From positions 248,001 through 312,000 of the forward strand of contig NZ_JARBUT010000005.1 in NCBI RefSeq assembly GCF_028882275.1: a stretch of 64,000 nucleotides of DNA, written 5' to 3'. The position numbers and the translations under genes were made by a program. The notes below the pieces were generated by a model, which searched no databases, had not been told where the DNA came from, and saw only the letters and a list, made by a program, of their open reading frames with translations. The stretch is from Nocardiopsis sp. N85 (GTDB lineage Bacteria; Actinomycetota; Actinomycetes; Streptosporangiales; Streptosporangiaceae). Below, piece by piece: positions 1 through 64,000 of the stretch (position 1 is its first letter; every line of letters starts with the position of its first letter).

Positions 1-590
1 CGCTGCTGCTCAAGGCGGGGATCCGGGTGTTCGGCATGGGGTCGGACCCGGCCGCCGCGAAGGGCACGGGGCTGTCGACCCTGGTCATGGACCACCGGGC
101 GATCGGCTTGGCGGCCGGCCGGGACCTGCTCGAACGCGGATACCGCGACCTGGCGGTGGTGGTGCCGGTCGACCCGCCGCTGCGCGTCATGGGTGAGGGC
201 CGGTTGGAGGGGGTGCGCGAGGCGGCGGCCGAGGTCGGCGCGTCGGTGCGCGTCCACGAGATGGCGTACTCCCCCGGGTCGGCCGCCGGGATCGTCGCCG
301 CGTGGGGGGAGGAAGGTCTGCCCGAGGGCGTGTTCGGCTACGACGACGAGTTCGCCGGGCTGCTGCTGGGCGCCCTGCTCGACGCGGGGGTGGACGTCCC
401 GGGCCGGGTGGGGTTGATGGGCGCCGATGACGTGATGCTGTGCCGCATGCTGCGGCCCACACTGTCCAGCGTGCGCGTGGAGAGCGAGAGCCCGGAGGAG
501 ATCGCCCGCCGCGTCGTCGAGTCGATCACGGAGGGCACCGAGGTCCACCTCTCACCGTGGTCCCCGGTGCCCGTCCGCCGTCAGACCTGA
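1..590 (+). CDS. LacI/GalR-family transcriptional regulator, 3'-partial (5' end outside window)
   Basis: The reading frame is open from base 3 to a TGA at 588-590, and the DNA-binding N-terminus lies upstream of the window. What is present is the periplasmic-binding-protein-like effector domain: a strand and helix ending in YRDLAVVVPVDPP, a GVFGYDDEFAGLLLGALLDAG segment where LacI proteins usually carry the fxxnDxxAxGal signature, and a GLMGADDVMLCRMLRPTLSSV segment equal to the usual GfDd....rPpLTTV stretch. The residues visible suggest a sugar-responsive regulator. It converges on a GH3 glycosidase gene, so control of that gene or of an upstream sugar operon is possible but is inference. 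The family call is firm, the ligand unknown. Confidence 0.85.
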   Translation, partial: LLLKAGIRVFGMGSDPAAAKGTGLSTLVMDHRAIGLAAGRDLLERGYRDLAVVVPVDPPLRVMGEGRLEGVREAAAEVGASVRVHEMAYSPGSAAGIVAAWGEEGLPEGVFGYDDEFAGLLLGALLDAGVDVPGRVGLMGADDVMLCRMLRPTLSSVRVESESPEEIARRVVESITEGTEVHLSPWSPVPVRRQT

Positions 591-599
591 CCCCGCGCG

Positions 600-630
600 G
601 CCCGGGGGGAGGGGCACGGGGTCCCCGGGC
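600..630. terminator. Hairpin between converging genes
   Basis: An 8-bp perfect stem, GCCCGGGG (600-607) with CCCCGGGC (623-630), lies between the stop of the LacI-type gene and the stop of the GH3 gene. There is no T-run, so it is at best a GC-rich actinobacterial-type terminator. Confidence 0.4.
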
Positions 631-685
631 GGACCGCGGACGGCACGCCCGCGCGCCGCCCGCTCCCCTCTCCTTGGGCGACGGG

Positions 686-3154
686 CTACTCCAGCTCGAC
701 GCGGGCGGTCAGGCGCGTGTCCGCGTAGGAGCGCCCCACCAGCAGGTCGTATCCTCCGGCGACGTACTCCCACTCGCCGGCGTCCTCGGCCCAGGTGCGG
801 ATGGCGTCGCGCGGAACGGCGACCTCGACCTCGACCGTCTCCCCCGCGTCGGCGGCCACGGGCGCGAACCCGGCCAGGACCTTGGCCGGGCGGTCGCCCG
901 GCTCGTGCGGGGCCAGGTACACCTGCACGACCTCGCGGCCGGCCCGCTCGCCGACGTTGGTCAGGCGCACGCGCACCCGGGCCGCGAGGGGCTCCTCCCC
1001 CGCCTCGGTGTTCTCGACCGGGGCGACCTGGAGGGTGTCGTAGCGCCATTCGGTGTACGACAACCCGTGACCGAACCAGTAGGCGGGGGCGACGCCGTCG
1101 CGCTCCCAGCCCCGGTAGCCGATGAACACGCCCTCGCCGTACTCCAGCACACCGTCCTCGGGCACCACGGCGGAGACCGGGGCGTCGGCCAGAGCGGCCG
1201 GCCACGTGGTGGGCAGCCGTCCGGACGGGTCGGCCTCACCGAGCAGCACGTCGGCGAGCGCGCCGCCGACCTCCTGGCCGCCGAACCAGGCGAGCAGGAT
1301 CGCCGACACGTCCTCCCGCCAGGGCATCTCCACCGGCGCTCCGGCCGAGACCACGACGACGGTGCGGTCATTGACCTCGGCGACACGGGCGACGAGGTCG
1401 TCCTGGCGGCCCGGCAGGACGAGGGAGTCCCGGTCGAAGCCCTCCGACTCGACCTCCTCGGTGGTCCCCACCATGACGATCGCGATGTCGGCGCCGCGGG
1501 CCGTCTCGACCGCCTCGGCCAGCAGGTCGGCCTCGTCGGCCAGCGGGGCGCGGTGGGTGAGGGTGAACCCGATGAAGGCGAAGTCGCCCATCCCCAGGTC
1601 CTCGTGGGCCTTCGTGACGGTGATCCGGACCGGCCTCCCCTCGGTCAACGCGACCGGCACCGTGGTGGTGGGCGGGGCGAACATGGCGGCGGCCGGGTCG
1701 TCGCCCTCGGCGAGCAGTTCCCCGTCGAACACGGTGGCGCCGTCGACGGTGAGCACGTAGCGACCCGCGCCGGAGATGCCGATCAGGTGGTCGCCGCTCT
1801 CCTGCGGGGTGAACTCTCCGCCGACCTCGACGCGGTCGAGCTCGGTGTTGGAGACCCCCGAGGGGAGTTCCCCGATCCAGCGGGCGGTGCCGTCGGACAG
1901 GGATTCGGTGGTCAGGGCCCGCCCGTCGGCCGCCCGGAACACGGCGGTGAGCGGTGCCCGCACGGGGGGCGGGCTCGTGCGGGGGTCGGTGCCGACGACG
2001 TGCACGAGTTCGACGTCGTCGGGCAGTGCGGCGCGCAGTCCTTCGAGCGGGGACACGATGCGTTCGGCGAAGACGCCGGCGCTGCCACCGCCACTGGTGC
2101 GGGCCTCCGCGGCGGGCAGTCCGATGAGCGCGACGCGGCGGACCCGGGCGGGGGCGAGGGGCAGGGAGGCGTTCTCGTTGCGCAGCAGGACGAAGGAGCG
2201 GGCGGCGAGTTCACGGGCGACGGCGCGACCGTCGAGGTCGGCGGGCCGGTCCGCCGGGGCCACGACGGGATCGGCGCCGTCGAGCACCCCCACCCGGGCC
2301 GCCAGACGCAGCACCCGGCGGGCGAGACCGCTCACGACCTCCTTCGGGACACGGCCGTCGCGAACGGCGTCGACGAGGTGTCGGCCGTAGACGGAGTTGG
2401 GTCCGGGCATGGCCACGTCCAGGCCGGCGAGCGCGTCGGCGACGGTGTCGCGGGCGGCGGTCCAGTCCGAGACGATGAAGCCGTCGAAGCCCCATTCCTC
2501 GCGCAGCACCGCGTTGAGTTCGGCGTGCTCGGTCATGGTGGTGCCGTTGACCTTGTTGTAGGAGGCCATCACGCCCCAGGGCCGGGCCTTGGCGACGATG
2601 CGCTCGAACGGGGCCAGGTAGATCTCGCGCAGGGCGCGCTCGTCGACGCGCACGTCGACGGTGAAGCGGTCGGTCTCGGAGTCGTTGGCGACGAAGTGCT
2701 TGACGGTGGTGGCCACGCCCCCCTCCTGAACGCCGAGGACGTAGGCGGCGCCGATCTCGGCGGTGAGGTGGGGATCCTCGGAGTAGGTCTCGAAGTGGCG
2801 GCCGCCCAGCGGGGAGCGGTGCATGTTGACGGCGGGGGCGAGCAGGACGTGCACGCCCTTGCGCCTGGCCTCCTGGGCGAGCAGGTGCCCGGCGGTGCGG
2901 ACGAGGTCACGGTCCCAGGTGGCGGCGATGGCGGTGGGGCTCGGCAGCTGGATCGAGGGGTCGTCGGGGGTCCAGTGTTCACCCCGCACCCCGACGGGGC
3001 CGTCGGACATGACCAGGCGGCCGAGACCGATGGCGGGGTTCGCGGGGAGCGCCCACATGGAATCGCCGGAGAGCAGGGACACCAGGCCCTCCAGGTCGAG
3101 GGCGGCCAGGGCCTCCTCGACACGGCGTTCGCGGGCGTCGTCGGATGCGCGCAT
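686..3154 (-). CDS. Glycoside hydrolase family 3 beta-glycosidase with PA14 insert
   Basis: The protein hydrolyses terminal beta-linked sugars, most likely beta-glucosides, from oligosaccharides. The 822-residue product has the GH3 N-terminal barrel with the KHFVANDSETDR substrate-binding stretch (about 152-163) and the nucleophile motif FIVSDW with Asp230. The second alpha/beta domain is interrupted by a PA14-like carbohydrate-binding insert (roughly 390-520, ending in a VLTVDGATVFDGE-type strand), followed by a fibronectin-III-like C-terminus. There is no signal peptide, so it acts in the cytoplasm on imported sugars. The start at 3154 is chosen because GGAGG (3161-3165) sits six bases upstream; an in-frame ATG at 3178 has no such site. 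A double palindrome 58 bp upstream and a divergent TetR gene suggest local repression. Exact substrate is not deducible. Confidence 0.93.
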   Translation of the reverse strand: MRASDDARERRVEEALAALDLEGLVSLLSGDSMWALPANPAIGLGRLVMSDGPVGVRGEHWTPDDPSIQLPSPTAIAATWDRDLVRTAGHLLAQEARRKGVHVLLAPAVNMHRSPLGGRHFETYSEDPHLTAEIGAAYVLGVQEGGVATTVKHFVANDSETDRFTVDVRVDERALREIYLAPFERIVAKARPWGVMASYNKVNGTTMTEHAELNAVLREEWGFDGFIVSDWTAARDTVADALAGLDVAMPGPNSVYGRHLVDAVRDGRVPKEVVSGLARRVLRLAARVGVLDGADPVVAPADRPADLDGRAVARELAARSFVLLRNENASLPLAPARVRRVALIGLPAAEARTSGGGSAGVFAERIVSPLEGLRAALPDDVELVHVVGTDPRTSPPPVRAPLTAVFRAADGRALTTESLSDGTARWIGELPSGVSNTELDRVEVGGEFTPQESGDHLIGISGAGRYVLTVDGATVFDGELLAEGDDPAAAMFAPPTTTVPVALTEGRPVRITVTKAHEDLGMGDFAFIGFTLTHRAPLADEADLLAEAVETARGADIAIVMVGTTEEVESEGFDRDSLVLPGRQDDLVARVAEVNDRTVVVVSAGAPVEMPWREDVSAILLAWFGGQEVGGALADVLLGEADPSGRLPTTWPAALADAPVSAVVPEDGVLEYGEGVFIGYRGWERDGVAPAYWFGHGLSYTEWRYDTLQVAPVENTEAGEEPLAARVRVRLTNVGERAGREVVQVYLAPHEPGDRPAKVLAGFAPVAADAGETVEVEVAVPRDAIRTWAEDAGEWEYVAGGYDLLVGRSYADTRLTARVELE

Positions 3155-3211
3155 GGGAAACCTCCGGGGGTCGCGCACGGAATTTACCTACCGAGCACTC
3201 GGGAAATGATG

Positions 3212-3241
3212 AACCTCAGGTTAAACGCTTAACCTGAGGTT
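3212..3241. promoter_or_regulatory. Double-palindrome operator between GH3 gene and TetR gene
   Basis: Two copies of the 11-bp palindrome AACCTSAGGTT (3212-3222 with C at the centre, 3231-3241 with G) are separated by eight bases, with 19 bp between centres. Together they form a perfect 13-bp inverted repeat (AACCTCAGGTTAA / TTAACCTGAGGTT) around ACGC. It lies between two divergent starts (3154 on the minus strand, 3291 on the plus strand). Position and symmetry fit the binding site of the adjacent TetR protein, which is inference. Confidence 0.7.
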
Positions 3242-3290
3242 GGGAAGCCCCACCCCGAGATCGACGGGGGCGGCTAGCCTGAGACCCGAC

Positions 3291-3914
3291 ATGAGCAACG
3301 AGAGAACCGTCCCCGCCACGGGCCCCCGGCGCGGCCGCGGGCGCCCGCCGGCCACGGCGCGACGCGAGCAGATCGTCGACGCCGCCCTGGAGGAGTTCGC
3401 CGAACACGGGTTCCACAACAGTTCCCTGGCCGCCGTCGCCGAGCGGGTCGGCCTCAGCCAGCAGGGGCTCCTGCACCACTTCCCCACCAAGGAGTCGCTG
3501 CTGATCTCCGTGCTGAGCCGGCGCGACGAGATCGACGACGCCGAGTTCGGCGAGCTGAGCGACCTGGACCGGCTGCGCGACGTGGTCGAGCGCAACACCG
3601 GGCGACCGGGCGTGGTGCGGCTCTACACCCTGCTGTCCGCCGAGGGCCTGGCCGAGGACCACCCCGCGGGCGACTACTTCACCGAACGCTTCGCGGCGCT
3701 GCGCGTCCGCCTCGCCGACGCCCTGCGCACCGCCCACGGCGACCGGCTGGCCGGCGGGGCCACCCCCGAGCAGGCGGCGACCCTGCTCATCGCCGCGATG
3801 GACGGTCTCCAGCTCCAGTGGTCCTACGCCCCCGGGGCGGTGGACATGCCGGACTTGATGGGAGTGCTCACCGATGTCCTGCGTGGCGGGGAGACCGGGG
3901 ACCGCACGGACTGA
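3291..3914 (+). CDS. TetR/AcrR-family transcriptional regulator
   Basis: A 207-residue dimeric repressor of the TetR fold. Residues about 20-65 hold the helix-turn-helix (RREQIVDAALEEFAEHGFHNSSLAAVAERVG followed by LSQQGLLHHFPTKESLL, here split), and the remainder is the all-helical ligand and dimer domain. The ATG at 3291 is preferred over a TTG at 3240 because 3240 lies inside the palindromic operator and would add a non-conserved leader; there is no clear Shine-Dalgarno, so translation may be leaderless. The gene diverges from the GH3 glycosidase and is followed 14 bp later by rmuC. It probably controls the GH3 gene and itself; the inducer is unknown. Confidence 0.9.
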   Translation: MSNERTVPATGPRRGRGRPPATARREQIVDAALEEFAEHGFHNSSLAAVAERVGLSQQGLLHHFPTKESLLISVLSRRDEIDDAEFGELSDLDRLRDVVERNTGRPGVVRLYTLLSAEGLAEDHPAGDYFTERFAALRVRLADALRTAHGDRLAGGATPEQAATLLIAAMDGLQLQWSYAPGAVDMPDLMGVLTDVLRGGETGDRTD

Positions 3915-3928
3915 CACCATGGGGCGCC

Positions 3929-5185
3929 ATGGATCTCCTCTCACTGGTGGCGATACTCCTCATCGGCATCGCCGTGGGCGTCGCGCTCGGGTGGCTCCTG
4001 GCCCGGGGTCAGGGCGAACGGGCACGGGCCGAGGCCGCGGCGGCGCGGGAACGGGCCGAGTTCATGGAGGAGCGGCTCGCCGAACGGTTCCGGGCGCTGT
4101 CCGCCCAGGCCCTGGACCAGACCAACCGGAACTTCCTGGATCTGGCCGAGGGGCGGTTGCGAGCGGTCGGCGTCCAGGCCGGGCACGATATGGACGAGCG
4201 GCGCCGGGCCGTGGAACGCATGGTGGAGCCGCTGACCGAGATGCTCGACCGGGTCGAACGCCAGTTGCGCGAAGCCGACGTCGGCCGGGCCGCCGCCCAC
4301 GCGGAGCTGGCCAAGCAGGTCGAGTACGTGCGCGAGGGGTCCGAGCGGCTGCGCGATCAGACCCGGTCCCTGGTGACGGCGCTGCGCCGGCCGGAGGCGC
4401 GCGGCAGGTGGGGAGAGGTGCAGTTGCGCCGGGTGGCGGAGCTGGCGGGGATGAGCGCGCGCTGCGACTTCGAGGAGCAGGTGGCCGTCGACAACGGGGC
4501 CCGCCGACCCGACATGGTGGTGCGCCTGGCCGGCGGCAAGAACATCGTCGTGGACTCCAAGGTGCCGCTGTCGGCCTATCTGGACGCGGTGGAGACCGGC
4601 GACGAGGAGGGGACGCGGGAGCGGCTGCGGGCGCACTCCCGCCACCTGCGGACACACGTGGACCAGCTGGCCGACAAGGCGTACTGGTCGGGGTTGAGCC
4701 CCTCACCGGAGTTCGTGGTGCTCTTCATCCCGGGCGAGGCGTTCCTGGCGCCGGCGCTGGAGCACGACCCCGCGCTGCTGGAGTACGCGATGGGGCGTCG
4801 GGTGCACATCGCGACGCCGACGACGCTGATCTCCCTGTTGCGCACCGCGCAGTACGCCTGGCAGCAGGAGGCGTTGAGCGCGAACGCGCGGGCGGTGTTC
4901 GACCTGGGCAAGCAGTTGCACTCGCGGCTGGCCACACTGGGCGGGCACGTGGAGGATCTGGGGCGGTCGCTCTCCAAGACGGTCTCGGCCTACAACCGGA
5001 CGGTGGGCTCGCTGGAGAACCGGGTGCTGGTGACGGCGCGCAGGTTCGAGGAGCTGGGCCTGGTGGACGAGGAGCTGGGGCGCTCCCCGGGGGTGGAGGA
5101 GTTGCCCCGGACGGTCACCTCCCCGGAACTCACCGAGGATGCGAGTATTCGGCTGACAAACAACGGGCACAACGGAGCGACCTAA
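3929..5185 (+). CDS. rmuC: DNA recombination protein RmuC
   Basis: RmuC-family proteins limit DNA inversions at short inverted repeats and carry a restriction-endonuclease-like fold. The 418-residue product starts with one membrane anchor (about 3-24, LLSLVAILLIGIAVGVALGW), a long charged coiled coil (25-150), then the RmuC core with the RGRWGEVQLRRVAE, RPDMVVRLAGGKNIVVDSKVPLSAY and FIPGEAFLAPAL stretches; the RPDMVV...VVDSKVPL motif contains the putative nuclease Asp and Lys. The start ATG 3929 follows the TetR stop by 14 bases and is placed where the membrane segment begins. The family is clear; enzymatic activity is inferred. Confidence 0.93.
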   Translation: MDLLSLVAILLIGIAVGVALGWLLARGQGERARAEAAAARERAEFMEERLAERFRALSAQALDQTNRNFLDLAEGRLRAVGVQAGHDMDERRRAVERMVEPLTEMLDRVERQLREADVGRAAAHAELAKQVEYVREGSERLRDQTRSLVTALRRPEARGRWGEVQLRRVAELAGMSARCDFEEQVAVDNGARRPDMVVRLAGGKNIVVDSKVPLSAYLDAVETGDEEGTRERLRAHSRHLRTHVDQLADKAYWSGLSPSPEFVVLFIPGEAFLAPALEHDPALLEYAMGRRVHIATPTTLISLLRTAQYAWQQEALSANARAVFDLGKQLHSRLATLGGHVEDLGRSLSKTVSAYNRTVGSLENRVLVTARRFEELGLVDEELGRSPGVEELPRTVTSPELTEDASIRLTNNGHNGAT

Positions 5186-5465
5186 AAAGAAAGACGCGAG
5201 CCCGGGAACATCGGAATGCTCTTCCCCGGCCGAAAAGGTCGACCCTCCGGCGCCCTCGTCGACTCTCGGGACGAATGTGGACACTTCATCCGCGAACATC
5301 CGGAACCACGGTGGTCCATCCCGGTGTCCAACGGGAGGAAGGCGTGTTCGGCACGGAAGGGGCAAGTGGACGAAATGACGACACGTTCCCCGGAAAAGAC
5401 ACCGAACACTCACGAGAAGTGACACACTAAACACTGTGAGTAACACACTTGGGAGGCGAACGGCC

Positions 5466-6035
5466 ATGCCCACGCGGAAGACGGACGGCCCGGAACCCGG
5501 GCGGGCACCGTACTTCGTGCGGCCCGACCGCCATGGCCGCACCGCGCAGAAGAACAGGAAGCCCGGACCCGCGCGGCCGACGGGGGCCCTCTCGAAGAAC
5601 GGTCCGCGTCCCGCCGCCCCCCGCGCCCGCCAGAACGGCCCGCGGCTCACCGGCCGGGGCGGTGTCCTGGTCATCGCCCTCTTCAGCGTCACCGGAACGG
5701 TGCTCGCGCACGTGGCCGAACTGCCCACGGCGCCCGGTGTCGCCTTCACGCTCGCCTGTCTGCTGACCGTGTCACTGGTCCGGACGGGCGACCTGCTGTC
5801 ACTGTCGGTCAGCCCGCCCATCGCGTTCTTCGCCGCGGTGGTCGCCGCCGAGAGCGTGCTCGCCCTGGGCAACGAGGGTTTCGCCCGGGTGCTCCTGCTC
5901 GCCCTGGCCTCCCGTCTGGCGCAGGTCGCCCCGTGGTTGTTCCTGGGCACCGCCCTGGTCCTGGTCATCGGGGTGTTCCGGGGGCTGCCCGGCAACGTCC
6001 GGGAACTGGGCGACCAGATGAACGGCCGCAGGTGA
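5466..6035 (+). CDS. DUF6542-type membrane protein
   Basis: A 189-residue protein with a basic, disordered N-terminus (about 1-65, rich in Arg, Pro and Gly) followed by four predicted hydrophobic segments (about 70-87, 93-110, 118-137 and 148-168). The start at 5466 has GGGAGG (5451-5456) nine bases upstream. The fold and position, between rmuC and the xse genes, match the actinobacterial family I know as DUF6542 (Rv1111c-like position in mycobacteria). No function is established. The gene converges on xseB. Confidence 0.8.
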   Translation: MPTRKTDGPEPGRAPYFVRPDRHGRTAQKNRKPGPARPTGALSKNGPRPAAPRARQNGPRLTGRGGVLVIALFSVTGTVLAHVAELPTAPGVAFTLACLLTVSLVRTGDLLSLSVSPPIAFFAAVVAAESVLALGNEGFARVLLLALASRLAQVAPWLFLGTALVLVIGVFRGLPGNVRELGDQMNGRR

Positions 6036-6134
6036 CCGGGACCGTCCCCCGACGGCCCCGGACCTCGTCGCCCTCTCCCCACGGCCCGCGCGAGACCGGG
6101 CCCCGGGCCCGAGGAGACTGACGCCCCAGCCCGT

Positions 6135-6239
6135 GTTCCGCGAGTACCCGCCCCACCGCGCGACGCCCCGGGAAGGTCCTCGGCGGACGCCTACGGCGCA
6201 GCCGCCCTCCGCTCGCGACGGGGTGAGTATCCGCGGAAC
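6135..6239. repeat. Long imperfect inverted repeat enclosing a structured 65-bp interval
   Basis: Arm 6135-6154 (GTTCCGCGAGTACCCGCCCC) pairs with 6220-6239 at 16 of 20 positions. The enclosed stretch holds further complementarity (GGCGG with CCGCC). It fills most of the 209-bp gap between the converging DUF6542 and xseB genes. It may be a transcription end region or a folded RNA; the sequence alone does not decide. Confidence 0.45.
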
Positions 6240-6244
6240 ACGCC

Positions 6245-6529
6245 TTAGAAGGGCGTGTCCGCGTTCCCCGGGGCGTCGTCCTTCTCCCGCTCGTCCATGG
6301 CGGCGGCCATGGTGGCGCGAGCCCCCTCCAGCCAGCGCTCGCAGATACGGGCCAGCTCCTCCCCCCGTTCCCACAGCGCCAGGGAGTCCTTGAGGCTCAA
6401 TCCGCCCGCCTCCAACCGGCGCACCACGGTGTTGAGCTCTTCGCGGCTCTCCTCGTAGCCGAGTTCCGGCTCGTCGGGTTTATCGGTCTTCGCGGGCTTC
6501 TGGGCCTTCGCGGCACCCTTGTCGGCCAT
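6245..6529 (-). CDS. xseB: Exodeoxyribonuclease VII small subunit
   Basis: XseB is the small helical subunit that binds in several copies to XseA to form exonuclease VII, which degrades single-stranded DNA into acid-soluble oligonucleotides. The 94-residue protein has a Lys-rich lead (1-20) and the diagnostic GYEESREELNTVVRRLEAGGLSLKDSL segment (24-50, quoted in part) followed by LWERGEELARICERWL. It starts two bases after the xseA stop, and its GGAGGA Shine-Dalgarno lies within the end of xseA, so the two are translationally coupled and produced together. Confidence 0.95.
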   Translation of the reverse strand: MADKGAAKAQKPAKTDKPDEPELGYEESREELNTVVRRLEAGGLSLKDSLALWERGEELARICERWLEGARATMAAAMDEREKDDAPGNADTPF

Positions 6530-6531
6530 GT

Positions 6532-7782
6532 CTATCGTTCTCCTCCGGTGTTGTCGGGCTCGGCGCCGGGGCCGTCGTCGACGGCGTCCACGGTGACGGT
6601 GAGTCCGTCCTCGGCGAAACGCACCCGCAGGGACTCCCCCACGTCGGGTTCGGCCGCCGAGCGCACCACCGAGCCGTCGGCGCGCTGCACGATCGCGTAC
6701 CCCCGGGCCAGGGTGGTCGCCGGGGACAGCGCGTGCAGGCGGGCCCGGGTGTGGACCAGGTTCTCGGCGGCCCGGTCCAGGGAGACCGCGAGGTTGCGCC
6801 GAGAGCGTTCGCGCAGGTCCAGAATCTGTTCGGTGAGGCGGTCGATCTCCCGGACCGGGTCGGCCAGGGCCGGGCGGGAGCGGATCGACGCCAACCAGGC
6901 GTTCTCCCGGTCCAAGGCGCCGCTCAGCACCCGACGGCCCCGGTCACGGAGCTGACGGATGATCTCCAGCTGCTCCCCCACGTCGGGGACGGTCCTCTTG
7001 GCCGCGTCGGTGGGCGTGGAGGCGCGCACGTCGGCGACGTGGTCCAGCAGCGGGGCGTCCTGTTCGTGGCCGATGGCGCTGACCACCGGCGTGCGGGCGG
7101 CGGCGACCGCGCGGACCAGGGCCTCGTCGGAGAACGGCAGCAGATCCTCCAGGGAGCCGCCGCCGCGGGCGATGACGATGACGTCGACCTCCGGGCGGGA
7201 GTCGAGGTCCTTGAGCGCCTCCATCACCTCGCGCACGGCGCGATCGCCCTGAACGGCGACCTGGCGCACCTCGAAGCGCACCGCGGGCCAACGGCGACGG
7301 CTGTTCTCCAGCACGTCGCGCTCGGCCGCCGAGTCGCGTCCGCAGATGAGGCCGACCGTACCCGGCAGGAACGGCAGCGGCCGCTTGCGTTCGGGGGCGA
7401 ACACGCCCTCCGCCTGAAGGGTGCGGCGCAGCTGCTCCAGACGGGCCAGCAGTTCACCCAGGCCGACGTGGCGGATCTCCAGGGCGCGCAGCGAGAAGGT
7501 GCCGCGCACCTCGTAGAAGTCGGGCTTGGCGTGCACCACCACGCGCGCGCCCGCCTCCGGCGGAGGCTGCTGCGCGTCCAGGACCGAGGTCTGGCAGACC
7601 ACCCGCACCGAGACGTTGGCGACCGGGTCGCGCAGGGTCAGATAGGCCATGCGACCGCGCCGGTTCAACTCGGCGATCTGACCCTCGACCCAGATCCGGC
7701 CCAGTCGGCCGATCCAGCCGCCCACGGCGTTGAGGACGACGCGGACCGGCTGTGGCGCCTCGGGGGAACTCTCCATGCCCAT
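6532..7782 (-). CDS. xseA: Exodeoxyribonuclease VII large subunit
   Basis: The catalytic subunit of exonuclease VII. The 416-residue protein has an N-terminal OB fold (about 10-105, [22 protein letters not shown]), the catalytic domain with [19 protein letters not shown] and [20 protein letters not shown] (about 205-225), the [21 protein letters not shown] stretch holding conserved Gly-His-Glu and Asp residues, and a helical C-terminus that carries XseB. The ATG 7782 lies eight bases after a TAGGCT -10 box on the minus strand (7791-7796), so a leaderless transcript is likely; a second ATG at 7776 is possible. It forms an operon with xseB. Confidence 0.96.
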
Positions 7783-7790
7783 GACACCCG

Positions 7791-7796
7791 AGCCTA
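7791..7796 (-). promoter_or_regulatory. -10 box for leaderless xseA transcript
   Basis: TAGGCT on the minus strand ends eight bases before the xseA ATG, which puts the expected transcription start at or next to the start codon. No Shine-Dalgarno is present. Confidence 0.55.
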
Positions 7797-7850
7797 GGCC
7801 AGGGGTGTGACGGTCGGGCCGAAGCGCGGCGGAGGGTCACGGGGCCGGGG

Positions 7851-8333
7851 TCACGGGGCGGCGTCACCGCCGGAGGAGACGGAGTTGCCACTGCCCAGGT
7901 CGGTCACGGTCGGTTCGCCGGAGGCGTGGTGGACGGTGTTGTCGGTCCCGACGATGTGGACGGACTCCACGGAGCCGATGTGCACGTCGAGGTCGCTGCC
8001 CGTGACGGTGACGGTGGTGCAGGAACCGTTGAGGACGACGCGGGCCCGCTCGGCGACGACGTTGACCGCGCGGCCCGCGCAGTCCTCGGTGACGTCGCCC
8101 TGGCCCGAGGCGATGGTGAGCACGTCGTCGCCTCCGAGACCGATGTTCACACCGCCCTCCCCGTCGACGGAGACCTCGTTGTCCCCCTCCCCGACGGACA
8201 CGCCGTCGGGGTCGACACCGACCTCCTGGCCGCCGGGGAGGCTGAAGGAGCAGCCGGTGAGCCCGAAGACCGCGGCCGACAGGAGTGCGGCGGCCAAGAC
8301 GGCCGGGGTGCGACGGGCGAGGGGAGCACTCAT
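7851..8333 (-). CDS. DUF3060-type lipoprotein
   Basis: A 160-residue exported lipoprotein: basic start, hydrophobic stretch and lipobox LTGC at about residues 24-27, so the Cys is lipidated and the protein sits on the outer face of the membrane. The mature part is an acidic linker (PGGQEVGVDPDGVSVGEG) and a repetitive beta-rich region with DCAGRAVNVVAERARVVLNGSC and VTVTGSDLDVHIGSVESVHIVG, typical of the DUF3060 beta-solenoid-like repeats. Start 8333 has GAAAGG about eight bases upstream; the longer frame from 8408 lacks a ribosome site. It lies upstream of xseA on the same strand but xseA seems to have its own promoter. Function unknown. Confidence 0.85.
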   Translation of the reverse strand: MSAPLARRTPAVLAAALLSAAVFGLTGCSFSLPGGQEVGVDPDGVSVGEGDNEVSVDGEGGVNIGLGGDDVLTIASGQGDVTEDCAGRAVNVVAERARVVLNGSCTTVTVTGSDLDVHIGSVESVHIVGTDNTVHHASGEPTVTDLGSGNSVSSGGDAAP

Positions 8334-8482
8334 GGTGGGGCCTTTCGGTGGGAGCGTCGATCTCTCGACGGGTGAGACGCCCCGACCGTCGGCCGGGTTC
8401 CCCGGCACGCGGACGGGCGCCGCCGTGCTCGGCGGCGCCCGTCCGGTCCGTGTCGCCGGTCCCCCTCGCGGATCGCGAACCC

Positions 8483-9118
8483 TCAGGCCTCGGTCTCCAG
8501 CTTGGCGATGCGGTTGTCGTACATCCTGATGAACTCGGCGCGACCCTGGTGGGCGACCTCGTAGGCGCGCAGGTCGCGGACCTGGGCGATGGTGAGCTTG
8601 CGCAGCCGGGCGCGGACCGAGGGCAGGGTCAGCGCGTCGTAGGTGGGAACGGCCAGGTCCTCGACGGCGGGGGCGTTCTCCTTGCGGACCTTCTCCAGGA
8701 CCTCGGTGTCGGCGACCTCGGTCTTGGCCTCGGCCACCGCGATCTCCTCCGCGATGGTCTCGCCGGGCTCGGTGAGGTCGGCGGTGGCGGGGGTGACGGG
8801 CTCCTCGGCCGGGGGGGCCTCAGCGACGGGCTCCTCGACGACGGGGGCCTCGACGACGGGCGTCTCCGCCTTCTCGGCGGCCTTGTCCTCGACCGGCTCG
8901 GCCTTGTCCTCGACGGGCTCGGCGACCTTCTCCTGCGCGGCCGCCTCCTCGGTCTTCGGAGCCTCGGCGACCGGGGTCTCGACGGTCGCGGTGGCCTCCG
9001 TCGCAGCGGACTCGGCGGAGGCGGTCTCCTTCTCGGCGGGGGTGGGGACCGTTTCCTTGCGCCCGAAGAGGCCCTTGAACAGGGTCACGACTTTCGTGGC
9101 GATTGTCGGGTTCGACAT
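8483..9118 (-). CDS. Acidic protein with the C-terminal module of actinobacterial lipid-droplet-associated proteins
   Basis: The 211-residue product has three parts: a short amphipathic N-terminus (IATKVVTLFKGLFGRKE), a long Glu/Ala/Pro/Val-rich low-complexity stretch (about 25-150), and a C-terminal helical module beginning VPTYDALTLPSVRARLRKL and ending in RMYDNRIAKLE. That C-terminal module matches what I recall of the MLDS/Rv1109c lipid-droplet protein, and the gene sits beside ispH and xseA just as Rv1109c does. The droplet-binding N-terminal half of those proteins is not obvious here, so the amphipathic helix may do the membrane contact instead. Start 9118 follows a CAGGAG site. Function assignment is moderate. 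Confidence 0.6.
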   Translation of the reverse strand: MSNPTIATKVVTLFKGLFGRKETVPTPAEKETASAESAATEATATVETPVAEAPKTEEAAAQEKVAEPVEDKAEPVEDKAAEKAETPVVEAPVVEEPVAEAPPAEEPVTPATADLTEPGETIAEEIAVAEAKTEVADTEVLEKVRKENAPAVEDLAVPTYDALTLPSVRARLRKLTIAQVRDLRAYEVAHQGRAEFIRMYDNRIAKLETEA

Positions 9119-9420
9119 GTGACGGGGGCTCCTGATTGCTCTCGGCGTGGGCGGGTCACGCTCCGCGGTCCGAGCCGGGCCGAGTGAGGGCGAACCGCCT
9201 ATAACACATGGTGATGGTGAACCAGGATAGAGGAGGGAGGAACACCATGAGCAGGAGATAAGTGAACGATTTCGCCACTTCGAAGCAGAACCGGAGGCCC
9301 GCCGTTGCGATACCGTCACCTTGGCCCCGGGTACGGGCCCACGCCGCGGCGCGAAGCCTCCCGCCGGCCTTCAAGACGTGTGCTCTCCCACTCCCGCACG
9401 GCGCACCTTCGGAGCCCACC

Positions 9421-9426
9421 TAGGAT
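9421..9426 (+). promoter_or_regulatory. -10 box for leaderless ispH transcript
   Basis: TAGGAT ends seven bases before the ispH ATG at 9434, with no Shine-Dalgarno between them; transcription should begin at or within a base or two of the start codon. Confidence 0.6.
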
Positions 9427-9433
9427 GTGACAC

Positions 9434-10405
9434 ATGACAGCGACGACCACCGACACCAAGCAACGCCGTGTGCTTCTCGCCAACCCCCGGGGTTACTGCG
9501 CCGGTGTGGACCGCGCGGTCATCACCGTCGAGAAGGCCCTGGAGCAGTACGGCGCCCCCGTCTACGTCCGCAAGCAGATCGTGCACAACACCCACGTGGT
9601 GCGAACCCTGGAGGAGCGCGGCGCCGTCTTCGTCGAGGAGACCGAGGAGGTGCCCGAGGGCGCGATCGTCGTGTTCTCCGCCCACGGCGTCTCCCCGGCC
9701 GTGCACGAGGAGGCCTCCAAGCGCAGCCTCAAGACCATCGACGCCACCTGTCCCCTGGTGACCAAGGTCCACAAGGAGGCCAAGCGCTTCGCCTCCGAGG
9801 ACCGGGACATCATCCTCATCGGCCACATCGGCCACGAGGAGGTCGAGGGCACCAGCGGTGAGGCCCCCGAGCACATCCAGATCGTGGAGAGCCCGGACGA
9901 GGTCCACAAGCTGGAGGTCCGCGACCCGGACAACGTGTCCTGGCTGTCGCAGACCACCCTGTCGGTGGACGAGACCAACGAGACCGTCGACGCCCTGCGC
10001 ACCAAGTTCCCGAACCTGCTCGACCCGCCCAGCGACGACATCTGCTACGCCACCACCAACCGCCAGGTCGCCGTCAAGACGATGGCCCCCGAGTGCGAAC
10101 TCGTCATCGTGGTGGGCTCGGACAACTCCTCCAACTCGGTGCGGCTGGTCGAGGTCGCCCTGGCCGCCGGCGCCGACGCCGCCCACCTGATCGACAACGC
10201 CTCGCTCATGGACGACGCGTGGCTGGAGGGCGTCACCACCGTGGGCGTCACCAGCGGCGCCTCCGTGCCGGACATCCTGGTCCAGGAGCTGCTCCGGCGC
10301 CTGGCCGGGCACGGCTACGAGGACGTGGCCCTGGTGACCACCGCCGACGAGACGCTGACCTTCTCCCTGCCCAAGGAGCTGCGTCGCGACCTGCGCGCCG
10401 AGTAG
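9434..10405 (+). CDS. ispH: 4-hydroxy-3-methylbut-2-enyl diphosphate reductase
   Basis: The last enzyme of the MEP isoprenoid pathway: it reduces HMBPP to IPP and DMAPP with an iron-sulfur cluster. The 323-residue protein has all three cluster cysteines, Cys22 in [12 protein letters not shown], Cys106 in [13 protein letters not shown] and Cys204 in [11 protein letters not shown], the substrate His residues in HNTHVV and FSAHGVSP, and the [12 protein letters not shown]-terminal phosphate-binding segment. Length is normal. The transcript appears leaderless. The neighbouring lipid-droplet-like and xse genes form a conserved actinobacterial group. IPP from this enzyme feeds the prenyltransferase encoded at 32-33 kb. 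Confidence 0.97.
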
Positions 10406-10423
10406 TCGCGCGAGCGCGGAACA

Positions 10424-10469
10424 CATGAGGAGGGCCTCGGGCGACGAAACGCCCGGGGCCCTCCTCATG
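10424..10469. terminator. Bidirectional terminator between ispH and DUF4245 gene
   Basis: A 20-bp stem (10424-10443 with 10450-10469, one mismatch) around the loop ACGAAA lies exactly between the two converging stops. Confidence 0.8.
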
Positions 10470-10483
10470 TGGCGCGGTCCGGG

Positions 10484-11047
10484 TCAGTCCTCCTCGGTGG
10501 GCGCGGGCGACGAAGCGTCGGAGTCGTCGTCCGTCACCAGGCCGCCGGCGAACCCCGCCAGCTCGTCGAGGTCGGCCGGGCCGGCCACGACCAGCGTGTA
10601 CCCGTCCTCGCGCAGGACCAGGGCCGACCACTCCTCGGACTCGCGGTGCTCCCACTCGCGGCCGCCGACCGAGACCGTGCCGGTCTCCTCCGCGTCCCTG
10701 GCCCGGGCGGAGACGACCGCGTCCGGGTCGCCGTCGCTCTGGGTGAACATCACATGGCTGTCCTCGGCGGTCGCGAAACCGACGCTCCACTCGACCGGAC
10801 CGGTGGTGTCCAGGGTCGAACTGGTGGGCGTCCACCCCCGTTCGACGAGGTCCGCGGCGGGCAGTGTCACCGGGTAGTCGGCGGCCTCACGCACCACGTC
10901 GGCCTCGGGCCGGTAGTCCACGGAGGGGATGTTCTCGCCCGAGCGCGTGGAGACCACGAACGCCAACGCCAGGACGATGACGACGATGACGCCGAGGGAG
11001 ATGGCGTAGTTCTTGAAGGTCGCGCTGGACCGGCTGTGCTCACTCAT
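10484..11047 (-). CDS. DUF4245-type membrane-anchored protein
   Basis: A 187-residue protein with one N-terminal membrane span (about 13-33, YAISLGVIVVIVLALAFVV) and an extracytoplasmic domain. The region PVTLPAADLVERGWTPTSS and VGGREWEHRESEEWSALVLREDGYTLVVAGPADLDEL fits the actinobacterial DUF4245 family, which commonly sits next to glpX. The acidic tail (DDDSDASSPAPTEED) is low complexity. Start 11047 has GGAGG upstream. No enzymatic motif is visible. It follows the TetR gene by 50 bp on the same strand. Confidence 0.8.
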   Translation of the reverse strand: MSEHSRSSATFKNYAISLGVIVVIVLALAFVVSTRSGENIPSVDYRPEADVVREAADYPVTLPAADLVERGWTPTSSTLDTTGPVEWSVGFATAEDSHVMFTQSDGDPDAVVSARARDAEETGTVSVGGREWEHRESEEWSALVLREDGYTLVVAGPADLDELAGFAGGLVTDDDSDASSPAPTEED

Positions 11048-11097
11048 GACGCCTCCAGCTTGCCGCAGGTCGTGGAGCACACCGACCCGGGGTGCGG

Positions 11098-11715
11098 TTA
11101 CCCGTCCCGGCGCCCGCGCGGCTGGAGCTGGTCGAGCAGCCGGGTGATGTCGTCGGCCAGTCGGCGGGCGTCGGCGTCGTCGCGGTTGACCACCTCGGCG
11201 ACGGCCAGCAGCATCGCGCCGGCCACCACGATCAGCAGGGCCTCGTCCACCGGTTCGTCGGCCTTGCGGTACAGGGCGACGTTGCGGTCGGTCCACTTGG
11301 TGAGCCGGGCCCGCAACTGGTACTCGAACCCGGGCGGGCCGTCACCGCTGAAGAACAGCCGTGTGGTCTCCCTCTCCTCGATGCAGCCGAGCAGATAGGC
11401 GCGGGCCGCGAGGTTCATCAGCCGGGTGGGATCGCTCTCACCCCGGGCCCGGGCGTCCATCACCGCCTGGTGGGTGCGCTCCTGCTGGCGCTGCTGGAAC
11501 TCCTCGTACAGGGCGAGGTAGAGGTCGGCCTTGCCGGTGAAGTGGTGGTAGAGGCTGCCCACGCTGGCGCCGGCCACCGCGACGACCTCGCTGACCCCGG
11601 CCTTGGCGAACCCCACGGTGCGGAAGACCTGGGCGGCGGCTTTGAGCAGGGCACTGCGCGTCGCCGCCCCTCGTGGGGAGACCCGTGTCGGCCTGTCCGT
11701 CTTTTCCACTGTCAC
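11098..11715 (-). CDS. TetR/AcrR-family transcriptional regulator
   Basis: A 205-residue repressor with the N-terminal HTH at about 17-60 (AATRSALLKAAAQVFRTVGF, then VSEVVAVAGASVGSLYHHFTGKADLYLAL in two parts) and a helical ligand domain. The GTG start at 11715 is the best available; a second GTG is two codons in. It is divergent from glpX and leads a two-gene unit with the DUF4245 gene. Target unknown; glpX or the DUF4245 gene would be the nearest candidates. Confidence 0.88.
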   Translation of the reverse strand: MTVEKTDRPTRVSPRGAATRSALLKAAAQVFRTVGFAKAGVSEVVAVAGASVGSLYHHFTGKADLYLALYEEFQQRQQERTHQAVMDARARGESDPTRLMNLAARAYLLGCIEERETTRLFFSGDGPPGFEYQLRARLTKWTDRNVALYRKADEPVDEALLIVVAGAMLLAVAEVVNRDDADARRLADDITRLLDQLQPRGRRDG

Positions 11716-11862
11716 GCCCTCACTCCCGTCCCGATCACGCCAGGGTAGACCTTACGCGTCCGACCGGACACGGGAGCGTACCCATGGAGAGGGCGGATCA
11801 CGTCGGGTGACTACCCTAAGACGTGAATCCCACCCTGTTCCCCTGACGGAAGGTGTCGCTCC

Positions 11863-12879
11863 ATGTCACAGCCCGGCGGTCCCACCGCGCCCGACCGCAA
11901 CCTCGCCCTCGAACTGGTCCGCGTGACCGAGACCGCCGCGCTGGCGGCGGCCCGTTGGGTCGGCAAGGGCGACAAGAACGGCGCTGACGGTGCGGCCGTG
12001 CGCGGGATGCGTCACATGATCGGCACGGTGTCGATGAACGGCACCGTGGTCATCGGCGAGGGCGAGAAGGACAACGCCCCGATGCTCTACAACGGTGAGA
12101 GCGTCGGCGACGGCGGCGGCCAGGAATGGGACGTGGCCGTCGACCCGATCGACGGCACCACCCTGACCGCGATGGGCATGCCCAACGCGATCGCCGTCAT
12201 CGCGCTGAGCCCGCGCGGGTCCATGTTCGACCCGTCCGCCGTGTTCTACATGGAGAAGCTGGCCGCCGGCCCCGAGGCGGCCGACGTGGTGGACATCGCC
12301 GCTCCCGTCGCCGACAACATCCGGGCGGTGGCCCGGGCCAAGGGGAAGTCGCCGCAGGATGTGACGGTCGTCATCCTCAACCGGCCGCGGCACGAACGGA
12401 TCGTCAAGGAGGTGCGCGACGCCGGCGCCCGCATCAAGTTCATCAGCGACGGTGACGTGGCGGGCGCGATCATGGCGGCCCGCGCCGGCACCGGTGTCGA
12501 CCTGCTGCTGGGCATCGGCGGCACCCCCGAGGGCATCATCACCGCGTGCGCGATGAAGTGCCTGGGCGGTGTCATCCAGGGACGGTTGTGGCCCAAGGAC
12601 GACGCCGAGCGCGCCAGGGCCGTCGAGGCCGGGCACGACCTGGGCCGGGTGCTGCACACCGACGACCTGGTCTCCTCCGACGACGTGTTCTTCGCGGCGA
12701 CCGGCATCACCGACGGCGAACTGGTCGGCGGCGTGCGCTACGAGTCCTCTCGGGTCACCACCGACTCGCTGGTGATGCGGGGCCGCAGCGGCACCGTCCG
12801 CCAGGTGCTCAGCGAGCACCGGTTGGGCAAGCTGGCGGCCTACAGCGGTGTGGACCTGACCTCCGCCCCGCAGCTCTGA
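11863..12879 (+). CDS. glpX: Class II fructose-1,6-bisphosphatase
   Basis: GlpX dephosphorylates fructose 1,6-bisphosphate to fructose 6-phosphate, the committed step of gluconeogenesis. The 338-residue protein shows the metal- and substrate-binding motifs [32 protein letters not shown] and the [11 protein letters not shown] segment of the lithium-sensitive phosphatase fold. Start 11863 has GGAAGG about ten bases upstream. It is the usual single FBPase of actinobacteria, separated from its mycobacterial partner fumC by an 8-kb insertion here. Confidence 0.96.
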
Positions 12880-13049
12880 CCCTCCGTTCCCTCACACGGG
12901 TGGTCGGTCGCGGGCCCCGGAACACCGCGTCGACCACCCGCTCCCATGTCTTCACGTCCGCGCGAGAGAACCACATCCGGGTGAACCGGCATCAGAGATG
13001 TCGTCGGCAGCGCGGACACCGCGCCTGTGAGAATTCCGTCGGAGGTCCG

Positions 13050-14762
13050 ATGTCCTACCCTGATCCCCACCAGCAGCCCCAGTGGCAGCCGCATCAGCCA
13101 GGGTTGCCCGGTCAGGGGCACCCTCCGGCGCCGGGCGCCGTTCCCCCCGGCGCCGCTCCCCCCGGCGGAATGCCCGGACAGCACTACGCCGGTCCCGGTT
13201 ACCCCGCCGCTCCCGGCGGCCCCGGCTACCCTGGTGGCCCGGGATACCCCGGTGGCCCCGGATACCCCGGTGGCCCCGTACCGCCCGGCGGCGGTGGCGC
13301 CCGGCGCAACCGCTGGCTCATCCCGGCGGCCGCGGGCACCGCGGTCGTGCTGATGGCCGGCACCGTGTGGGCCACCGTGTCCCTGGTGAGCTTCGGCGGC
13401 ACCCAGCCGGAGGAGGTGCTCCCCGGCAGCTCCCTGGCGTTCGGCAAGGTCGACCTGGCCATCGACGGATCCCAGGCGATCGAGCTGCTGGAGTTCGTCG
13501 AGCGGCTCCCGGCCGAGGTCACCGAGCAGACGGACACCCCCGACGGGGACATGACCGGACTCTTCGCCGAGGTGTTCGTCGATGCGTTCCCCGAGAGCTC
13601 CCCGAGCCAGGACCGGGTCGAGGAGTGGATCGGCCAGCGCGTGGGCTTCTCGGTGTGGCCCGTCTCCGGCGACGCGGAGGTGGAGGAGGGCGCCGGCGTC
13701 GCGATGGCCGTCGCGCTGGCCGTCGAGGACCCGCGCAAGGCCGACGAGGACTTCGCGGGGATCGCCTCGGAGGAGGAGGACCTGGCCTACTCGGTGGACG
13801 GCGACTACCTCGTTTTCACCCACTCCGACGCCGCCCTGTCCGATCTGGAGCGGCAGATCGACGAGCACGGCTCGCTGGCCGACAACGACGTCTTCTCCGA
13901 GGACATCTCCGGTGTCGCCTCCGGCAGTCTGGCCGTGGCCTGGGCCGATCTGGGCGCGGCCATGGGGATCGAGGCGTTCGCCCGGGAGTTCGAGTCGGAG
14001 CTCTCGACGGAGACGGCCGACTTCTCCGGTCGGGCGACCGCGTCGGTGCGGGTCGACGGCGAGTACCTGGAGGCGCGGATGGACGCCTTCGCCTTCGAGG
14101 TCAACGAGGCCGACCTGTCCTGGCTGTCGGAGGCACCGGGCGAGAGCGTGACCGCCCTGGGCGACCTGCCGGACAACACGGTGATCGCGGTCGGCGCCAG
14201 CGGACTGGACCAGGCGCTGATCGAGGCCTACGACAGCGAGGAGATCCCGTTCTTCAGCAGCTCCGGCGAGCAGCAGGAGTTCGAGCGGGGCATGAACGGC
14301 ATGGGCATCTCCATGCCGGAGGGCTTCAGCGATCTGCTGGGTTCGTCGACGTCGTTCGGCATCACCCAGATCAGCCTGGACGACTTCTTCGGCGGTTACG
14401 GGAGCGAGCAGATCTCGTTCCAGTACCGCGCCGTCGGCGGTGACGAGACGGCCATCACCGACTTCCTCGCGAACGACGACCCGTACTCCATCCCGCCGGG
14501 GGTGTCGGGCGACGGCGACACCGTGGTCGTGTCACAGGGCAGCAGCGGCACCGGCCGCCTGGCCGACGACCCGGTCTTCCAGCAGACCATGCAGGAGATG
14601 GACAGCGCGGTGATGGCCGGGTACTTCGACATGCGCCAGGTGCTGACCACCAACGACGTGGAGAACCCCGACGAGTGGGGCGCGCTCGGCATGGCGCTGA
14701 GCGTCACCGAGGAGGGTGCGCGCAGCACCGTCGAGCTGCGCTGGGCGCCCAGCGCGGGCTGA
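13050..14762 (+). CDS. DUF3352-type membrane-anchored protein with Pro/Gly-rich N-terminus
   Basis: The 570-residue product begins with a cytoplasmic Pro/Gly/Gln-rich tail (1-88) that includes three tandem GYPGGP units encoded by an 18-bp repeat, followed by one membrane span (about 90-115, LIPAAAGTAVVLMAGTVWATVSLV). The large extracytoplasmic domain starts with GGTQPEEVLPGSSLAFGKVDL, the opening of DUF3352 proteins, and is strongly acidic. ATG 13050 has GGAGG four to five bases upstream; the longer frame to 12546 is a shadow of glpX. No catalytic residues are recognisable; an envelope role is inferred. Confidence 0.85.
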   Translation: MSYPDPHQQPQWQPHQPGLPGQGHPPAPGAVPPGAAPPGGMPGQHYAGPGYPAAPGGPGYPGGPGYPGGPGYPGGPVPPGGGGARRNRWLIPAAAGTAVVLMAGTVWATVSLVSFGGTQPEEVLPGSSLAFGKVDLAIDGSQAIELLEFVERLPAEVTEQTDTPDGDMTGLFAEVFVDAFPESSPSQDRVEEWIGQRVGFSVWPVSGDAEVEEGAGVAMAVALAVEDPRKADEDFAGIASEEEDLAYSVDGDYLVFTHSDAALSDLERQIDEHGSLADNDVFSEDISGVASGSLAVAWADLGAAMGIEAFAREFESELSTETADFSGRATASVRVDGEYLEARMDAFAFEVNEADLSWLSEAPGESVTALGDLPDNTVIAVGASGLDQALIEAYDSEEIPFFSSSGEQQEFERGMNGMGISMPEGFSDLLGSSTSFGITQISLDDFFGGYGSEQISFQYRAVGGDETAITDFLANDDPYSIPPGVSGDGDTVVVSQGSSGTGRLADDPVFQQTMQEMDSAVMAGYFDMRQVLTTNDVENPDEWGALGMALSVTEEGARSTVELRWAPSAG

Positions 14763-14780
14763 CGTCCGGCACGGCGAAAA

Positions 14781-14812
14781 GGAGCGGCGGGGGTCTGGGC
14801 CCCCGCCGCTCC
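14781..14812. terminator. Terminator between converging genes
   Basis: A perfect 13-bp stem (14781-14793 with 14800-14812) and six-base loop TCTGGG lies between the DUF3352 gene and the ABC permease gene, whose stops face each other. Confidence 0.8.
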
Positions 14813-14831
14813 CTCGTTCTCACACGCCCGG

Positions 14832-15674
14832 TCAGCCGACCATGCGGCGACGCATCTGGAACCCGGCCAGGAACCACATGAGCACGATGAACGCCACCAG
14901 GACACCGATGTGCAGCAGCAGCGCCCCGGCGTCGAGCCCGCCGAAGACGGATCCGCGGATGAGTTCGACCGCGTGGTAGAGCGGGTTGATCACGGCGACG
15001 CCCTGGACCCAGCCCGGCAGCTCGGTGAGCGGGAAGAACGTGCCCGCCACCAGGAACAACGGCGTGAACAGGCCGCTGAACACGTAGTCCATGGACCGCA
15101 CCGACGTGATCACCGCGGAGATCCAGATGCCGAACAGCGCGAAGGCGAACCCGGCGAGGAACGCGATGAACGGCACCAGCAGGCCGCCGAGGCCGGGCCG
15201 CAGTCCGAACCCCATGGCCACCAGCAGCGGTACGCACCCGTAGACGCCGGAGCGCATCGCCAGCCACAGGGCCTCGCCGGTGACGAGCTCGCGGACGTCG
15301 ATGGGGGTGGCGAGGATGCCCTCGTAGGTGTGCAGGAAACGGCGCTTGATGAAGGTGTTGATGACGGCGGGCATCATCGACTGGAACATCACCGACACCG
15401 CGACGATGCCGGTGCCGAGGAAGTCGATGTAGCTGAAGCCGGCCAGGGTGCCGATGAGCGCGCCCATCCCGAACCCGAAGCAGAGCAGGTACAGGGTGGG
15501 TTCGACGACGGCGGCGAACGTGGTGGCCCGCCACGACCGGCCGTAGAGGATCCACTCGCGGGCGACGATGCCCATGACGGCGTCCATCTCGAACCGACCG
15601 GGTCGGGCGTGGTTCTCGGGCCGGGCGTCCTCCCGGTCTCGCAGTCGACGCGCGTCGGTGTGGTCGATGCTCAA
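14832..15674 (-). CDS. ABC-2 type transporter permease
   Basis: The 280-residue product has six membrane spans and the ABC-2 signature region PLYHAVELIRGSVFGG near the C-terminus, as in DrrB/NodJ drug or polyketide exporters. It forms the membrane part of an exporter with the adjacent ATPase. The start is a TTG at 15674 that overlaps the ATPase stop as TTGA, with AGGAG about eleven bases upstream inside the ATPase gene, so translation is coupled. The open frame continues upstream but only as a shadow of the ATPase. The cargo is unknown. Confidence 0.9.
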   Translation of the reverse strand: MSIDHTDARRLRDREDARPENHARPGRFEMDAVMGIVAREWILYGRSWRATTFAAVVEPTLYLLCFGFGMGALIGTLAGFSYIDFLGTGIVAVSVMFQSMMPAVINTFIKRRFLHTYEGILATPIDVRELVTGEALWLAMRSGVYGCVPLLVAMGFGLRPGLGGLLVPFIAFLAGFAFALFGIWISAVITSVRSMDYVFSGLFTPLFLVAGTFFPLTELPGWVQGVAVINPLYHAVELIRGSVFGGLDAGALLLHIGVLVAFIVLMWFLAGFQMRRRMVG

Positions 15675-16642
15675 TCGACACTCTCTCCTGTCAGGGTCAC
15701 GAACACGTCCTCCAGGTTGCTCGCCCGGCGCAGGGGCACGGTGAGCCGGTCCCGGAGGGACGGGGGCAGTTCCTCGGCCCGCAGGACCGACACCGCGGTG
15801 CCGGTGCGGCGGGTGGTGAAACCGTGGTCGCGGATGAGGTTTTCCAGGGCGTCGATGCCGTGCTCGTCGGGGGTGTACTCCTCGACGGTGGTGCCGGCGT
15901 ACTTGGCGACCAGGTCGGCGGGGGTGCCGCGTTCGATGATCCGGCCCGCCGCCATGAGGGCCACCTCGTCGGAGAGGCGTTCGGCCTCCTCGATGTAGTG
16001 GGTGGACATGAGCACCGTCGCCCCCTCTTGGCGGAGCGCGTCGATGACGCCCCACAGGTCCTGGCGGACCTGGGGGTCCAGCCCGACGGTGGGTTCGTCC
16101 ATGAGGACCAGTTCGGGTCGGTGCAACAGGGCGCGGACGATGAGGAGGCGTCGGCGCATGCCGCCGGACAGGTCCTCGACGACCGTGTCGCCGCGGTCTT
16201 CGAGCTGGGCGATGCGCATGGCCCGCGCGATGGCCTCTCGACGGCGGGCGCGGGGCACCCGGTACAGGAACGAGAACATCCGCAGGTTCTGCTCGACGGT
16301 GAGCTCCTCGTCGAGGTTGTCGTGCTGGGGCACGACGCCCATGCGGGCGCGGGCCCATTTGGACTCGGCGGGGATCTCGTGGCCGAGGATGCGGATCTCG
16401 CCCTCGTCGGCGAGGGACTGGGCGGTGAGCATCTTCATCGTCGTCGACTTGCCGGCGCCGTTGGGGCCGAGGAGCCCCAGGACGACTCCCTGGGGGACCT
16501 CCAGATCGAGGCCGTCGACGGCGGTGAGCGATCCGAAGCGTTTGACGACTCCGCGCAGGTGCAACGCGGGAACGTCCGGAGACGCGCTCGGGGTCGCCGT
16601 CGCGCGGTCCGAGACGTGGAGACCGGGGTCGGAAGAGGTCAT
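15671..16642 (-). CDS. ABC transporter ATP-binding protein, DrrA/NodI type
   Basis: A 323-residue ATPase with Walker A GPNGAGKST (about 59-67), Q-loop VVPQHDNL, signature LSGGMRRR, Walker B LVLMDEPTVGLD and H-loop MSTHYIEEAE, followed by the C-terminal domain typical of daunorubicin-resistance-type ATPases. It powers the permease encoded downstream. The start at 16642 has no Shine-Dalgarno; a TACCGT-like box lies about nine bases upstream on the minus strand, so the message may be leaderless. An AT-rich palindrome 29 bp upstream could bind a regulator. Confidence 0.93.
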   Translation of the reverse strand: MTSSDPGLHVSDRATATPSASPDVPALHLRGVVKRFGSLTAVDGLDLEVPQGVVLGLLGPNGAGKSTTMKMLTAQSLADEGEIRILGHEIPAESKWARARMGVVPQHDNLDEELTVEQNLRMFSFLYRVPRARRREAIARAMRIAQLEDRGDTVVEDLSGGMRRRLLIVRALLHRPELVLMDEPTVGLDPQVRQDLWGVIDALRQEGATVLMSTHYIEEAERLSDEVALMAAGRIIERGTPADLVAKYAGTTVEEYTPDEHGIDALENLIRDHGFTTRRTGTAVSVLRAEELPPSLRDRLTVPLRRASNLEDVFVTLTGESVD

Positions 16643-16670
16643 AGGGCCACGGTAGGGCCCGGGTACGACG

Positions 16671-16686
16671 AAAATCCACGGATTTT
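16671..16686. promoter_or_regulatory. AT-rich palindrome upstream of ABC exporter operon
   Basis: AAAATCC-AC-GGATTTT is a perfect 7-bp inverted repeat centred about 36 bp upstream of the ATPase start. It stands out in a GC-rich background and fits a repressor operator overlapping the promoter; the regulator is not next to it. Confidence 0.45.
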
Positions 16687-16917
16687 ACGCGGCGCGAACG
16701 CCCTCCGTGTCCGAAAAAGGGGCCATCGAAACCCGGAGGTCGGACGGGGCGAACGCGGGCGACGATAAGCCCGGCCCTTCGACAATGGGACACGGGAGGC
16801 GTCGATCGACGGCACGCCCCTCGATCCGCGAAAGAGCAGGTCGAAAGCCATTCGACGATGAACCAAAAACAAACCTTACTGTCGCCCGGGTGATCCGTCA
16901 AACATCCAGGTCAGCGA

Positions 16918-16944
16918 CCTTTATCCAAGAAAGGCTTCTTTTTT
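16918..16944 (+). terminator. Short hairpin followed by a T-run
   Basis: CCTTT (16918-16922) pairs with AAAGG (16930-16934) around ATCCAAG and is followed by CTTCTTTTTT. This looks like a Rho-independent terminator on the plus strand, unusual in such DNA, lying in front of the LPMO promoter. The stem is short, so strength is doubtful. Confidence 0.4.
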
Positions 16945-16957
16945 CGGACGATATCTG

Positions 16958-16963
16958 TATAGT
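16958..16963 (+). promoter_or_regulatory. Candidate -10 box for LPMO gene
   Basis: TATAGT lies 151 bp before the LPMO start; no good -35 element is visible 16-18 bp upstream, so an activator or a non-housekeeping sigma factor may be needed. It would give a long 5' leader. Confidence 0.35.
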
Positions 16964-17114
16964 CACTTTCCCTACCTTTCGGACGGGCTGGACGCCCGGC
17001 CGGCCCCATATCGACCGGGCCTGTCCGATAGGTGGTCCTCCAGCCCGGACGGCCGCGCGGATTCGCGATCCGCACGGCTCCCCGCAAGTCCACGACTAGA
17101 GGAGACACCCCCTG

Positions 17115-18083
17115 ATGAACGTCGGACGCATCCTGCGATCCGCGGCGGCCCTGGCCGCCGCCCCCGTCCTGCTCGCCGGTCTGGCCGCCGCCCCCGCGAA
17201 CGCCCACGGCACACTCGGAAATCCGATCAGCCGCGTCGCCGCCTGTTATCAGGAGGGCCCCGAACAGGTGTCCTCGGAAATGTGCGTGCGACTCGTCCAG
17301 GAGAACGGAACCCAGCCGCTCTACGACTGGCACGAGGTCAATCTGGCCAACGCCGACGGCCGCCACCGGGAGATCATTCCCGACGGCGAACTGTGCAGCG
17401 CCGGCCGCGACAAGTACTCCGCCCTGGACCACCCCGGCTCCTGGCGGACCACCGCGCTGCCCGCCGGCGGTTCGGAGTTCACGTTCGAGTACACCGCGGC
17501 CGTGCCCCACAAGGGCTACATCGAGTACTACGTCACCAGGGACGGCTGGGACCCGAACACGCCGTTGGCCTGGGGCGACCTGGAGCCCGAACCGTTCGCC
17601 GTGCATGATCGGCCGGTGGCCGAGAACGGGATCTACTCCTACGCCACGACGCTCCCGGAGAAGAGCGGCGAGCACCTGATCTACTCGATCTGGCAGCGCA
17701 CCGACAGCCCCGAGGCCTTCTACACCTGTTCCGACGTGACCTTCGGGGACGGCGTCGCCACCACGCCGGTCTCCGACGACGAGGGCTTCCGGGTGGACGA
17801 GGACGATCTGGCCGCCATCGACCACGGTGACCACACCGAGGACGTCGCGGCCGAGGAGACGACCGTCCCCGAGGAGCCGACCGAGACCGCGGAGGAGACC
17901 GAGGAGGCCGCGCCCGCGGCCGACGAGGCGAACCCGCCGGCCGCCCACGACGCCCACGCCGCCGACCGGCCGGAGCTGCCCCGGACCGGCGGCGCCCTCA
18001 CCGGGCTCTTCGCCGCCGCGCTGACCCTGATGGCGGCCGGCGCGGGGACCCTGTGGCTGGTCCGCCGCCGCCAGGGCGCCTGA
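17115..18083 (+). CDS. Secreted AA10 lytic polysaccharide monooxygenase with LPXTG-like wall anchor
   Basis: Copper enzymes of this type cleave crystalline chitin or cellulose oxidatively. The 322-residue precursor has a signal peptide cut after ANA, exposing His31 (HGTLGNPISR), which forms the copper histidine brace; the AA10 domain runs to about residue 215 (YDWHEVNLANADGRH, SEFTFEYTAAVPHKGYIEYYVT with the second brace His, YSIWQRTDSPEAFYTCSDV). An acidic Thr/Glu/Ala-rich spacer follows (about 220-290), then LPRTGG, a hydrophobic span and RRRQ, a sortase-type cell-wall sorting signal. Most AA10 enzymes are released; anchoring would hold this one at the cell surface. Start 17115 has AGAGGAG upstream. 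Confidence 0.92.
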   Translation: MNVGRILRSAAALAAAPVLLAGLAAAPANAHGTLGNPISRVAACYQEGPEQVSSEMCVRLVQENGTQPLYDWHEVNLANADGRHREIIPDGELCSAGRDKYSALDHPGSWRTTALPAGGSEFTFEYTAAVPHKGYIEYYVTRDGWDPNTPLAWGDLEPEPFAVHDRPVAENGIYSYATTLPEKSGEHLIYSIWQRTDSPEAFYTCSDVTFGDGVATTPVSDDEGFRVDEDDLAAIDHGDHTEDVAAEETTVPEEPTETAEETEEAAPAADEANPPAAHDAHAADRPELPRTGGALTGLFAAALTLMAAGAGTLWLVRRRQGA

Positions 18084-18133
18084 CCCGTTCCGTCCGGCCG
18101 CCGGGCCCTCCCTGCGGCCGGACGGAAAATCCG

Positions 18134-18162
18134 TTGTCCCTGATCCGATCGCGATCTAGCAT
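18134..18162 (+). promoter_or_regulatory. Housekeeping-type promoter
   Basis: TTGTCC (18134-18139) and TAGCAT (18157-18162) are separated by exactly 17 bp. Expected transcription start is about 18169, six bases before the GTG of a small reading frame and upstream of the tandem RNHCP genes. Confidence 0.6.
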
Positions 18163-18174
18163 CGACGGCGACCT

Positions 18175-18324
18175 GTGAACGACGAACACCGAGGGTCCGC
18201 CCCGGTGCAGGAGAAGGTGGCCGATGACCCCGAACGCGCCGAGCGCGCCTCACCGACCCCGGGACGTCCGCTCCCCGCGGAGCCCCTGACCCGTACCGAG
18301 AAGCGCTCGGCCTGCTCCCGCTGA
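18175..18324 (+). CDS. Possible small protein, 49 residues
   Basis: A GTG at 18175 opens a 50-codon frame ending at TGA 18322-18324. It begins about six bases after the predicted transcription start of a good promoter, so it could be translated leaderlessly. The product is charged and Pro-rich with a single Cys near the end and no recognisable domain. It ends 31 bp before the first RNHCP gene, so it might be a leader peptide or merely the 5' leader of that operon. Evidence is promoter position only. Confidence 0.3.
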   Translation: MNDEHRGSAPVQEKVADDPERAERASPTPGRPLPAEPLTRTEKRSACSR

Positions 18325-18355
18325 TCCTTTCCACCTCCAGCGAGGAGTCCCTCCG

Positions 18356-18721
18356 GTGTCCACCACCGAACCGAGCCCCACCCCGCGCGCCCTCACCTTC
18401 GACTGTGTGCGCTGCGGCCTCACCGTCTCCGCCCTCGACCCCGACGGGCGCGAACGCGATCACTGCCCCGGTTGTCTGAGCTCGCGCCACGTCGTCGACC
18501 ACGACGGTGGCGGTGCCTCCGCGTGCGACGGGCGAATGGTCCCCCTCTCCATCGCGGTGCCGCGCGGCGGCGTCTGGGTCCTCGTCCACCGGTGCGTCCG
18601 CTGCGACGAACTGGCCGAGAGCGCCGTCACCGCGGACGACAACCCCTTGGTGCTCATGCGCATCGCGGTCCGGCCGCTGGCCGACCCGCCCTTCCCGCTC
18701 GACCTGTTCGGGGAGGTGTGA
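18356..18721 (+). CDS. RNHCP domain protein (copy 1)
   Basis: A 121-residue small metal-binding-type protein. It carries paired Cys motifs CVRCG (about 17-21), DHCPGCLSSRHV (about 36-47, the RNHCP motif with Asp in place of Asn-adjacent residue), a CDGRM motif and CVRCDEL, so four Cys clusters suggest two zinc sites. GTG start 18356 has GAGGAG upstream. The next gene, one base away, is a paralogue. The family is widespread in actinobacteria and firmicutes with no known function; a nucleic-acid or ribosome role is only speculation. Confidence 0.85.
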   Translation: MSTTEPSPTPRALTFDCVRCGLTVSALDPDGRERDHCPGCLSSRHVVDHDGGGASACDGRMVPLSIAVPRGGVWVLVHRCVRCDELAESAVTADDNPLVLMRIAVRPLADPPFPLDLFGEV

Positions 18722-18722
18722 C

Positions 18723-19157
18723 ATGGGACGCCGTAACCGGGATCGCCGCGAACGACGGCCCCAGCGGCCCAAGACCGTCTTGCACGCCCACGGCGAGATC
18801 GGCGGGGCGGGGTCGTTCCGTTGCGCGGGCTGTCGGCTGGAGGTGCCCGCGATCGCACCCGGTACCTCCCACCGCAATCACTGCCCGCACTGTCTGACCA
18901 GCCTGCACGTGGACCGACGGATCCCGGGCGACCGGGCCGCCGATTGTCGCGGGCCGATGGTCGCGTTGAGCCTGGCGGGTCGGACCGACGGCGAGTGGAG
19001 ACTGGTCCACCGCTGTTCGCGTTGCGGTGGGTTGAGCGTCAACCGGATCGCGGGCGATGACAACGCCCGCGCCCTGGTCCGGCTGGCGGTCCGGCCGCTG
19101 GCCGGGGCTCCGTCGGGGTTCGCCGCGGTGGCCCGCGGCGCCCTGGCCCGGCTCTGA
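18723..19157 (+). CDS. RNHCP domain protein (copy 2)
   Basis: A 144-residue paralogue of the preceding protein, with a very basic N-terminal extension (MGRRNRDRRERRPQRPK) and the complete set of Cys motifs: CAGCRLEV, RNHCPHCLTSLHVD (the exact family motif), CRGPMVAL and CSRCGGLSVNRIAGDDN. The ATG at 18723 lies one base after the stop of copy 1, so the two are co-translated. The basic tail suggests contact with nucleic acid, which is inference. Copy 1 has a shortened tail and a divergent RNHCP motif, so the pair may act as a heteromer. Confidence 0.88.
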   Translation: MGRRNRDRRERRPQRPKTVLHAHGEIGGAGSFRCAGCRLEVPAIAPGTSHRNHCPHCLTSLHVDRRIPGDRAADCRGPMVALSLAGRTDGEWRLVHRCSRCGGLSVNRIAGDDNARALVRLAVRPLAGAPSGFAAVARGALARL

Positions 19158-19177
19158 GGCGTCGGTCCCGGCCCCGG

Positions 19178-20362
19178 TCAGCCCTCGACGGGCGCGAACG
19201 GGTCCGGGACCGCTCCGGTCCACCGGTGCAGGCGGGCCACACCGGTCTCCAGGAGGACGCCGTTCTCCTGCCGGCGACCGCGTTCGACCACGTAGAAGCG
19301 GCCGTCGCCGAGGGAGACCAGGCCGTACTGGCCACCGCTCACCGGCCACCCCGCCACACCCGTGGGACCGTGGAGCACACCGCCCTCGCGCAACGACAGC
19401 AGCCGGCCCCTCTCCTCTTCGGCCTGGCCCCGGATCGGGCCGAGCACCGGACGCCGGGAACCGTCGACGACGTACAGGGAGTGGTTGGGGAAGTGCGGCT
19501 TGACACCCGTGTAGACCGCCATGAACCAGTCGCCGGTGGCGGCGTCGTACTCCAGGTTCCGCACCCCGTGGGTGGTGTTGCCGGTGTAGACGAAGTACTT
19601 GCCCTGGGGACGGCGCGGACCGCTGGTGTGCGGCGCGTCCTGGTCGAGGGGGCGGCCCAGTCCGCGCCACCGGGACACGTCGTACTGGAGCAGCACCTGG
19701 TGGTCGTTGTCCTCGCGATCGGCGTTGGCGTAGATCCCGTAGGCGACGGTCAGCATCGTCCGTCCGCCGGAGCGGCCGAACTCGGGGCCGAAGGCGATCC
19801 CGTCGATGCCGCTGCACCCGTAGCGGTGATCGGCGGTGGCGGCGACGTTGCCGTCGAAGACCCCGTCCCCGTCCATGTCGGCGGTGTAGTCGGCGACGAC
19901 CTCCGCCAGGTGGACCGTGGTGAGCACCCCGTCGGTCTCGGCGTCCATGCCGACGCGGGTGATGCGGTCGGGGTCGAAGATCGCGATGTAGAACGCCTCG
20001 GCCGCCCTGTACTCCAGGGAGCCGTAGATCCGGCCGTCGCGTTCGTCGATGTCGAGGTCGCCCAGGTGCCCGGTCAGTCCGGTGACGGTGCCGATGACCT
20101 CGCCGGCCAGGTCGGTCTTGACGAGGGTGTCGGTGAAGGAGAAGTACACGTGTCCGCGTTCCCGGTCCAAGGCGATGCCCTGGACGTGTCCGGAGCGCCA
20201 GGCCCCGCCGTCCACGGCCACCGGGAGTTCCGCGAGGCCCGGTCCGGCGGGTGCGGGGGCCGCGACGGCCGGGGAGGGGGCCGGGGCGGCGAACGCCGTC
20301 AGCACCGTGCTCAGGGCCACCGCCCAGGTCGTCGGTCTCCTCCACGTTCCGATCGCGCCCAT
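19178..20362 (-). CDS. Secreted beta-propeller-like protein of unknown function
   Basis: A 394-residue exported protein: Sec signal peptide (about 1-35, ending PAVAAPAPA), then repeated beta-rich segments such as GHVQGIALDRERGHVYFSFTD, LVKTDLAGEVIGTVTGL and GDLDIDERDGRIYGSLEY, which resemble the blades of SMP-30/gluconolactonase-like propellers. A DMDGDGVFDGN loop looks like an EF-hand-type calcium site, common in secreted proteins. No catalytic set is evident. Start 20362 has GGAGG seven bases upstream and gives the better signal peptide than 20398. It converges on the RNHCP pair. A degradative or binding role outside the cell is inferred. Confidence 0.75.
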   Translation of the reverse strand: MGAIGTWRRPTTWAVALSTVLTAFAAPAPSPAVAAPAPAGPGLAELPVAVDGGAWRSGHVQGIALDRERGHVYFSFTDTLVKTDLAGEVIGTVTGLTGHLGDLDIDERDGRIYGSLEYRAAEAFYIAIFDPDRITRVGMDAETDGVLTTVHLAEVVADYTADMDGDGVFDGNVAATADHRYGCSGIDGIAFGPEFGRSGGRTMLTVAYGIYANADREDNDHQVLLQYDVSRWRGLGRPLDQDAPHTSGPRRPQGKYFVYTGNTTHGVRNLEYDAATGDWFMAVYTGVKPHFPNHSLYVVDGSRRPVLGPIRGQAEEERGRLLSLREGGVLHGPTGVAGWPVSGGQYGLVSLGDGRFYVVERGRRQENGVLLETGVARLHRWTGAVPDPFAPVEG

Positions 20363-20613
20363 GTCGCCTCCGCCCTTCGCGTCCGTACCGGAAACCACAG
20401 CCCGGAACCTAGGCGTGCGCGGTGAACCGGGGACTCCCCGGCGGGCGACCGGTCGGGGAACACCGGCCGAACCCGTGCCGGGACGGGGGTCGGGGCTCGT
20501 CCAGGGCGTCTTCCGTGGGCGCCGCCCGTCGTGAGCGGCGTCCCGGGGCGTTCATCGCAAAGGTCGAAGAAGGAGTCGGGGTGGGTGTGACCGACCTCCA
20601 TGGTCGTTACATC

Positions 20614-20619
20614 TAGGGT
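20614..20619 (+). promoter_or_regulatory. -10 box for leaderless DUF1707 gene
   Basis: TAGGGT ends six bases before the GTG start at 20626, which has no Shine-Dalgarno. Confidence 0.5.
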
Positions 20620-20625
20620 GGTGGT

Positions 20626-21228
20626 GTGAGTGAGGAAGTGTCCCCCGATCGCCTGCGTGCCTCCCACAGCGACCGCGAACGGGTACTGAAGGTGCTGCGC
20701 GAGGCCGCGACCGACGGCCGCATCGATCTCGACGAGTTCGAGGAGCGGTCCTCCCGGGCCCAGGAGGCCCGGGTCCTGGGCGATCTGCCGCCGCTCACCG
20801 AGGATCTGCTGTCCGCCGAGGAGCAGCCCATCCGGTTGGACCACCAACCCGCCTTCGGGGTGTTCGGCACCGCCGTCCGCCGGGGCCGGTGGGTCGCCTA
20901 CCCCGGCGACCTGGTCCTGGCCCTGTTCGGCCGGGTCCGGGTGGACATGCGCGAGGCCCTGTTGCTGCACGGCCATCACCGGATGGTCGTCACCGCCGTC
21001 GTGGGCCGGGTGGAGATCGAGGTTCCCGACGGGGTCGAGGTGCGCGTCAACGGCCGTTCCCTGCTGGGGCGGCGCAGCACCACGGCGCGGAGGTCGGATC
21101 TGTCGAATCCGCCGGTGCTGGAGATCGACGGGTTCTCGCTGTTGGGCACCGTTCGCGTCCGGGCGCCCAGGCGTTCCCGGTTCCCCAGGCTGAAACGCCG
21201 GGAGAGGCGTCCCGGCATCGACTCCTGA
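20626..21228 (+). CDS. DUF1707 (SHOCT-like) domain protein
   Basis: The 200-residue protein opens with the DUF1707 module (about 6-58): LRASHSDRERVLKVLREA, then DGRIDLDEFEERSSRAQEARVLGDL, the usual short-helix pattern. The C-terminal half (about 80-180) resembles the beta-helical LiaF-type C-terminal domain of envelope-stress proteins (FGRVRVDMREA, VVGRVEIEVPDGVEVRVNG, VLEIDGFSLLGTVRV). There is no membrane span, unlike many family members. A role in envelope-stress signalling is possible by domain association only. The GTG start appears leaderless. Confidence 0.85.
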   Translation: MSEEVSPDRLRASHSDRERVLKVLREAATDGRIDLDEFEERSSRAQEARVLGDLPPLTEDLLSAEEQPIRLDHQPAFGVFGTAVRRGRWVAYPGDLVLALFGRVRVDMREALLLHGHHRMVVTAVVGRVEIEVPDGVEVRVNGRSLLGRRSTTARRSDLSNPPVLEIDGFSLLGTVRVRAPRRSRFPRLKRRERRPGIDS

Positions 21229-21346
21229 CCTGCTTCGATGTCAACATGACGCGCGTAACATCGCCTTGGCGGGGTGAGTGACGGTGTGCTCCGGTGCGTC
21301 TGGCAGGCTGGGTTTCACAGGTCTTCCCAGGAGAGTGTGGTAGCCA

Positions 21347-22735
21347 ATGAGTGAGTTCCGTATCGAGCACGACTCGATGGGTGAGGTCAAGGTCCCGGTC
21401 GACGCCAAGTGGCGGGCCCAGACCCAGCGTGCCGTCGAGAACTTCCCGATCTCGGGACAGGGCCTGGAGGGCGCCCACATCGCCGCCCTCGGCCAGATCA
21501 AGGCCGCCGCCGCGAAGGTCAACGCCGAACTGGGCGTCATCGGCGACGACCTGGGCAAGGCGATCCGCGAGGCCGCGCTGGAGGTCGCCGACGGCAAGTG
21601 GAACACCGAGTTCCCGATCGACGTCTTCCAGACCGGTTCCGGCACCTCCAGCAACATGAACACCAACGAGGTCATCGCCACGGTCGCCAAGGAGCGGACC
21701 GGCCTCGACGTCCACCCCAACGACCACGTCAACGCCTCGCAGTCGTCCAACGACGTGTTCCCCTCCTCCATCCACATCGCCGCCACCTCCGCCGTGATCA
21801 ACGGCCTGGTCCCGGCGCTGCGGCACCTGGAGGAGGAGCTGACCCGCAAGTCCGTCGAGTTCGCCTCGGTGGTCAAGAGCGGCCGCACCCACCTGATGGA
21901 CGCCACCCCCGTCACCCTGGGTCAGGAGTTCGCCGGCTACGCCGCCCAGGTGCGCTACGGCGTCGAGCGCCTGGAAGCGTCCCTGCCGCGCGTCGCCGAG
22001 CTGCCGCTGGGCGGCACCGCGGTGGGCACCGGCATCAACACCCCGGAGGGATTCTCCGCCCGGGTGATCGCCGAGATCGCCGCCCACACCGGTCTGCCGC
22101 TGACGGAGGCCCGCGACCACTTCGAGGCGCAGGGCGCCCGTGACGGCCTGGTCGAACTGTCCGGCCAGCTGCGGACCATCGCGGTGGGCTTCGCCAAGAT
22201 CGCCAACGACGTCCGCTGGATGGGCTCGGGCCCGACCACCGGCCTGGGCGAGCTGTACCTGCCCGACCTCCAGCCGGGTTCCTCGATCATGCCGGGCAAG
22301 GTCAACCCGGTGCTGTGCGAGGCCGTGCTCCAGGTCTCCTCGCAGGTCGTCGGCAACGACGCCGCCGTCGCCTTCGGCGGTGCCAGCGGCAACTTCGAGC
22401 TCAACGTGCAGCTGCCGCTGATCGCCCGCAACGTGCTGGAGTCGATCCGTCTGCTCACCAACGTCTCGCGCGTGTTCGCCGACCGCTGCGTCGCCGGCAT
22501 CACCGCCAACGAGGAGCAGTGCCGGACCTACGCCGAGTCCTCTCCCTCGATCGTCACCCCGCTCAACCGCTACATCGGCTACGAGGAGGCCGCCAAGGTC
22601 GCCAAGCAGTCGCTGAAGGAGAAGAAGACCATCCGCCAGGTGGTCCTGGAGCGCGGCTACATCGAGGACGGCAAGCTCACCGAGGAGCAGCTGGACGCCG
22701 CCCTGGACGTCCTGAAGATGACCAACTCCCGGTAG
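21347..22735 (+). CDS. fumC: Class II fumarate hydratase
   Basis: Catalyses reversible hydration of fumarate to malate in the TCA cycle. The 462-residue protein has the superfamily signature [11 protein letters not shown], the [16 protein letters not shown] and [17 protein letters not shown] active-site segments and [11 protein letters not shown] with the catalytic His. It is iron-independent and works as a tetramer. ATG 21347 follows a weak purine-rich site. A strong terminator follows. In mycobacteria it is next to glpX; here the accessory 13-21 kb block separates them. Confidence 0.96.
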
Positions 22736-22754
22736 GTCGATCACCGAAGGTGAC

Positions 22755-22787
22755 GATGGGGCGCCCCGCCGTGCGGGGCGCCCCGTC
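22755..22787 (+). terminator. Terminator after fumC
   Basis: A 12-bp perfect stem, GGGGCGCCCCGC (22758-22769) with GCGGGGCGCCCC (22773-22784), three-base loop, extended by further pairs at its foot. Confidence 0.75.
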
Positions 22788-22934
22788 GCGTGTCGGTACG
22801 CCCCGCGGAGGAGGGGGTCTTCGATGACGCTTCGGTTCCGATGCCCTCTGTTCAGGAACCTTCCCCTACCGGAAGGCGTCGGACATTCTTGAACAGAGCG
22901 CCTGATCCTGGGCCCGCGTCCGAGAGGGCAGTAC

Positions 22935-24863
22935 ATGTCGAGCAACAGCGACAATGAACGCGTCGTCGCGAACCGTTACGTCCTGCGCCGAGAACTCGGC
23001 CGGGGCGGCATGGGTGTGGTGTGGGAGGCCTTCGACCCGTCCCTGGATCGCGCGGTCGCCATCAAACAGGTGCTCCTGCCCGACCACTTCACCGACTCCG
23101 AGCGGTCCGACGCCCACGCCCGGGTGCGCCGTGAGGCACGGTCCGCCGCGCGGATCTCGCACCCCTCCGTGATCACCATCCACGACGTGTTCGACTTCGA
23201 GGACGACCCGTGGGTCGTCATGGAACTCGTCGAGGGCGGTTCGCTCCAGGACCTCCTCGACGAGCGCGGCACCCTGGACGTCGACACCGTGGCCGAGATC
23301 GCCAAGGCCCTGCTCAAGGCGGTCCAGGCGGCCAACGCGGCCGGGGTCCTGCACCGGGACATCAAGCCCGGCAACATCATGATGTCCTCCGACGGCCGGG
23401 TCATCCTCACCGACTTCGGCATCGCCACCATGGAGGGTGGGCCGAGCATCACCCGCACCGGTGCGCTGATCGGCTCACCGGAGTACATGCCTCCGGAGCG
23501 GCTGGAGGGCGGACCCGCCGAACACCGGGGCGACCTGTGGAGCATCGGCGTGACGCTGTTCGCCGCCGTGGAAGGGCTCTCCCCCTTCCGCCGCGACTCC
23601 ATCACCGCGGCCATCGCGGCGGTCCTCTCGGCGCCGCTGCCGCCGATGCGCCGGGCCGGCCGGTTGACCCCGGTGATCTCCGGACTGCTGGAGCGCGATC
23701 CCGACCGGCGGCTGAACGTGGAGGGGGCGCTGGCCCTGCTCGACGGGCGTGGCGGCGCCGCGGGCGACGCGAGCGGCCCCCACCCGGCGTTCGTCCCCGG
23801 CCCCGGCCCGGCCTCCGACAGCGGTCCGCTGCCGCCGCACGCGGCGGCGAACGTCGGCTTCGGACCCACCGGCCCCTCCGGTCCCATCACCGGCGAACGG
23901 TTCACCGGCCCCGGCTCGACGAGCGGCCCCATCTCCGGCCCGGTCGGGCACCCCCCGCAAGGCCCGCACACCGGTGCGCACACCCCCGCCCGACCGTTCC
24001 CTCCCCCCGGCCCGACGACCCCCGCCACCCCGTTCGGTCCGCAGGGGCGTCCCCCCGTCTACGCCGCGCACGGCGGCGGGCACGGCGGCGGGCACGGCGG
24101 CACGATCACCCCGAACCGCCCCTCCGCGCCCGCGCCCTCCTCCGCCGGTCCCGGCCGAACGCTGGCCGGTCTCGGCTGCGGTGCCTTGGCGCTGCTGCTC
24201 ATCGCGGTGCTCGTGGTCGGCGGCATGCTGATGTCCCGTTCGGGCGGCGAGGACCCCGGGCCCGAGGCGGACGGGACGCCCGACACCACCGTCCCCTCCG
24301 AGCAGGACACCCCGCCCACCCCCGCGGACGTCCCCGACGAGGGGAACGATGACGACGGCCAGGACGGCCCGCCCCCCTACGACGACCTGGAGACCTACGA
24401 GTCCCAGTGGTTCGACGTGGACCACCCGGAGGGGTGGCAGGTCGACGACAGCCGGATCGAGGAGAGCCTGGTCGCGTTCATCGCCCCCGGCAACGACCAC
24501 CAGGTGTGGGTGGCCGGCTGGACGGAGGAGGAGTTCGAGGGGAGCAGCGCCGACTACCTCGCCCAGACCAAGGGCGGGACCGACGTCGAGGGCGACGTGA
24601 CCACCGGCTACGTCCAGCTCGGCCTGGACGAGTACGACGAGGACGAGTACGGGGACGACTGGGACGTCGCCATGGTGCGGGCCGACTTCACCAACGACAC
24701 CTGGACCAGCCCCGCCCGCCGTTTCTGGGCCTACGCCATCAACACGGACTACGAGGGCCAGCGGGTGTTCTACATGGTCACCGTGAACGTGCCACGCGGC
24801 GACGCCGGGTTCTACGAGGAACTGCCCGCCGAGGTCATGGACTCCTTCGACCCGCACCTGTGA
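22935..24863 (+). CDS. Membrane-bound serine/threonine protein kinase (PknB type)
   Basis: The 642-residue kinase phosphorylates Ser/Thr residues. The cytoplasmic catalytic domain (about 14-275) has the Gly loop LGRGGMGVVW, Lys44 in VAIKQ, HRDIKPGN with Asp142, DFG at 160-162 and SPEYMPPE. A long Pro/Gly/His-rich linker follows (about 276-405), then one membrane span (about 409-432) and an acidic external domain of roughly 210 residues without PASTA repeats, whose YESQWFDVDHPEGWQVDD region has a lipoprotein-like, ligand-binding look. So it senses something outside the cell, unknown. The gene stands alone between two terminators. Confidence 0.93.
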   Translation: MSSNSDNERVVANRYVLRRELGRGGMGVVWEAFDPSLDRAVAIKQVLLPDHFTDSERSDAHARVRREARSAARISHPSVITIHDVFDFEDDPWVVMELVEGGSLQDLLDERGTLDVDTVAEIAKALLKAVQAANAAGVLHRDIKPGNIMMSSDGRVILTDFGIATMEGGPSITRTGALIGSPEYMPPERLEGGPAEHRGDLWSIGVTLFAAVEGLSPFRRDSITAAIAAVLSAPLPPMRRAGRLTPVISGLLERDPDRRLNVEGALALLDGRGGAAGDASGPHPAFVPGPGPASDSGPLPPHAAANVGFGPTGPSGPITGERFTGPGSTSGPISGPVGHPPQGPHTGAHTPARPFPPPGPTTPATPFGPQGRPPVYAAHGGGHGGGHGGTITPNRPSAPAPSSAGPGRTLAGLGCGALALLLIAVLVVGGMLMSRSGGEDPGPEADGTPDTTVPSEQDTPPTPADVPDEGNDDDGQDGPPPYDDLETYESQWFDVDHPEGWQVDDSRIEESLVAFIAPGNDHQVWVAGWTEEEFEGSSADYLAQTKGGTDVEGDVTTGYVQLGLDEYDEDEYGDDWDVAMVRADFTNDTWTSPARRFWAYAINTDYEGQRVFYMVTVNVPRGDAGFYEELPAEVMDSFDPHL

Positions 24864-24882
24864 CGGGTCCCCGGGAACGGGA

Positions 24883-24914
24883 ACGGCCCCCGGCGGATTC
24901 TCGCCGGGGGCCGT
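24883..24914. terminator. Bidirectional terminator
   Basis: A perfect 13-bp stem (ACGGCCCCCGGCG, 24883-24895, with 24902-24914) and loop GATTCT between the converging kinase and lysozyme-fold genes. Confidence 0.8.
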
Positions 24915-24928
24915 CGTGCGCGTCGGGG

Positions 24929-25579
24929 TCAGTACCAGCCGACGGACTGGGAGTGGGACCAGGCGCCGCAGGGGGTGCCGTAGCGGCCCTTGATGTAGTC
25001 GATGCCCCAGGAGATCTGCGTCGCGGGATTGGTGCGCCAGTCGTCTCCGTGGGAGGCCATCTTGTCCCCGGGCAGGGACTGGGGGATGCCGTAGGCCCCG
25101 GAGCCGGGGTTCTGCGCGGTGTGGTTCCAGTTGCTCTCCTTCTCCCACAGGGGTTCGAGGCAGTCGGAGAACTCACTGGCCGGCCAGCCCTGGTCGAGGA
25201 CCAGTTGCAGGGCGATCTCCTTGGCCGACCCGGCGGGCACGGTCGGTGTCGGCGGCTCCGGCTCTTCTTCCTCGATATCGCTGCCCTCGGTCGCGAACGT
25301 CTGCGTCCGGGAGCCCAGGGCGGCGTCACGCTCGGTCTCGGCCTGTGTGCGCAGGACCTGGAGTTCTTCCTCGGTGGGTTTCTCGGAGGACGCGAAGAAG
25401 TCGTCCTCGACGGTTTCGTCGGCGGGGGCCTCCCCCTCGACCGGGAGGGCGGCGCTCGCCGCGATCTCCGGGTCGACGCCGTCGTCCGCGAACGCGGAGA
25501 CGGCGAACGTCGCGCCTGCGACGAGGGTGGCCGCACCGACCGCCGCCGTACTGCGCAGCGACATGCGGTTGAGTAACAC
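24929..25579 (-). CDS. Secreted lysozyme-fold (SLT/APF-type) protein B
   Basis: A 216-residue exported protein: signal peptide (to about AFADD), an acidic Glu-rich coiled linker, and a C-terminal lysozyme-like domain (about 118-216) with LEPLWEKESNWNHTAQNP, where the Glu of KES is the likely catalytic residue, and SGAYGIPQSLPG, GIDYIKGRYGTPCGAWSHSQ. Such proteins cleave or remodel peptidoglycan. The GTG start 25579 has GAAAGG five bases upstream, matching the upstream paralogue; ATG 25564 is the alternative. With the GTG start, codon 2 is a TTA, rare in such genomes. The last 287 bp before the end are identical to the paralogue 25623-26324, the N-terminal halves are not. Confidence 0.88.
   Translation of the reverse strand: MLLNRMSLRSTAAVGAATLVAGATFAVSAFADDGVDPEIAASAALPVEGEAPADETVEDDFFASSEKPTEEELQVLRTQAETERDAALGSRTQTFATEGSDIEEEEPEPPTPTVPAGSAKEIALQLVLDQGWPASEFSDCLEPLWEKESNWNHTAQNPGSGAYGIPQSLPGDKMASHGDDWRTNPATQISWGIDYIKGRYGTPCGAWSHSQSVGWY
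24951..25237. repeat. Perfect 287-bp direct repeat, copy 1
   Basis: Every base of 24951-25237 equals 25645-25931, at an offset of 694 bp. It encodes the C-terminal catalytic domain of lysozyme-fold protein B, from the Pro-Ala-Gly-Ser linker to WSHSQ. Confidence 0.97.
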
Positions 25580-25585
25580 GGTTAC

Positions 25586-25617
25586 CTTTCCCAGGAGGGG
25601 GTCATGGGGCGGGAAAG
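25586..25617 (-). promoter_or_regulatory. Hairpin masking the ribosome site of gene B
   Basis: In the minus-strand RNA, CTTTCCC (25617-25611) can pair with GGGAAAG (25592-25586). The second arm contains the GAAAGG ribosome-binding site of protein B. The hairpin begins about six bases after the stop of the upstream paralogue, so terminating ribosomes could open it. Confidence 0.4.
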
Positions 25618-25622
25618 CCCTA

Positions 25623-26324
25623 TTAATACCAGTTGTTCGCCTGCGAGTGGGACCAGGCGCCGCAGGGGGTGCCGTAGCGGCCCTTGATGTAGTCGATGCC
25701 CCAGGAGATCTGCGTCGCGGGATTGGTGCGCCAGTCGTCTCCGTGGGAGGCCATCTTGTCCCCGGGCAGGGACTGGGGGATGCCGTAGGCCCCGGAGCCG
25801 GGGTTCTGCGCGGTGTGGTTCCAGTTGCTCTCCTTCTCCCACAGGGGTTCGAGGCAGTCGGAGAACTCACTGGCCGGCCAGCCCTGGTCGAGGACCAGTT
25901 GCAGGGCGATCTCCTTGGCCGACCCGGCGGGGACCGGGGCGGATCCGCCGGAGGACCCGGAGCCCTCCGGCTCGGGCTCGGGCTCGGGTTCCGGTTCTTC
26001 GAGGATGTCGGAGGCTTCGGCGCCGCCGGTGCGCACGGCGTCGCGGCCCGCCTCCTCGGCGGCCTCGCGGGCCTGTTCCAGTGCGGCTTCGCCCTCCTCG
26101 GGGTCGGTCGCCGGTGGGGTCCGGAAGAAGTCGTCGCTCTCCTCCGCGGGCTGCGCGGTCGCGGACTCCGCGGGATGCGCGGCCGAGGCCGCGTCGCGTG
26201 GATCGGGGGCCTCGGTGTCGGCGAAGGCCGCGACGCCGAAGGCGCCGCCGGCGACCAGGACGACGGCCGCGCCGACGACGCTCGCGTGACGCGGTGGGAT
26301 CCGTGGGATCCGTGGGAGTGGCAA
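25623..26324 (-). CDS. Secreted lysozyme-fold (SLT/APF-type) protein A
   Basis: A 233-residue paralogue of the next gene: signal peptide (about 1-37, ASVVGAAVVLVAGGAFGVAAFA), a long acidic linker with an EPEPEPEPEPEG tract, and a lysozyme-like domain identical for about 96 residues to that of protein B (SKES-type catalytic region KESNWNH). The start is inferred as TTG 26324 because GAAAGG lies six bases upstream, the same arrangement as in gene B, and no ATG or GTG fits; the frame itself opens at 26468. It is first in a two-gene operon, with 43 bp to gene B. Expected role is peptidoglycan remodelling during growth. Confidence 0.82.
   Translation of the reverse strand: MPLPRIPRIPPRHASVVGAAVVLVAGGAFGVAAFADTEAPDPRDAASAAHPAESATAQPAEESDDFFRTPPATDPEEGEAALEQAREAAEEAGRDAVRTGGAEASDILEEPEPEPEPEPEGSGSSGGSAPVPAGSAKEIALQLVLDQGWPASEFSDCLEPLWEKESNWNHTAQNPGSGAYGIPQSLPGDKMASHGDDWRTNPATQISWGIDYIKGRYGTPCGAWSHSQANNWY
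25645..25931. repeat. Perfect 287-bp direct repeat, copy 2
   Basis: Identical to 24951-25237, encoding the catalytic domain of lysozyme-fold protein A. Third-codon positions are identical too, so the copies have been duplicated or converted recently. Confidence 0.97.
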
Positions 26325-26734
26325 GATCGCCCTTTCGCGTAGACGGACACACGCGTGGCACGGGACCTTCCGTCGACGGGGGTCCTCGCGCGTGTTGTGG
26401 GTCGGCCGCCGCCGGCAGTGGGGCCGGAGGGGACGGTGGACCTTCGATCGGGTCGCGTCCGTCCGCACGGCGGGTCCGCACGTGTGGGGGTGCTCTGTGC
26501 AGCGGATTCAGCCTGCATCATCATTACGACCACGTAACGCCATAGATACTGTGTCTTGACTCACATCACCTAACGTGTCCGTATCACCGGGCTTCGACCT
26601 GCGCGGGGACACGGAATGTCAAAGGGTGACCCAAGCGACCCCGAGGAGTGGTCGGCCTCCCACCCCTGGATCGGACGCGACGCGCCCGCGCCTGAGTACG
26701 CGTACGGATGTGCGCGGGCGGGCCCGAGGACAGG
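26325..26734. other. 410-bp divergent intergenic region
   Basis: It separates the lysozyme-fold operon (leftward) from the large membrane protein gene (rightward). The right third is AT-richer and holds the palindrome TTACG-ACCA-CGTAA (26524-26537), possible promoter hexamers on both strands (for example TTGACT at 26556-26561, TATCTA on the minus strand near 26545) and no coding frame. I looked for a ydaO-type c-di-AMP riboswitch in the leftward leader and could not recognise its core. Confidence 0.5.
26524..26537. promoter_or_regulatory. Palindrome TTACG-ACCA-CGTAA
   Basis: A perfect 5-bp inverted repeat with a four-base spacer about 200 bp upstream of the lysozyme-fold operon. It resembles the GTTAC-type elements I associate with MtrA control of wall hydrolase genes, but this is a loose similarity. 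Confidence 0.35.
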
Positions 26735-29700
26735 ATGGCGAACATGAACGTTCCAGCACCCCCACCGCCCTCCCCCGGTCCACACGTGCTCTGCCCGGAC
26801 TGCCGGTCCCCGCTGGTTCCGAGGGCGCGCTCCTGTGGGCGTTGCGGGCTGGTGCTCGTCGGTTCCATCGCCCAGCGGCTGTGGGAGGTGGACACCGAGA
26901 TCATCCGGGTCGACACCCTCCTGGGGCGGCTCCGCGGCGAACGCGCCGGGCTGGTGCGCGCGCTGCGCGAGGCCTCGATCCGAGAGGCGGAGCCGCGCGT
27001 CCCCTCCTCCGCCGCGGTCGCCGTCCCCCCGGCCGCGTCACCCGTTCCCGCGTCGGCCGCGCCGATGGGCCCCGCGCCGACCCCGCGTCCGCGGGTCGAC
27101 GGCGAGATGCGCCGCCGTTCGGCGCAGAACGTCATCCTGGGCCTGGGCGGCCTGCTCATCGGGATCTCGGCGCTGGTCTTCGCGATCTGGACCTGGAGCG
27201 ACATGGGCACCGGCGCCCGGGCCCTGGTGCTCGGGCTGACCACGCTCGGCTTCGCCGTCGTGGCCCTGCCCCTGCACCGTCGCGGCCTGCGTGCCACCGC
27301 CGAGACCTTCGGCGTGCTGGCGGCGGCGCTGATGTACATCGACGCGTTGGCGCTGTGGCTGCTCATACCCGAGCGGATCCCCAACGGCGCCGGGTACGCG
27401 GCGGGGGCGTTGGCGATCATCGCGGCCCTGATGGCGCTCTACCCGCTGACGGTGCCGTTGCGCGCGCCCCGGATCGTCGCCGTCCTGTCCGCGCAGCCGG
27501 TGCCGTTGCTGGTGCTGTTCGCGTTGCCGTTGGAGGACCCCTATCCCTGGATCACGGCGACGCTCGCCCTGGTCGCCCTGGCCGACCTGCTGCTGGTGCG
27601 CCTGACCGGGACCGGGGGCGGGGAGGTGCCACGCCGGACCCTCTACGTGCTGTCCGTGACGCTGACGGTGTTCTGCTCCGGGGTGGCCGCCCTGGCGGTG
27701 TTCTTCGTACCGGCCTCGTCGAGCCCGCCGGCCTGGTGGGGCGTGACCGCGGCCCTGCTGGTGTCGGGGGTCGGTTGGCTTGCGCTGTCCCGGGTGGCCT
27801 CGCCCATGCGCGGTGACGGTTCCGCCCGCGTGTACCCGATCCTCGGGGTCGCGACCCTGGCGTTGGCCCCCCTGGCCGCCGGACCCGCGCACCTGCCGGC
27901 GCTGCCCCGCCCACCCTTCTCGGCGCTCTGGCGTCAGGAGGGGGCGATGGAGCCGGCGAACCGCCTGCTGGGCCTGACCGAGGCGAACACGGTGTGGCCC
28001 ACGAGCCTGCCCTTCGTCGCGGCGATCCTCGTCGCCGCGGCGCTGGCGGCGGGCGTCACCGCGCTGCTGCGCCGCGACCTGTTGCCGCCGCTGCTGTTCC
28101 TCATGGCGCCGCCCACCCTGCTGGCCCCGCCGATCATGCTGTCCCTGCCGCATCCGGTCGTGGTCGGGTGGGCGTTGCTCCTGGGTGCCGCCCTGGTCCT
28201 GGGAACGGCGGCCGTGCTCTTCCGTCCCCACGCGTGGGTCCCCGCGACGGTCGGGGTCGCGACGCTGATCACGGCGCTCCTGTGGGCCTGTGCGATGTTC
28301 TGGACCTTCCTGGCGTCCCTGGTGTGCGTGGGCCTGATCGGGACGGCCGCCCTGCTGCTCCTGCGCCACCGGCTGCCCGGCTTCGGGGCGTTCGTCCCCC
28401 CGGCCCCAGGAGGTCGGACGCCGGTCCCCCCGGGTCGCGCCCTGTACGGGGCCGGGCTGGCCCTGTGGGCGGTGGGGCTGGTCGCCTGGGGGTCGTCGTG
28501 GATCGCGATGTCCGTTCAGGGGACACCCGAGGCGGGGCGGTGGTGGCTGGCCGCGGCCGTCCTGGTGAGCGGTGTGACGGCGCTGCTCCTGGGCCGTCCG
28601 GCCCCACGCTCGGCGCCCGGGGGCGGGAACGAGGCCAGGGGCGCCTTCACCGTGTTCGGTCTCCTGCTCATGCCGGTGGCCCCGCTGCTGATCGGACCGG
28701 GCGGAAGCGCCCTGGGCCTCTCCGGAGCGGAACCGGTGTGGGGTGCTCCGGCCGCGGCCATGCTCGTCCCGGCGGGCGAGGTGATGGGGGTGTACGTCGC
28801 GGCCGGTCCGGGAACGGCCCTGGGCCTCGCGGCGGGCGTGCTCGCGGCCGGGGCGGCGGGCGTGGGCCTGGTCGGGCTGATCGACCGGCGTCGGACGCTG
28901 TCGGCGGCGGCCCTCGTGGCCCCGCCCGCGCTGGTGCCGCTGCCGATCATCCTGGGGGCGCCGTTCGTCGTGGCGATGGTCTGGGCGACGGCGGTGGGCG
29001 CGCTCCTGCTCCTGGCCACCGCCCTCATCCGTGACCGCTCGGCGTGGGTCACGGGTGTGATCGGCGCGATCACCCTGGTGGCGGCGCTGGCGTGGTCGCT
29101 GCCCGAACGCCACACCATGCTGATCGTCGTGTTCCTGGTGGCCGGCACCGCCCTCGCCTGCGCGCTCCTGACGCGAACGCGGCCCGGCGAGCGGACCCCG
29201 ATGACCGCGGCGTCCGGAACGTCGGGGCTCGGGGCGGCCCTCGCCCCCGGTGCGCTCGCCGTGTTCGCGTGGTCGCTCTCCCTGGTGGCGACCTCCGTGC
29301 TGGGCGGCGATCCGTCGGTGTGGTGGATGCTCGCGGCGATCCCGCTGCCGCTCGGAGCCGCGGCGCTGGTGCTGGGCGAACGAGCGTGGGCCGGGGCTCG
29401 GGCGTGGACCGTGCTCGGGCTGCTCTGGGGCGCCCTGGCGCCACTGGTGGCCGGCGGATCCGGGGCGGTCGCCCTGGTGCCGATCTCCTGGCGGTACGCG
29501 GTGGCCGAGGCCCCGCCCCGGGCCCTGGTCGATCCCGCGTTCGTGTTCCTGGGACTGTCCGAGCCCTCCGGGCCCGCGTCGGTCGTGGGCGTCCTGGCGG
29601 CCGGTCTGTTGGCCGTGGCGGCGACGGCGATGACCGCCCGCCGGTGGACCGGGCACACGGCCGCGCTGGTCGCACCGCCCGCCCTGGTGCCCCTGGCGAT

Positions 29701-30763
29701 CCTCACCGGCGCCTCGTTCCTGATGGCCTCGGTGGTGTCGCTCCTGGTCGGCACCGCCCTGGTGCTGTGGTCGGCGTGGACCCGCGACCGGGCCTTCGCC
29801 TGGCTGCCGGGACTGACCGGCCTGCTCACCCTGGCCCAGGTACTGGGTTGGGCACTGGCCGAACGGCACGCCACCATCGGCGTTCTGTTGGTCGTCGCGG
29901 TGGTGGGCTCGGTCGTGGCGGCCCTGGCCCGCACCCCGATCCCGGCGACCGCGGCGACGGCGGTGGCCACGGCCGCCACCGGCGGGTTCGCGTTCACGCT
30001 CACCCTGGTGTTGGGCGCACCGGTGGAGTACGCGGCGCTGGTGCCGATCGCCGTGGTGGCGGGGGTGGCGGCGGTCGCGCCGCGCATGCGCGCCCCGCTG
30101 GTGGGGGCCGCGGAGATCCCGGCGGCGCTGTGGGCGGTCGTGTCCGTGACCGTCGCCGTGCTGTACGGCGCGCACGGGGGGATCGTGGCCCTGGCGCTGG
30201 CGATCGTCGGGGTGATCGCCCTGGCCACCGCGATCCGGCCGGGACGCCGGTGGGCCGCGGCGGTGGGCGTCCTGTCGATGCTGAGCGCCCTGTGGACGGC
30301 CCTGGCCGCGTGGAACGTCACGGTCCCGGAGGCCTATACCGTGCTCCCCGCCCTCGCGGCGCTGGTCATCGGCTGGGAGTGGGGGCGCAAGGCGGAACGG
30401 GCGCCGTCGAGCTGGGTGTCGCTCTCCGGTGGTCTGTGCCTGCTGCTCCTGCCCGGCCTGGGCATGGTGCTCGCGGGCGAGGAGACGCCGTGGCGGGTGC
30501 CCGCGCTGTTGGTCGCCGCCCTGTTCACGGCCCTCTGGGGGTTGCGCGACCGGAGCCAGGCGACCCTGGTCATCGGTGGCGTGACGCTGGTGGCGGCCTC
30601 GCTGCGGGCGTTCGGCCCGCCGCTGTGGGACCTGACCCGGCTGCTGCCCAACTGGGTGCCGTTCGCCGTGATCGGCGCGCTGCTGCTGCTGATCGGCGCC
30701 AGGTACGAGGCCAACCTGGAGCGGGTACGCCGGTTGGGGCACTTCATCGGCGGCATGCGCTGA
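26735..30763 (+). CDS. Giant polytopic membrane protein with N-terminal zinc ribbon
   Basis: A 1,342-residue protein. It begins with a Pro-rich tail and a zinc ribbon (CPDC about 23-26, CGRC about 38-41), a charged helix (WEVDTEIIRVDTLLGRLRGERAG), then from about residue 140 to the end an almost unbroken series of some 35-40 hydrophobic helices, Ala/Leu/Val-rich, joined by short loops. Internal similarity is seen in repeated ALVAPPALVPL.I.GA.F and W....LL.GTAL segments, so it grew by duplication. It resembles large actinobacterial membrane proteins annotated after SCO7613; function unknown. The ATG 26735 follows GAGGA; ATG 26744 is an alternative. No partner gene is in the same operon. Confidence 0.8.
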   Translation: MANMNVPAPPPPSPGPHVLCPDCRSPLVPRARSCGRCGLVLVGSIAQRLWEVDTEIIRVDTLLGRLRGERAGLVRALREASIREAEPRVPSSAAVAVPPAASPVPASAAPMGPAPTPRPRVDGEMRRRSAQNVILGLGGLLIGISALVFAIWTWSDMGTGARALVLGLTTLGFAVVALPLHRRGLRATAETFGVLAAALMYIDALALWLLIPERIPNGAGYAAGALAIIAALMALYPLTVPLRAPRIVAVLSAQPVPLLVLFALPLEDPYPWITATLALVALADLLLVRLTGTGGGEVPRRTLYVLSVTLTVFCSGVAALAVFFVPASSSPPAWWGVTAALLVSGVGWLALSRVASPMRGDGSARVYPILGVATLALAPLAAGPAHLPALPRPPFSALWRQEGAMEPANRLLGLTEANTVWPTSLPFVAAILVAAALAAGVTALLRRDLLPPLLFLMAPPTLLAPPIMLSLPHPVVVGWALLLGAALVLGTAAVLFRPHAWVPATVGVATLITALLWACAMFWTFLASLVCVGLIGTAALLLLRHRLPGFGAFVPPAPGGRTPVPPGRALYGAGLALWAVGLVAWGSSWIAMSVQGTPEAGRWWLAAAVLVSGVTALLLGRPAPRSAPGGGNEARGAFTVFGLLLMPVAPLLIGPGGSALGLSGAEPVWGAPAAAMLVPAGEVMGVYVAAGPGTALGLAAGVLAAGAAGVGLVGLIDRRRTLSAAALVAPPALVPLPIILGAPFVVAMVWATAVGALLLLATALIRDRSAWVTGVIGAITLVAALAWSLPERHTMLIVVFLVAGTALACALLTRTRPGERTPMTAASGTSGLGAALAPGALAVFAWSLSLVATSVLGGDPSVWWMLAAIPLPLGAAALVLGERAWAGARAWTVLGLLWGALAPLVAGGSGAVALVPISWRYAVAEAPPRALVDPAFVFLGLSEPSGPASVVGVLAAGLLAVAATAMTARRWTGHTAALVAPPALVPLAILTGASFLMASVVSLLVGTALVLWSAWTRDRAFAWLPGLTGLLTLAQVLGWALAERHATIGVLLVVAVVGSVVAALARTPIPATAATAVATAATGGFAFTLTLVLGAPVEYAALVPIAVVAGVAAVAPRMRAPLVGAAEIPAALWAVVSVTVAVLYGAHGGIVALALAIVGVIALATAIRPGRRWAAAVGVLSMLSALWTALAAWNVTVPEAYTVLPALAALVIGWEWGRKAERAPSSWVSLSGGLCLLLLPGLGMVLAGEETPWRVPALLVAALFTALWGLRDRSQATLVIGGVTLVAASLRAFGPPLWDLTRLLPNWVPFAVIGALLLLIGARYEANLERVRRLGHFIGGMR

Positions 30764-30774
30764 GCGAGGGACGC

Positions 30775-30828
30775 ACGAGGGCGGGTCCCCGTCCCGGCCG
30801 TACGGCCGGGACGGGGACCCGCCCTCGT
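30775..30828. terminator. 54-bp perfect palindrome, bidirectional terminator
   Basis: A 27-bp arm (30775-30801) is perfectly complementary to 30802-30828 with no spacer. It lies between the converging membrane-protein and phoH genes, and its last base is in the phoH stop codon. As RNA it folds with a tight loop at CGTACG. Confidence 0.8.
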
Positions 30829-32177
30829 CAGTTCTCCAGCATCTCCGTGACCAGGGCGGCGATCGGGGACCGCTCCGACCGGGTCAGGGTGATGTGCGCG
30901 AACAGCGGGTGTCCCTTGAGCTTCTCGATCACCGCGACGACACCGTCGTGGCGGCCGACCCGCAGGTTGTCGCGCTGGGCGATGTCGTGGGTGAGGACCA
31001 CCCGCGAGTTCTCTCCCAACCGGGACAGCACGGTGAGCAGGACGTTCCGTTCCAGGGACTGGGCCTCGTCCACGATGACGAAGGCGTCGTGCAGTGACCG
31101 ACCGCGGATGTGGGTGAGCGGCAGGACCTCCAGCATCCCCCGGTCGACGATCTCCTCGATGACGTCCTCGCTGGTGACCGCGGACAGGGTGTCGTGCACC
31201 GCCTGACCCCACGGGGTCATCTTGTCGTTCTCGGTACCGGGCAGGTAGCCGAGTTCCTGACCGCCGACCGCGTACAGCGGGCGGAACACCATCACCTTGC
31301 GGTGCTGGCGGCGTTCCAGGACGGACTCCAGGCCGGCGCACAGTGCCAGCGCCGACTTGCCGGTGCCCGCCCGGCCGCCGAGGGAGACGATGCCCACCTC
31401 GGGGTCCGTGAGCAGGTCCAGGGCGATGCGCTGCTCGGCACTGCGACCGTGCAGTCCGAACACGTCCCGGTCGCCGCGCACCAGGCGCACCGACTTGTCC
31501 GGCCGGACCCGGCCCAGCGCCTTGCCCTTCTCGGAGACCAGGACCAGACCGGTGTGACAGGGGAGTTCGCGGGCCGGCTCGATGTCGGTGGAACCGTGCT
31601 CGAACAGCTCACCGACCTGGTGGGCGGCCACGTCCAGTTCGGCCATGCCCGTCCACCCGTGCTCGATGGCGAGTTCGGCCCGGTACTCGTCGGCCGCCAG
31701 GCCGATCGAGGAGGCCTTGATCCGCATCGGCAGATCCTTGCTCACCAGCACGACGTCGCCGCCCTCCTCCTGGAGGTTGCGGGCGACGGTCAGGATCCGG
31801 GTGTCGTTGTCGCCGAGCCGGAAGCCCGCCGGCAGGATCTTCGGATCGCTGTGGTTGAGCTCCACTCGCAACGTGCCGCCCAGGTCGTTCACCGGAAGCG
31901 GGACGTCCAGCCGACCGTTGACGACCCGCAGGTCGTCGAGGAAACGCAACGCGTTGCGAGCGAAGTACCCGAGTTCCGGGTGGTGTCGCTTGCTCTCCAG
32001 CTCGGTGATCACCACCACGGGGATGACCACCTCGTGCTCGGCGAACCGGGTCAGGGCCAGCGGGTCTGCGAGCAGGACGCTGGTGTCGAGCACGTAGACG
32101 CGCCGTCCCGCCTCCGGTTCCACCGCGGGGGCGGTGGGGGGCTGGGTGTCAGGGCGATCGGTCGAGGAACTAGCCAC
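30828..32177 (-). CDS. phoH2: PhoH2-type PIN domain / PhoH ATPase fusion
   Basis: A 449-residue two-domain protein. The PIN nuclease domain (about 26-160) shows [15 protein letters not shown] with the first acidic residue, [10 protein letters not shown] and [11 protein letters not shown] with further acidic residues; the PhoH ATPase domain (about 245-449) has Walker [12 protein letters not shown] and Walker [11 protein letters not shown]. In mycobacteria PhoH2 unwinds and cleaves RNA in an ATP-dependent way and pairs with the small antitoxin PhoAT. I see no PhoAT-like frame upstream here. It stands in the expected place next to uppS. Confidence 0.92.
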
Positions 32178-32321
32178 TCGTTCTCCCCTTGGGCGCCGCG
32201 AGGGCGCCCCACTGTCACGGGATCATGGAGGACCGGGACCAGGCCCCAGAGGGCCGGGTCCGGCCCTCCTCGTTGACGTTCCGTCGTGACGGAGAAGATC
32301 AATGAGCCGGGGCCTCCCGAA

Positions 32322-32342
32322 CGGGTGGACGAACGCCACCCG
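32322..32342. terminator. Hairpin downstream of uppS
   Basis: CGGGTGG (32322-32328) pairs with CCACCCG (32336-32342). It is about 100 bp beyond the uppS stop and 145 bp before the phoH start, so it may end the uppS transcript. Confidence 0.35.
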
Positions 32343-32444
32343 CTGCTTTCGAAGCTACGCGCCCGTGACCCCGTTTTCCAGTGCCTTGTCCCGCGGCGTG
32401 GTGAACACCGCGTTAAGGGGTGGTGCGGTGACGGGAAGGAGGAC

Positions 32445-33206
32445 TCAGGAGCCGTAGCGACGACTGCGCGCGCCGTAGGAGCGCAATGCGCGCAGGAAGT
32501 CCACCCTGCGGAAGGCAGGCCAGAAGACCTCGCAGAAGTAGAACTCCGAATGCACGCTCTGCCACAGCATGAAGCCGGACAGGCGCTGTTCCCCGGACGT
32601 GCGGATGAGCAGGTCCGGATCGGGCTGGCCGCGCGTGTAGAGATGCCGGGCGATATCGGAGATGTCCAGGCGCTCGGCGAGTTCCTGGATACCGGTGCCC
32701 TTGGCCGCCTCCTCGTGGAGGAGCGACCGAACCGCGTCGGCGATCTCACGTCTACCTCCATACCCGACGGCGACGTTGACAACCAGACCCGGGTTATCGG
32801 ATGTGGCCTCCTCGGCCTCCTTGAGGGCGCGCGCGGTGGACGCGGGCAGCACGTCGAGGGCTCCGACGGGCCGGGTGTTCCACCCCTCTTCGCGCAGCCG
32901 GGCGATGGTCTCCTCGATGATCTGCACGAGGGCGCCGAGTTCGGCCTCGTCGCGGGACATGTTGTCGGTCGACAGCATCCACAGCGTGACCACCTGCACG
33001 CCGACCTCGTCACACCACCGGAGCAGCTCGAAGATCTTGTCGGCACCGGCCCTGTGGCCCTCCGCGGCCTCCGCCAGTCCGCTGTTCTTCGCCCACCGAC
33101 GGTTGCCGTCCATCGCGACGCCGACGTGGCGGGGGATCTGCCGGCCCCGGAGCCGACGTTCCAGACGTCGCTCGTAGAGCCAGTACAGGGGGTCACGAAG
33201 CCCCAT
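32445..33206 (-). CDS. uppS: Cis-prenyl (isoprenyl) diphosphate synthase
   Basis: Condenses isopentenyl diphosphate onto a prenyl diphosphate in cis configuration, making polyprenyl carriers for wall synthesis. The 253-residue protein has the catalytic AMDGNRRWAK with Asp33, the TLWMLSTDNMSRD stretch, and RTSGEQRLSGFMLWQ with SEFYF, the C-terminal IPP-binding region. Two such genes are normal in actinobacteria; the position between phoH2 and the DUF255 gene is that of the short-chain Rv1086 type, so the chain length may be short (Z,E-farnesyl-like); this is inference. Start 33206 has GAGAGG upstream. Confidence 0.93.
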   Translation of the reverse strand: MGLRDPLYWLYERRLERRLRGRQIPRHVGVAMDGNRRWAKNSGLAEAAEGHRAGADKIFELLRWCDEVGVQVVTLWMLSTDNMSRDEAELGALVQIIEETIARLREEGWNTRPVGALDVLPASTARALKEAEEATSDNPGLVVNVAVGYGGRREIADAVRSLLHEEAAKGTGIQELAERLDISDIARHLYTRGQPDPDLLIRTSGEQRLSGFMLWQSVHSEFYFCEVFWPAFRRVDFLRALRSYGARSRRYGS

Positions 33207-33300
33207 GGGCGAAACCTCTCAGAGCTGGATCATGGGCAGCACACTCCTGTGCCAGGAGGTGCCGACGGGGATACCGTCCAGAGTAGTTCGCCGTGAGGGA

Positions 33301-33912
33301 CTACGTTACGGCCAGGGACTTTCGGACATGCTTGCGGCCCTGGTGGATACGGGATTTGACGGTGCCGAGGGCCAGATTCAGCTGGGAGGCGATCTCGTTG
33401 TAGTCCATCTGGCAGAGGTCGCGCAGGACCAAGGGCGCCACCAGGTTGGGGCGGTCCTTCTCCAGCTGGTCGAGTGCCTCCAGCAGGTCGATCCGGGAAC
33501 CGGCGATGACGCTGGTGGTGCGGGGATCGCGCTGGTGCGGCATGCGCTCGGCCTCGGTGGGGAACTCGTTGGCGCGACGCTTCATGGAACGGTAGGTCTG
33601 GCGGGCGGAGTTGGACACGACGGTGTACAGCCACGTCGTGAACAGGGAGTCGCCCTTGAAGCTGTCGATCTTGCGGGCCACCCGCAGCAGGGCGTCCTGG
33701 CACGCCTCCTCGGCGTCCTGCCGGTAGGGCAGGAAGCGGGAGCAGCGGCGCAGGACCTCGGGCTGGATCCGGCGGAGCAGTTCGTCCAGGGCGACGGCGT
33801 CGCCGTCCCGGGACCTGCGGGCGAGCTCCTCCAGCTCCTCGTCGACGTTGCTCGCCACCCGCCGACGCGGCGCGGGGGTCTCCTCGTGCTCTGTGTGATC
33901 ACTACTGCGCAT
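33301..33912 (-). CDS. ECF-type RNA polymerase sigma factor
   Basis: A 203-residue sigma-70-family factor. Region 2 is at about 45-110 (QDAEEACQDALLRVARKID, SLFTTWLYTVVSNSARQTYRSMKRR) and region 4 at about 145-200 (CQMDYNEIASQLNLALGTVKSRIHQGRK). The Asp/Asn-containing N-terminal arm is acidic. ATG 33912 has GGGAGAG upstream; the frame extends to 34146 without a ribosome site. No anti-sigma gene with a zinc motif adjoins it, but a membrane kinase diverges from it, so signal input may be through phosphorylation, as inference. Confidence 0.93.
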   Translation of the reverse strand: MRSSDHTEHEETPAPRRRVASNVDEELEELARRSRDGDAVALDELLRRIQPEVLRRCSRFLPYRQDAEEACQDALLRVARKIDSFKGDSLFTTWLYTVVSNSARQTYRSMKRRANEFPTEAERMPHQRDPRTTSVIAGSRIDLLEALDQLEKDRPNLVAPLVLRDLCQMDYNEIASQLNLALGTVKSRIHQGRKHVRKSLAVT

Positions 33913-34266
33913 GGCTGGTCTCTCCCTGACTGGCGGCAGACGTCCGGCCGTCCGCTCTCGGCGCTGTGCGCCCACGATTCGAGGCTCGCACGTCCTATGG
34001 GACGTCCGCGGGCCCCCTTCGGCTCCGTCTCGTTTCCGCCCTCTCGGTTCCCCGTGGCACGGAGTCCCCCGGTTCAGAGGGTTCGCATTCCGTACGACCA
34101 TTCTCATGGCGACGGGAACCCGGTGAGGGTACCCACCAGTTTCCATCCCCGGCGTGGTCCGCGCTACCCGGAGAGGGGATCATATCCGCAAGGGTCAATG
34201 GGAAGGTGTAGATGGTGTATTAGTGGGCAACGACCGCGTATTCACCCCTGACAGACCGAGGCGGAA
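33913..34266. other. 354-bp divergent promoter region, sigma factor / kinase
   Basis: It holds GGGTACCC inside a wider imperfect symmetry (GGAACCCGGTGAGGGTACC at about 34118-34136, with TTTCC downstream). GGAAC- and GGAAA-like hexamers occur on both strands but the spacing to a GTT-type -10 is 19-20 bp rather than 16-17, so autoregulation by the ECF factor cannot be shown. No gene is seen. Confidence 0.4.
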
Positions 34267-35634
34267 ATGAGCCAACCGGAGGCCTTCGGCCGTTACCGCG
34301 TCATCCGACGTCTGGGTTCCGGCTCCTTCGCCACCGTCTGGCTCGCGCAGGACGACCTGCTGAACTATCCGGTGGCCATCAAGGTACTCGCCGAGAACTG
34401 GGCGCACCAGATGGACATCCAGCACCGGTTCCTGGAGGAGGCGCGCATCCTGCGCCAGACCGACTCCACCTGGCTGGTCGCGGTGCACGACGTGGACGTT
34501 CTCGCCGACGGGCGTCCGTACATGGTGATGACCTACGCCGACCAGGGAAGCGTGGCCGATCTCATCCATCGGGGGCCGCTGCCGCTGGACGAGGCGCTGC
34601 GGCTGTTGACCGAGATCGGCCAGGGCATCACGGTGCTGCACAACCACGGCACCATCCACCGGGACATCAAGCCCTCCAACGTACTGCTCCAATCCTCCCC
34701 GGTGGGCCAGCGCGTGCTCGTCGCCGATCTGGGGTTCGCCAAGGCCATCGACGAGGCCTCCGGGTTCACCGCGGCGGCGGGCACCCCGGGGTACATGTCG
34801 CCCGAGCAGAGCATTCCCGGTGGCGACCTGGACGTCCGTTCGGACGTGTACTCCCTGGGGGCGGTCGCCTATGAGCTCATCACCGGCAAGCCGCCGTCGC
34901 GCCCGCCGGTGCGGATCCCGCCTGGCCGGATCCGGCCAGGCCTGCCCCGAGAGCTGGACGACCTCATCCTGTCGGCCCTTTCGGTCGACCGAGAGAGCCG
35001 CCCCGGTGACGCCAAAACCTTCACCGACCGGGTCAGGGCCATCCGTACGGCGCCCGACCTGACCAAGGCGGACCCGTGGTGGCGTCGGTACCGCATGCCG
35101 TGGCGCCGGGCCGCGGCCCTCGTCACCGCCGCCGTCGTGGGGATGGGCGTGCTCACCGGGGCGACCGGCGCCCCGGGGGTGTCGCTGACCACGGTGCGCC
35201 ACACGGCGCAGGGCATCCGCATGGGGGTGCCCTCGGTATGGGCCGAGGAGTTCCACACCGACCTGGAGGCCCGGCCCGCAGCGGCCGAGGCCGGGGCCGG
35301 ACCGGGCCTGCTCGTGGCCACCGACACGGAGGACTGGCACTCCACCGAGGTGCCCTCCTACGGTGTGTACGCCACCGTGGTGCCCGGCTCCCGCGCCCTG
35401 GACCGGGTCGCCGACCCCGACCCCTGCCCCGGGACACCCGACCGCCGCGAGGTCCGCACCGACTCCTGGGAGGGCACCGTGTGGGACTGGCCCGAGTGCA
35501 ACGGCAACGGGTCCTTCACCAGCGCCGCGGTACACCAGCCGGGGGTGCCCACCACGGTGTACATGGAGATCCGGCAACCGGACTACCGCCCCGACCTCGT
35601 GAACGAGATCATCGACCGCACCGTCCTGAGCTGA
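34267..35634 (+). CDS. Membrane serine/threonine protein kinase with DLG in place of DFG
   Basis: The 455-residue protein has a kinase domain (about 8-265): Gly loop LGSGSFATVW, Lys39 in VAIKV, HRDIKPSN with Asp133, DLG at 157-159 and GTPGYMSPEQ. Asp157 is kept, so metal binding should survive; the Phe to Leu change is found in active kinases. A basic stop-transfer stretch (WWRRYRMPWRR) and a membrane span (about 282-302) lead to an external domain of about 150 residues with two Cys (PDPCPGTP, WPECNGN). It diverges from the ECF sigma gene. External signal unknown. Confidence 0.92.
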   Translation: MSQPEAFGRYRVIRRLGSGSFATVWLAQDDLLNYPVAIKVLAENWAHQMDIQHRFLEEARILRQTDSTWLVAVHDVDVLADGRPYMVMTYADQGSVADLIHRGPLPLDEALRLLTEIGQGITVLHNHGTIHRDIKPSNVLLQSSPVGQRVLVADLGFAKAIDEASGFTAAAGTPGYMSPEQSIPGGDLDVRSDVYSLGAVAYELITGKPPSRPPVRIPPGRIRPGLPRELDDLILSALSVDRESRPGDAKTFTDRVRAIRTAPDLTKADPWWRRYRMPWRRAAALVTAAVVGMGVLTGATGAPGVSLTTVRHTAQGIRMGVPSVWAEEFHTDLEARPAAAEAGAGPGLLVATDTEDWHSTEVPSYGVYATVVPGSRALDRVADPDPCPGTPDRREVRTDSWEGTVWDWPECNGNGSFTSAAVHQPGVPTTVYMEIRQPDYRPDLVNEIIDRTVLS

Positions 35635-35674
35635 CCCGAGCCCCGCGCTCCCGTCCCCGTTCCTCGGGCGTCTC

Positions 35675-35700
35675 CTCCGCCGGCCTCCGGAACCCCGGGG
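35675..35700. repeat. 26-bp near-identical repeat, first of two copies
   Basis: 35675-35700 and 35784-35809 match at 24 of 26 bases, both ending in TCCGGAACCCCGGGG. They are in the 221-bp gap between the kinase and DUF255 stops and 109 bp apart. The second copy is followed by a GGGCGC/CCCGAGGGCG hairpin. Role unknown; termination is possible. Confidence 0.6.
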
Positions 35701-35855
35701 GCGCTCCCTCACCTCAGGTTCTCCAACCGCCGCTCCGCTTCGGTCCGCGCTCGGGACGTCCGGAGAACGCGAGCCTTCGGCCGCTCCGTCGGCTTCCGGA
35801 ACCCCGGGGCGCCCTCGCGTCCCGAGGGCGCGGAGGAGCACCCACGGAACAGGTA

Positions 35856-37895
35856 CTAGACCTTCCGGGCGAGGAGGGCGCGCAGTTCGTCCGGAGAGGT
35901 GACGGGAAGGCGGCACACGAAGCCCTCGCACACGTACGCCGTGGGTCGGCCGTCCAGCCGGACGCGGTCGCGCAGCAGCGGCACTCCCCCGTCGTCCAGA
36001 CCGTCGCCCCGGGACAGCACGGTGCCGAGCGGCGCCCAGGTCAGGGCCGTGCGCACCAGTTCCGAAGTGGCGGGATCGGCGGGGTCGCCCACGATCGCCA
36101 CCTCCAACGGACCGCTGAGCAGACCCTCGCCGACCGCCAGAGCCCAACCGGCGAACCGGGGCGCCTTCTCCGCCAGCAGGGCCAGCGGGGCCAGCGCCCG
36201 CTCGGCGGCCTCCCTGTGGCGGCGGGAGCCCGTGAGCGCGGAGTAGGTCAGCAGCGCCGACGCGGCGGCGCTGCGCCCCGAGGGGACGGCGTTGTCGGTG
36301 GGGTCCTGCGGGCGGCTGAACAGCTTCTCGGCGTCGTCGGAGGTGTCGTAGAACCCGCCGTCCTCGTCGATGAAGCGCTCCAGGACGACCTCCAGCAGTT
36401 CCCCGGCCGTGTGCGCGTAACGGGCCTCACCGGTGGCGCCGTGCAGGGCGAGCAGCCCCTCGGCGACGTCGGCGTAGTCCTCCAGCACCCCGGGGCCGCC
36501 GCCGGGACGACCGTCGCGCGAGGTGCGGGTCAACCGGCCGTCGCGCAGGTGCACGGCGAGCAGCAGTTCGGCGGTCTCCCGGGCGGCCTCGACGAATTCC
36601 GGACGGTCCAACAGGATCCCCGCGTCGGCCAGGGCCGCGATCGCCAGCCCGTTCCAGGCCGCCACCACCTTGTCGTCGCGGGCCGGGGGCGTGCGCTCCC
36701 GCCGGGCGGCCAGCAGGGCGGCCCGGACCCGCTCGTACCGCCACGTGTCGGCGGGTGACACCGGCAGGCGCAGCACCGAGGCACCGTGCTCGAAGGTGCC
36801 CTCCTCGGTGACGCCGAACACCTCGGCGGCGAAGGCGGCGTCCTCCTCCCCCAGCACCTCGCGCAGTCGCGTCGGCGTCCACACGTAGTAGGTGCCCTCC
36901 TCCCCGTCGCTGTCGGCGTCCAGCGCGGAGGCGAACCCGCCCTCGGGGGTGCGCAGGTCCCGCAGCATCCAGTCGGCGGTCTCCCCGGCGATCCGTCGCA
37001 GCAGCGCCGTGTTCGCCTCCCCGGCCGGGCCGGGGTCGGCGGGGCGGCGGCCCATGCGGGCGTAGGCGCGCAACAGCAGGGCGTTGTCGTACAGCATCTT
37101 CTCGAAGTGCGGCACGATCCACTCGCGGTCGACCGAGTAGCGTGCGAACCCTCCGCCGATCTGGTCGTAGACGCCGCCCCGGGCCATGGCGTCGGCGGTA
37201 CCGACGGCCATGAGCCGCGACGGGGTGGGCTCGTCGGCGCTCTGGAGCGGGCGGGTCCGCTCGTCGTGCGCGGTCAGGAACGACAGCAGCATCGACGGCG
37301 GGAACTTGGGCGCGTCCCCGAACCCGCCTCCGGCGGTGTCGTAGTCCCGCACCAACGCCCGCACCGCCAGGTCGAGCACGGTCGCGTCCGGCGGCGGCGC
37401 CTCGGGCAGGGTGCGGGGCGCGCCGAGGGCGTCGACGACCCGGCGGCCCTGGTCGAGGAGTTCGTCGCGCCTGGTCCGCCAGGCCTGGGAAACGCCCTCC
37501 AGCAGCCGCTGGAAGTGATCGCGCGGAAAGTAGGTGCCGCAGTAGAACGGGGCGCCGTCGGGGGTGGCGAAGACCGTCATCGGCCACCCGCCCTGGCCCG
37601 TCATGGCCTGGGTGGCCTCCATGTAGACGGCGTCGACGTCGGGGCGCTCCTCCCGGTCCACCTTGATGTTGACGAACAGGTCGTTCATCCTGGCGGCGGT
37701 CGTCTCGTCCTCGAAGGACTCGTGGGCCATGACATGACACCAGTGGCAGGCCGCGTACCCCACGGAGATGAGCACGGGCACATCGCGGCGGCGCGCCTCG
37801 GCGAAGGCGGCCTCACCCCAGGGCCACCACTCCACGGGGTTGTCGGCGTGCTGTAGAAGGTACGGACTGGTCGCGTCGCTCAGACGGTTGGGCAT
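35856..37895 (-). CDS. Thioredoxin-domain DUF255 protein (YyaL/SPATA20 type)
   Basis: A 679-residue cytoplasmic protein. The N-terminal thioredoxin-like domain (about 1-165) starts [20 protein letters not shown] and carries the CxxC in [16 protein letters not shown]; then the all-helical six-hairpin barrel (about 200-560, [40 protein letters not shown]) resembling N-acylglucosamine epimerase, and a C-terminal [10 protein letters not shown] stretch. Family function is not established; redox and sugar-processing roles have been proposed. Position matches Rv1084. The start ATG 37895 has only a GGGA site; the frame extends upstream into the transposase remnant. Confidence 0.88.
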
Positions 37896-38157
37896 GGTCC
37901 CACTCTGCCACCGGGGCGGCCCACCGCCGCGGTCCGCACCGGGCGCGGGACGGCGCTCTGGCGCAGACGGTGGTACTCCTCCCGTGCCGGGTGCCGCCGT
38001 TCCTGCCGTTGGGAGCACGGCCCTGCCCGGCGCGCCCACCCGAACGCGGTGTTGTAACGCCCAAGGATCGGGCTCCCTCGGTGACGTTCCCGGACTCGGC
38101 CATCGGCTCCAGGAACCGTTTCCGCAGTCGGGCCGGTCCCTTCTTCGAGGACGACAC
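37880..38157 (-). pseudogene. Decayed transposase N-terminus (IS30-like), frameshifted
   Basis: The minus strand from GTG 38157 (GGGAGG about ten bases upstream) encodes [20 protein letters not shown] then [12 protein letters not shown], and after a frame change at about 38053 the next frame continues [33 protein letters not shown], stopping at 37880. Read together this is the typical helix-turn-helix start of an actinobacterial IS30-type transposase ([33 protein letters not shown] ... RHPgREEYxRLR). Codons for about two residues are lost at the turn, and nothing of the catalytic domain remains. The end overlaps the DUF255 start. Motif-based call, moderately sure. Confidence 0.6.
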
Positions 38158-38232
38158 GGTGGCCGCAACCTCCCCGAAGTCAGGGTGTTGCGACCACCGC
38201 TGGAACCCGAGGATGCGGCGGGGCCGACCCCG

Positions 38233-38514
38233 TCAGGCCTTCGCGTCGCCGTCCGCGGTGTCGGCCGGGTTCTTCGGGGCCTCCGGGGTGTCGGCCTCGA
38301 TCAGGATCGGGGCCGCCGCGACGTCGACCGGCTCGTCGATGGTGCGCACACCCCGCACGGCGTTCAGCCTGCTCGTCATGCTGCGCATGAGCAGGTACAG
38401 GCACACGCCGATGAAGAAGATGACGAGGAACCCCAGGACGCCCGGGGTCACCGTGTACTTGTCCAGGGTGAACGTGGTGGTGTTCGCCGCGGCGGACGCG
38501 AGAAGGGTGTTCAT
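38233..38514 (-). CDS. Small single-span membrane protein downstream of mca
   Basis: A 93-residue protein: short external N-terminus, one span (about 27-46, [18 protein letters not shown]), then a basic and acidic cytoplasmic tail ([12 protein letters not shown] ... [21 protein letters not shown]). It starts four bases after the mca stop, so it is co-translated with it. The same tiny gene follows mca in mycobacteria (Rv1083 position). Function unknown; a link to mycothiol metabolism is contextual only. Confidence 0.85.
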
Positions 38515-38518
38515 GGAC

Positions 38519-39397
38519 TCATACTCTCACTGTGTCCCGGACACCCGCGAAGAGGTCCGTCTCGGGGATCTCGGTGTCCACCAGGGACCGCACCAGGTGG
38601 TAGTCCTCGGTCGGCCAGGCTCCGGCGACGACGTCGTTGGGCACGGCGAACCAGAACCCGTTGGGGTCGACCTGGGTCTCGTGCGCCTTCAGGGCCCGTT
38701 CCGCGACGTCGAAGTACTCGCTGCACTCCACCCGGGTGGTGATCTCCCACCGGGGTCGTTCGCGGTCCTTCAGCCGCTCCATCCACTCCTCGAAGGGGTT
38801 CTCCAACCCCCGCTCGGCCAAGAGCGCGGCGAGCGCCTCGAACCGCTCGGGCGGGAAGGAGACGAAGTAGTACAGCTTGAGCGGCTGCCAGGGGTCTCCG
38901 GCGTCGGGATAGGCGTCAGGGTCCCCGGCCGTGTCGAAGGCGTGCATCGACACCTTGTGGGTCATGATGTGGTCGGGGTGGGGATAACCGCCGTTCTCGT
39001 CGTAGGTGAGGATCACATGGGGCCGGAACCGGCGGATCGACTCCACCAGGGGGGCGGCCGCCTCCTCCACCGGGGTGAGGGCGAAGCAGCCCTCCGGCAG
39101 CGGCGGCAGCGGGTCGCCCTCGGGCAGCCCGGAGTCCACGAAACCGGCGAACTCCTGCCGGACCCCGAGGATCTCGCGGGCCCGTTCCATTTCCCGGCGG
39201 CGGACCGCGGCGATGTCCTCCCGGACGTCGGGGCGCTCCATCGCGGGGTTGAGGATGTCACCGCGTTCGCCACCGGTCATGGTGACGACCAGCACGTCCG
39301 CTCCTTCGGCGACATAACGCGCCATGGTGGCGGCGCCCTTGCTGGACTCGTCATCGGGGTGGGCATGTACGGCCATGAGCCGCAGGCGCTCGGACAA
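38519..39397 (-). CDS. mca: Mycothiol S-conjugate amidase
   Basis: Mca cleaves mycothiol conjugates of toxic electrophiles into a mercapturic acid, which is exported, and GlcN-Ins, which is recycled. The 292-residue LmbE-type metalloprotein has zinc ligands in AHPDDE (His13 and Asp16) and HPDH, plus GGERGDILNPAM and EFAGFVDSGLPEGDPLPPLPEGCF. I place the start at TTG 39397, which has AAGGAG nine bases upstream and gives MSERLRLMAVHAHPDDE, matching known Mca starts; a GTG at 39430 without a ribosome site would add 11 residues. The organism therefore makes mycothiol. Confidence 0.93.
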   Translation of the reverse strand: MSERLRLMAVHAHPDDESSKGAATMARYVAEGADVLVVTMTGGERGDILNPAMERPDVREDIAAVRRREMERAREILGVRQEFAGFVDSGLPEGDPLPPLPEGCFALTPVEEAAAPLVESIRRFRPHVILTYDENGGYPHPDHIMTHKVSMHAFDTAGDPDAYPDAGDPWQPLKLYYFVSFPPERFEALAALLAERGLENPFEEWMERLKDRERPRWEITTRVECSEYFDVAERALKAHETQVDPNGFWFAVPNDVVAGAWPTEDYHLVRSLVDTEIPETDLFAGVRDTVRV

Positions 39398-39553
39398 CGA
39401 AGGGTTCTCCTTGAGTCGGTCGACGGACACAGGGGCGTGTCCATCCGACGCCCCTGATCACGGCACATCCGCGACTTGCGAGCAGGCCGCGTGGGAGGGT
39501 TGTCAGGTCGGGGATATCTTAGACAACACCGTTCCCTTGTACGGAGATTCCCG

Positions 39554-40006
39554 ATGCCCAGCACCCCGGAGGAAGACGCCGTGAAGAGCGCCGACGAGCC
39601 GGCCGCCGCCGCGGCCGTCCCCGACGAGGAGATCGCGCCCGCCCTGCGGCGACACCACGGCAACGGCCCGGTGTTCTTCGTCATCGGAGCGATCTTCGCC
39701 GTCCTGTGCGCGATCGGGTGGGGCTACTCCGTCATGAGCTACACCGGTCTGGGCGGTGGCGTGTACCACCAGGTGATCACCTCGTCGGTGAAGTCGCCCG
39801 GCGAGGTCGCCGTCAGCTACGAGGTGAACAGCCGGGACGGGGCGGTGTGCCTGATCCGCGCACTGGACGAACGCTTCGTGGAGGTCGGGCAGCGCAGTGT
39901 GACGACCGAGCCGGGGAACCACATGGTCTCCACGACCGTTGAGACGGTTCGTCAGGCTTCGACGGTAGAAGTGGCCTCGTGCAGGGAACAAGGTTCGCAG
40001 GACTGA
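39554..40006 (+). CDS. DUF4307-type membrane protein
   Basis: A 150-residue protein with an acidic cytoplasmic start, one membrane span (about 41-60, VFFVIGAIFAVLCAIGWGYSV) and a small external beta-rich domain with SYEVNSRDGAVCLIRALDERFVEVG, the core of DUF4307, and two Cys. ATG 39554 has GGAG seven bases upstream. It is divergent from mca and followed by greA, as in mycobacteria (Rv1081c). Function unknown. Confidence 0.85.
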   Translation: MPSTPEEDAVKSADEPAAAAAVPDEEIAPALRRHHGNGPVFFVIGAIFAVLCAIGWGYSVMSYTGLGGGVYHQVITSSVKSPGEVAVSYEVNSRDGAVCLIRALDERFVEVGQRSVTTEPGNHMVSTTVETVRQASTVEVASCREQGSQD

Positions 40007-40145
40007 CCGACGAACCCCTTACTCTGCCGGTCCGGGCTACGGAGCCGGATCTTCGGGAACCGTGCGCCATGACACACGGTGATATTCTCGTAAGTTCAGC
40101 TCTGGCCGCCTGGTGGCCTTTGCTACTAGTACACAAGGAGTTCCC

Positions 40146-40646
40146 GTGACCCAGACCCGCGATGACAACGTCACCTGGCTCACCCAGGAGGCGTACGACC
40201 GGCTCAAGGCCGAGCTGGACCACCTGACCGGGAGCGGGCGCATCGAGATCGCGGAGAAGATCGAGGCGGCCCGCGAGGAGGGTGACCTCAAGGAGAACGG
40301 CGGCTACCACGCCGCCAAGGAGGAACAGGGCAAGATGGAGGCCCGCATCCTCCAGCTCACCGAGATCCTGCGCACCGCACGGGTCGGAGAGGCCCCGCGA
40401 ACGGAGGGCGTGGTCGGTCCCGGAATGACCGTCACCGTCAAGTTCGAGGGCGACGACGAGGAGGTCACCTTCCTCCTCGCCTCCCGCGAAGAGAGCGGCT
40501 CCCCGATCGACGTGTACTCCCCGAAGTCGCCACTCGGCTCGGCGATCAACGGCAAGGCCGTCGGCGAGGAGGTCTCCTACCAGCTTCCCAGCGGCAAGAG
40601 CCTCGGAGTGGAGATCATCGAGGCGGTTCCCTACAGCGGCATGTAG
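40146..40646 (+). CDS. greA: Transcription elongation factor GreA
   Basis: GreA rescues backtracked RNA polymerase by stimulating cleavage of the 3' end of the RNA. The 166-residue protein has the N-terminal coiled coil (about 12-85) with the acidic tip motif EEGDLKENGGYHAAKEEQG and the C-terminal FKBP-like domain (VYSPKSPLGSAINGKAVGEE). GTG 40146 has AAGGAG five bases upstream. A 17-bp terminator follows. Confidence 0.95.
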   Translation: MTQTRDDNVTWLTQEAYDRLKAELDHLTGSGRIEIAEKIEAAREEGDLKENGGYHAAKEEQGKMEARILQLTEILRTARVGEAPRTEGVVGPGMTVTVKFEGDDEEVTFLLASREESGSPIDVYSPKSPLGSAINGKAVGEEVSYQLPSGKSLGVEIIEAVPYSGM

Positions 40647-40668
40647 GTCGATCCCCGCAAGGGGGCGA

Positions 40669-40706
40669 AAGCGGTGAGGGGCGGCAGCGGCCGCCCCTCA
40701 CCGCTT
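40669..40706 (+). terminator. Terminator after greA
   Basis: A perfect 17-bp stem (40669-40685 with 40690-40706) around AGCG. Confidence 0.85.
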
Positions 40707-40817
40707 GTCGCGGGAGACGACGGATGTGACGCATCCCCGGAGGGGCTGCGCGCGTCGTAGTCTCTGAGGGCGCCGGCCGGCGCCCCCGACCCCACGGACA
40801 AGGAAGAGCATCCGTCG

Positions 40818-41423
40818 ATGTCCTCCCCTTACTGGAACCCGAACGATCCCGCGTACGGCGCCCGCCCTCCCCAGAGCGGGTGGGGTCCGGTGGGACCGCC
40901 TCCGATGGGGCCTCCCCCGGTGCCCGTCGGCGCCTGGGGGCCGACGCCCCCGGCCCGACCCGTTCCGTCGGGTCCGGAGCGGGCCTCGTTCGGCCGGCGC
41001 CTGTCGGCCCGCCTCATCGATTACGTCCTGGTGGTGTTCGCGGCCACGGCGTTCTTCGTCTTCATGGCCCTCGTCATCCTCCTGATCACCGGGGACGACG
41101 AGAGCTCCGACGCCCAGGGCGAGGTGTGGGCCTGGCTGTTCCTGTTCGGCTGGGGCGTGCTGCTGTTCTTCTACGACTGGCTGTACCTGGTCACCTGGGG
41201 TCGCACCCTCGGCAAGATGATGCTCGGGATCAAGGTCGTCCGGATGGACGGCGGACGGCTCACCCAGGGACAGGCCATGGGGCGCGCGGCCGTGTTCGGC
41301 CTGCCCCAGTGCCTGCCCTGCGTCGGCCACGTCTTCAGCGGTATCGAGAGCATGGCGGCCCTGGGCGAGGACCGTCGGGCGCTGCACGACCGCATGTCCG
41401 GGACCCTCGTCGTCCGCACCTGA
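40818..41423 (+). CDS. RDD-family membrane protein
   Basis: A 201-residue protein: Pro/Gly-rich cytoplasmic N-terminus (1-55), then the RDD core with RRLSARLIDYVLVVFAATAF (Arg and Asp of the family name), spans at about 66-91 and 103-130, and GRTLGKMMLGIKVVRMDGG followed by a third amphipathic helix with two Cys (QCLPCVGH). Some RDD proteins act in ion or substrate transport, but this one has no close hint. It converges on the next gene with only ten bases between. Confidence 0.9.
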   Translation: MSSPYWNPNDPAYGARPPQSGWGPVGPPPMGPPPVPVGAWGPTPPARPVPSGPERASFGRRLSARLIDYVLVVFAATAFFVFMALVILLITGDDESSDAQGEVWAWLFLFGWGVLLFFYDWLYLVTWGRTLGKMMLGIKVVRMDGGRLTQGQAMGRAAVFGLPQCLPCVGHVFSGIESMAALGEDRRALHDRMSGTLVVRT

Positions 41424-41433
41424 CCCGGCCGCC

Positions 41434-42912
41434 TCAGAAGCCCTCCGGCTCGGCCGGCTCAGCCGGTTCGGTGGGCTCGGCGGGCTCGACCGGTTCGGTG
41501 GGCTCGGTGGGCTCGGCACAGACGGGGGCGTCGCCGCCGCCGTCGGCGAACACGGCCGGGACGTAGTGGTCCTCGCCGATCCGGTACCAGGTGTCGTCGG
41601 TGCCCTGTGGGCCGGTCGCCGACGCCCCGGTCACCGTGCAGATCACGTCGACGTTGGCCTTGTGCGCGGCCAGACCGACCGTGGAGTGCTCCGGGCCTGG
41701 CCCGGAGCGCAGCACGACCGGGTCGCGCCGGGTGGCCGTGCCGATCTCGGTGCGGTGGCGGTACTCGCCCGTCCACAGGTAGTCGACCTGGACCCAGCCG
41801 TTGGTGGGCAGTTGGAGCCCCGCGTTGAAGGCGCCGTCGGCCAGGTCGATCCCGGCGGGGTTGCGCACCCGGCGGCCGAAGCCGTCCAGCCCGCCGTTGT
41901 GGCCCTGGGCGTAGGCCGCCTGGGCCTGGGGACGCCCCCGGTCGAGGTCGCGCCAGGACTGGCGATCGGCGTTCCAGTGATCGTCGGTGGTGTTCCAGGG
42001 GCCCACGTCCCACACCGGAAGGTAGGCGCAGCGGGGTGTGTGCCCCTCGGTGTCGCCCTTGCCCTCCGGCCCGAGCTCGCCGGTGCCGCACACCCGCACG
42101 GTGTACTCGCCGCCGCCCCGCGTGGCCAGGCCGCGCCGGGAGGGAAGGGCGACGAAATGGTCGTCGGGGCGGATGACGTGCCCGTTGGCGGTGGTGCCCC
42201 CCACCAGGCCGATGCGGGTGGCGAACAGACGGGCCGAGAAGGGCCGTTCGGGGATGTCGTCGCCCTGGCCGGCCCCACCCTCGGGCGGATCGCCGTCGTC
42301 GTCCTCGCCGGACCCTTCGCCACCCCCGCCCCCCTCGCCGTCGGGCCGGGGTCCGTTCTGGGGCGCGAGGTCGTCGGGAAGGCCGGCGGACGGCATGTCG
42401 CCGGTGCCCTCCGGGAGGCGCACGCCCAGCTCGGTGACGGCGGTGTCGGCCCCGTCGATGCCCACGCGCAGCTGCACCCGGGTCACGTCGTCGGACAGGG
42501 TGACGCGGCCTCCGCGTTCCGGGGCGGGATGCCATTCGGTCCACATCCCGTCGACGCGGACACCGCGCACCTCGGCCAGGACGTCCTCGGGGTCACCCGC
42601 GGAACCGACCCGCACGTCGATGGTGTCGGTGGCCCGGTCCAGGCGGTGCTCGGGGAAGGTCGCCAGGCCGACCGCCCGCGCGCCCTGTTCCTTGCGCAGC
42701 GAAGCGCCGTTGTCGGTGCCGGCCTCGCCCACGCGCAGCGATCCGGCGTCCAGCACCAGGCCGATCCGGTCGGCGGAGGTCAGCTCCTGGGAGATCCACC
42801 CGGTTTCCGCCAGGGCCGGTCGGGGGCCGACCGGGAGCAGGAGGATCAGCGCCCCCACCACCGCCCACCGTCCCCCGCGGATCGACGTGTGCGCACACCG
42901 TCTTTCGGGCAT
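41434..42912 (-). CDS. Secreted protein with C-terminal SH3-like domain
   Basis: A 492-residue exported protein: signal peptide (about 1-36, GALILLLPVGPRPALA), a beta-rich N-terminal domain (EHRLDRATDTIDVRVGSAGD, WTEWHPAPERGGRVTLSDDV), an acidic Gly/Glu/Asp-rich linker (about 185-220), a middle domain with PVWDVGPWNTTDDHWN and a bacterial-SH3-like part (PVVLRSGPGPEHSTVGLAAH, ICTVTGA, TWYRIGEDHYVPAVF), ending in EPTEP/AEPTEP repeats. The middle resembles secreted proteins related to peptidoglycan amidase-associated repeats. Substrate binding to the cell wall is inferred. Two direct repeats lie in its promoter region. Confidence 0.78.
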   Translation of the reverse strand: MPERRCAHTSIRGGRWAVVGALILLLPVGPRPALAETGWISQELTSADRIGLVLDAGSLRVGEAGTDNGASLRKEQGARAVGLATFPEHRLDRATDTIDVRVGSAGDPEDVLAEVRGVRVDGMWTEWHPAPERGGRVTLSDDVTRVQLRVGIDGADTAVTELGVRLPEGTGDMPSAGLPDDLAPQNGPRPDGEGGGGGEGSGEDDDGDPPEGGAGQGDDIPERPFSARLFATRIGLVGGTTANGHVIRPDDHFVALPSRRGLATRGGGEYTVRVCGTGELGPEGKGDTEGHTPRCAYLPVWDVGPWNTTDDHWNADRQSWRDLDRGRPQAQAAYAQGHNGGLDGFGRRVRNPAGIDLADGAFNAGLQLPTNGWVQVDYLWTGEYRHRTEIGTATRRDPVVLRSGPGPEHSTVGLAAHKANVDVICTVTGASATGPQGTDDTWYRIGEDHYVPAVFADGGGDAPVCAEPTEPTEPVEPAEPTEPAEPAEPEGF

Positions 42913-42930
42913 GACCGACCTTCCCGCTCA

Positions 42931-42965
42931 TCACACTGAGTAAGCAAACAATTCACTCTCAGTAA
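42931..42965. promoter_or_regulatory. Two direct repeats TCACWCTSAGTAA-type, 22 bp apart
   Basis: TCACACTGAGTAA (42931-42943) and TCACTCTCAGTAA (42953-42965) are both followed by GC. On the minus strand they read TTACTGAGAGTGA then TTACTCAGTGTGA, with a 22-bp period, two helical turns, 19-53 bp upstream of the secreted-protein start at 42912. This fits a dimeric activator or response-regulator site. Confidence 0.5.
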
Positions 42966-43048
42966 GCGCCCTGGTATGCGCACACTCAAGACGACTCGCG
43001 CCGAGTGTTGGTGATGCGACGGCAAAGGTCCGGTTTCCCGGGGTTTCG

Positions 43049-44200
43049 TCAGGAGAAGGCCAGCAGGCAGGCCGTGAACGCGTGGAGGTGGTTGACCCCG
43101 CCGACCGGACCGATCTCCCCCGCCGCGAAGAAACCCGCGACCGCTTCGGCGCCCAGCACCCGGCGCACCGCCAGCACGTCGTGGTCGGCGTGGGGGAACA
43201 GGGCCGCGCCCCGCCCGTTGCAGGAGAACAACAGCCCGCCCCCCACCGGATGCCGGTCCCCGAAGTCGGTGAGCCGCCGGTCCAGGTCCTCGTCGGCGGT
43301 GCCCGCGTCCCGGAGCTGGAAGCGGACCGTCTGACCGACCTCGATCGCGTCGTCGGCGCTGAGCGTGCCCGCCTCGGGATCGGCGGAGGTCAACGACCGG
43401 ATGAGGAAGTCGCCCTGTTCGTGGTGTTCCACGTACTCGTTCATGGCGATGCCGATGTGCAGACCGTGTACCGCCAGTTCCCGGTCGTCGTCGGGAAGTT
43501 CCTCCAGCAGCTCTTCCAGGCGGGTGTAGGCGGGGACCCCGGCCAGTTCCTCCACCACGTTGTCCCGCGCCCCGGTGACGGTCATCGCCGGGCCGATCGG
43601 CCGGCACCCCTGGCTCACCAGGGTGCCCAGCACGCCCTCGCCGCCGATGAGCACGCCCACGGCGCCGTTCTCGGCCACCGAACCGTCACAGAACAACCGG
43701 ACCGAACCCTCACCGAGCATCCCGTCGGCCATGCCGCCGACCAGGGGCAGCCCGCCGAACGCCCGGGTGGACTCCCGCACGAACTCGCGTGCGGGGAACT
43801 CGTAGGGATTGACCAGCAGGATCGCGGCACGGTCGCGCGGACCGGGTTCGCGCATCCCCACCACGGTGAGCCGCTCTCCCTCGACCACGGTGTCCAGCCG
43901 GAACGGGGTGATCTCCACCCCGGTCAGTCGAGCGCACCAGACGCTGACCGACCCCTGGCCCTCGACCGAACGGCCACCGCCGATGACCCCGTTGGCGCTG
44001 CACCCCAGGGTGGCCGCACCGCCCGCCAGCTCCATCACCCGGGCCCCGGCCAGGGAGACCTCCTCGGTGTCCGCGCCGCAGATGAAGAAGCACACCAGGT
44101 CGGCCGGGCCGTCGAGACGGGACAGAGCCGTGAGGGCGGCCCGCTCGGCCGCGTTCACCAGATCGGCACCGGTCGTCAGTGCATCGCCGAACCGCGCCAC
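43049..44200 (-). CDS. FIST-domain sensory protein
   Basis: A 383-residue soluble protein with FIST N (about 25-215; CFFICGADTEEVSLAGARVMEL, GGAATLGCSANGVIGGG) and FIST C domains (about 220-370; VPAYTRLEELLEELPD, SLTSADPEAGTLSADDAIEVGQTVRFQLRDA, FSCNGRGAALF). FIST domains are thought to bind small ligands such as amino acids and usually sit beside signalling domains; here the protein is stand-alone. GTG 44200 has GAGGAG eight bases upstream. It diverges from the MoxR-type ATPase, 141 bp away. Confidence 0.9.
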   Translation of the reverse strand: MARFGDALTTGADLVNAAERAALTALSRLDGPADLVCFFICGADTEEVSLAGARVMELAGGAATLGCSANGVIGGGRSVEGQGSVSVWCARLTGVEITPFRLDTVVEGERLTVVGMREPGPRDRAAILLVNPYEFPAREFVRESTRAFGGLPLVGGMADGMLGEGSVRLFCDGSVAENGAVGVLIGGEGVLGTLVSQGCRPIGPAMTVTGARDNVVEELAGVPAYTRLEELLEELPDDDRELAVHGLHIGIAMNEYVEHHEQGDFLIRSLTSADPEAGTLSADDAIEVGQTVRFQLRDAGTADEDLDRRLTDFGDRHPVGGGLLFSCNGRGAALFPHADHDVLAVRRVLGAEAVAGFFAAGEIGPVGGVNHLHAFTACLLAFS

Positions 44201-44341
44201 CGGCTGGACTCCTCCTCGTCACCGGACCCGCCGGACGCGGGTGCCACCCTCCGTCATTGTCCCACCCCACAGCGGCCGAGGAGCCCGTTCCCGACCGGCT
44301 TCGGCCACCATCGGCCCCTTGTCGGGGATAGGTTCTGGAGG

Positions 44342-45757
44342 GTGACACCACCGCCTCCCACCGCCCTGCCCCGGACCCTGGACGCCCTGCGCGGGTCCGG
44401 GCACGCGCACCGCCCCGTCGCGGTCGAGATCCGGGAGAACCTCCTGGCCCGCATGACGGCGGGTCTGCCCCGCTTCCCCGGGATGCACGGATTCGACGAC
44501 ACCGTGCTGCCCACGCTGGAACGGGCGCTGTTGGCCGGGCACGACGTCGTGCTGCTCGGCGAGCGCGGTCAGGGCAAGACCCGGCTGATCCGCGCCGTCG
44601 CCACCCTTTTGGACGAGTGGTCCCCGGCCGTCGCCGGATGTTCCGTGAACGATCACCCCTACGCGCCGGTGTGTCCGACCTGCCTGCGCCGGGCCGCCGA
44701 GGAGGGCGGGAGCCTGCCGGTGACGTGGCGTCACCGGGACGAACGCTACGGGGAGAAGCTCGCCACCCCCGATACCGGGACGGCCGAGCTCATCGGCGAC
44801 ATCGACCCGGCCCGTCTCGCCGAGGGGCGTTCCCTGGGCGACCCCGAGACCGTCCACTACGGGTTGGTGCCGCGTGCCAACCGGGGCGTGTTCTGCGTCA
44901 ACGAGCTGCCCGACCTCCCGGCCCGCGCCCAGGTGGCGCTGTTCAACGTGCTGGAGGAGCGCGATCTCCAGATCCGCGGGTACGCGCTGCGGCTGCCGCT
45001 GGACCTGGTGCTGTTGGCCAGCGCCAACCCCGACGACTACACCGACCGGGGACGCATCGTGACCCCGCTCAAGGACCGCTTCGGCGCCCAGGTGCGCACC
45101 CACTACCCGCCGACGCTCGGCGACGAGCGGGACGTGCTGCGGCAGGAGGCGGCGATCCCGGAGGGGACCGTCGTCCCCGGCCACCTGTGGGAGACCGTCG
45201 CCCGTTTCGCCCGACTGGTCCGCGACTCGAAAAAGGTCGATGCCCGTTCGGGCGTGTCGGTGCGCTTCTCTGTGTCGGCGCTGGAGACGGTGGCCGCCTC
45301 CGCGCTGCGCCGAGCGGCGTTGACGGGCGAGGAGGCGCCGGTGGCGCGGGTGTGCGACCTGGACGCCGTCGTGGAACCGCTGCTGGGCAAGGTCGAGTTC
45401 GCGATGGGGCACGAGGACGACGGTGAGTCGACCCTGCGGGGACTGCTGCGCCGGGCCGTGGCGGAGACGTTCCGGGCCCGGCTGGGCGAGGCCGACCTGG
45501 CCCCGCTCGCCGACCGGTTCTCCGCGGGCGGGACCGTCGAGAGCGGCGACCTGGTGGGCGCCGCCGAACTGCTGAACCGGATCGGCGCGGTACCCGGGCT
45601 GGCGGCGATGATCGCGGCCGCCGCGCCCGAGGAGGAGGACGGACCGGTCTCCCCCGGGCTGGCCGCCGCCGTGGTGGAGTTCGCTTTGGAGGGCCTCTAC
45701 CTGGAACGACGTCTGTCGAAGGACATCGTTGCCGACGGAGGGGTCTACCGGTTCTGA
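44342..45757 (+). CDS. MoxR/magnesium-chelatase-type AAA+ ATPase with Cys-rich insertion
   Basis: A 471-residue AAA+ protein: Walker A GERGQGKT at 73-80, Walker B FCVNELPDLP, sensor-1 SANPDDYTDRGRI and the arginine finger region, which suits a chaperone partner of a VWA protein. An unusual insertion after Walker A holds CSVNDHPYAPVCPTCLRR (about 99-120), three Cys and a His capable of binding zinc. GTG 44342 follows TAGGTT (44329-44334) by seven bases and is probably leaderless. The VWA gene follows 50 bp later. Family call firm; substrate unknown. Confidence 0.88.
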   Translation: MTPPPPTALPRTLDALRGSGHAHRPVAVEIRENLLARMTAGLPRFPGMHGFDDTVLPTLERALLAGHDVVLLGERGQGKTRLIRAVATLLDEWSPAVAGCSVNDHPYAPVCPTCLRRAAEEGGSLPVTWRHRDERYGEKLATPDTGTAELIGDIDPARLAEGRSLGDPETVHYGLVPRANRGVFCVNELPDLPARAQVALFNVLEERDLQIRGYALRLPLDLVLLASANPDDYTDRGRIVTPLKDRFGAQVRTHYPPTLGDERDVLRQEAAIPEGTVVPGHLWETVARFARLVRDSKKVDARSGVSVRFSVSALETVAASALRRAALTGEEAPVARVCDLDAVVEPLLGKVEFAMGHEDDGESTLRGLLRRAVAETFRARLGEADLAPLADRFSAGGTVESGDLVGAAELLNRIGAVPGLAAMIAAAAPEEEDGPVSPGLAAAVVEFALEGLYLERRLSKDIVADGGVYRF

Positions 45758-45807
45758 AAGCCGGGAACATAACGGTTCGTCGTGCTTCCTGGTGAGAGGT
45801 AGTCCCT

Positions 45808-46929
45808 GTGAGGTTCCGGTACCGGGCGTACATGGGCGGACCCGACCCCCTGGCCGAGCCCGATCCCCCACCGGAGGAGGCCGTGGCGATCGCCCGCGAA
45901 CTCCTCGAACCGTTGGCCGAGGCCGAGGGTGCCGACGACGCGATCACCGCGGTGGAGAAGGCGGTGGCCCGGTACGCGGAGGGCGACCGGGCCGCGTTGG
46001 AGTCCGTGGACTCCGCGACCGGCGGCCTGCTCGGCCGCGCCCTGGGCGCCGGGGCCCGGGAACTGTGGGACCGGTTGGACCGCGCCGATCACGGGCTGAG
46101 CCCGCGCGAGCTGCGGCGCCTGGGCGAGGTGGCCCTGCGCGACGCCCGGGACGCGCCACGTCCGGGCCGGCGCCCCGGAGGTCGGGAGGGCGGCCCCGGC
46201 GGCGAACCGACCGGGCACGACGTCCCCTACCGGTCGGATCGACCGCTGGACGCCGTCGCCACGTTGCGCCGGGCCATGGTGCGCCGGGCGTCCGACCCGA
46301 TCGACACGGCGTTGCGCGCCGACGATCTGCGGTCGGCGGAGACCGAGCCCACCGGCGGGCTGGCGGTGTCGTTGCTCGTGGACCTGTCCCACTCCATGAC
46401 CACGCGGTCGCTGCACGAGGCCGCCACGCGCACCGCGCTGGCCTTGGACGCGCTGGTGCGGCGGCACCCCGAGGACCGGGTGCGGTGGGTGGGGTTCGGC
46501 GACGTCGCCCACGAGATCGATCCGGCGGCGCTGGTCGCCCACGACTGGGGCCGGGTACCCGGGACCAACCTGCACCACGCGCTCCGGCTGGCGCGCGGGC
46601 ACCGGCGCAGGCACCCGGGCCTGGCACACCGGATCCTCGTCGTCACCGACGGGGAACCCACCGCCCATCTGGGGGAGGACGGCGACGCCCGGTTCTCGTG
46701 GCCGGCGAGTCCGCGCACGGTGGAGGTCACGGTGGCCGAGCTGGACGCGGCCCTGCGGGAGGGATCGCGCGTGTCGTTCTTCCTGCTGTCCGACGACCCG
46801 AGGCTGCGCGCCTTCCGCGACCTGGTGGTGCGGCGGCGTGGGGTGGAGGCGGTGACCGCCGACGCGGCGGCGCTGGCCCCGATGTTGCTGGAGACCTACC
46901 TGGGAGGCCGTTCGTGGCCGCGCGCATGA
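45808..46929 (+). CDS. VWA-domain protein, MoxR partner
   Basis: A 373-residue protein. Residues 1-185 form a helical region of unknown role; the VWA domain (about 186-370) has the MIDAS motif DLSHSM (Asp192, Ser194, Ser196) and ILVVTDGEPTAHLG with the TDGE site, both needed for metal-dependent adhesion. In MoxR systems the VWA protein acts as the adaptor through which the ATPase remodels a target, such as in metal insertion. GTG 45808 has GAGAGG eight bases upstream. Confidence 0.9.
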   Translation: MRFRYRAYMGGPDPLAEPDPPPEEAVAIARELLEPLAEAEGADDAITAVEKAVARYAEGDRAALESVDSATGGLLGRALGAGARELWDRLDRADHGLSPRELRRLGEVALRDARDAPRPGRRPGGREGGPGGEPTGHDVPYRSDRPLDAVATLRRAMVRRASDPIDTALRADDLRSAETEPTGGLAVSLLVDLSHSMTTRSLHEAATRTALALDALVRRHPEDRVRWVGFGDVAHEIDPAALVAHDWGRVPGTNLHHALRLARGHRRRHPGLAHRILVVTDGEPTAHLGEDGDARFSWPASPRTVEVTVAELDAALREGSRVSFFLLSDDPRLRAFRDLVVRRRGVEAVTADAAALAPMLLETYLGGRSWPRA

Positions 46930-46935
46930 GCCGAA

Positions 46936-46957
46936 CGCCCGTGCGCGCGCACGGGCG
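46936..46957. terminator. Terminator between VWA and GntR genes
   Basis: A perfect 22-bp palindrome, CGCCCGTGCGC and its complement, extended by GAAC/GTTC with one bulged base; it lies between converging stops. Confidence 0.7.
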
Positions 46958-46960
46958 GGT

Positions 46961-47773
46961 TCAGCGTTCGAAGATGTTGACGTCGGAGGCCATCAACAGG
47001 AGTTCCTCGGGGGCGTCACCGCCGGAGTACAGGAGCTGGTGGCGGTTGGCGGGCATGATCGTCTCGGTGAAGCGCAAGGGTCGGTCGCCGTCGTAGACCA
47101 CCCTTTCGTGGACGAGCAGGGGGATGCCCGGGCCCAGGTTGAAGGAGTCCGCCTCGTCCTGGGAGGGCATGCGGGCACCGACGATGTCCCAGTTCCACTC
47201 CTCCCGGTGGCCGAGCTCCTGGAGCACCGACGCGACGCCCTGTTCGATGTGCTGGGGGGACATGAGCAAGGTGTTGCTGGCGATCGTGAAGGGGAAATAG
47301 GTGACCTGGGACTGCCACAGGCCGCCCTCCACGAAACGGTCGCAGGAGCGGATGACGACCAGCCCTCCGTTGGGCCCCTGCTCCTCGCCGCCCCACCTCA
47401 GCCTTTTGGTCACCTTGGGCCGCATGGTGTCGAGGCTGACCTTGATCCGCTGCTCGACCTGGTCGTATCCGGCCTCGCGCAGGTGCGGCTGGTAGCCGTC
47501 CTCGAAGCGTTCGGAGTCGGTACCGCCCGACACCGGAGTGGCCAGGTGGATGATGGGCCGGTGGTCGGCGACGTAGGCGCCGCGCCCGGCCTGGATGGCG
47601 ATGATCCCCTCGTCCTGGAGGATCCGCATACCGAGTCGGGCGGTGGCCCGGGACACGCCGAACTGCTCGGCGAGCTCTTCCTCCCCCGGTAGCCGCTCGC
47701 CCGGCCGGTACTCACCGCGCGACAGGGCCTCGCGCAGATGGTCGGCGACCACGGTCTTCTTCGACGTGCTCAT
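46961..47773 (-). CDS. GntR-family regulator with UTRA domain (A)
   Basis: A 270-residue HutC-type regulator. The winged HTH is at about 3-75 (VVADHLREALSRGEYRPGERL, ELAEQFGVSRATARLGMRIL), and the UTRA ligand domain (about 100-255) includes VVIRSCDRFVEGGL and DRPLRFTETIMPANRHQLL. ATG 47773 starts directly at the HTH; no ribosome site. A second, unrelated-sequence GntR gene lies 300 bp upstream on the same strand. Ligand unknown. Confidence 0.87.
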   Translation of the reverse strand: MSTSKKTVVADHLREALSRGEYRPGERLPGEEELAEQFGVSRATARLGMRILQDEGIIAIQAGRGAYVADHRPIIHLATPVSGGTDSERFEDGYQPHLREAGYDQVEQRIKVSLDTMRPKVTKRLRWGGEEQGPNGGLVVIRSCDRFVEGGLWQSQVTYFPFTIASNTLLMSPQHIEQGVASVLQELGHREEWNWDIVGARMPSQDEADSFNLGPGIPLLVHERVVYDGDRPLRFTETIMPANRHQLLYSGGDAPEELLLMASDVNIFER

Positions 47774-48073
47774 GCGTGTACTCGGTCCCGTTCGTCCGGT
47801 CGTCGTTGGCCGTCGGGGCACGTGCGCCCGGTCCCGCGCTCCGCGCACGATCCCCGTTCCCTCGCACCCTCAACGGACGGTACCCGCCCGGGGTTCTCCG
47901 TTGCGGGGAGTACCGCCCACCGGAGGGACGCCCGCCCCTCGGGGACGCACGGGCCGGAGCGCCGCTCGAAGGCCGCCCGTCGAGGGCGGTGATGGCCGAG
48001 GGGCGAGCACCGCTCGTAGGCCGTCCGCACGGGCGAAGGGCCACCCCCGGAGAACGGCCGGGCGAGGGGAGAG
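47774..48073. other. 300-bp gap between the two GntR genes
   Basis: GC-rich DNA with several short near-repeats (CGCCCGTCGAGGGCGG-type hairpins) but no open frame with codon bias or ribosome site, and no clear promoter. Confidence 0.4.
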
Positions 48074-48802
48074 TCAGTCGCGGTGGTAGGCACTGATGTC
48101 ACCGTGCTCGTACTGGTAGCGGATGCTGTGCCCGGCGTACACCGTCTCCACCACGCGGATCGGGCGTTCCTCGGACAGGTCGGTGCGGTGCATCCACAGG
48201 ATCGGGACCCCCGGGGGCAGCTCCAGCTGGGAGGCCTCGGTGGGGTTGGGCATGCGGGTCTCCAGCTCGTCGACGAACCCGACCTGGCGGTGCCCGTGCT
48301 CGGCCAGGACCGACAGGGCGCTCTCCACGTCCTCGGGCAGCATGAGCGGGGTGCCCTGGACGAGGTCCATGGGGTAGTAGGCGGAGCTGATGGAACCGGA
48401 GATCTCGCCGGAGAAGCGGTACATCCTCCGGACCACCGTCATCTCCCCTTCGGGGACCCGCAACCGGCTGGCGAGGTCGGCGTTGGCGCTGAGGAGTTGG
48501 AGCTCTTCGAGGGTCTGTCCGGCCATGTTGGACTCGTTGAACCGGTCGGCGCCCTTGGGCCGGTTGGCGTGGAAGGTCTCGGGGACGACGTCCTGGACGA
48601 AGTGCCCGCGACCGGGACGACTGACGATCAGGCCCTGGTTGCGGAGCATGCCGAGGGCCAGTCTGACGGTGTTGCGAGAAGCGTCGAAGCGCTCCTCCAG
48701 CTGCTTCTCCGAGGGCAGCTGCCCACCGAGGGGCAGACTCCCCTCCTGGATCTCCCGCCGCAACGCCCGGGCGATCTGTCGATATCTGCTTTCTGCCCGC
48801 AT
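48074..48802 (-). CDS. GntR-family regulator with UTRA domain (B)
   Basis: A 242-residue HutC/FarR-type regulator with the winged HTH at about 5-73 (YRQIARALRREIQEGSLPLGG, LPSEKQLEERFDASRNTVRLA) and the UTRA domain (about 90-235), where EISGSISSAYYPMDLVQG and VVETVYAGHSIRYQYEHG match the ligand-binding fold. ATG 48802 has GAGGG upstream. GntR A and B share only family-level similarity. A GTACC/GGTAC symmetry 45-66 bp upstream may be its operator. Confidence 0.88.
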   Translation of the reverse strand: MRAESRYRQIARALRREIQEGSLPLGGQLPSEKQLEERFDASRNTVRLALGMLRNQGLIVSRPGRGHFVQDVVPETFHANRPKGADRFNESNMAGQTLEELQLLSANADLASRLRVPEGEMTVVRRMYRFSGEISGSISSAYYPMDLVQGTPLMLPEDVESALSVLAEHGHRQVGFVDELETRMPNPTEASQLELPPGVPILWMHRTDLSEERPIRVVETVYAGHSIRYQYEHGDISAYHRD

Positions 48803-48846
48803 GAATCAGCCCTCAAGGGGGTAGCACTAGACCAACAACCTAACTT

Positions 48847-48868
48847 GTACCAACAAGGTGATCGGTAC
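48847..48868. promoter_or_regulatory. GTACC-N12-GGTAC symmetry upstream of GntR B
   Basis: GTACC (48847-48851) and GGTAC (48864-48868) form an inverted repeat around CTTGT/ACAAG pairs (48844-48857 region). It lies 45-66 bp before the regulator start, and GntR proteins often bind GT-N-AC-type elements of this shape. Confidence 0.4.
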
Positions 48869-49093
48869 ACCAGCTAAACAGGTTCGTCCAGTTCGAATGA
48901 ACCCATCTTATGTGAAGGCCACCCTCAGTACACGGCGGCGATCCCAGATGGCCACGGAGAAAGGGGACGACCTCAGAACCGGAACCGATCACCCCTCGCA
49001 CGCAGACGGATCCGCACTCGCGGTACCGGGCCCCACCGACCGGTGGCGGCACCCCGAATGGACAAGGAACCCGCGCTCCGGAGAGACCAGGTC

Positions 49094-49354
49094 ATGATCC
49101 CCATCCTCATCGCCCTCGTCGGCGTCGTCCTGCTGGCCGTGGCGGCCGGCTTCCTCCTCGCCATCTCGATCGGCATCCGCCGTCAGGACAACCGGGGGAG
49201 CTACCGCTCCCTCCGAGAGGAGGACGACAACAGCGCCCTGTCCCGCACCGGCAGCCTCGTGGTCGGCCTGCGCTTCGCCAACACCGCTCCCCGCCGACGC
49301 GTCACCGCTCCCCCGCCCGCCACCGGACGAGACCGTACGCCCACCACGGTCTGA
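49094..49354 (+). CDS. Small membrane protein
   Basis: An 86-residue protein with one N-terminal span (about 2-27, IPILIALVGVVLLAVAAGFLLAI), an IGIRRQDNRGSYRSLREEDDN juxtamembrane region and a basic Pro/Thr-rich tail. GGAGAG lies upstream of ATG 49094; an in-frame ATG at 49058 lacks it. The short span followed by charged tail is common among actinobacterial genes of unknown function. No homologue is certain. Confidence 0.6.
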   Translation: MIPILIALVGVVLLAVAAGFLLAISIGIRRQDNRGSYRSLREEDDNSALSRTGSLVVGLRFANTAPRRRVTAPPPATGRDRTPTTV

Positions 49355-49534
49355 CCGGAGGCCGCTCCAGGAGCGTCGCCCCCGCGGCACGACGAGGTGT
49401 CGCCCCTCAGCAGAGCAGGAGCGCCGCGTCGGGCCCGGCAACGTCGCCGCAGAGCCCGCGCGGCATGACCGCGGCGCGGTCCCCCCTGGATCGACACGCG
49501 GGCCCCCAGGACAGGACCCGCGGGACCACGGTCC

Positions 49535-50680
49535 TCAGTCCTCCAGCGCCTGCGACAGATCGGCCACCAGGTCGTCGGCCGACTCGATGCCCACGGAGAT
49601 CCGGACCAGGTCCGCCGGAACTTCGAGCGGGGAACCGGCGGTGGACGCGTGCGTCATCCGCCCCGGGTGCTCGATCAGGGATTCCACCCCGCCCAGGGAC
49701 TCGCCCAGGGTGAAGACCCGCGTCCGTTCGCACACCTTCAGAGCGGCCTTCTCCCCGTCGCGCAGAGCGAAGGAGACCATCCCACCGAAGGACCGCATCT
49801 GCCGTTCGGCGATCTTGTGTCCCGGATGGGCGTCCAGCCCCGGGTAGTAGACCCGCCGCACCGCCGGGTGGCCCTCCAACGCGGCCACGACCCGCTCGGC
49901 GTTGGCACTGTGCCGGTCCATCCGCACGCCCAGGGTCTTCACCCCGCGCAGGGTCAACCAGGAGTCGAAGGGTCCCGGAATGGCCCCCATGGTGTTCTGG
50001 TGGAAGGCCAGCCGCTCGCCCAGCTCGGCGTCGGACACCACGAGCGCGCCGCCGACGACGTCGGAGTGCCCACCCAGGTACTTGGTGGTGGAGTGGACGA
50101 CCACGTCCGCGCCCAGGGTCAGCGGCCGCTGTAGGTAGGGCGAGGCGAACGTGTTGTCCACGACATGGATCGCGCCCGCGTCGTGCGCGATCCGCGCGAC
50201 CGTCTCGATGTCGGTGATGTTGAGCAGCGGATTGGTCGGCGTCTCGGTCCAGATCACCTTGGTCTGCGGCCGGACCGCCGCCCGCACCGCCTCGATGTCG
50301 CTCTGGTCGACCGCGTCCCAGGTGACGCCCCAGCGCTCCACCACCTTGGAGACCAGGCGGAAGGTGCCCCCGTAGGCGTCGCCGGGGATGACGATGTGGT
50401 CGCCCGGGGACAGCACCGTGCGCAGCAGGGTGTCCTCGGCGGCCATGCCGGAGGCGAACGCCAGGCCGCGCGCGCCGTCCTCCAGCGCGGCCAGGCACTC
50501 CTCCAGCGCGGTTCGCGTGGGGTTGCCGGTGCGCGAGTACTCGTAGCCCTCGCGCAGCCCGCCCACACCGTCCTGGGCGTAGGTGCTGGTCTGGTAGATC
50601 GGCACCACCACGGCCCCGGTACCGGCGTCCGGTTCCTGGCCCGCGTGGATGGCCAGCGTCTCGAATCCATCGAACTTCAT
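49535..50680 (-). CDS. metB: Cystathionine gamma-synthase
   Basis: PLP enzyme of the transsulfuration route, joining cysteine with O-succinyl- or O-acetylhomoserine to cystathionine; some homologues act as gamma-lyase. The 381-residue protein has YSRTGNPTRTALEECLA, the cofactor-binding SGMAAEDTLLRTVLSPGD, WTETPTNPLLNI and STTKYLGGHSD with the Schiff-base Lys200. ATG 50680 follows TATCGT (50687-50692) by six bases, so the message is probably leaderless; the longer frame to 50803 is not needed. With CBS below, it allows cysteine and methionine interconversion. Confidence 0.93.
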   Translation of the reverse strand: MKFDGFETLAIHAGQEPDAGTGAVVVPIYQTSTYAQDGVGGLREGYEYSRTGNPTRTALEECLAALEDGARGLAFASGMAAEDTLLRTVLSPGDHIVIPGDAYGGTFRLVSKVVERWGVTWDAVDQSDIEAVRAAVRPQTKVIWTETPTNPLLNITDIETVARIAHDAGAIHVVDNTFASPYLQRPLTLGADVVVHSTTKYLGGHSDVVGGALVVSDAELGERLAFHQNTMGAIPGPFDSWLTLRGVKTLGVRMDRHSANAERVVAALEGHPAVRRVYYPGLDAHPGHKIAERQMRSFGGMVSFALRDGEKAALKVCERTRVFTLGESLGGVESLIEHPGRMTHASTAGSPLEVPADLVRISVGIESADDLVADLSQALED

Positions 50681-50686
50681 GGGATC

Positions 50687-50692
50687 ACGATA
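50687..50692 (-). promoter_or_regulatory. -10 box for leaderless metB transcript
   Basis: TATCGT on the minus strand ends six bases before the metB ATG; no ribosome site is present. Confidence 0.5.
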
Positions 50693-50896
50693 GTGCCCAC
50701 GGGCGTCTTCCGACCCGTTTTCCACAAGGGCCTCCTCCTGCGTCGACGCGCCGATCCGGCCCCCCGGGCCCGGGGTCCGCCGGCTTCCCGTCAGGGCGTC
50801 CACCGGGTCGCGGAGTCCGGCGTGGAAAAGGCCTCGGGGCGCGGCCGTGGGCGAGCGGCGGGGCCGACGCGGAGCGGAGGTTCGAAGCGGAGCGGA

Positions 50897-51637
50897 TCAG
50901 GCGGGCGGGAACCGGGTCGGCGAACCGGGCCGCGGGGGATCGGCCGGGGCGCTCGGGAGCGGCCCGGCGGCGGGGGTGGGCACCCGGGTGGGCGTGCCCA
51001 TGTCGCGCAGCGGCGGCTGCCAGCCGAGTTCGGGGTCGTGGGTGCGCACGACCTTGCCCGGGATGCCCGCGAGGACGGCGTGGTCGGGGTAGGTGCCCGG
51101 ACGGACCACGGTGCCGGCCGCCACGACGGAGTTGCGGCCCAGGTGGACGCCGGGCAGGATCACCGCGTTCGCGCCGATCCAGGTGCCGGCGCCGATGCTG
51201 ACGGGATCGTCGACGGGCCACTGGAGGCCGACCGGGATCTCCGTGCTGGCGTAGGAGTGGTTCTGGTCGGTGATGTACACGTAGGGGCCGGTGTACACGT
51301 GGTCACCGATGTCGATGGACTTGTGGGCGACGATGTGGGAGCCGCGCCCGATGGCGCATCCCGAGCCGATCCGCACGACCGTGCCGGGGCCCAGGTCGTA
51401 GTCGGGGCCCATGCCGGCGGCGAGGGTCATGTCCCCGCCCAGGACGGTGAAGGCCCCGATCTCGATCCAGGGCTCGCCGTAGAGGGTGGCCGTGGGGAAG
51501 GCGATGGCCGAGCCGTCACCGAACCCCGCGAACCTGCGGGCGGCCCTGGAGCCGGAACGGATCTCCGCGTGACCGCGCGCGTACGACCAGAGGGAACGGA
51601 TGATCCAGGACAACAGCCGCGACACGCGAGCCCCCAT
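50897..51637 (-). CDS. Left-handed beta-helix acyltransferase (maltose/galactoside O-acetyltransferase type)
   Basis: A 246-residue protein with a hydrophobic start, hexapeptide-repeat coils (about 60-200; IGSGCAIGRGSHIVAHKSIDIGDHVYTG, ITDQNHSY with the catalytic-type His, IGAGTWIGANAVILPGV, NSVVAAGTVVRPG) and a Pro-rich tail. Such enzymes transfer an acetyl or other acyl group from CoA to a sugar, antibiotic or serine. Its place between the two transsulfuration enzymes recalls serine acetyltransferase, but the chain lacks the CysE N-terminal helices, so sugar acetylation is the better guess. Confidence 0.85.
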   Translation of the reverse strand: MGARVSRLLSWIIRSLWSYARGHAEIRSGSRAARRFAGFGDGSAIAFPTATLYGEPWIEIGAFTVLGGDMTLAAGMGPDYDLGPGTVVRIGSGCAIGRGSHIVAHKSIDIGDHVYTGPYVYITDQNHSYASTEIPVGLQWPVDDPVSIGAGTWIGANAVILPGVHLGRNSVVAAGTVVRPGTYPDHAVLAGIPGKVVRTHDPELGWQPPLRDMGTPTRVPTPAAGPLPSAPADPPRPGSPTRFPPA

Positions 51638-51772
51638 GTATTACCTACCAGTAGCTTCGCCGCGAACATTAACAGTGTTCGAGTATGCGCATCCATGCCC
51701 GATACGTTCGCACCGGGGCCCGAACAACGCTCGGTTCCGAGCGCCGTCCGGGCCCCGCGCGGCGATGCCGTG

Positions 51773-53149
51773 TCAGTTCGACAGGTGGGCCAGCAGGTCC
51801 TGACGTGTGAGGATGCCCACGGGCTTGCCGTCGCGCAGCACGACCAGCGCACCCGAGTCGCGCAGCAGGCGCACGCAGTCGCCCACCGGAGTACCGGTGC
51901 CGACCGTGGCCAGCGGGCGGCCCATGTGGTCCTCCACCTGGTCGGCCAGCTGGGCCCGGCCGTCGAACAGGGCGTCCAGGAGGTCGCGCTCGGCGATCGA
52001 ACCGACCACCTCGGCCGCCATCACGGGCGGCTCCTCCTTCATGACCGGGAGCTGGGAGACGCCGTACTCGCGCATGATCGCCACGGCCGTGCCCACGGTC
52101 TCGTCCGGGTGGGCGTGCACGAAGTCCGGCAGCTCCCCGCCCTTGGCGGCGAGCACCTCGCCCGCGGTGGCCTCCTCGGTCTCCGCGGACAGGAAGCCGT
52201 AGTCGGCCATCCACTCGTCGTTGAAGATCTTGCCCAGGTAACCGCGTCCGCCGTCGGGCAGCAGCACCACGATCACGTCGTCGGGGCCGGCGTTCCGCGC
52301 CGCCCGCAGCGCGGCCTGCACGGCCAACCCGCACGAGCCGCCCACCAGCAGGGCCTCCTCACGGGCCAGGCGGCGGGTCATCAGGAACGAGTCCTTGTCG
52401 CTGACCGCGATGATCTCGTCGCAGATCCCCGTGTCGTAGGTGCCCGGCCAGATGTCCTCGCCGACGCCCTCCACCAGGTAGGGACGGCCGGAGCCGCCCG
52501 AGTAGACCGAACCCTCGGGGTCGGCGCCCACGATCTTCACCGCGCCGCCGGAGATCTCCTTGAGGTAGCGACCGGTGCCGCTGATGGTGCCGCCGGTGCC
52601 GATGCCCGCCACGAAGTGGGTGATGCGGCCCTCGGTCTGCTCCCAGATCTCCGGACCCGTGGAGTGGTAGTGCGACTCGGGGTTGTTGGTGTTCTCGTAC
52701 TGGTTCGGCTTCCAGGCTCCGGGGATCTCCCCGGCCAACCGGTCCGAGACCGAGTAGTAGGACTCGGGGTGCTCGGGGGCGACCGTGGTGGGGCACACCA
52801 CGACCTCCGCCCCGTAGGCGCGCAGCACGGAGAGCTTGTCCGGGCCGACCTTGTCCGGGCAGACGAAGACGCAGCGGTAGCCCTTCTCCTGGGCGACGAT
52901 GGCCAGGCCGATGCCGGTGTTGCCGGAGGTCGGCTCGACGATGGTGCCGCCCGGTTTGAGCTCACCGCTCTTCTCCGCGGCCTCGACCATGCGCAGCGCG
53001 ATGCGGTCCTTCACCGAACCGCCGGGGTTGAAGTACTCGACCTTGGCCAGCACCGTGGGCGCGTTCGGCCCCAGGCCCTCGGTCACCTTCCTCAACCGGA
53101 CGAGCGGGGTGTTCCCCACCAGATCGATCAGTGAGTCGTATACCCGCAC
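51773..53149 (-). CDS. cbs: Cystathionine beta-synthase
   Basis: Condenses serine with homocysteine to cystathionine, the first step of reverse transsulfuration. The 458-residue protein has the PLP domain with Lys47 in NPGGSVKDRIAL, TSGNTGIGLA, the GTGGTISGTG phosphate loop and GGSCGLA, and a C-terminal pair of CBS motifs (about 335-458), as in mycobacterial Rv1077. GTG 53149 has AGGGAGC upstream. No heme motif is present. Paired with metB it gives both directions of sulfur flow. Confidence 0.94.
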   Translation of the reverse strand: MRVYDSLIDLVGNTPLVRLRKVTEGLGPNAPTVLAKVEYFNPGGSVKDRIALRMVEAAEKSGELKPGGTIVEPTSGNTGIGLAIVAQEKGYRCVFVCPDKVGPDKLSVLRAYGAEVVVCPTTVAPEHPESYYSVSDRLAGEIPGAWKPNQYENTNNPESHYHSTGPEIWEQTEGRITHFVAGIGTGGTISGTGRYLKEISGGAVKIVGADPEGSVYSGGSGRPYLVEGVGEDIWPGTYDTGICDEIIAVSDKDSFLMTRRLAREEALLVGGSCGLAVQAALRAARNAGPDDVIVVLLPDGGRGYLGKIFNDEWMADYGFLSAETEEATAGEVLAAKGGELPDFVHAHPDETVGTAVAIMREYGVSQLPVMKEEPPVMAAEVVGSIAERDLLDALFDGRAQLADQVEDHMGRPLATVGTGTPVGDCVRLLRDSGALVVLRDGKPVGILTRQDLLAHLSN

Positions 53150-53480
53150 TTCATGCTCCCTTGCATCGTGGCGACCGGGTCGTCGGCCCGCCGTTCTCCT
53201 CAACGCCCCGGAAGGCGTGGCCCCGGGGCCGTGGGGCCGGTCCGGCCCGTCTCAACCCGACTCTAACGTCCCCGATCAGCGGGTTCGCCGACCACGGGAG
53301 GAGGTGGTCCGGTGGAGTGGAAGGAGGTGTCCCCGAGGTGAGGGCGGGCCTCCCCCGGAGTTCGAACCCCGTTCCGCCGTGGTACGTGACCGCGCCGTTC
53401 ACCGCCGGTAACCTCAGGGGTCCGACCGGCTCGCCGCACAGGGTCGCGGGGCGGGGGTCAGAGGCCGTGGAGGTCGTCCC
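53150..53480. other. 331-bp divergent region between cbs and SGNH gene
   Basis: GC-rich, with purine-rich runs (GGAGGAGG-type) on the plus strand and a short tRNA T-arm-like string at 53356-53378. No gene or confident promoter is visible. Confidence 0.4.
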
Positions 53481-54530
53481 ATGCTGCGTGCCGCACGCGC
53501 ACGGCGGATAGCCGCGGCCACCGCGTTCGGCGGTGGCGGACTCACACTGGTGGGCGGTGGCACGCTCGCCCTGCTCTACCTCCAGGCCCGGCTGGCCCGC
53601 CGGGCGGTGGGTGTCACCGAGTGGGCGCGGCCCCCCGTCGACGGGATCCACGGCCATGGCTCCGGGCCACCGATCCGCATGCTCATGATGGGCGACTCCA
53701 CGGCCGCGGGCTTCGCGGTGGAGACCGCCGCCCGAACGCCCGGCGTCATGCTGGCGACGGGGCTGGCCAACGCGGCCGACCGGCCGGTGCGGCTGCGCTG
53801 CACGGCGTTCCCCGGGGCGACCTCGGCCACTCTGGCCGGGCAGATCGAACGGTCCGGCGCCCTGGCGGAGGCCACCCGCTACGACGTGGCCGTGATCTTC
53901 ATCGGCGCCAACGACGTCATCCGCCGGGTGCGGCCCAGCGACGCCGTGTCCCATCTGCGCGAGGCCTGCCGGTCGTTGGTGGACCACGGCACGGCCGTGG
54001 TGGTGGCGACCTGCCCCGACCTGGGCACGGTGCGCCCCATCGGGTGGCCGCTGCGCTCGGTGGCACGCCGCGCCTCGCGCCAACTGGCCGCCGCGCAGAC
54101 GATCGCGGTCACCGAGGTGGGCGGTCGCACGGTGTCCCTGAGCGACCTGCTCGTCGACGTCTTCCGAGACGACCCCTCCCTCATGTTCGGCCCCGACCGG
54201 TTCCACCCGTCGGCGCACGGATACGCCCAGGCGGCCTCCGCCCTGCTGCCGTCGGTGTGCGCGGCGCTGGGCCTGCTCCCCGAGTTCGATACGCTCCCGG
54301 CCGGCGGCATCCTGCCGGTGGACCGGGCCGCCGTGGTCGCCGCGGAGAACCCGGGCACGGAGGTGTCACGTGCCGGCGACCCGACGCGGGGCCGTCGCGG
54401 CCGGTGGGCCGCGCTGGTCCGCCGACCGCTGTGGCCCCCGCGGGAGCCGTCCGGCGACCGGCAGGAGCCGGTGTCGGCGGACACGGGCGGCTCCGACGAG
54501 GGGGCGTCCACCGAATTCCGGGATCGGTGA
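53481..54530 (+). CDS. SGNH/GDSL-type hydrolase, membrane-anchored
   Basis: A 349-residue protein with an N-terminal hydrophobic anchor (about 8-35) and a GDSL-type domain: block I MMGDSTAAG with the catalytic Ser (about residue 72), GANDVI block III, and DRFHPSAHGY with the Asp and His of block V. It hydrolyses an ester or thioester bond at the outer face of the membrane; the substrate is not known. The C-terminal 60 residues are a disordered Arg/Glu-rich tail. GGAGG lies before ATG 53481. The position matches Rv1075c, next to the thiolase. Confidence 0.88.
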   Translation: MLRAARARRIAAATAFGGGGLTLVGGGTLALLYLQARLARRAVGVTEWARPPVDGIHGHGSGPPIRMLMMGDSTAAGFAVETAARTPGVMLATGLANAADRPVRLRCTAFPGATSATLAGQIERSGALAEATRYDVAVIFIGANDVIRRVRPSDAVSHLREACRSLVDHGTAVVVATCPDLGTVRPIGWPLRSVARRASRQLAAAQTIAVTEVGGRTVSLSDLLVDVFRDDPSLMFGPDRFHPSAHGYAQAASALLPSVCAALGLLPEFDTLPAGGILPVDRAAVVAAENPGTEVSRAGDPTRGRRGRWAALVRRPLWPPREPSGDRQEPVSADTGGSDEGASTEFRDR

Positions 54531-54677
54531 GATCACGGACAACCCCGACCCCGGGTGGCGCGGGAGGGCGACCTCCGGGTTTACTGACTGGTAACAAGAC
54601 ATGCCGTGACCGGCATCACCGCCCGCCCGGGCACCGAGCGGTCACGCCCGTAGCACCACTCCGATAGGGACGCAGCC

Positions 54678-55898
54678 ATGCCCGAAGCCGTCATCGTCGC
54701 CACCGCCCGGTCCCCGATCGGGCGCGCCTTCAAGGGTTCGCTCAAGGACATCCGCCCCGACGACCTCGCCGCGCAGGTCATCGGCGCGGCCCTGGCCAAG
54801 GTCCCCCAGCTGGACCCGACCACCATCGACGACATCATGCTCGGCTGCGGCCTGCCCGGCGGTGAGCAGGGCTTCAACATGGCCCGCGTGGTCGCCGTGC
54901 AGCTCGGTCTGGACACCGTGCCGGGCACCACCATCACCCGTTACTGCTCCTCCTCCCTCCAGACGACCCGGATGGCCCTGCACGCCATCAAGGCGGGCGA
55001 GGGTGACGTGTTCGTCTCCGCCGGGGTGGAGACCGTGAGCCGCTTCGCCCACGGCAACAGCGACGACCCGCAGAACGAGAACCCGCTCTTCGCCGACGCC
55101 AAGGCGCGCACCGCCAAGCGCGCGGAGGCCGGCGCCCCGGCCTGGACCGACCCGCGCGAGGACGGCGCCCTGCCCGACGCCTACATCTCGATGGGCCAGA
55201 CCGCCGAGAACGTCGCCCAGATCACCGGCGTCTCCCGCGAGCGCCAGGACGAGTTCGCCGTCCGGTCCCAGAACCTCGCCGAGAAGTCCCTGGACAACGG
55301 CTTCTGGGAGCGCGAGATCACCCCGATCACCCTGCCGGACGGCACCGTGGTCACCACCGACGACGGCATCCGCCGCGGCACCACCTACGAGAAGGTCTCC
55401 CAGCTCCAGCCGGTCTTCCGTCCCGACGGCACCGTCACCGCCGGCAACGCCTGCCCGCTCAACGACGGCGCCTCCGCGGTGGTCATCATGAGCGACACCA
55501 AGGCCGCGCAGCTGGGTCTGACCCCGCTGGCCCGGATCGTGTCCACCGGTGTGACCGGCCTGAACCCGGAGATCATGGGGCTGGGTCCGGTCGAGGCCTC
55601 CAAGCAGGCCCTGGCCCGCGCGAACATGGCCATCGGCGACATCGACCTGGTCGAGATCAACGAGGCGTTCGCCGCGCAGGTCCTGCCCTCCGCGGACCGA
55701 CTGGGCGTGGACATCGACTCCCGGCTCAACGTCAACGGCGGCGCCATCGCGATCGGCCACCCGTTCGGCAGCACCGGTGCGCGCATCACCGGCACCCTGA
55801 TCAACGGTCTCCGGTTCCACGACAAGACCTTCGGTCTGGAGACCATGTGCGTCGGCGGCGGCCAGGGCATGGCGGCCGTCTTCGAGCGCCTGAGCTGA
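54678..55898 (+). CDS. fadA: Acetyl-CoA C-acyltransferase (thiolase)
   Basis: Cleaves 3-ketoacyl-CoA in beta-oxidation or condenses acetyl-CoA units. The 406-residue protein carries the nucleophile Cys90 in TRYCSSSLQT, His361 in AIGHPFGSTGARI, and the acid-base Cys391 in MCVGGGQGMAAVF, with NEAFAAQVLP. ATG 54678 has a moderate AGGGACG site. It is transcribed alone after the SGNH gene, with a strong terminator behind it. It corresponds to fadA3 by position; degradative versus biosynthetic use cannot be read from the sequence. Confidence 0.94.
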   Translation: MPEAVIVATARSPIGRAFKGSLKDIRPDDLAAQVIGAALAKVPQLDPTTIDDIMLGCGLPGGEQGFNMARVVAVQLGLDTVPGTTITRYCSSSLQTTRMALHAIKAGEGDVFVSAGVETVSRFAHGNSDDPQNENPLFADAKARTAKRAEAGAPAWTDPREDGALPDAYISMGQTAENVAQITGVSRERQDEFAVRSQNLAEKSLDNGFWEREITPITLPDGTVVTTDDGIRRGTTYEKVSQLQPVFRPDGTVTAGNACPLNDGASAVVIMSDTKAAQLGLTPLARIVSTGVTGLNPEIMGLGPVEASKQALARANMAIGDIDLVEINEAFAAQVLPSADRLGVDIDSRLNVNGGAIAIGHPFGSTGARITGTLINGLRFHDKTFGLETMCVGGGQGMAAVFERLS

Positions 55899-55913
55899 CC
55901 GTTCCCCTCACAC

Positions 55914-55943
55914 GGGCCCGGGGCGTACGCCCCGGGCCCTTTT
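55914..55943 (+). terminator. Rho-independent terminator after thiolase
   Basis: A 26-bp perfect palindrome (55914-55939, arms GGGCCCGGGGCGT) followed by TTTT and a second T-run. Confidence 0.9.
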
Positions 55944-56174
55944 CTCCTTTTCGGACACCATCGCGGTTTCGAGGTGTTCGCCCCTTCCGCTTCGAGGACT
56001 CCGGAACACGTGCGCGCGCCCGACAGTCCCACCGGGATCGGTCGCTTAGTGCATCTCGGCAAACGTTCCCGCACACACAAGGTAAAAGCCGGCGTCCAGC
56101 ACTTGTCCATATCGTGATCCTGATGCAGTGTCGCTGGTAAGCGTCCTACTCCACACGCACTGCCGGAGGTGCCC

Positions 56175-56444
56175 ATGCCGGTGACCCACTCGCCGGAGAT
56201 CCACGCCAAGCTCATCGAACGCATCCCGGCCGTCACCGGCCGCGAGATCCACGAGTGGTTCGACGCCCTCGACCAGGGTCCGGGTCTGCTCCGCTGCTCC
56301 GACCGGGCCAACTGGCTCGCCGACGAGTACGAGCTGCCCCCGTGGTACGCCCAGGCCCTCGTCACCGAATACGACCGCCGTCGCCGGAACCGCTCCATCC
56401 CCGCGCCGCGCCGCGAACGCGAGTCGAGCCCGCGAACGGCCTGA
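56175..56444 (+). CDS. DUF4287-domain protein
   Basis: An 89-residue soluble protein: SPEIHAKLIERIPAVTGREIHEWFDALDQG and a C-terminal LADEYELPPWYAQALVTEYDRRRRNRS match the small DUF4287 module, which is often found with DUF5655 in stress-responsive actinobacterial proteins. ATG 56175 has GGAGG five bases upstream; a GTG at 56169 overlaps that site. No function established. Confidence 0.85.
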   Translation: MPVTHSPEIHAKLIERIPAVTGREIHEWFDALDQGPGLLRCSDRANWLADEYELPPWYAQALVTEYDRRRRNRSIPAPRRERESSPRTA

Positions 56445-56490
56445 CCGGAGCGACCGTCACCCCCGTTCGGGGGGCACCGGGGAACGACGA

Positions 56491-56523
56491 AGGGGCCGTC
56501 CCGGCATCGCCGGGACGGCCCCT
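56491..56523. terminator. Bidirectional terminator
   Basis: A perfect 15-bp stem (56491-56505 with 56509-56523) around ATC, between the DUF4287 gene and the converging BI-1 gene. Confidence 0.85.
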
Positions 56524-56545
56524 CGTGGATCGACTCCGGGGAGTG

Positions 56546-57475
56546 CTACTCGCCGAACATCGTCTTGAGCATCCAGAGCAGGCGCAGGATCTCGATGTAG
56601 AGCCAGACCAGCGAGGCGGTCAGGCCGAAGGCGAACAGCCAGGCGGTCTTGTCGGGGACACCGGCGTTGATGCCCTCCTCGATGCCCCGGAAGTCCAGGG
56701 CCAGGGTGCAGGCCGCGATGACGATGAACACCAGGCTGACGATCAGACCCAGCGGGCTGGGCTCACGGATGCCGATGCCACCGGAGATGAAGAAGCTCGC
56801 GACGAAGTTGACCAGGATCAGGGCGAGGGCGCCCATGGAGGCGTAGGCGACGACCTTGACGAAACCGTCGGTCACCTTGATGATGCGGAACTTGTACAGC
56901 GCCAGCATGACGCCGAACACCAGGAAGGTGCCGAGCACGGCCTGGGTGACGAGCACACCGCCCGAGCCGGCGCCCTGCGTGGCGTCGAGGGTGCCGGCCA
57001 GGATGGCGGTGAGGCCACCGACGAGCAGGCCTTCGAGGGCCGCGTAGACCAGGGTGGCGACGGGGTTGGCGATGCCCTTGAAGCCGACGACCAGGCCCAG
57101 GACCAGTCCGCCGAGGCCGCCCACGATCGCGAGGAGCATGGCCAGGCCCGGAGAGGACTGGAAGAGGAAGTAGTTGATGACGGCCGTGACGACGACGAGA
57201 CCGAGCGACATCCCGGTGCGCACGACGACGTCATCGATGGTCATCCGTGATTCGCCGAAGCCCTGGGCGGGACCGCCCGGGTACGACTGCTGCGGGTGAC
57301 CCTGCTGGGGATAGGGCTGGCCGTAGCCCTGCTGGGGGTAACCCTGCTGCGGGTAGCCCTGCTGCGGGTACGGCTGTCCGTAACCCTGCTGACCGTAGCC
57401 CTGCTGGCCGTACCCTGCCGGGCCGGCCTGCTGGAGCGCCCGCTTGAGAACGGGGTTGGAGCTGCGCATCCGCAT
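56546..57475 (-). CDS. Bax inhibitor-1/YccA-family membrane protein
   Basis: A 309-residue protein with a cytoplasmic N-terminal tract of GYGQQ, QPYPQQ and GYPQQ repeats (about 20-70) and seven membrane spans (from about 90; [39 protein letters not shown]) ending in the C-terminal hydrophobic span [12 protein letters not shown]-1/YccA proteins act as pH-sensitive calcium leak channels in some bacteria. The ATG 57475 has AAAGG about twelve bases upstream; ATG 57469 is possible. The repeat tract is encoded by imperfect 15-18-bp units. Confidence 0.93.
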
Positions 57476-57650
57476 GTCCAGTCAAGACCTTTCGAAATAC
57501 CGTGGATTACTGCCCACAAGGTAACGTACGGGCTTTCGCCGACGTTCCACGGCTCTGGTCACCGTTGGGAAACGGAGTTCCCCGGACGGAGAGGAAGGGC
57601 CGAGGTGGGAACCCCGGCCCGTGCCCCCGTCGACCACGCGGTGCCGTGGT

Positions 57651-58577
57651 CTAGTCGCGCGTGATGAGCGAGCGCGCCAGGAACAGCACGTTCGCGGGAC
57701 GCTCCGCCAAACGGCGCATGTAGTAGCCGTACCACTCGGTGCCGTAGGGAACGTAGACGCGCATGCGCTTCCCCTCGGCGGCCAGGCGCTTCTGCTCCTC
57801 GTCCCGGATGCCGTAGAGCATCTGGTACTCGTAGTCGTCCGCGGTACGGCCGTTGGCCGCGGCCAGCCCACCGGCGATGGCGATCATCCGCGGGTCGTGC
57901 GAGGCCACCATCGGGTAGCCGTCGCCCTCCATGAGGACGCGCAGGGCGCGCACGTACGCCTTGTCGACCTCGTGCTTGTCGCGGAAGGCCACGGACTCGG
58001 GCTCGTCGTAGGCGCCCTTGCACAGGCGCACGCGGGAACCGGCGCCGCTCAGGTCGCGGCAGTCCGCCTCGGTGCGGCGCAGGTAGGCCTGGAGCACCGC
58101 GCCCACGAACGGGAAGTCCTCGCGCAGCTCGCGCAGGATGCCCAGGGTGGAGTCGGTGGTGGTGTGGTCCTCCATGTCGAGGGTGACCGTGGTGCCGATG
58201 GCCTCGGCTGCCTCGGCGATGCGACGCGCGTTCTCCAGCGCGATCTTCTCGCCGTCGCGGTCCAGGAACTGACCGACCGCGGAGAGCTTGACCGAGACCT
58301 CGGCGCGGTCGCCCAGTCCCGCCTCGCCCAGCGCGGCCAGCAGGTCCTCGTAGGCCAGGACGGTGGCCTCGGCCTGGGTCCGGTCCTCGGTGTCCTCACC
58401 GAGGAAGTCCAGCGTGACCAGGCGGTCGAGGCCGAGGGCCTCGACGACGGGCAGGGCGGTGACCTGGTCCTCACCGGCGACGAACCGGTGGACCATGGCA
58501 CGGGTGACGGGAGTGCGCTCGACGATCCGGCGGCAGGTGGTGGACCTGGCGGCGAGAAGCAGAGGCTTGCGGAGCAT
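57651..58577 (-). CDS. putB: Proline dehydrogenase
   Basis: Flavoenzyme oxidising proline to pyrroline-5-carboxylate, the first step of proline degradation, and passing electrons to the respiratory chain. The 308-residue monofunctional form has the barrel motifs VTLDMEDHTTTDSTLG, RVRLCKGAYDEPESVAF and YEYQMLYGIRDEEQKRL. ATG 58577 has GAGG upstream. It lies downstream of pruA with 164 bp between, filled by three hairpins. PruA then takes the product to glutamate. Confidence 0.95.
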   Translation of the reverse strand: MLRKPLLLAARSTTCRRIVERTPVTRAMVHRFVAGEDQVTALPVVEALGLDRLVTLDFLGEDTEDRTQAEATVLAYEDLLAALGEAGLGDRAEVSVKLSAVGQFLDRDGEKIALENARRIAEAAEAIGTTVTLDMEDHTTTDSTLGILRELREDFPFVGAVLQAYLRRTEADCRDLSGAGSRVRLCKGAYDEPESVAFRDKHEVDKAYVRALRVLMEGDGYPMVASHDPRMIAIAGGLAAANGRTADDYEYQMLYGIRDEEQKRLAAEGKRMRVYVPYGTEWYGYYMRRLAERPANVLFLARSLITRD

Positions 58578-58625
58578 GGTGACCTCGAAGAAGACAAGCG
58601 CGGACGGACGCGCCGCGACGGGTGG

Positions 58626-58735
58626 GGCGCGGCCGGGGATCGGCCCGGCCGCGCCAGTGGTTCCTCGGGGGGCGGGAGGTCCGCACCCCTCAGGACGGGA
58701 GGGGTGCGGAACCGGTGATCACCCCTGTAGGGGTG
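58626..58735. repeat. Three successive perfect hairpins between pruA and putB
   Basis: Hairpin 1: 12-bp stem 58626-58637/58644-58655. Hairpin 2: 11-bp stem CCGCACCCCTC, 58681-58691/58699-58709. Hairpin 3: CACCCCT-GT-AGGGGTG, 58720-58735, immediately after the pruA stop. Together they fill the space between the two genes. Confidence 0.7.
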
Positions 58736-58741
58736 GGCGGA

Positions 58742-60367
<1,626 letters not shown>

Positions 60368-60479
60368 GGGCACCTCCCTGAAAGTCGTATCCCTGAATCA
60401 CGCAGGGGCTGTCTCATCCAACGTTCGCAGAGCGAGCCCGTGCGAACCTTGTGGGACGGGCCACTCTTTGCCCGAGCTG

Positions 60480-60497
60480 TTTGTCCCTTGGGACAAA
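60480..60497. promoter_or_regulatory. Operator-like palindrome between pruA and pucR
   Basis: TTTGTCCC-TT-GGGACAAA, a perfect 8-bp inverted repeat, 113 bp upstream of pruA and 79 bp upstream of the regulator. GGGAC and GTCCC half-sites recur at about 60451-60460 and 60521-60530 in the same region. It is a likely site for the PucR protein. Confidence 0.6.
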
Positions 60498-60575
60498 ATG
60501 AAACCCGAAGGTCCAGCGACGTCCCAACGACACCGCACGCGCACCAACGTTCGACGACCGCCAACGGAGCCCTCT

Positions 60576-62297
60576 GTGACATCCTCCATCACCGCTGGTC
60601 AAGACAGAGATTCGGACGCCCCGCGCCCGGGGGTGCCCCTGCGCGGTCTCCTGTTGGCCCTGGGCGACCCGATCGTGGACGTGGCCGCCGCCCCGGCAGG
60701 CCTGGATGTCCAGGTGGACAACGTCCTCATCATGGACCCCGAGGACCGGACCGAGGTGCGCGCCGGAGACCTGGTGCTGCTCATCGGAGCCCGGGGCGGC
60801 TCGGCCCGCCGACTGGTGCGGTCGATCGCCGAGCGGGGCGCCACCGCCGTCGCCGTCAAGGGCGGGCTCCCTCACGATCGGGAGGAGGCGCCCGCCCGGG
60901 GACGTCCTCGGATCGGCGGGGACGATCTGGCGCCACTGCGGGCCGAGGCCCAGGAGGCGGGCATCACGTTGCTGGTGGTGCGCCCGGAGGTGCGCTGGGA
61001 CCGGTTCCAGGCGGTGTGCCAGGGCATCGTGGACGACGCCCGGCTGCTCGACGGCGGTGACGTGGGCGAGGCCGACGGCGACCTGTTCTCGATGGCGCAG
61101 ACGATCGCACAGCTCACCGGCGGGCTGGTGAGCATCGAGGACTCCGCGAGCCGGGTGCTGGCCTACTCCAGTGGCGCGGAGGTGGACGAGCTGCGACGGC
61201 TGTCGGTACTGGGCCGTCGGGGGCCGGAGTCGTACCTGGCGTTGCTGCGCGAGTGGGGGGTGTTCGCCACCCTGCGCGCGGGCGAGGAGGTGGTGCGCAT
61301 CGACGAACACCCCGACCTCGGCATCCGGCGGCGCCTGGCCGTGGGCATCCACGCCGGTGACCGGCCGCTCGGCGCGATCTGGGTGCAGGAGGGGTCCCGG
61401 CCCCTGGCCGAGCACGCCGAGGAGGCCCTGTTGGGCGCGGCGCGCACCACGGCCCTCCAGATGATCCGCCAGCGTACGCGGGCCAGCGCCGGGCTGCGGT
61501 TGCGCGAGGACCTGCTCTCCAGCCTGTTGGAGGGGCGGATCGACGCCGCCGCGCTGGCCGACACCGTGGAGGTGCGCAGTGATCGGGCCGCGCTGGTGGT
61601 GGCGTTCGCCCTCGACGGGGAGGAGGGGGGCGAGCGGGCCGATCGTCCGGAACGGGAGTTGCGCCGTCGCCGGTTCATCGACCTGGTGTCGGTGCACACG
61701 GCCGCCTACCGGCGCAGTTCGCTGGTGACGGAGTTGAACGGGCGGGTGTACGTCCTGCTGCCCGACCTGGTCCACGACCAGGGGGGTCCGGAGCGGTCGG
61801 TGGTGACGTTGAGCGGCAAGATCGTGGAGGCGGCCCGGGGTGCGTTGGGGTCGCGGGTACGGGCCGCGATCGGATCACCGGTGGGCCGGTTGGCGGACGT
61901 GCCGGAGTCACGGCAGGAGGCCGACCGGGTGTTGGAGGCGATGCGGGGGGACGCCGACCGGGAGGTCGCGACCATCGACGACGTGCGTTCGCGGGTGCTC
62001 ATCCGGGAGACGCTGGCGCGCCTGCGCGAGGACCCGTCGCTGCGCGATCCCCGGGTCGACCGGCTGGTGGAGTACGACCGGGGAGGCGGGTCGGAGCTGG
62101 TGCGGTCGCTGTCGGCGTACCTGGAGGAGTTCGGGGACGCCAGGGCGGCGGCGGATCGGCTGCACATCCATCCGAACACCCTGCGCTACCGGGTGCGGCG
62201 CGCCGCGGAGATCAGCGGTATCGACCTGTCCGCCCCGGGGGAACGGCTGTTCACCCAGCTCCAGCTGATGATGGAACGGGATCGTCCCGCGAAGTGA
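60576..62297 (+). CDS. PucR-family transcriptional regulator (proline catabolism)
   Basis: A 573-residue regulator. The N-terminal PucR sensory domain (about 20-150; MDPEDRTEVRAGDLVLLIG) is followed by a GAF-like region (about 150-330; TGGLVSIEDSASRVLAYSSG) and the C-terminal PucR helix-turn-helix (about 505-570; LVRSLSAYLEEFGDARAAADRLHIHPNTLRYRVRR). The Ala-rich DARAAADRLHIHPNTLRYR helix is the DNA-reading element. GTG 60576 has GGAG seven bases upstream. In Streptomyces PucR-type proteins activate proline utilisation; here the divergent pruA-putB genes fit that role. Confidence 0.92.
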   Translation: MTSSITAGQDRDSDAPRPGVPLRGLLLALGDPIVDVAAAPAGLDVQVDNVLIMDPEDRTEVRAGDLVLLIGARGGSARRLVRSIAERGATAVAVKGGLPHDREEAPARGRPRIGGDDLAPLRAEAQEAGITLLVVRPEVRWDRFQAVCQGIVDDARLLDGGDVGEADGDLFSMAQTIAQLTGGLVSIEDSASRVLAYSSGAEVDELRRLSVLGRRGPESYLALLREWGVFATLRAGEEVVRIDEHPDLGIRRRLAVGIHAGDRPLGAIWVQEGSRPLAEHAEEALLGAARTTALQMIRQRTRASAGLRLREDLLSSLLEGRIDAAALADTVEVRSDRAALVVAFALDGEEGGERADRPERELRRRRFIDLVSVHTAAYRRSSLVTELNGRVYVLLPDLVHDQGGPERSVVTLSGKIVEAARGALGSRVRAAIGSPVGRLADVPESRQEADRVLEAMRGDADREVATIDDVRSRVLIRETLARLREDPSLRDPRVDRLVEYDRGGGSELVRSLSAYLEEFGDARAAADRLHIHPNTLRYRVRRAAEISGIDLSAPGERLFTQLQLMMERDRPAK

Positions 62298-62324
62298 GCG
62301 CGGGCACCCGGAAGGGCGTACGAG

Positions 62325-62398
62325 TACCCCCGGTCGGACTCGAACCGACACTTGTGACCCTTTTAGGGGGCCTGCCTCTACCATTGGGCTACGAGGGC
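62325..62398 (-). tRNA. Non-canonical class-I tRNA-like gene, UAA anticodon position
   Basis: The minus strand folds as a 74-nt cloverleaf. Acceptor pairs 2-71 to 4-69 and 6-67, 7-66 are Watson-Crick, 1-72 and 5-68 are G-U; D stem GCC/GGC, T arm GTCGG-TTCGAGT-CCGAC with the normal TTCGAGT loop, and a 6-nt variable loop. The anticodon stem GGCCC/GGGTC holds loop CCTAAAA, so position 33 is C instead of the near-universal U and the anticodon is TAA, which would read UUA. It has no long variable arm, unlike true tRNA-Leu(UAA). No CCA is encoded. Either a divergent functional tRNA or a decayed one. Confidence 0.7.
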
Positions 62399-62404
62399 GA
62401 GCCC

Positions 62405-62410
62405 ATCATA
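62405..62410 (-). promoter_or_regulatory. -10 box for the tRNA-like gene
   Basis: TATGAT on the minus strand ends six bases before the first tRNA base (62398). The expected transcription start therefore equals or nearly equals tRNA position 1. The -35 region is weak. Confidence 0.5.
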
Positions 62411-62463
62411 CCGGCCGGACCGGCCGCGCATTCGGCTCTCGTTGGCCGGAACGGGACACGCGA

Positions 62464-62495
62464 AGCGGCCGTTCCCCCGCGGGGGAACGGCCGCT
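62464..62495. terminator. Palindromic terminator between tRNA-like gene and ndh
   Basis: A perfect 32-bp palindrome: arm 62464-62478 pairs with 62481-62495 across GC. It follows the ndh stop (minus strand). Confidence 0.75.
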
Positions 62496-62510
62496 CTCGT
62501 CGTTCGCCGG

Positions 62511-63890
62511 TCAGCTCACGCGACGCAGGTTGCCGCCTTCGACGGCCTGCGGGTTGCTGGCCTCGGCGAAGGCCTGGCGGGGCTCGACCATCTCCGGCAG
62601 CGCGGCGAAGTCGCGGCGCAGGAAGAACCCGAGCGTCCAGTCCGACAGCACCCGCAGCTTGCGGTTGAAGGTCGGGACCGCGAGCAGGTGGTAGGAGCGG
62701 TGCGCGTACCAGGCGAGCCGGCCGTTGAGCTTGATCTTGCCGAACAGCTGGGCGGCGCCCTTGTGCATGCCCAGACCGGCGACCGCGCCGAGGTTCTTGT
62801 GGCGGTAGGCGGTGAGCTTCGTGCCGCGCAGGGTGGCGATCACGTTGTCGGCCAGCACCGGGGCCTGGCGGACCGCGTTCTGGGCGTTGGGCGGGTAGTA
62901 GCCGCCGTTGCCGTCGGGCACCTGGGCGTTGTCGCCACCGGCGAAGGCGTTCTCCACACCGTTGACGGTGAGGTTCTCACCGGTGTCGATGTGGCCCTTG
63001 GGGCCGAGCGGCAGGTCGCTGGCGGCGACGACCGGGCTGGGCTTGACGCCGGCGGTCCACACCAGGGTGCCCGCGTCGAACTCGGTGCCGTCGCTGAGCT
63101 TGATGCGCTGGTCGGCGGCCGACTCCAGGAACGTCTTGAGGCGGACGTCGATGCCGCGGCGACGGAGCTGGTTGAGGGCCTTGGTGCCGACCTCGGGGCC
63201 GACCTCGGGCAGGATCTTGTCGGCGGCCTCGATGAGGAAGAAGCGCACGTCCGACTGGTCGATCGAGGGGTGGATGCGGACCGCGTCGCGGACCATGTCC
63301 TCCAGCTCGGCGATGGCCTCGGCACCGGCGAAGCCGCCGCCGACGAACACGAAGGTCAGCGCCTTGCGGCGGACGTCCTCGTCGTCGGTGGAGTCGGCGA
63401 TCGTCAGCTGGTCGAGGACGTGGTTGCGCAGGTAGGCGGCCTCTTCGACCGTCTTGATGCCGATGCCCCACTCGGCCAGGCCGGGGATGGGCAGGGTGCG
63501 CGAGACGGCGCCGGCCGCCATGACCAGGTGGTCGTAGGCGATGGTCTCGGGCTCGCCCACGTTGGGCTCGAAGCGGACCGTGCGGTCGGCGTGGTCGATG
63601 CGCACGACGCGGCCGCCGAGGACGCGCGTCCGCTTGAAGACCTTGCGCAGCGGAACGACGACGTGGCGGGGGGAGATGCTCCCGGCCGCCGCCTCGGGCA
63701 GGAACGGCTGGTAGGTCATGTAGGAGTTGGGGTCGATGACGGTGATCCGCGCCTCGCCGGCCCCGAGCTTCTTCTCCAGCCGCTTCGCGGTGTACATCCC
63801 GAGGTAACCGCCACCGACGATGAGGATGTGCGGGATCTCCGCCTCGTCCCCTCCGCCGTGCACCAGCCGGTAGTTCCTGCTCTCGGTCAT
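62511..63890 (-). CDS. ndh: Type II NADH dehydrogenase
   Basis: Single-subunit, non-proton-pumping NADH:menaquinone oxidoreductase of the respiratory chain. The 459-residue protein has an FAD-binding motif VGGGYLGMYTAKRL (about 24-38), a second nucleotide-binding motif FVFVGGGFAGAEAIAEL (about 170-186), the FAGGDNAQVPD FAD region and a C-terminal amphipathic, membrane-binding region (WTLGFFLRRDFAALPEM). Start 63890 has only a weak site. The proline dehydrogenase upstream feeds the same quinone pool. Confidence 0.95.
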   Translation of the reverse strand: MTESRNYRLVHGGGDEAEIPHILIVGGGYLGMYTAKRLEKKLGAGEARITVIDPNSYMTYQPFLPEAAAGSISPRHVVVPLRKVFKRTRVLGGRVVRIDHADRTVRFEPNVGEPETIAYDHLVMAAGAVSRTLPIPGLAEWGIGIKTVEEAAYLRNHVLDQLTIADSTDDEDVRRKALTFVFVGGGFAGAEAIAELEDMVRDAVRIHPSIDQSDVRFFLIEAADKILPEVGPEVGTKALNQLRRRGIDVRLKTFLESAADQRIKLSDGTEFDAGTLVWTAGVKPSPVVAASDLPLGPKGHIDTGENLTVNGVENAFAGGDNAQVPDGNGGYYPPNAQNAVRQAPVLADNVIATLRGTKLTAYRHKNLGAVAGLGMHKGAAQLFGKIKLNGRLAWYAHRSYHLLAVPTFNRKLRVLSDWTLGFFLRRDFAALPEMVEPRQAFAEASNPQAVEGGNLRRVS

Positions 63891-64000
63891 CGCATATCCG
63901 CCCTAACGGTTTCTTTCTCGCCCCCTGCTCGTGCGGGGGGTGGGGGTCGCCACTCGGTGTTGCGCGTCGTGGCTGTTACGGGACCCCGACCTTTTTGTCG

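Follow-up and report, generated by a model that had tools for sequence, protein, structure and literature searches.

Among the closest described counterparts of the gene reported here are the class-II bacterial tRNAs for leucine with the anticodon UAA, including that encoded by bldA in Streptomyces. The bldA-type regulatory tRNA is non-essential, and controls development through genes containing TTA codons. The tRNA gene found in Nocardiopsis sp. N85 resembles these in its anticodon, in the discriminator base A73, in a leucine-type D arm (with a 3-bp stem) and in being directed at the rare codon UUA; it differs from them in having no long variable arm, and in having C rather than U at position 33 of the anticodon loop. 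The class-I tRNA-Leu(UAA) genes with U33 seen in other Actinomycetota have the same short-armed fold, the same determinants and the same anticodon, but they differ from the Nocardiopsis gene at position 33, and their loci usually have other neighbours.

A class-II long variable arm comprises 10 or more nucleotides, as given in the accessible part of PMC7609411. A short variable loop is described for a tRNALeu(TAG) in a Mycobacterium tRNA gene cluster (excerpt of PMC6582537), which is thus, like the present case, a bacterial tRNA-Leu with a short loop. However, as that excerpt has it, the Mycobacterium copy is an extra one beside a normal long-loop TAG gene, whereas the Nocardiopsis gene is apparently the only UAA gene of its genome. 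For M. tuberculosis, the portion of PMC11541572 available names tRNALeu-2, 3 and 5 as long-looped, implying that the others are not. The mitochondrial tRNA-Leu(UUR) also has no long arm, its identity resting on A73 and A14, but it is organellar and charged by a mitochondrial LeuRS (partial text of PMC9976931); the Nocardiopsis tRNA, in contrast, is bacterial and stands beside class-II leucine isoacceptors. Searches of the open-access literature (titles and starts of abstracts, most subscription papers lying outside this scope) yielded no paper treating class-I tRNA-Leu as general to a bacterial group, and nothing on C33 in a bacterial elongator tRNA.

The DNA analysed, referred to here as the window, is a stretch of 64,000 nucleotides from the genome of Nocardiopsis sp. 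N85. ARAGORN makes a single tRNA call in it, a tRNA-Leu(TAA) at 62324-62398 on the minus strand. The Rfam tRNA model RF00005 matches 62325-62398 on the same strand with 46.5 bits, the gathering score being 29, and with an E value of 5.7e-8 over the 4 kb searched; the match spans positions 1-71 of the 71 in the model, which places the gene in the tRNA family. The remaining Rfam matches near the gene were dropped, their scores being below their gathering scores. The features of the locus are collected in Table 1, in which the names ndh-like and pucR-like come from an earlier reading of the sequence and are hence putative.

Table 1. Features at the tRNA locus, in window coordinates.
Feature	Position	Strand	Basis or remark
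Class-I tRNA-Leu(UAA) gene	62325..62398	-	ARAGORN, Rfam RF00005, sequence reading
TATGAT, -10-like box, six bases before tRNA base 1	62405..62410	-	Sequence; promoter role inferred
Perfect 30-nt inverted repeat between ndh and tRNA	62465..62494	.	Sequence
ndh-like gene (putative NADH dehydrogenase)	62511..63890	-	Upstream of tRNA, same strand; conserved neighbour
pucR-like gene (putative; start codon uncertain)	60351..62297	+	Faces tRNA; conserved neighbour in genus

Read directly, the sequence gives an intact 74-nt cloverleaf with all four arms. The acceptor stem is GCCCTCG/CGGGGGT, with wobble pairs at G1-U72 and U5-G68. The short D stem carries a loop with the ordinary GG, and the T arm, GTCGG-TTCGAGT-CCGAC, has an equally ordinary TTCGA loop. 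The anticodon stem is GGCCC/GGGTC, enclosing the loop CCTAAAA, in which C33 is at 62366 and the anticodon UAA, that of a leucine codon, at 62365-62363; the canonical elongator loop would have U33. The variable loop has six bases, so that the gene is class I, and differs in this from a bldA-type gene, which is class II. The discriminator A73 is at 62325 and CCA is not encoded, as is also the case in the calls for many ordinary tRNAs of the same genome. The original prediction, made from the letters of the DNA, had described a 74-nt cloverleaf with UAA, C33 and a short variable loop, and ARAGORN, RF00005 and the reading of the sequence all agree with it. The G-U pairs in the acceptor stem, the missing CCA and the TATGAT box at six bases from base 1 were likewise as described, and the comparison with a tRNA model that it had proposed gave the full-length minus-strand match reported above. 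The TATGAT box would be the promoter element of the tRNA gene. Of 25 loci of the genus (taken throughout as Nocardiopsis in the wide GTDB sense), 23 have a box of the form TA(T/C)N(A/C)T at 4-9 nt ahead of base 1, as do 108 of 118 named loci with the C33 form among the matches listed. The inverted repeat is likely to mark the end of the ndh transcript.

The genome of Nocardiopsis sp. N85 (G000) has 63 matches to RF00005, which were then read by ARAGORN. Among its leucine anticodons GAG and CAG are on class-II tRNAs, and CAA, TAG and TAA on class-I tRNAs. No class-II tRNA for UUA, UUG or CUA was found in G000, either with RF00005 and ARAGORN or with class-II patterns, although its assembly is in 54 contigs and a gene could therefore have been missed. 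Three genomes in two contigs each (G001, G005 and G010) agree with it for UAA and UAG. Class-II leucine patterns gave as tRNAs only GAG and CAG in G000, G001 and G010, and a class-II CAA in addition to these in G005; the remaining matches to these patterns were not tRNA-like by eye, and the backward control also gives matches. Selected low-scoring matches were read in six other genomes (G005, G025, G027, G031, G034 and G037). All six have class-II tRNAs for CAG and GAG. The UAA tRNA is class I in G005, G025, G027, G034 and G037, and by pattern in G031 as well. The CAA tRNAs of G025, G031 and G034 are class I, and those of G005 and G027 class II; for TAG, G005 and G025 have the class-I form, and G027, G031, G034 and G037 the class-II form. 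This mixture of classes implies that loss or gain of the arm took place separately in each isoacceptor. It is worth adding that the UUG reader, tRNA-Leu(CAA), is class I in G000 (L064, G000:C1:700905-700977) and class II in N. dassonvillei (L109, G005:C1:3779177-3779259), a class switch within the genus.

The class-I form of the UAA tRNA is widespread. Of 160 genomes of the order searched by pattern, 159 have it, and the premise of the original prediction, that a real tRNA-Leu is class II, therefore fails here. At the level of the phylum, 74 of 298 genomes matched the class-I UAA pattern, one of these being a likely chance match, and 137 the class-II UAA pattern; the same patterns run backwards as a control matched in 5 and 12 of the 298, respectively. 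Both forms were found together in 2 genomes, compared to an expected 34 (Fisher p 5e-21), and with two chance-looking matches removed the overlap is a single genome (p 4e-22). Neither pattern matched in 89 of the 298, so either the patterns miss some genes or some genomes have none. The class-II UAA pattern also matched in 0 of the 22 genomes reached through named C33 loci, among the matches listed. The class-I UAA tRNA thus replaces the class-II one, and over the 298 genomes the two are nearly mutually exclusive. The one true-looking overlap, G078, has its two UAA tRNAs at G078:C144:41333-41385 and G078:C555:16576-16622; its class-I copy has U33, and the other copy is class II with C33.

For SerRS in general, the long arm is a contact that is removed when the arm is lost. 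In E. coli, leucine identity is assigned to A73, A15-U48, G18G19 and A20a, and tRNA-Leu variants without the long arm stay active (both from the accessible section of PMC9976931). All of the determinants named in that section are present in the Nocardiopsis tRNA. Given that they are kept, an ordinary LeuRS could still charge the short-armed tRNA, and we would expect the class-I tRNA to be charged by LeuRS like its class-II sisters. That the class-I tRNAs have a second LeuRS of their own can be rejected for G000, where one LeuRS is above the cut-off among the matches listed. The class-I UAA tRNA occurs together with both forms of the enzyme, the shorter in G034 and G037 and the longer in G027 and G031, so the form of LeuRS does not explain it. 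Separately, G025 has two adjacent LeuRS-like frames of 894 and 991 aa (G025:C124:22518-27877), which represent the shorter and the longer actinobacterial form, one each.

Codon use was analysed in 608 genes inferred from base composition, taken from 112 named C33 loci (among the matches listed) and the window. Their 20711 leucine codons are TTA 25, TTG 737, CTA 164, CTC 6683, CTG 12646 and CTT 456; in the window, TTA is 1 of 1618 leucine codons in 41 inferred genes. Homologues have Leu at the TTA positions in 0.65 and Phe in 0.17 of 138 aligned pairs, a small set whose members are not independent. Six TTA positions have five or more aligned homologues, and at each of them Leu is the most frequent residue, for example at TTA codon 396 of an Actinomadura syzygii gene (L234), with Leu in 20 of 20, and at TTA codon 101 of L227, with 37 Leu and 22 Phe. 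Most TTA positions with a different residue in homologues fall within the first 25 codons of the gene, a part in which the start is in doubt; 3 of the 25 TTA positions have other residues and lie away from gene starts (L239 codon 64, L295 codon 61 and L303 codon 326).

The gene is very likely, then, to encode a functional tRNA-Leu that decodes UUA, probably the sole one of this Nocardiopsis genome, which has lost the long arm, is charged by LeuRS and tolerates C33. The observations behind this reading are the fold, its conservation and covariation, the absence of any detected class-II alternative, and Leu at most of the conserved TTA positions; transcription, charging by LeuRS and the effect of C33 are what we infer from them. 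The UUA-reading tRNA of the order would thus have lost its long variable arm and come to fold as class I. A tie to rare TTA codons had been proposed at the outset, as an alternative decoder or a regulator; the tie is supported, as that of an ordinary decoder, no class-II UAA tRNA having been found in the genome.

The U33 rule, which C33 violates, is nearly universal, and yeast tRNAs with U33 replaced reportedly retain part of their decoding activity in vitro. In the present tRNA C33 is real: it is found in 25 of 25 genus loci and in 31 of 31 genus genomes of the 160-genome order scan, so that it is fixed in the genus, and Thermobifida and Actinomadura share it. A scan of named genomes found the C33 form in at least 118 stretches, the hosts among the matches listed being Nocardiopsis, Streptomonospora, Thermobifida, Actinomadura, Actinoallomurus, Trebonia, Thermomonospora and others. 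The U33 form is found elsewhere in the order, for example in G027 and G028, and 8 of the 160 (G447, G459, G456, G433, G441, G492, G485 and G451) have two class-I UAA copies, one with C33 and one with U33, possibly as a division of labour or an ongoing replacement. C33 probably goes back to an early substitution in a single branch of the order, and would be tolerated on account of the great rarity of UUA. Decoding may be slower with it, and with TTA so scarce a moderate drop in speed would go unnoticed; that the C33 tRNA works at all is argued from its conservation.

Two further observations concern the loop. Three loci with a C33 class-I UAA tRNA (L270, L284 and L327) are in assembled genomes labelled Proteobacteria or Acidobacteria, for which misbinning is possible. 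In G000, the only other loops without U33, in a survey whose Glu-ctc and Lys-ttt rows were parsed out of register, belong to two of a set of odd tRNA-like genes on contig C17, one of them also with C33. This set (L073, G000:C17:48731-49093) comprises three genes called by ARAGORN as Arg-GCG, Ala-GGC and Trp-CCA, with near-identical D arms, low RF00005 scores and, in two of them, no U33.

A slow tRNA might also be a regulatory one. C33 would weaken the anticodon turn and act as a built-in brake: the sole UUA tRNA of Nocardiopsis, Thermobifida and Actinomadura would be slow and would throttle genes with TTA as the bldA tRNA does in Streptomyces, making it an independent counterpart of bldA, and in genomes with both copies C33 and U33 would divide slow from fast decoding. 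The very low use of TTA, both in the window and in the 608 inferred genes, would fit this proposal, as would the retention of C33 throughout the sampled genus genomes and the eight genomes with one copy of each form. However, high G+C alone accounts for the rarity of TTA, and according to the part of PMC4255298 available, the developmental role of bldA may not reach beyond Streptomycineae, outside which conserved growth genes sometimes contain TTA codons. We regard a regulatory brake as unlikely, and prefer an ordinary UUA decoder in which C33 is tolerated.

The unusual class-I form and C33 might point to a use outside translation, such as the donation of aminoacyl groups in cell-wall or natural-product synthesis, but no result supports this directly, and the neighbourhood of the gene bears on it. 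All 25 genus loci have ndh upstream, in the orientation of the tRNA, and pucR downstream in the opposite orientation, the gene having a fixed chromosomal position in the genus. Over a wider range, at least 71 of 118 C33 loci among the matches listed have an ndh of the same orientation no more than 1.5 kb upstream, compared to at least 5 of 30 U33 loci, and pucR is a neighbour in at least 29 of the 118; these counts are lower bounds, many loci ending at block or contig ends. The original prediction had looked to relatives for the gene at the same ndh-pucR position, with a class-II relative there overturning its reading, and the gene is class I in every one of the 25. With these flanks, with the ordinary GG of the D loop and TTCGA of the T loop, and with no other UAA tRNA found in the genome to serve decoding, recruitment outside translation is very improbable.

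A decaying pseudogene had also been among the options offered at the outset, and C33, the two wobble pairs in the acceptor stem and the lack of an encoded CCA could be taken to suggest one. The gene is present, at 96-100% identity, in each of 25 genus genomes, its own included, and only 4 of its 74 positions vary among the 25 loci. The mean pairwise identity of these loci, ungapped, is 0.982 over the tRNA, compared to 0.676 over the 30 nt upstream of it, 0.469 over -130 to -30 and 0.331 over the 30 nt downstream of it, which upholds the earlier statement that the fold is more conserved than random decay would leave it. Among 101 unique class-I UAA sequences (68 with C33 and 33 with U33), the acceptor, anticodon and T-stem pairs are each standard in 96-101, the search pattern having demanded at least 4 of the 5 T-stem pairs, and many stem pairs change on both sides, as where acceptor pair 6 and anticodon pair 4 go from C-G to T-A. 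U48 is present in all 101; the search pattern itself specified A14, A15 and the D-loop AGA, which are therefore not independent evidence in this set. The relatives therefore have neither the stem-breaking changes nor the relaxed constraint of a pseudogene, the absence of CCA is common among ordinary tRNAs of the genome, and there is scarcely any probability left for decay.

Recoding, in which the class-I tRNAs would insert another amino acid at UUA, UUG or CUA, or the CUA lying one base 5' of the anticodon in the loop CCUAAAA would read the stop codon UAG, has the class-I form and that shifted triplet in its favour, but was rejected as next to impossible, because the share of Leu in homologues is 0.79 at TTG and 0.78 at CTA positions, like the 0.77 at CTG, because the stem of a shifted anticodon would not pair, and because TAG terminates 151 of the 608 inferred genes, so that UAG is not a general sense codon.

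The functional tRNA-Leu(UUA) reading implies that the textbook rule that bacterial tRNA-Leu is class II breaks down isoacceptor by isoacceptor within one genome. This provides a natural test of the minimal features of tRNA-Leu that LeuRS needs, and is a warning for tools that assign leucine identity by the long arm. It also provides a natural elongator tRNA with a conserved C33, in which the role of U33 in decoding would be testable in living cells.
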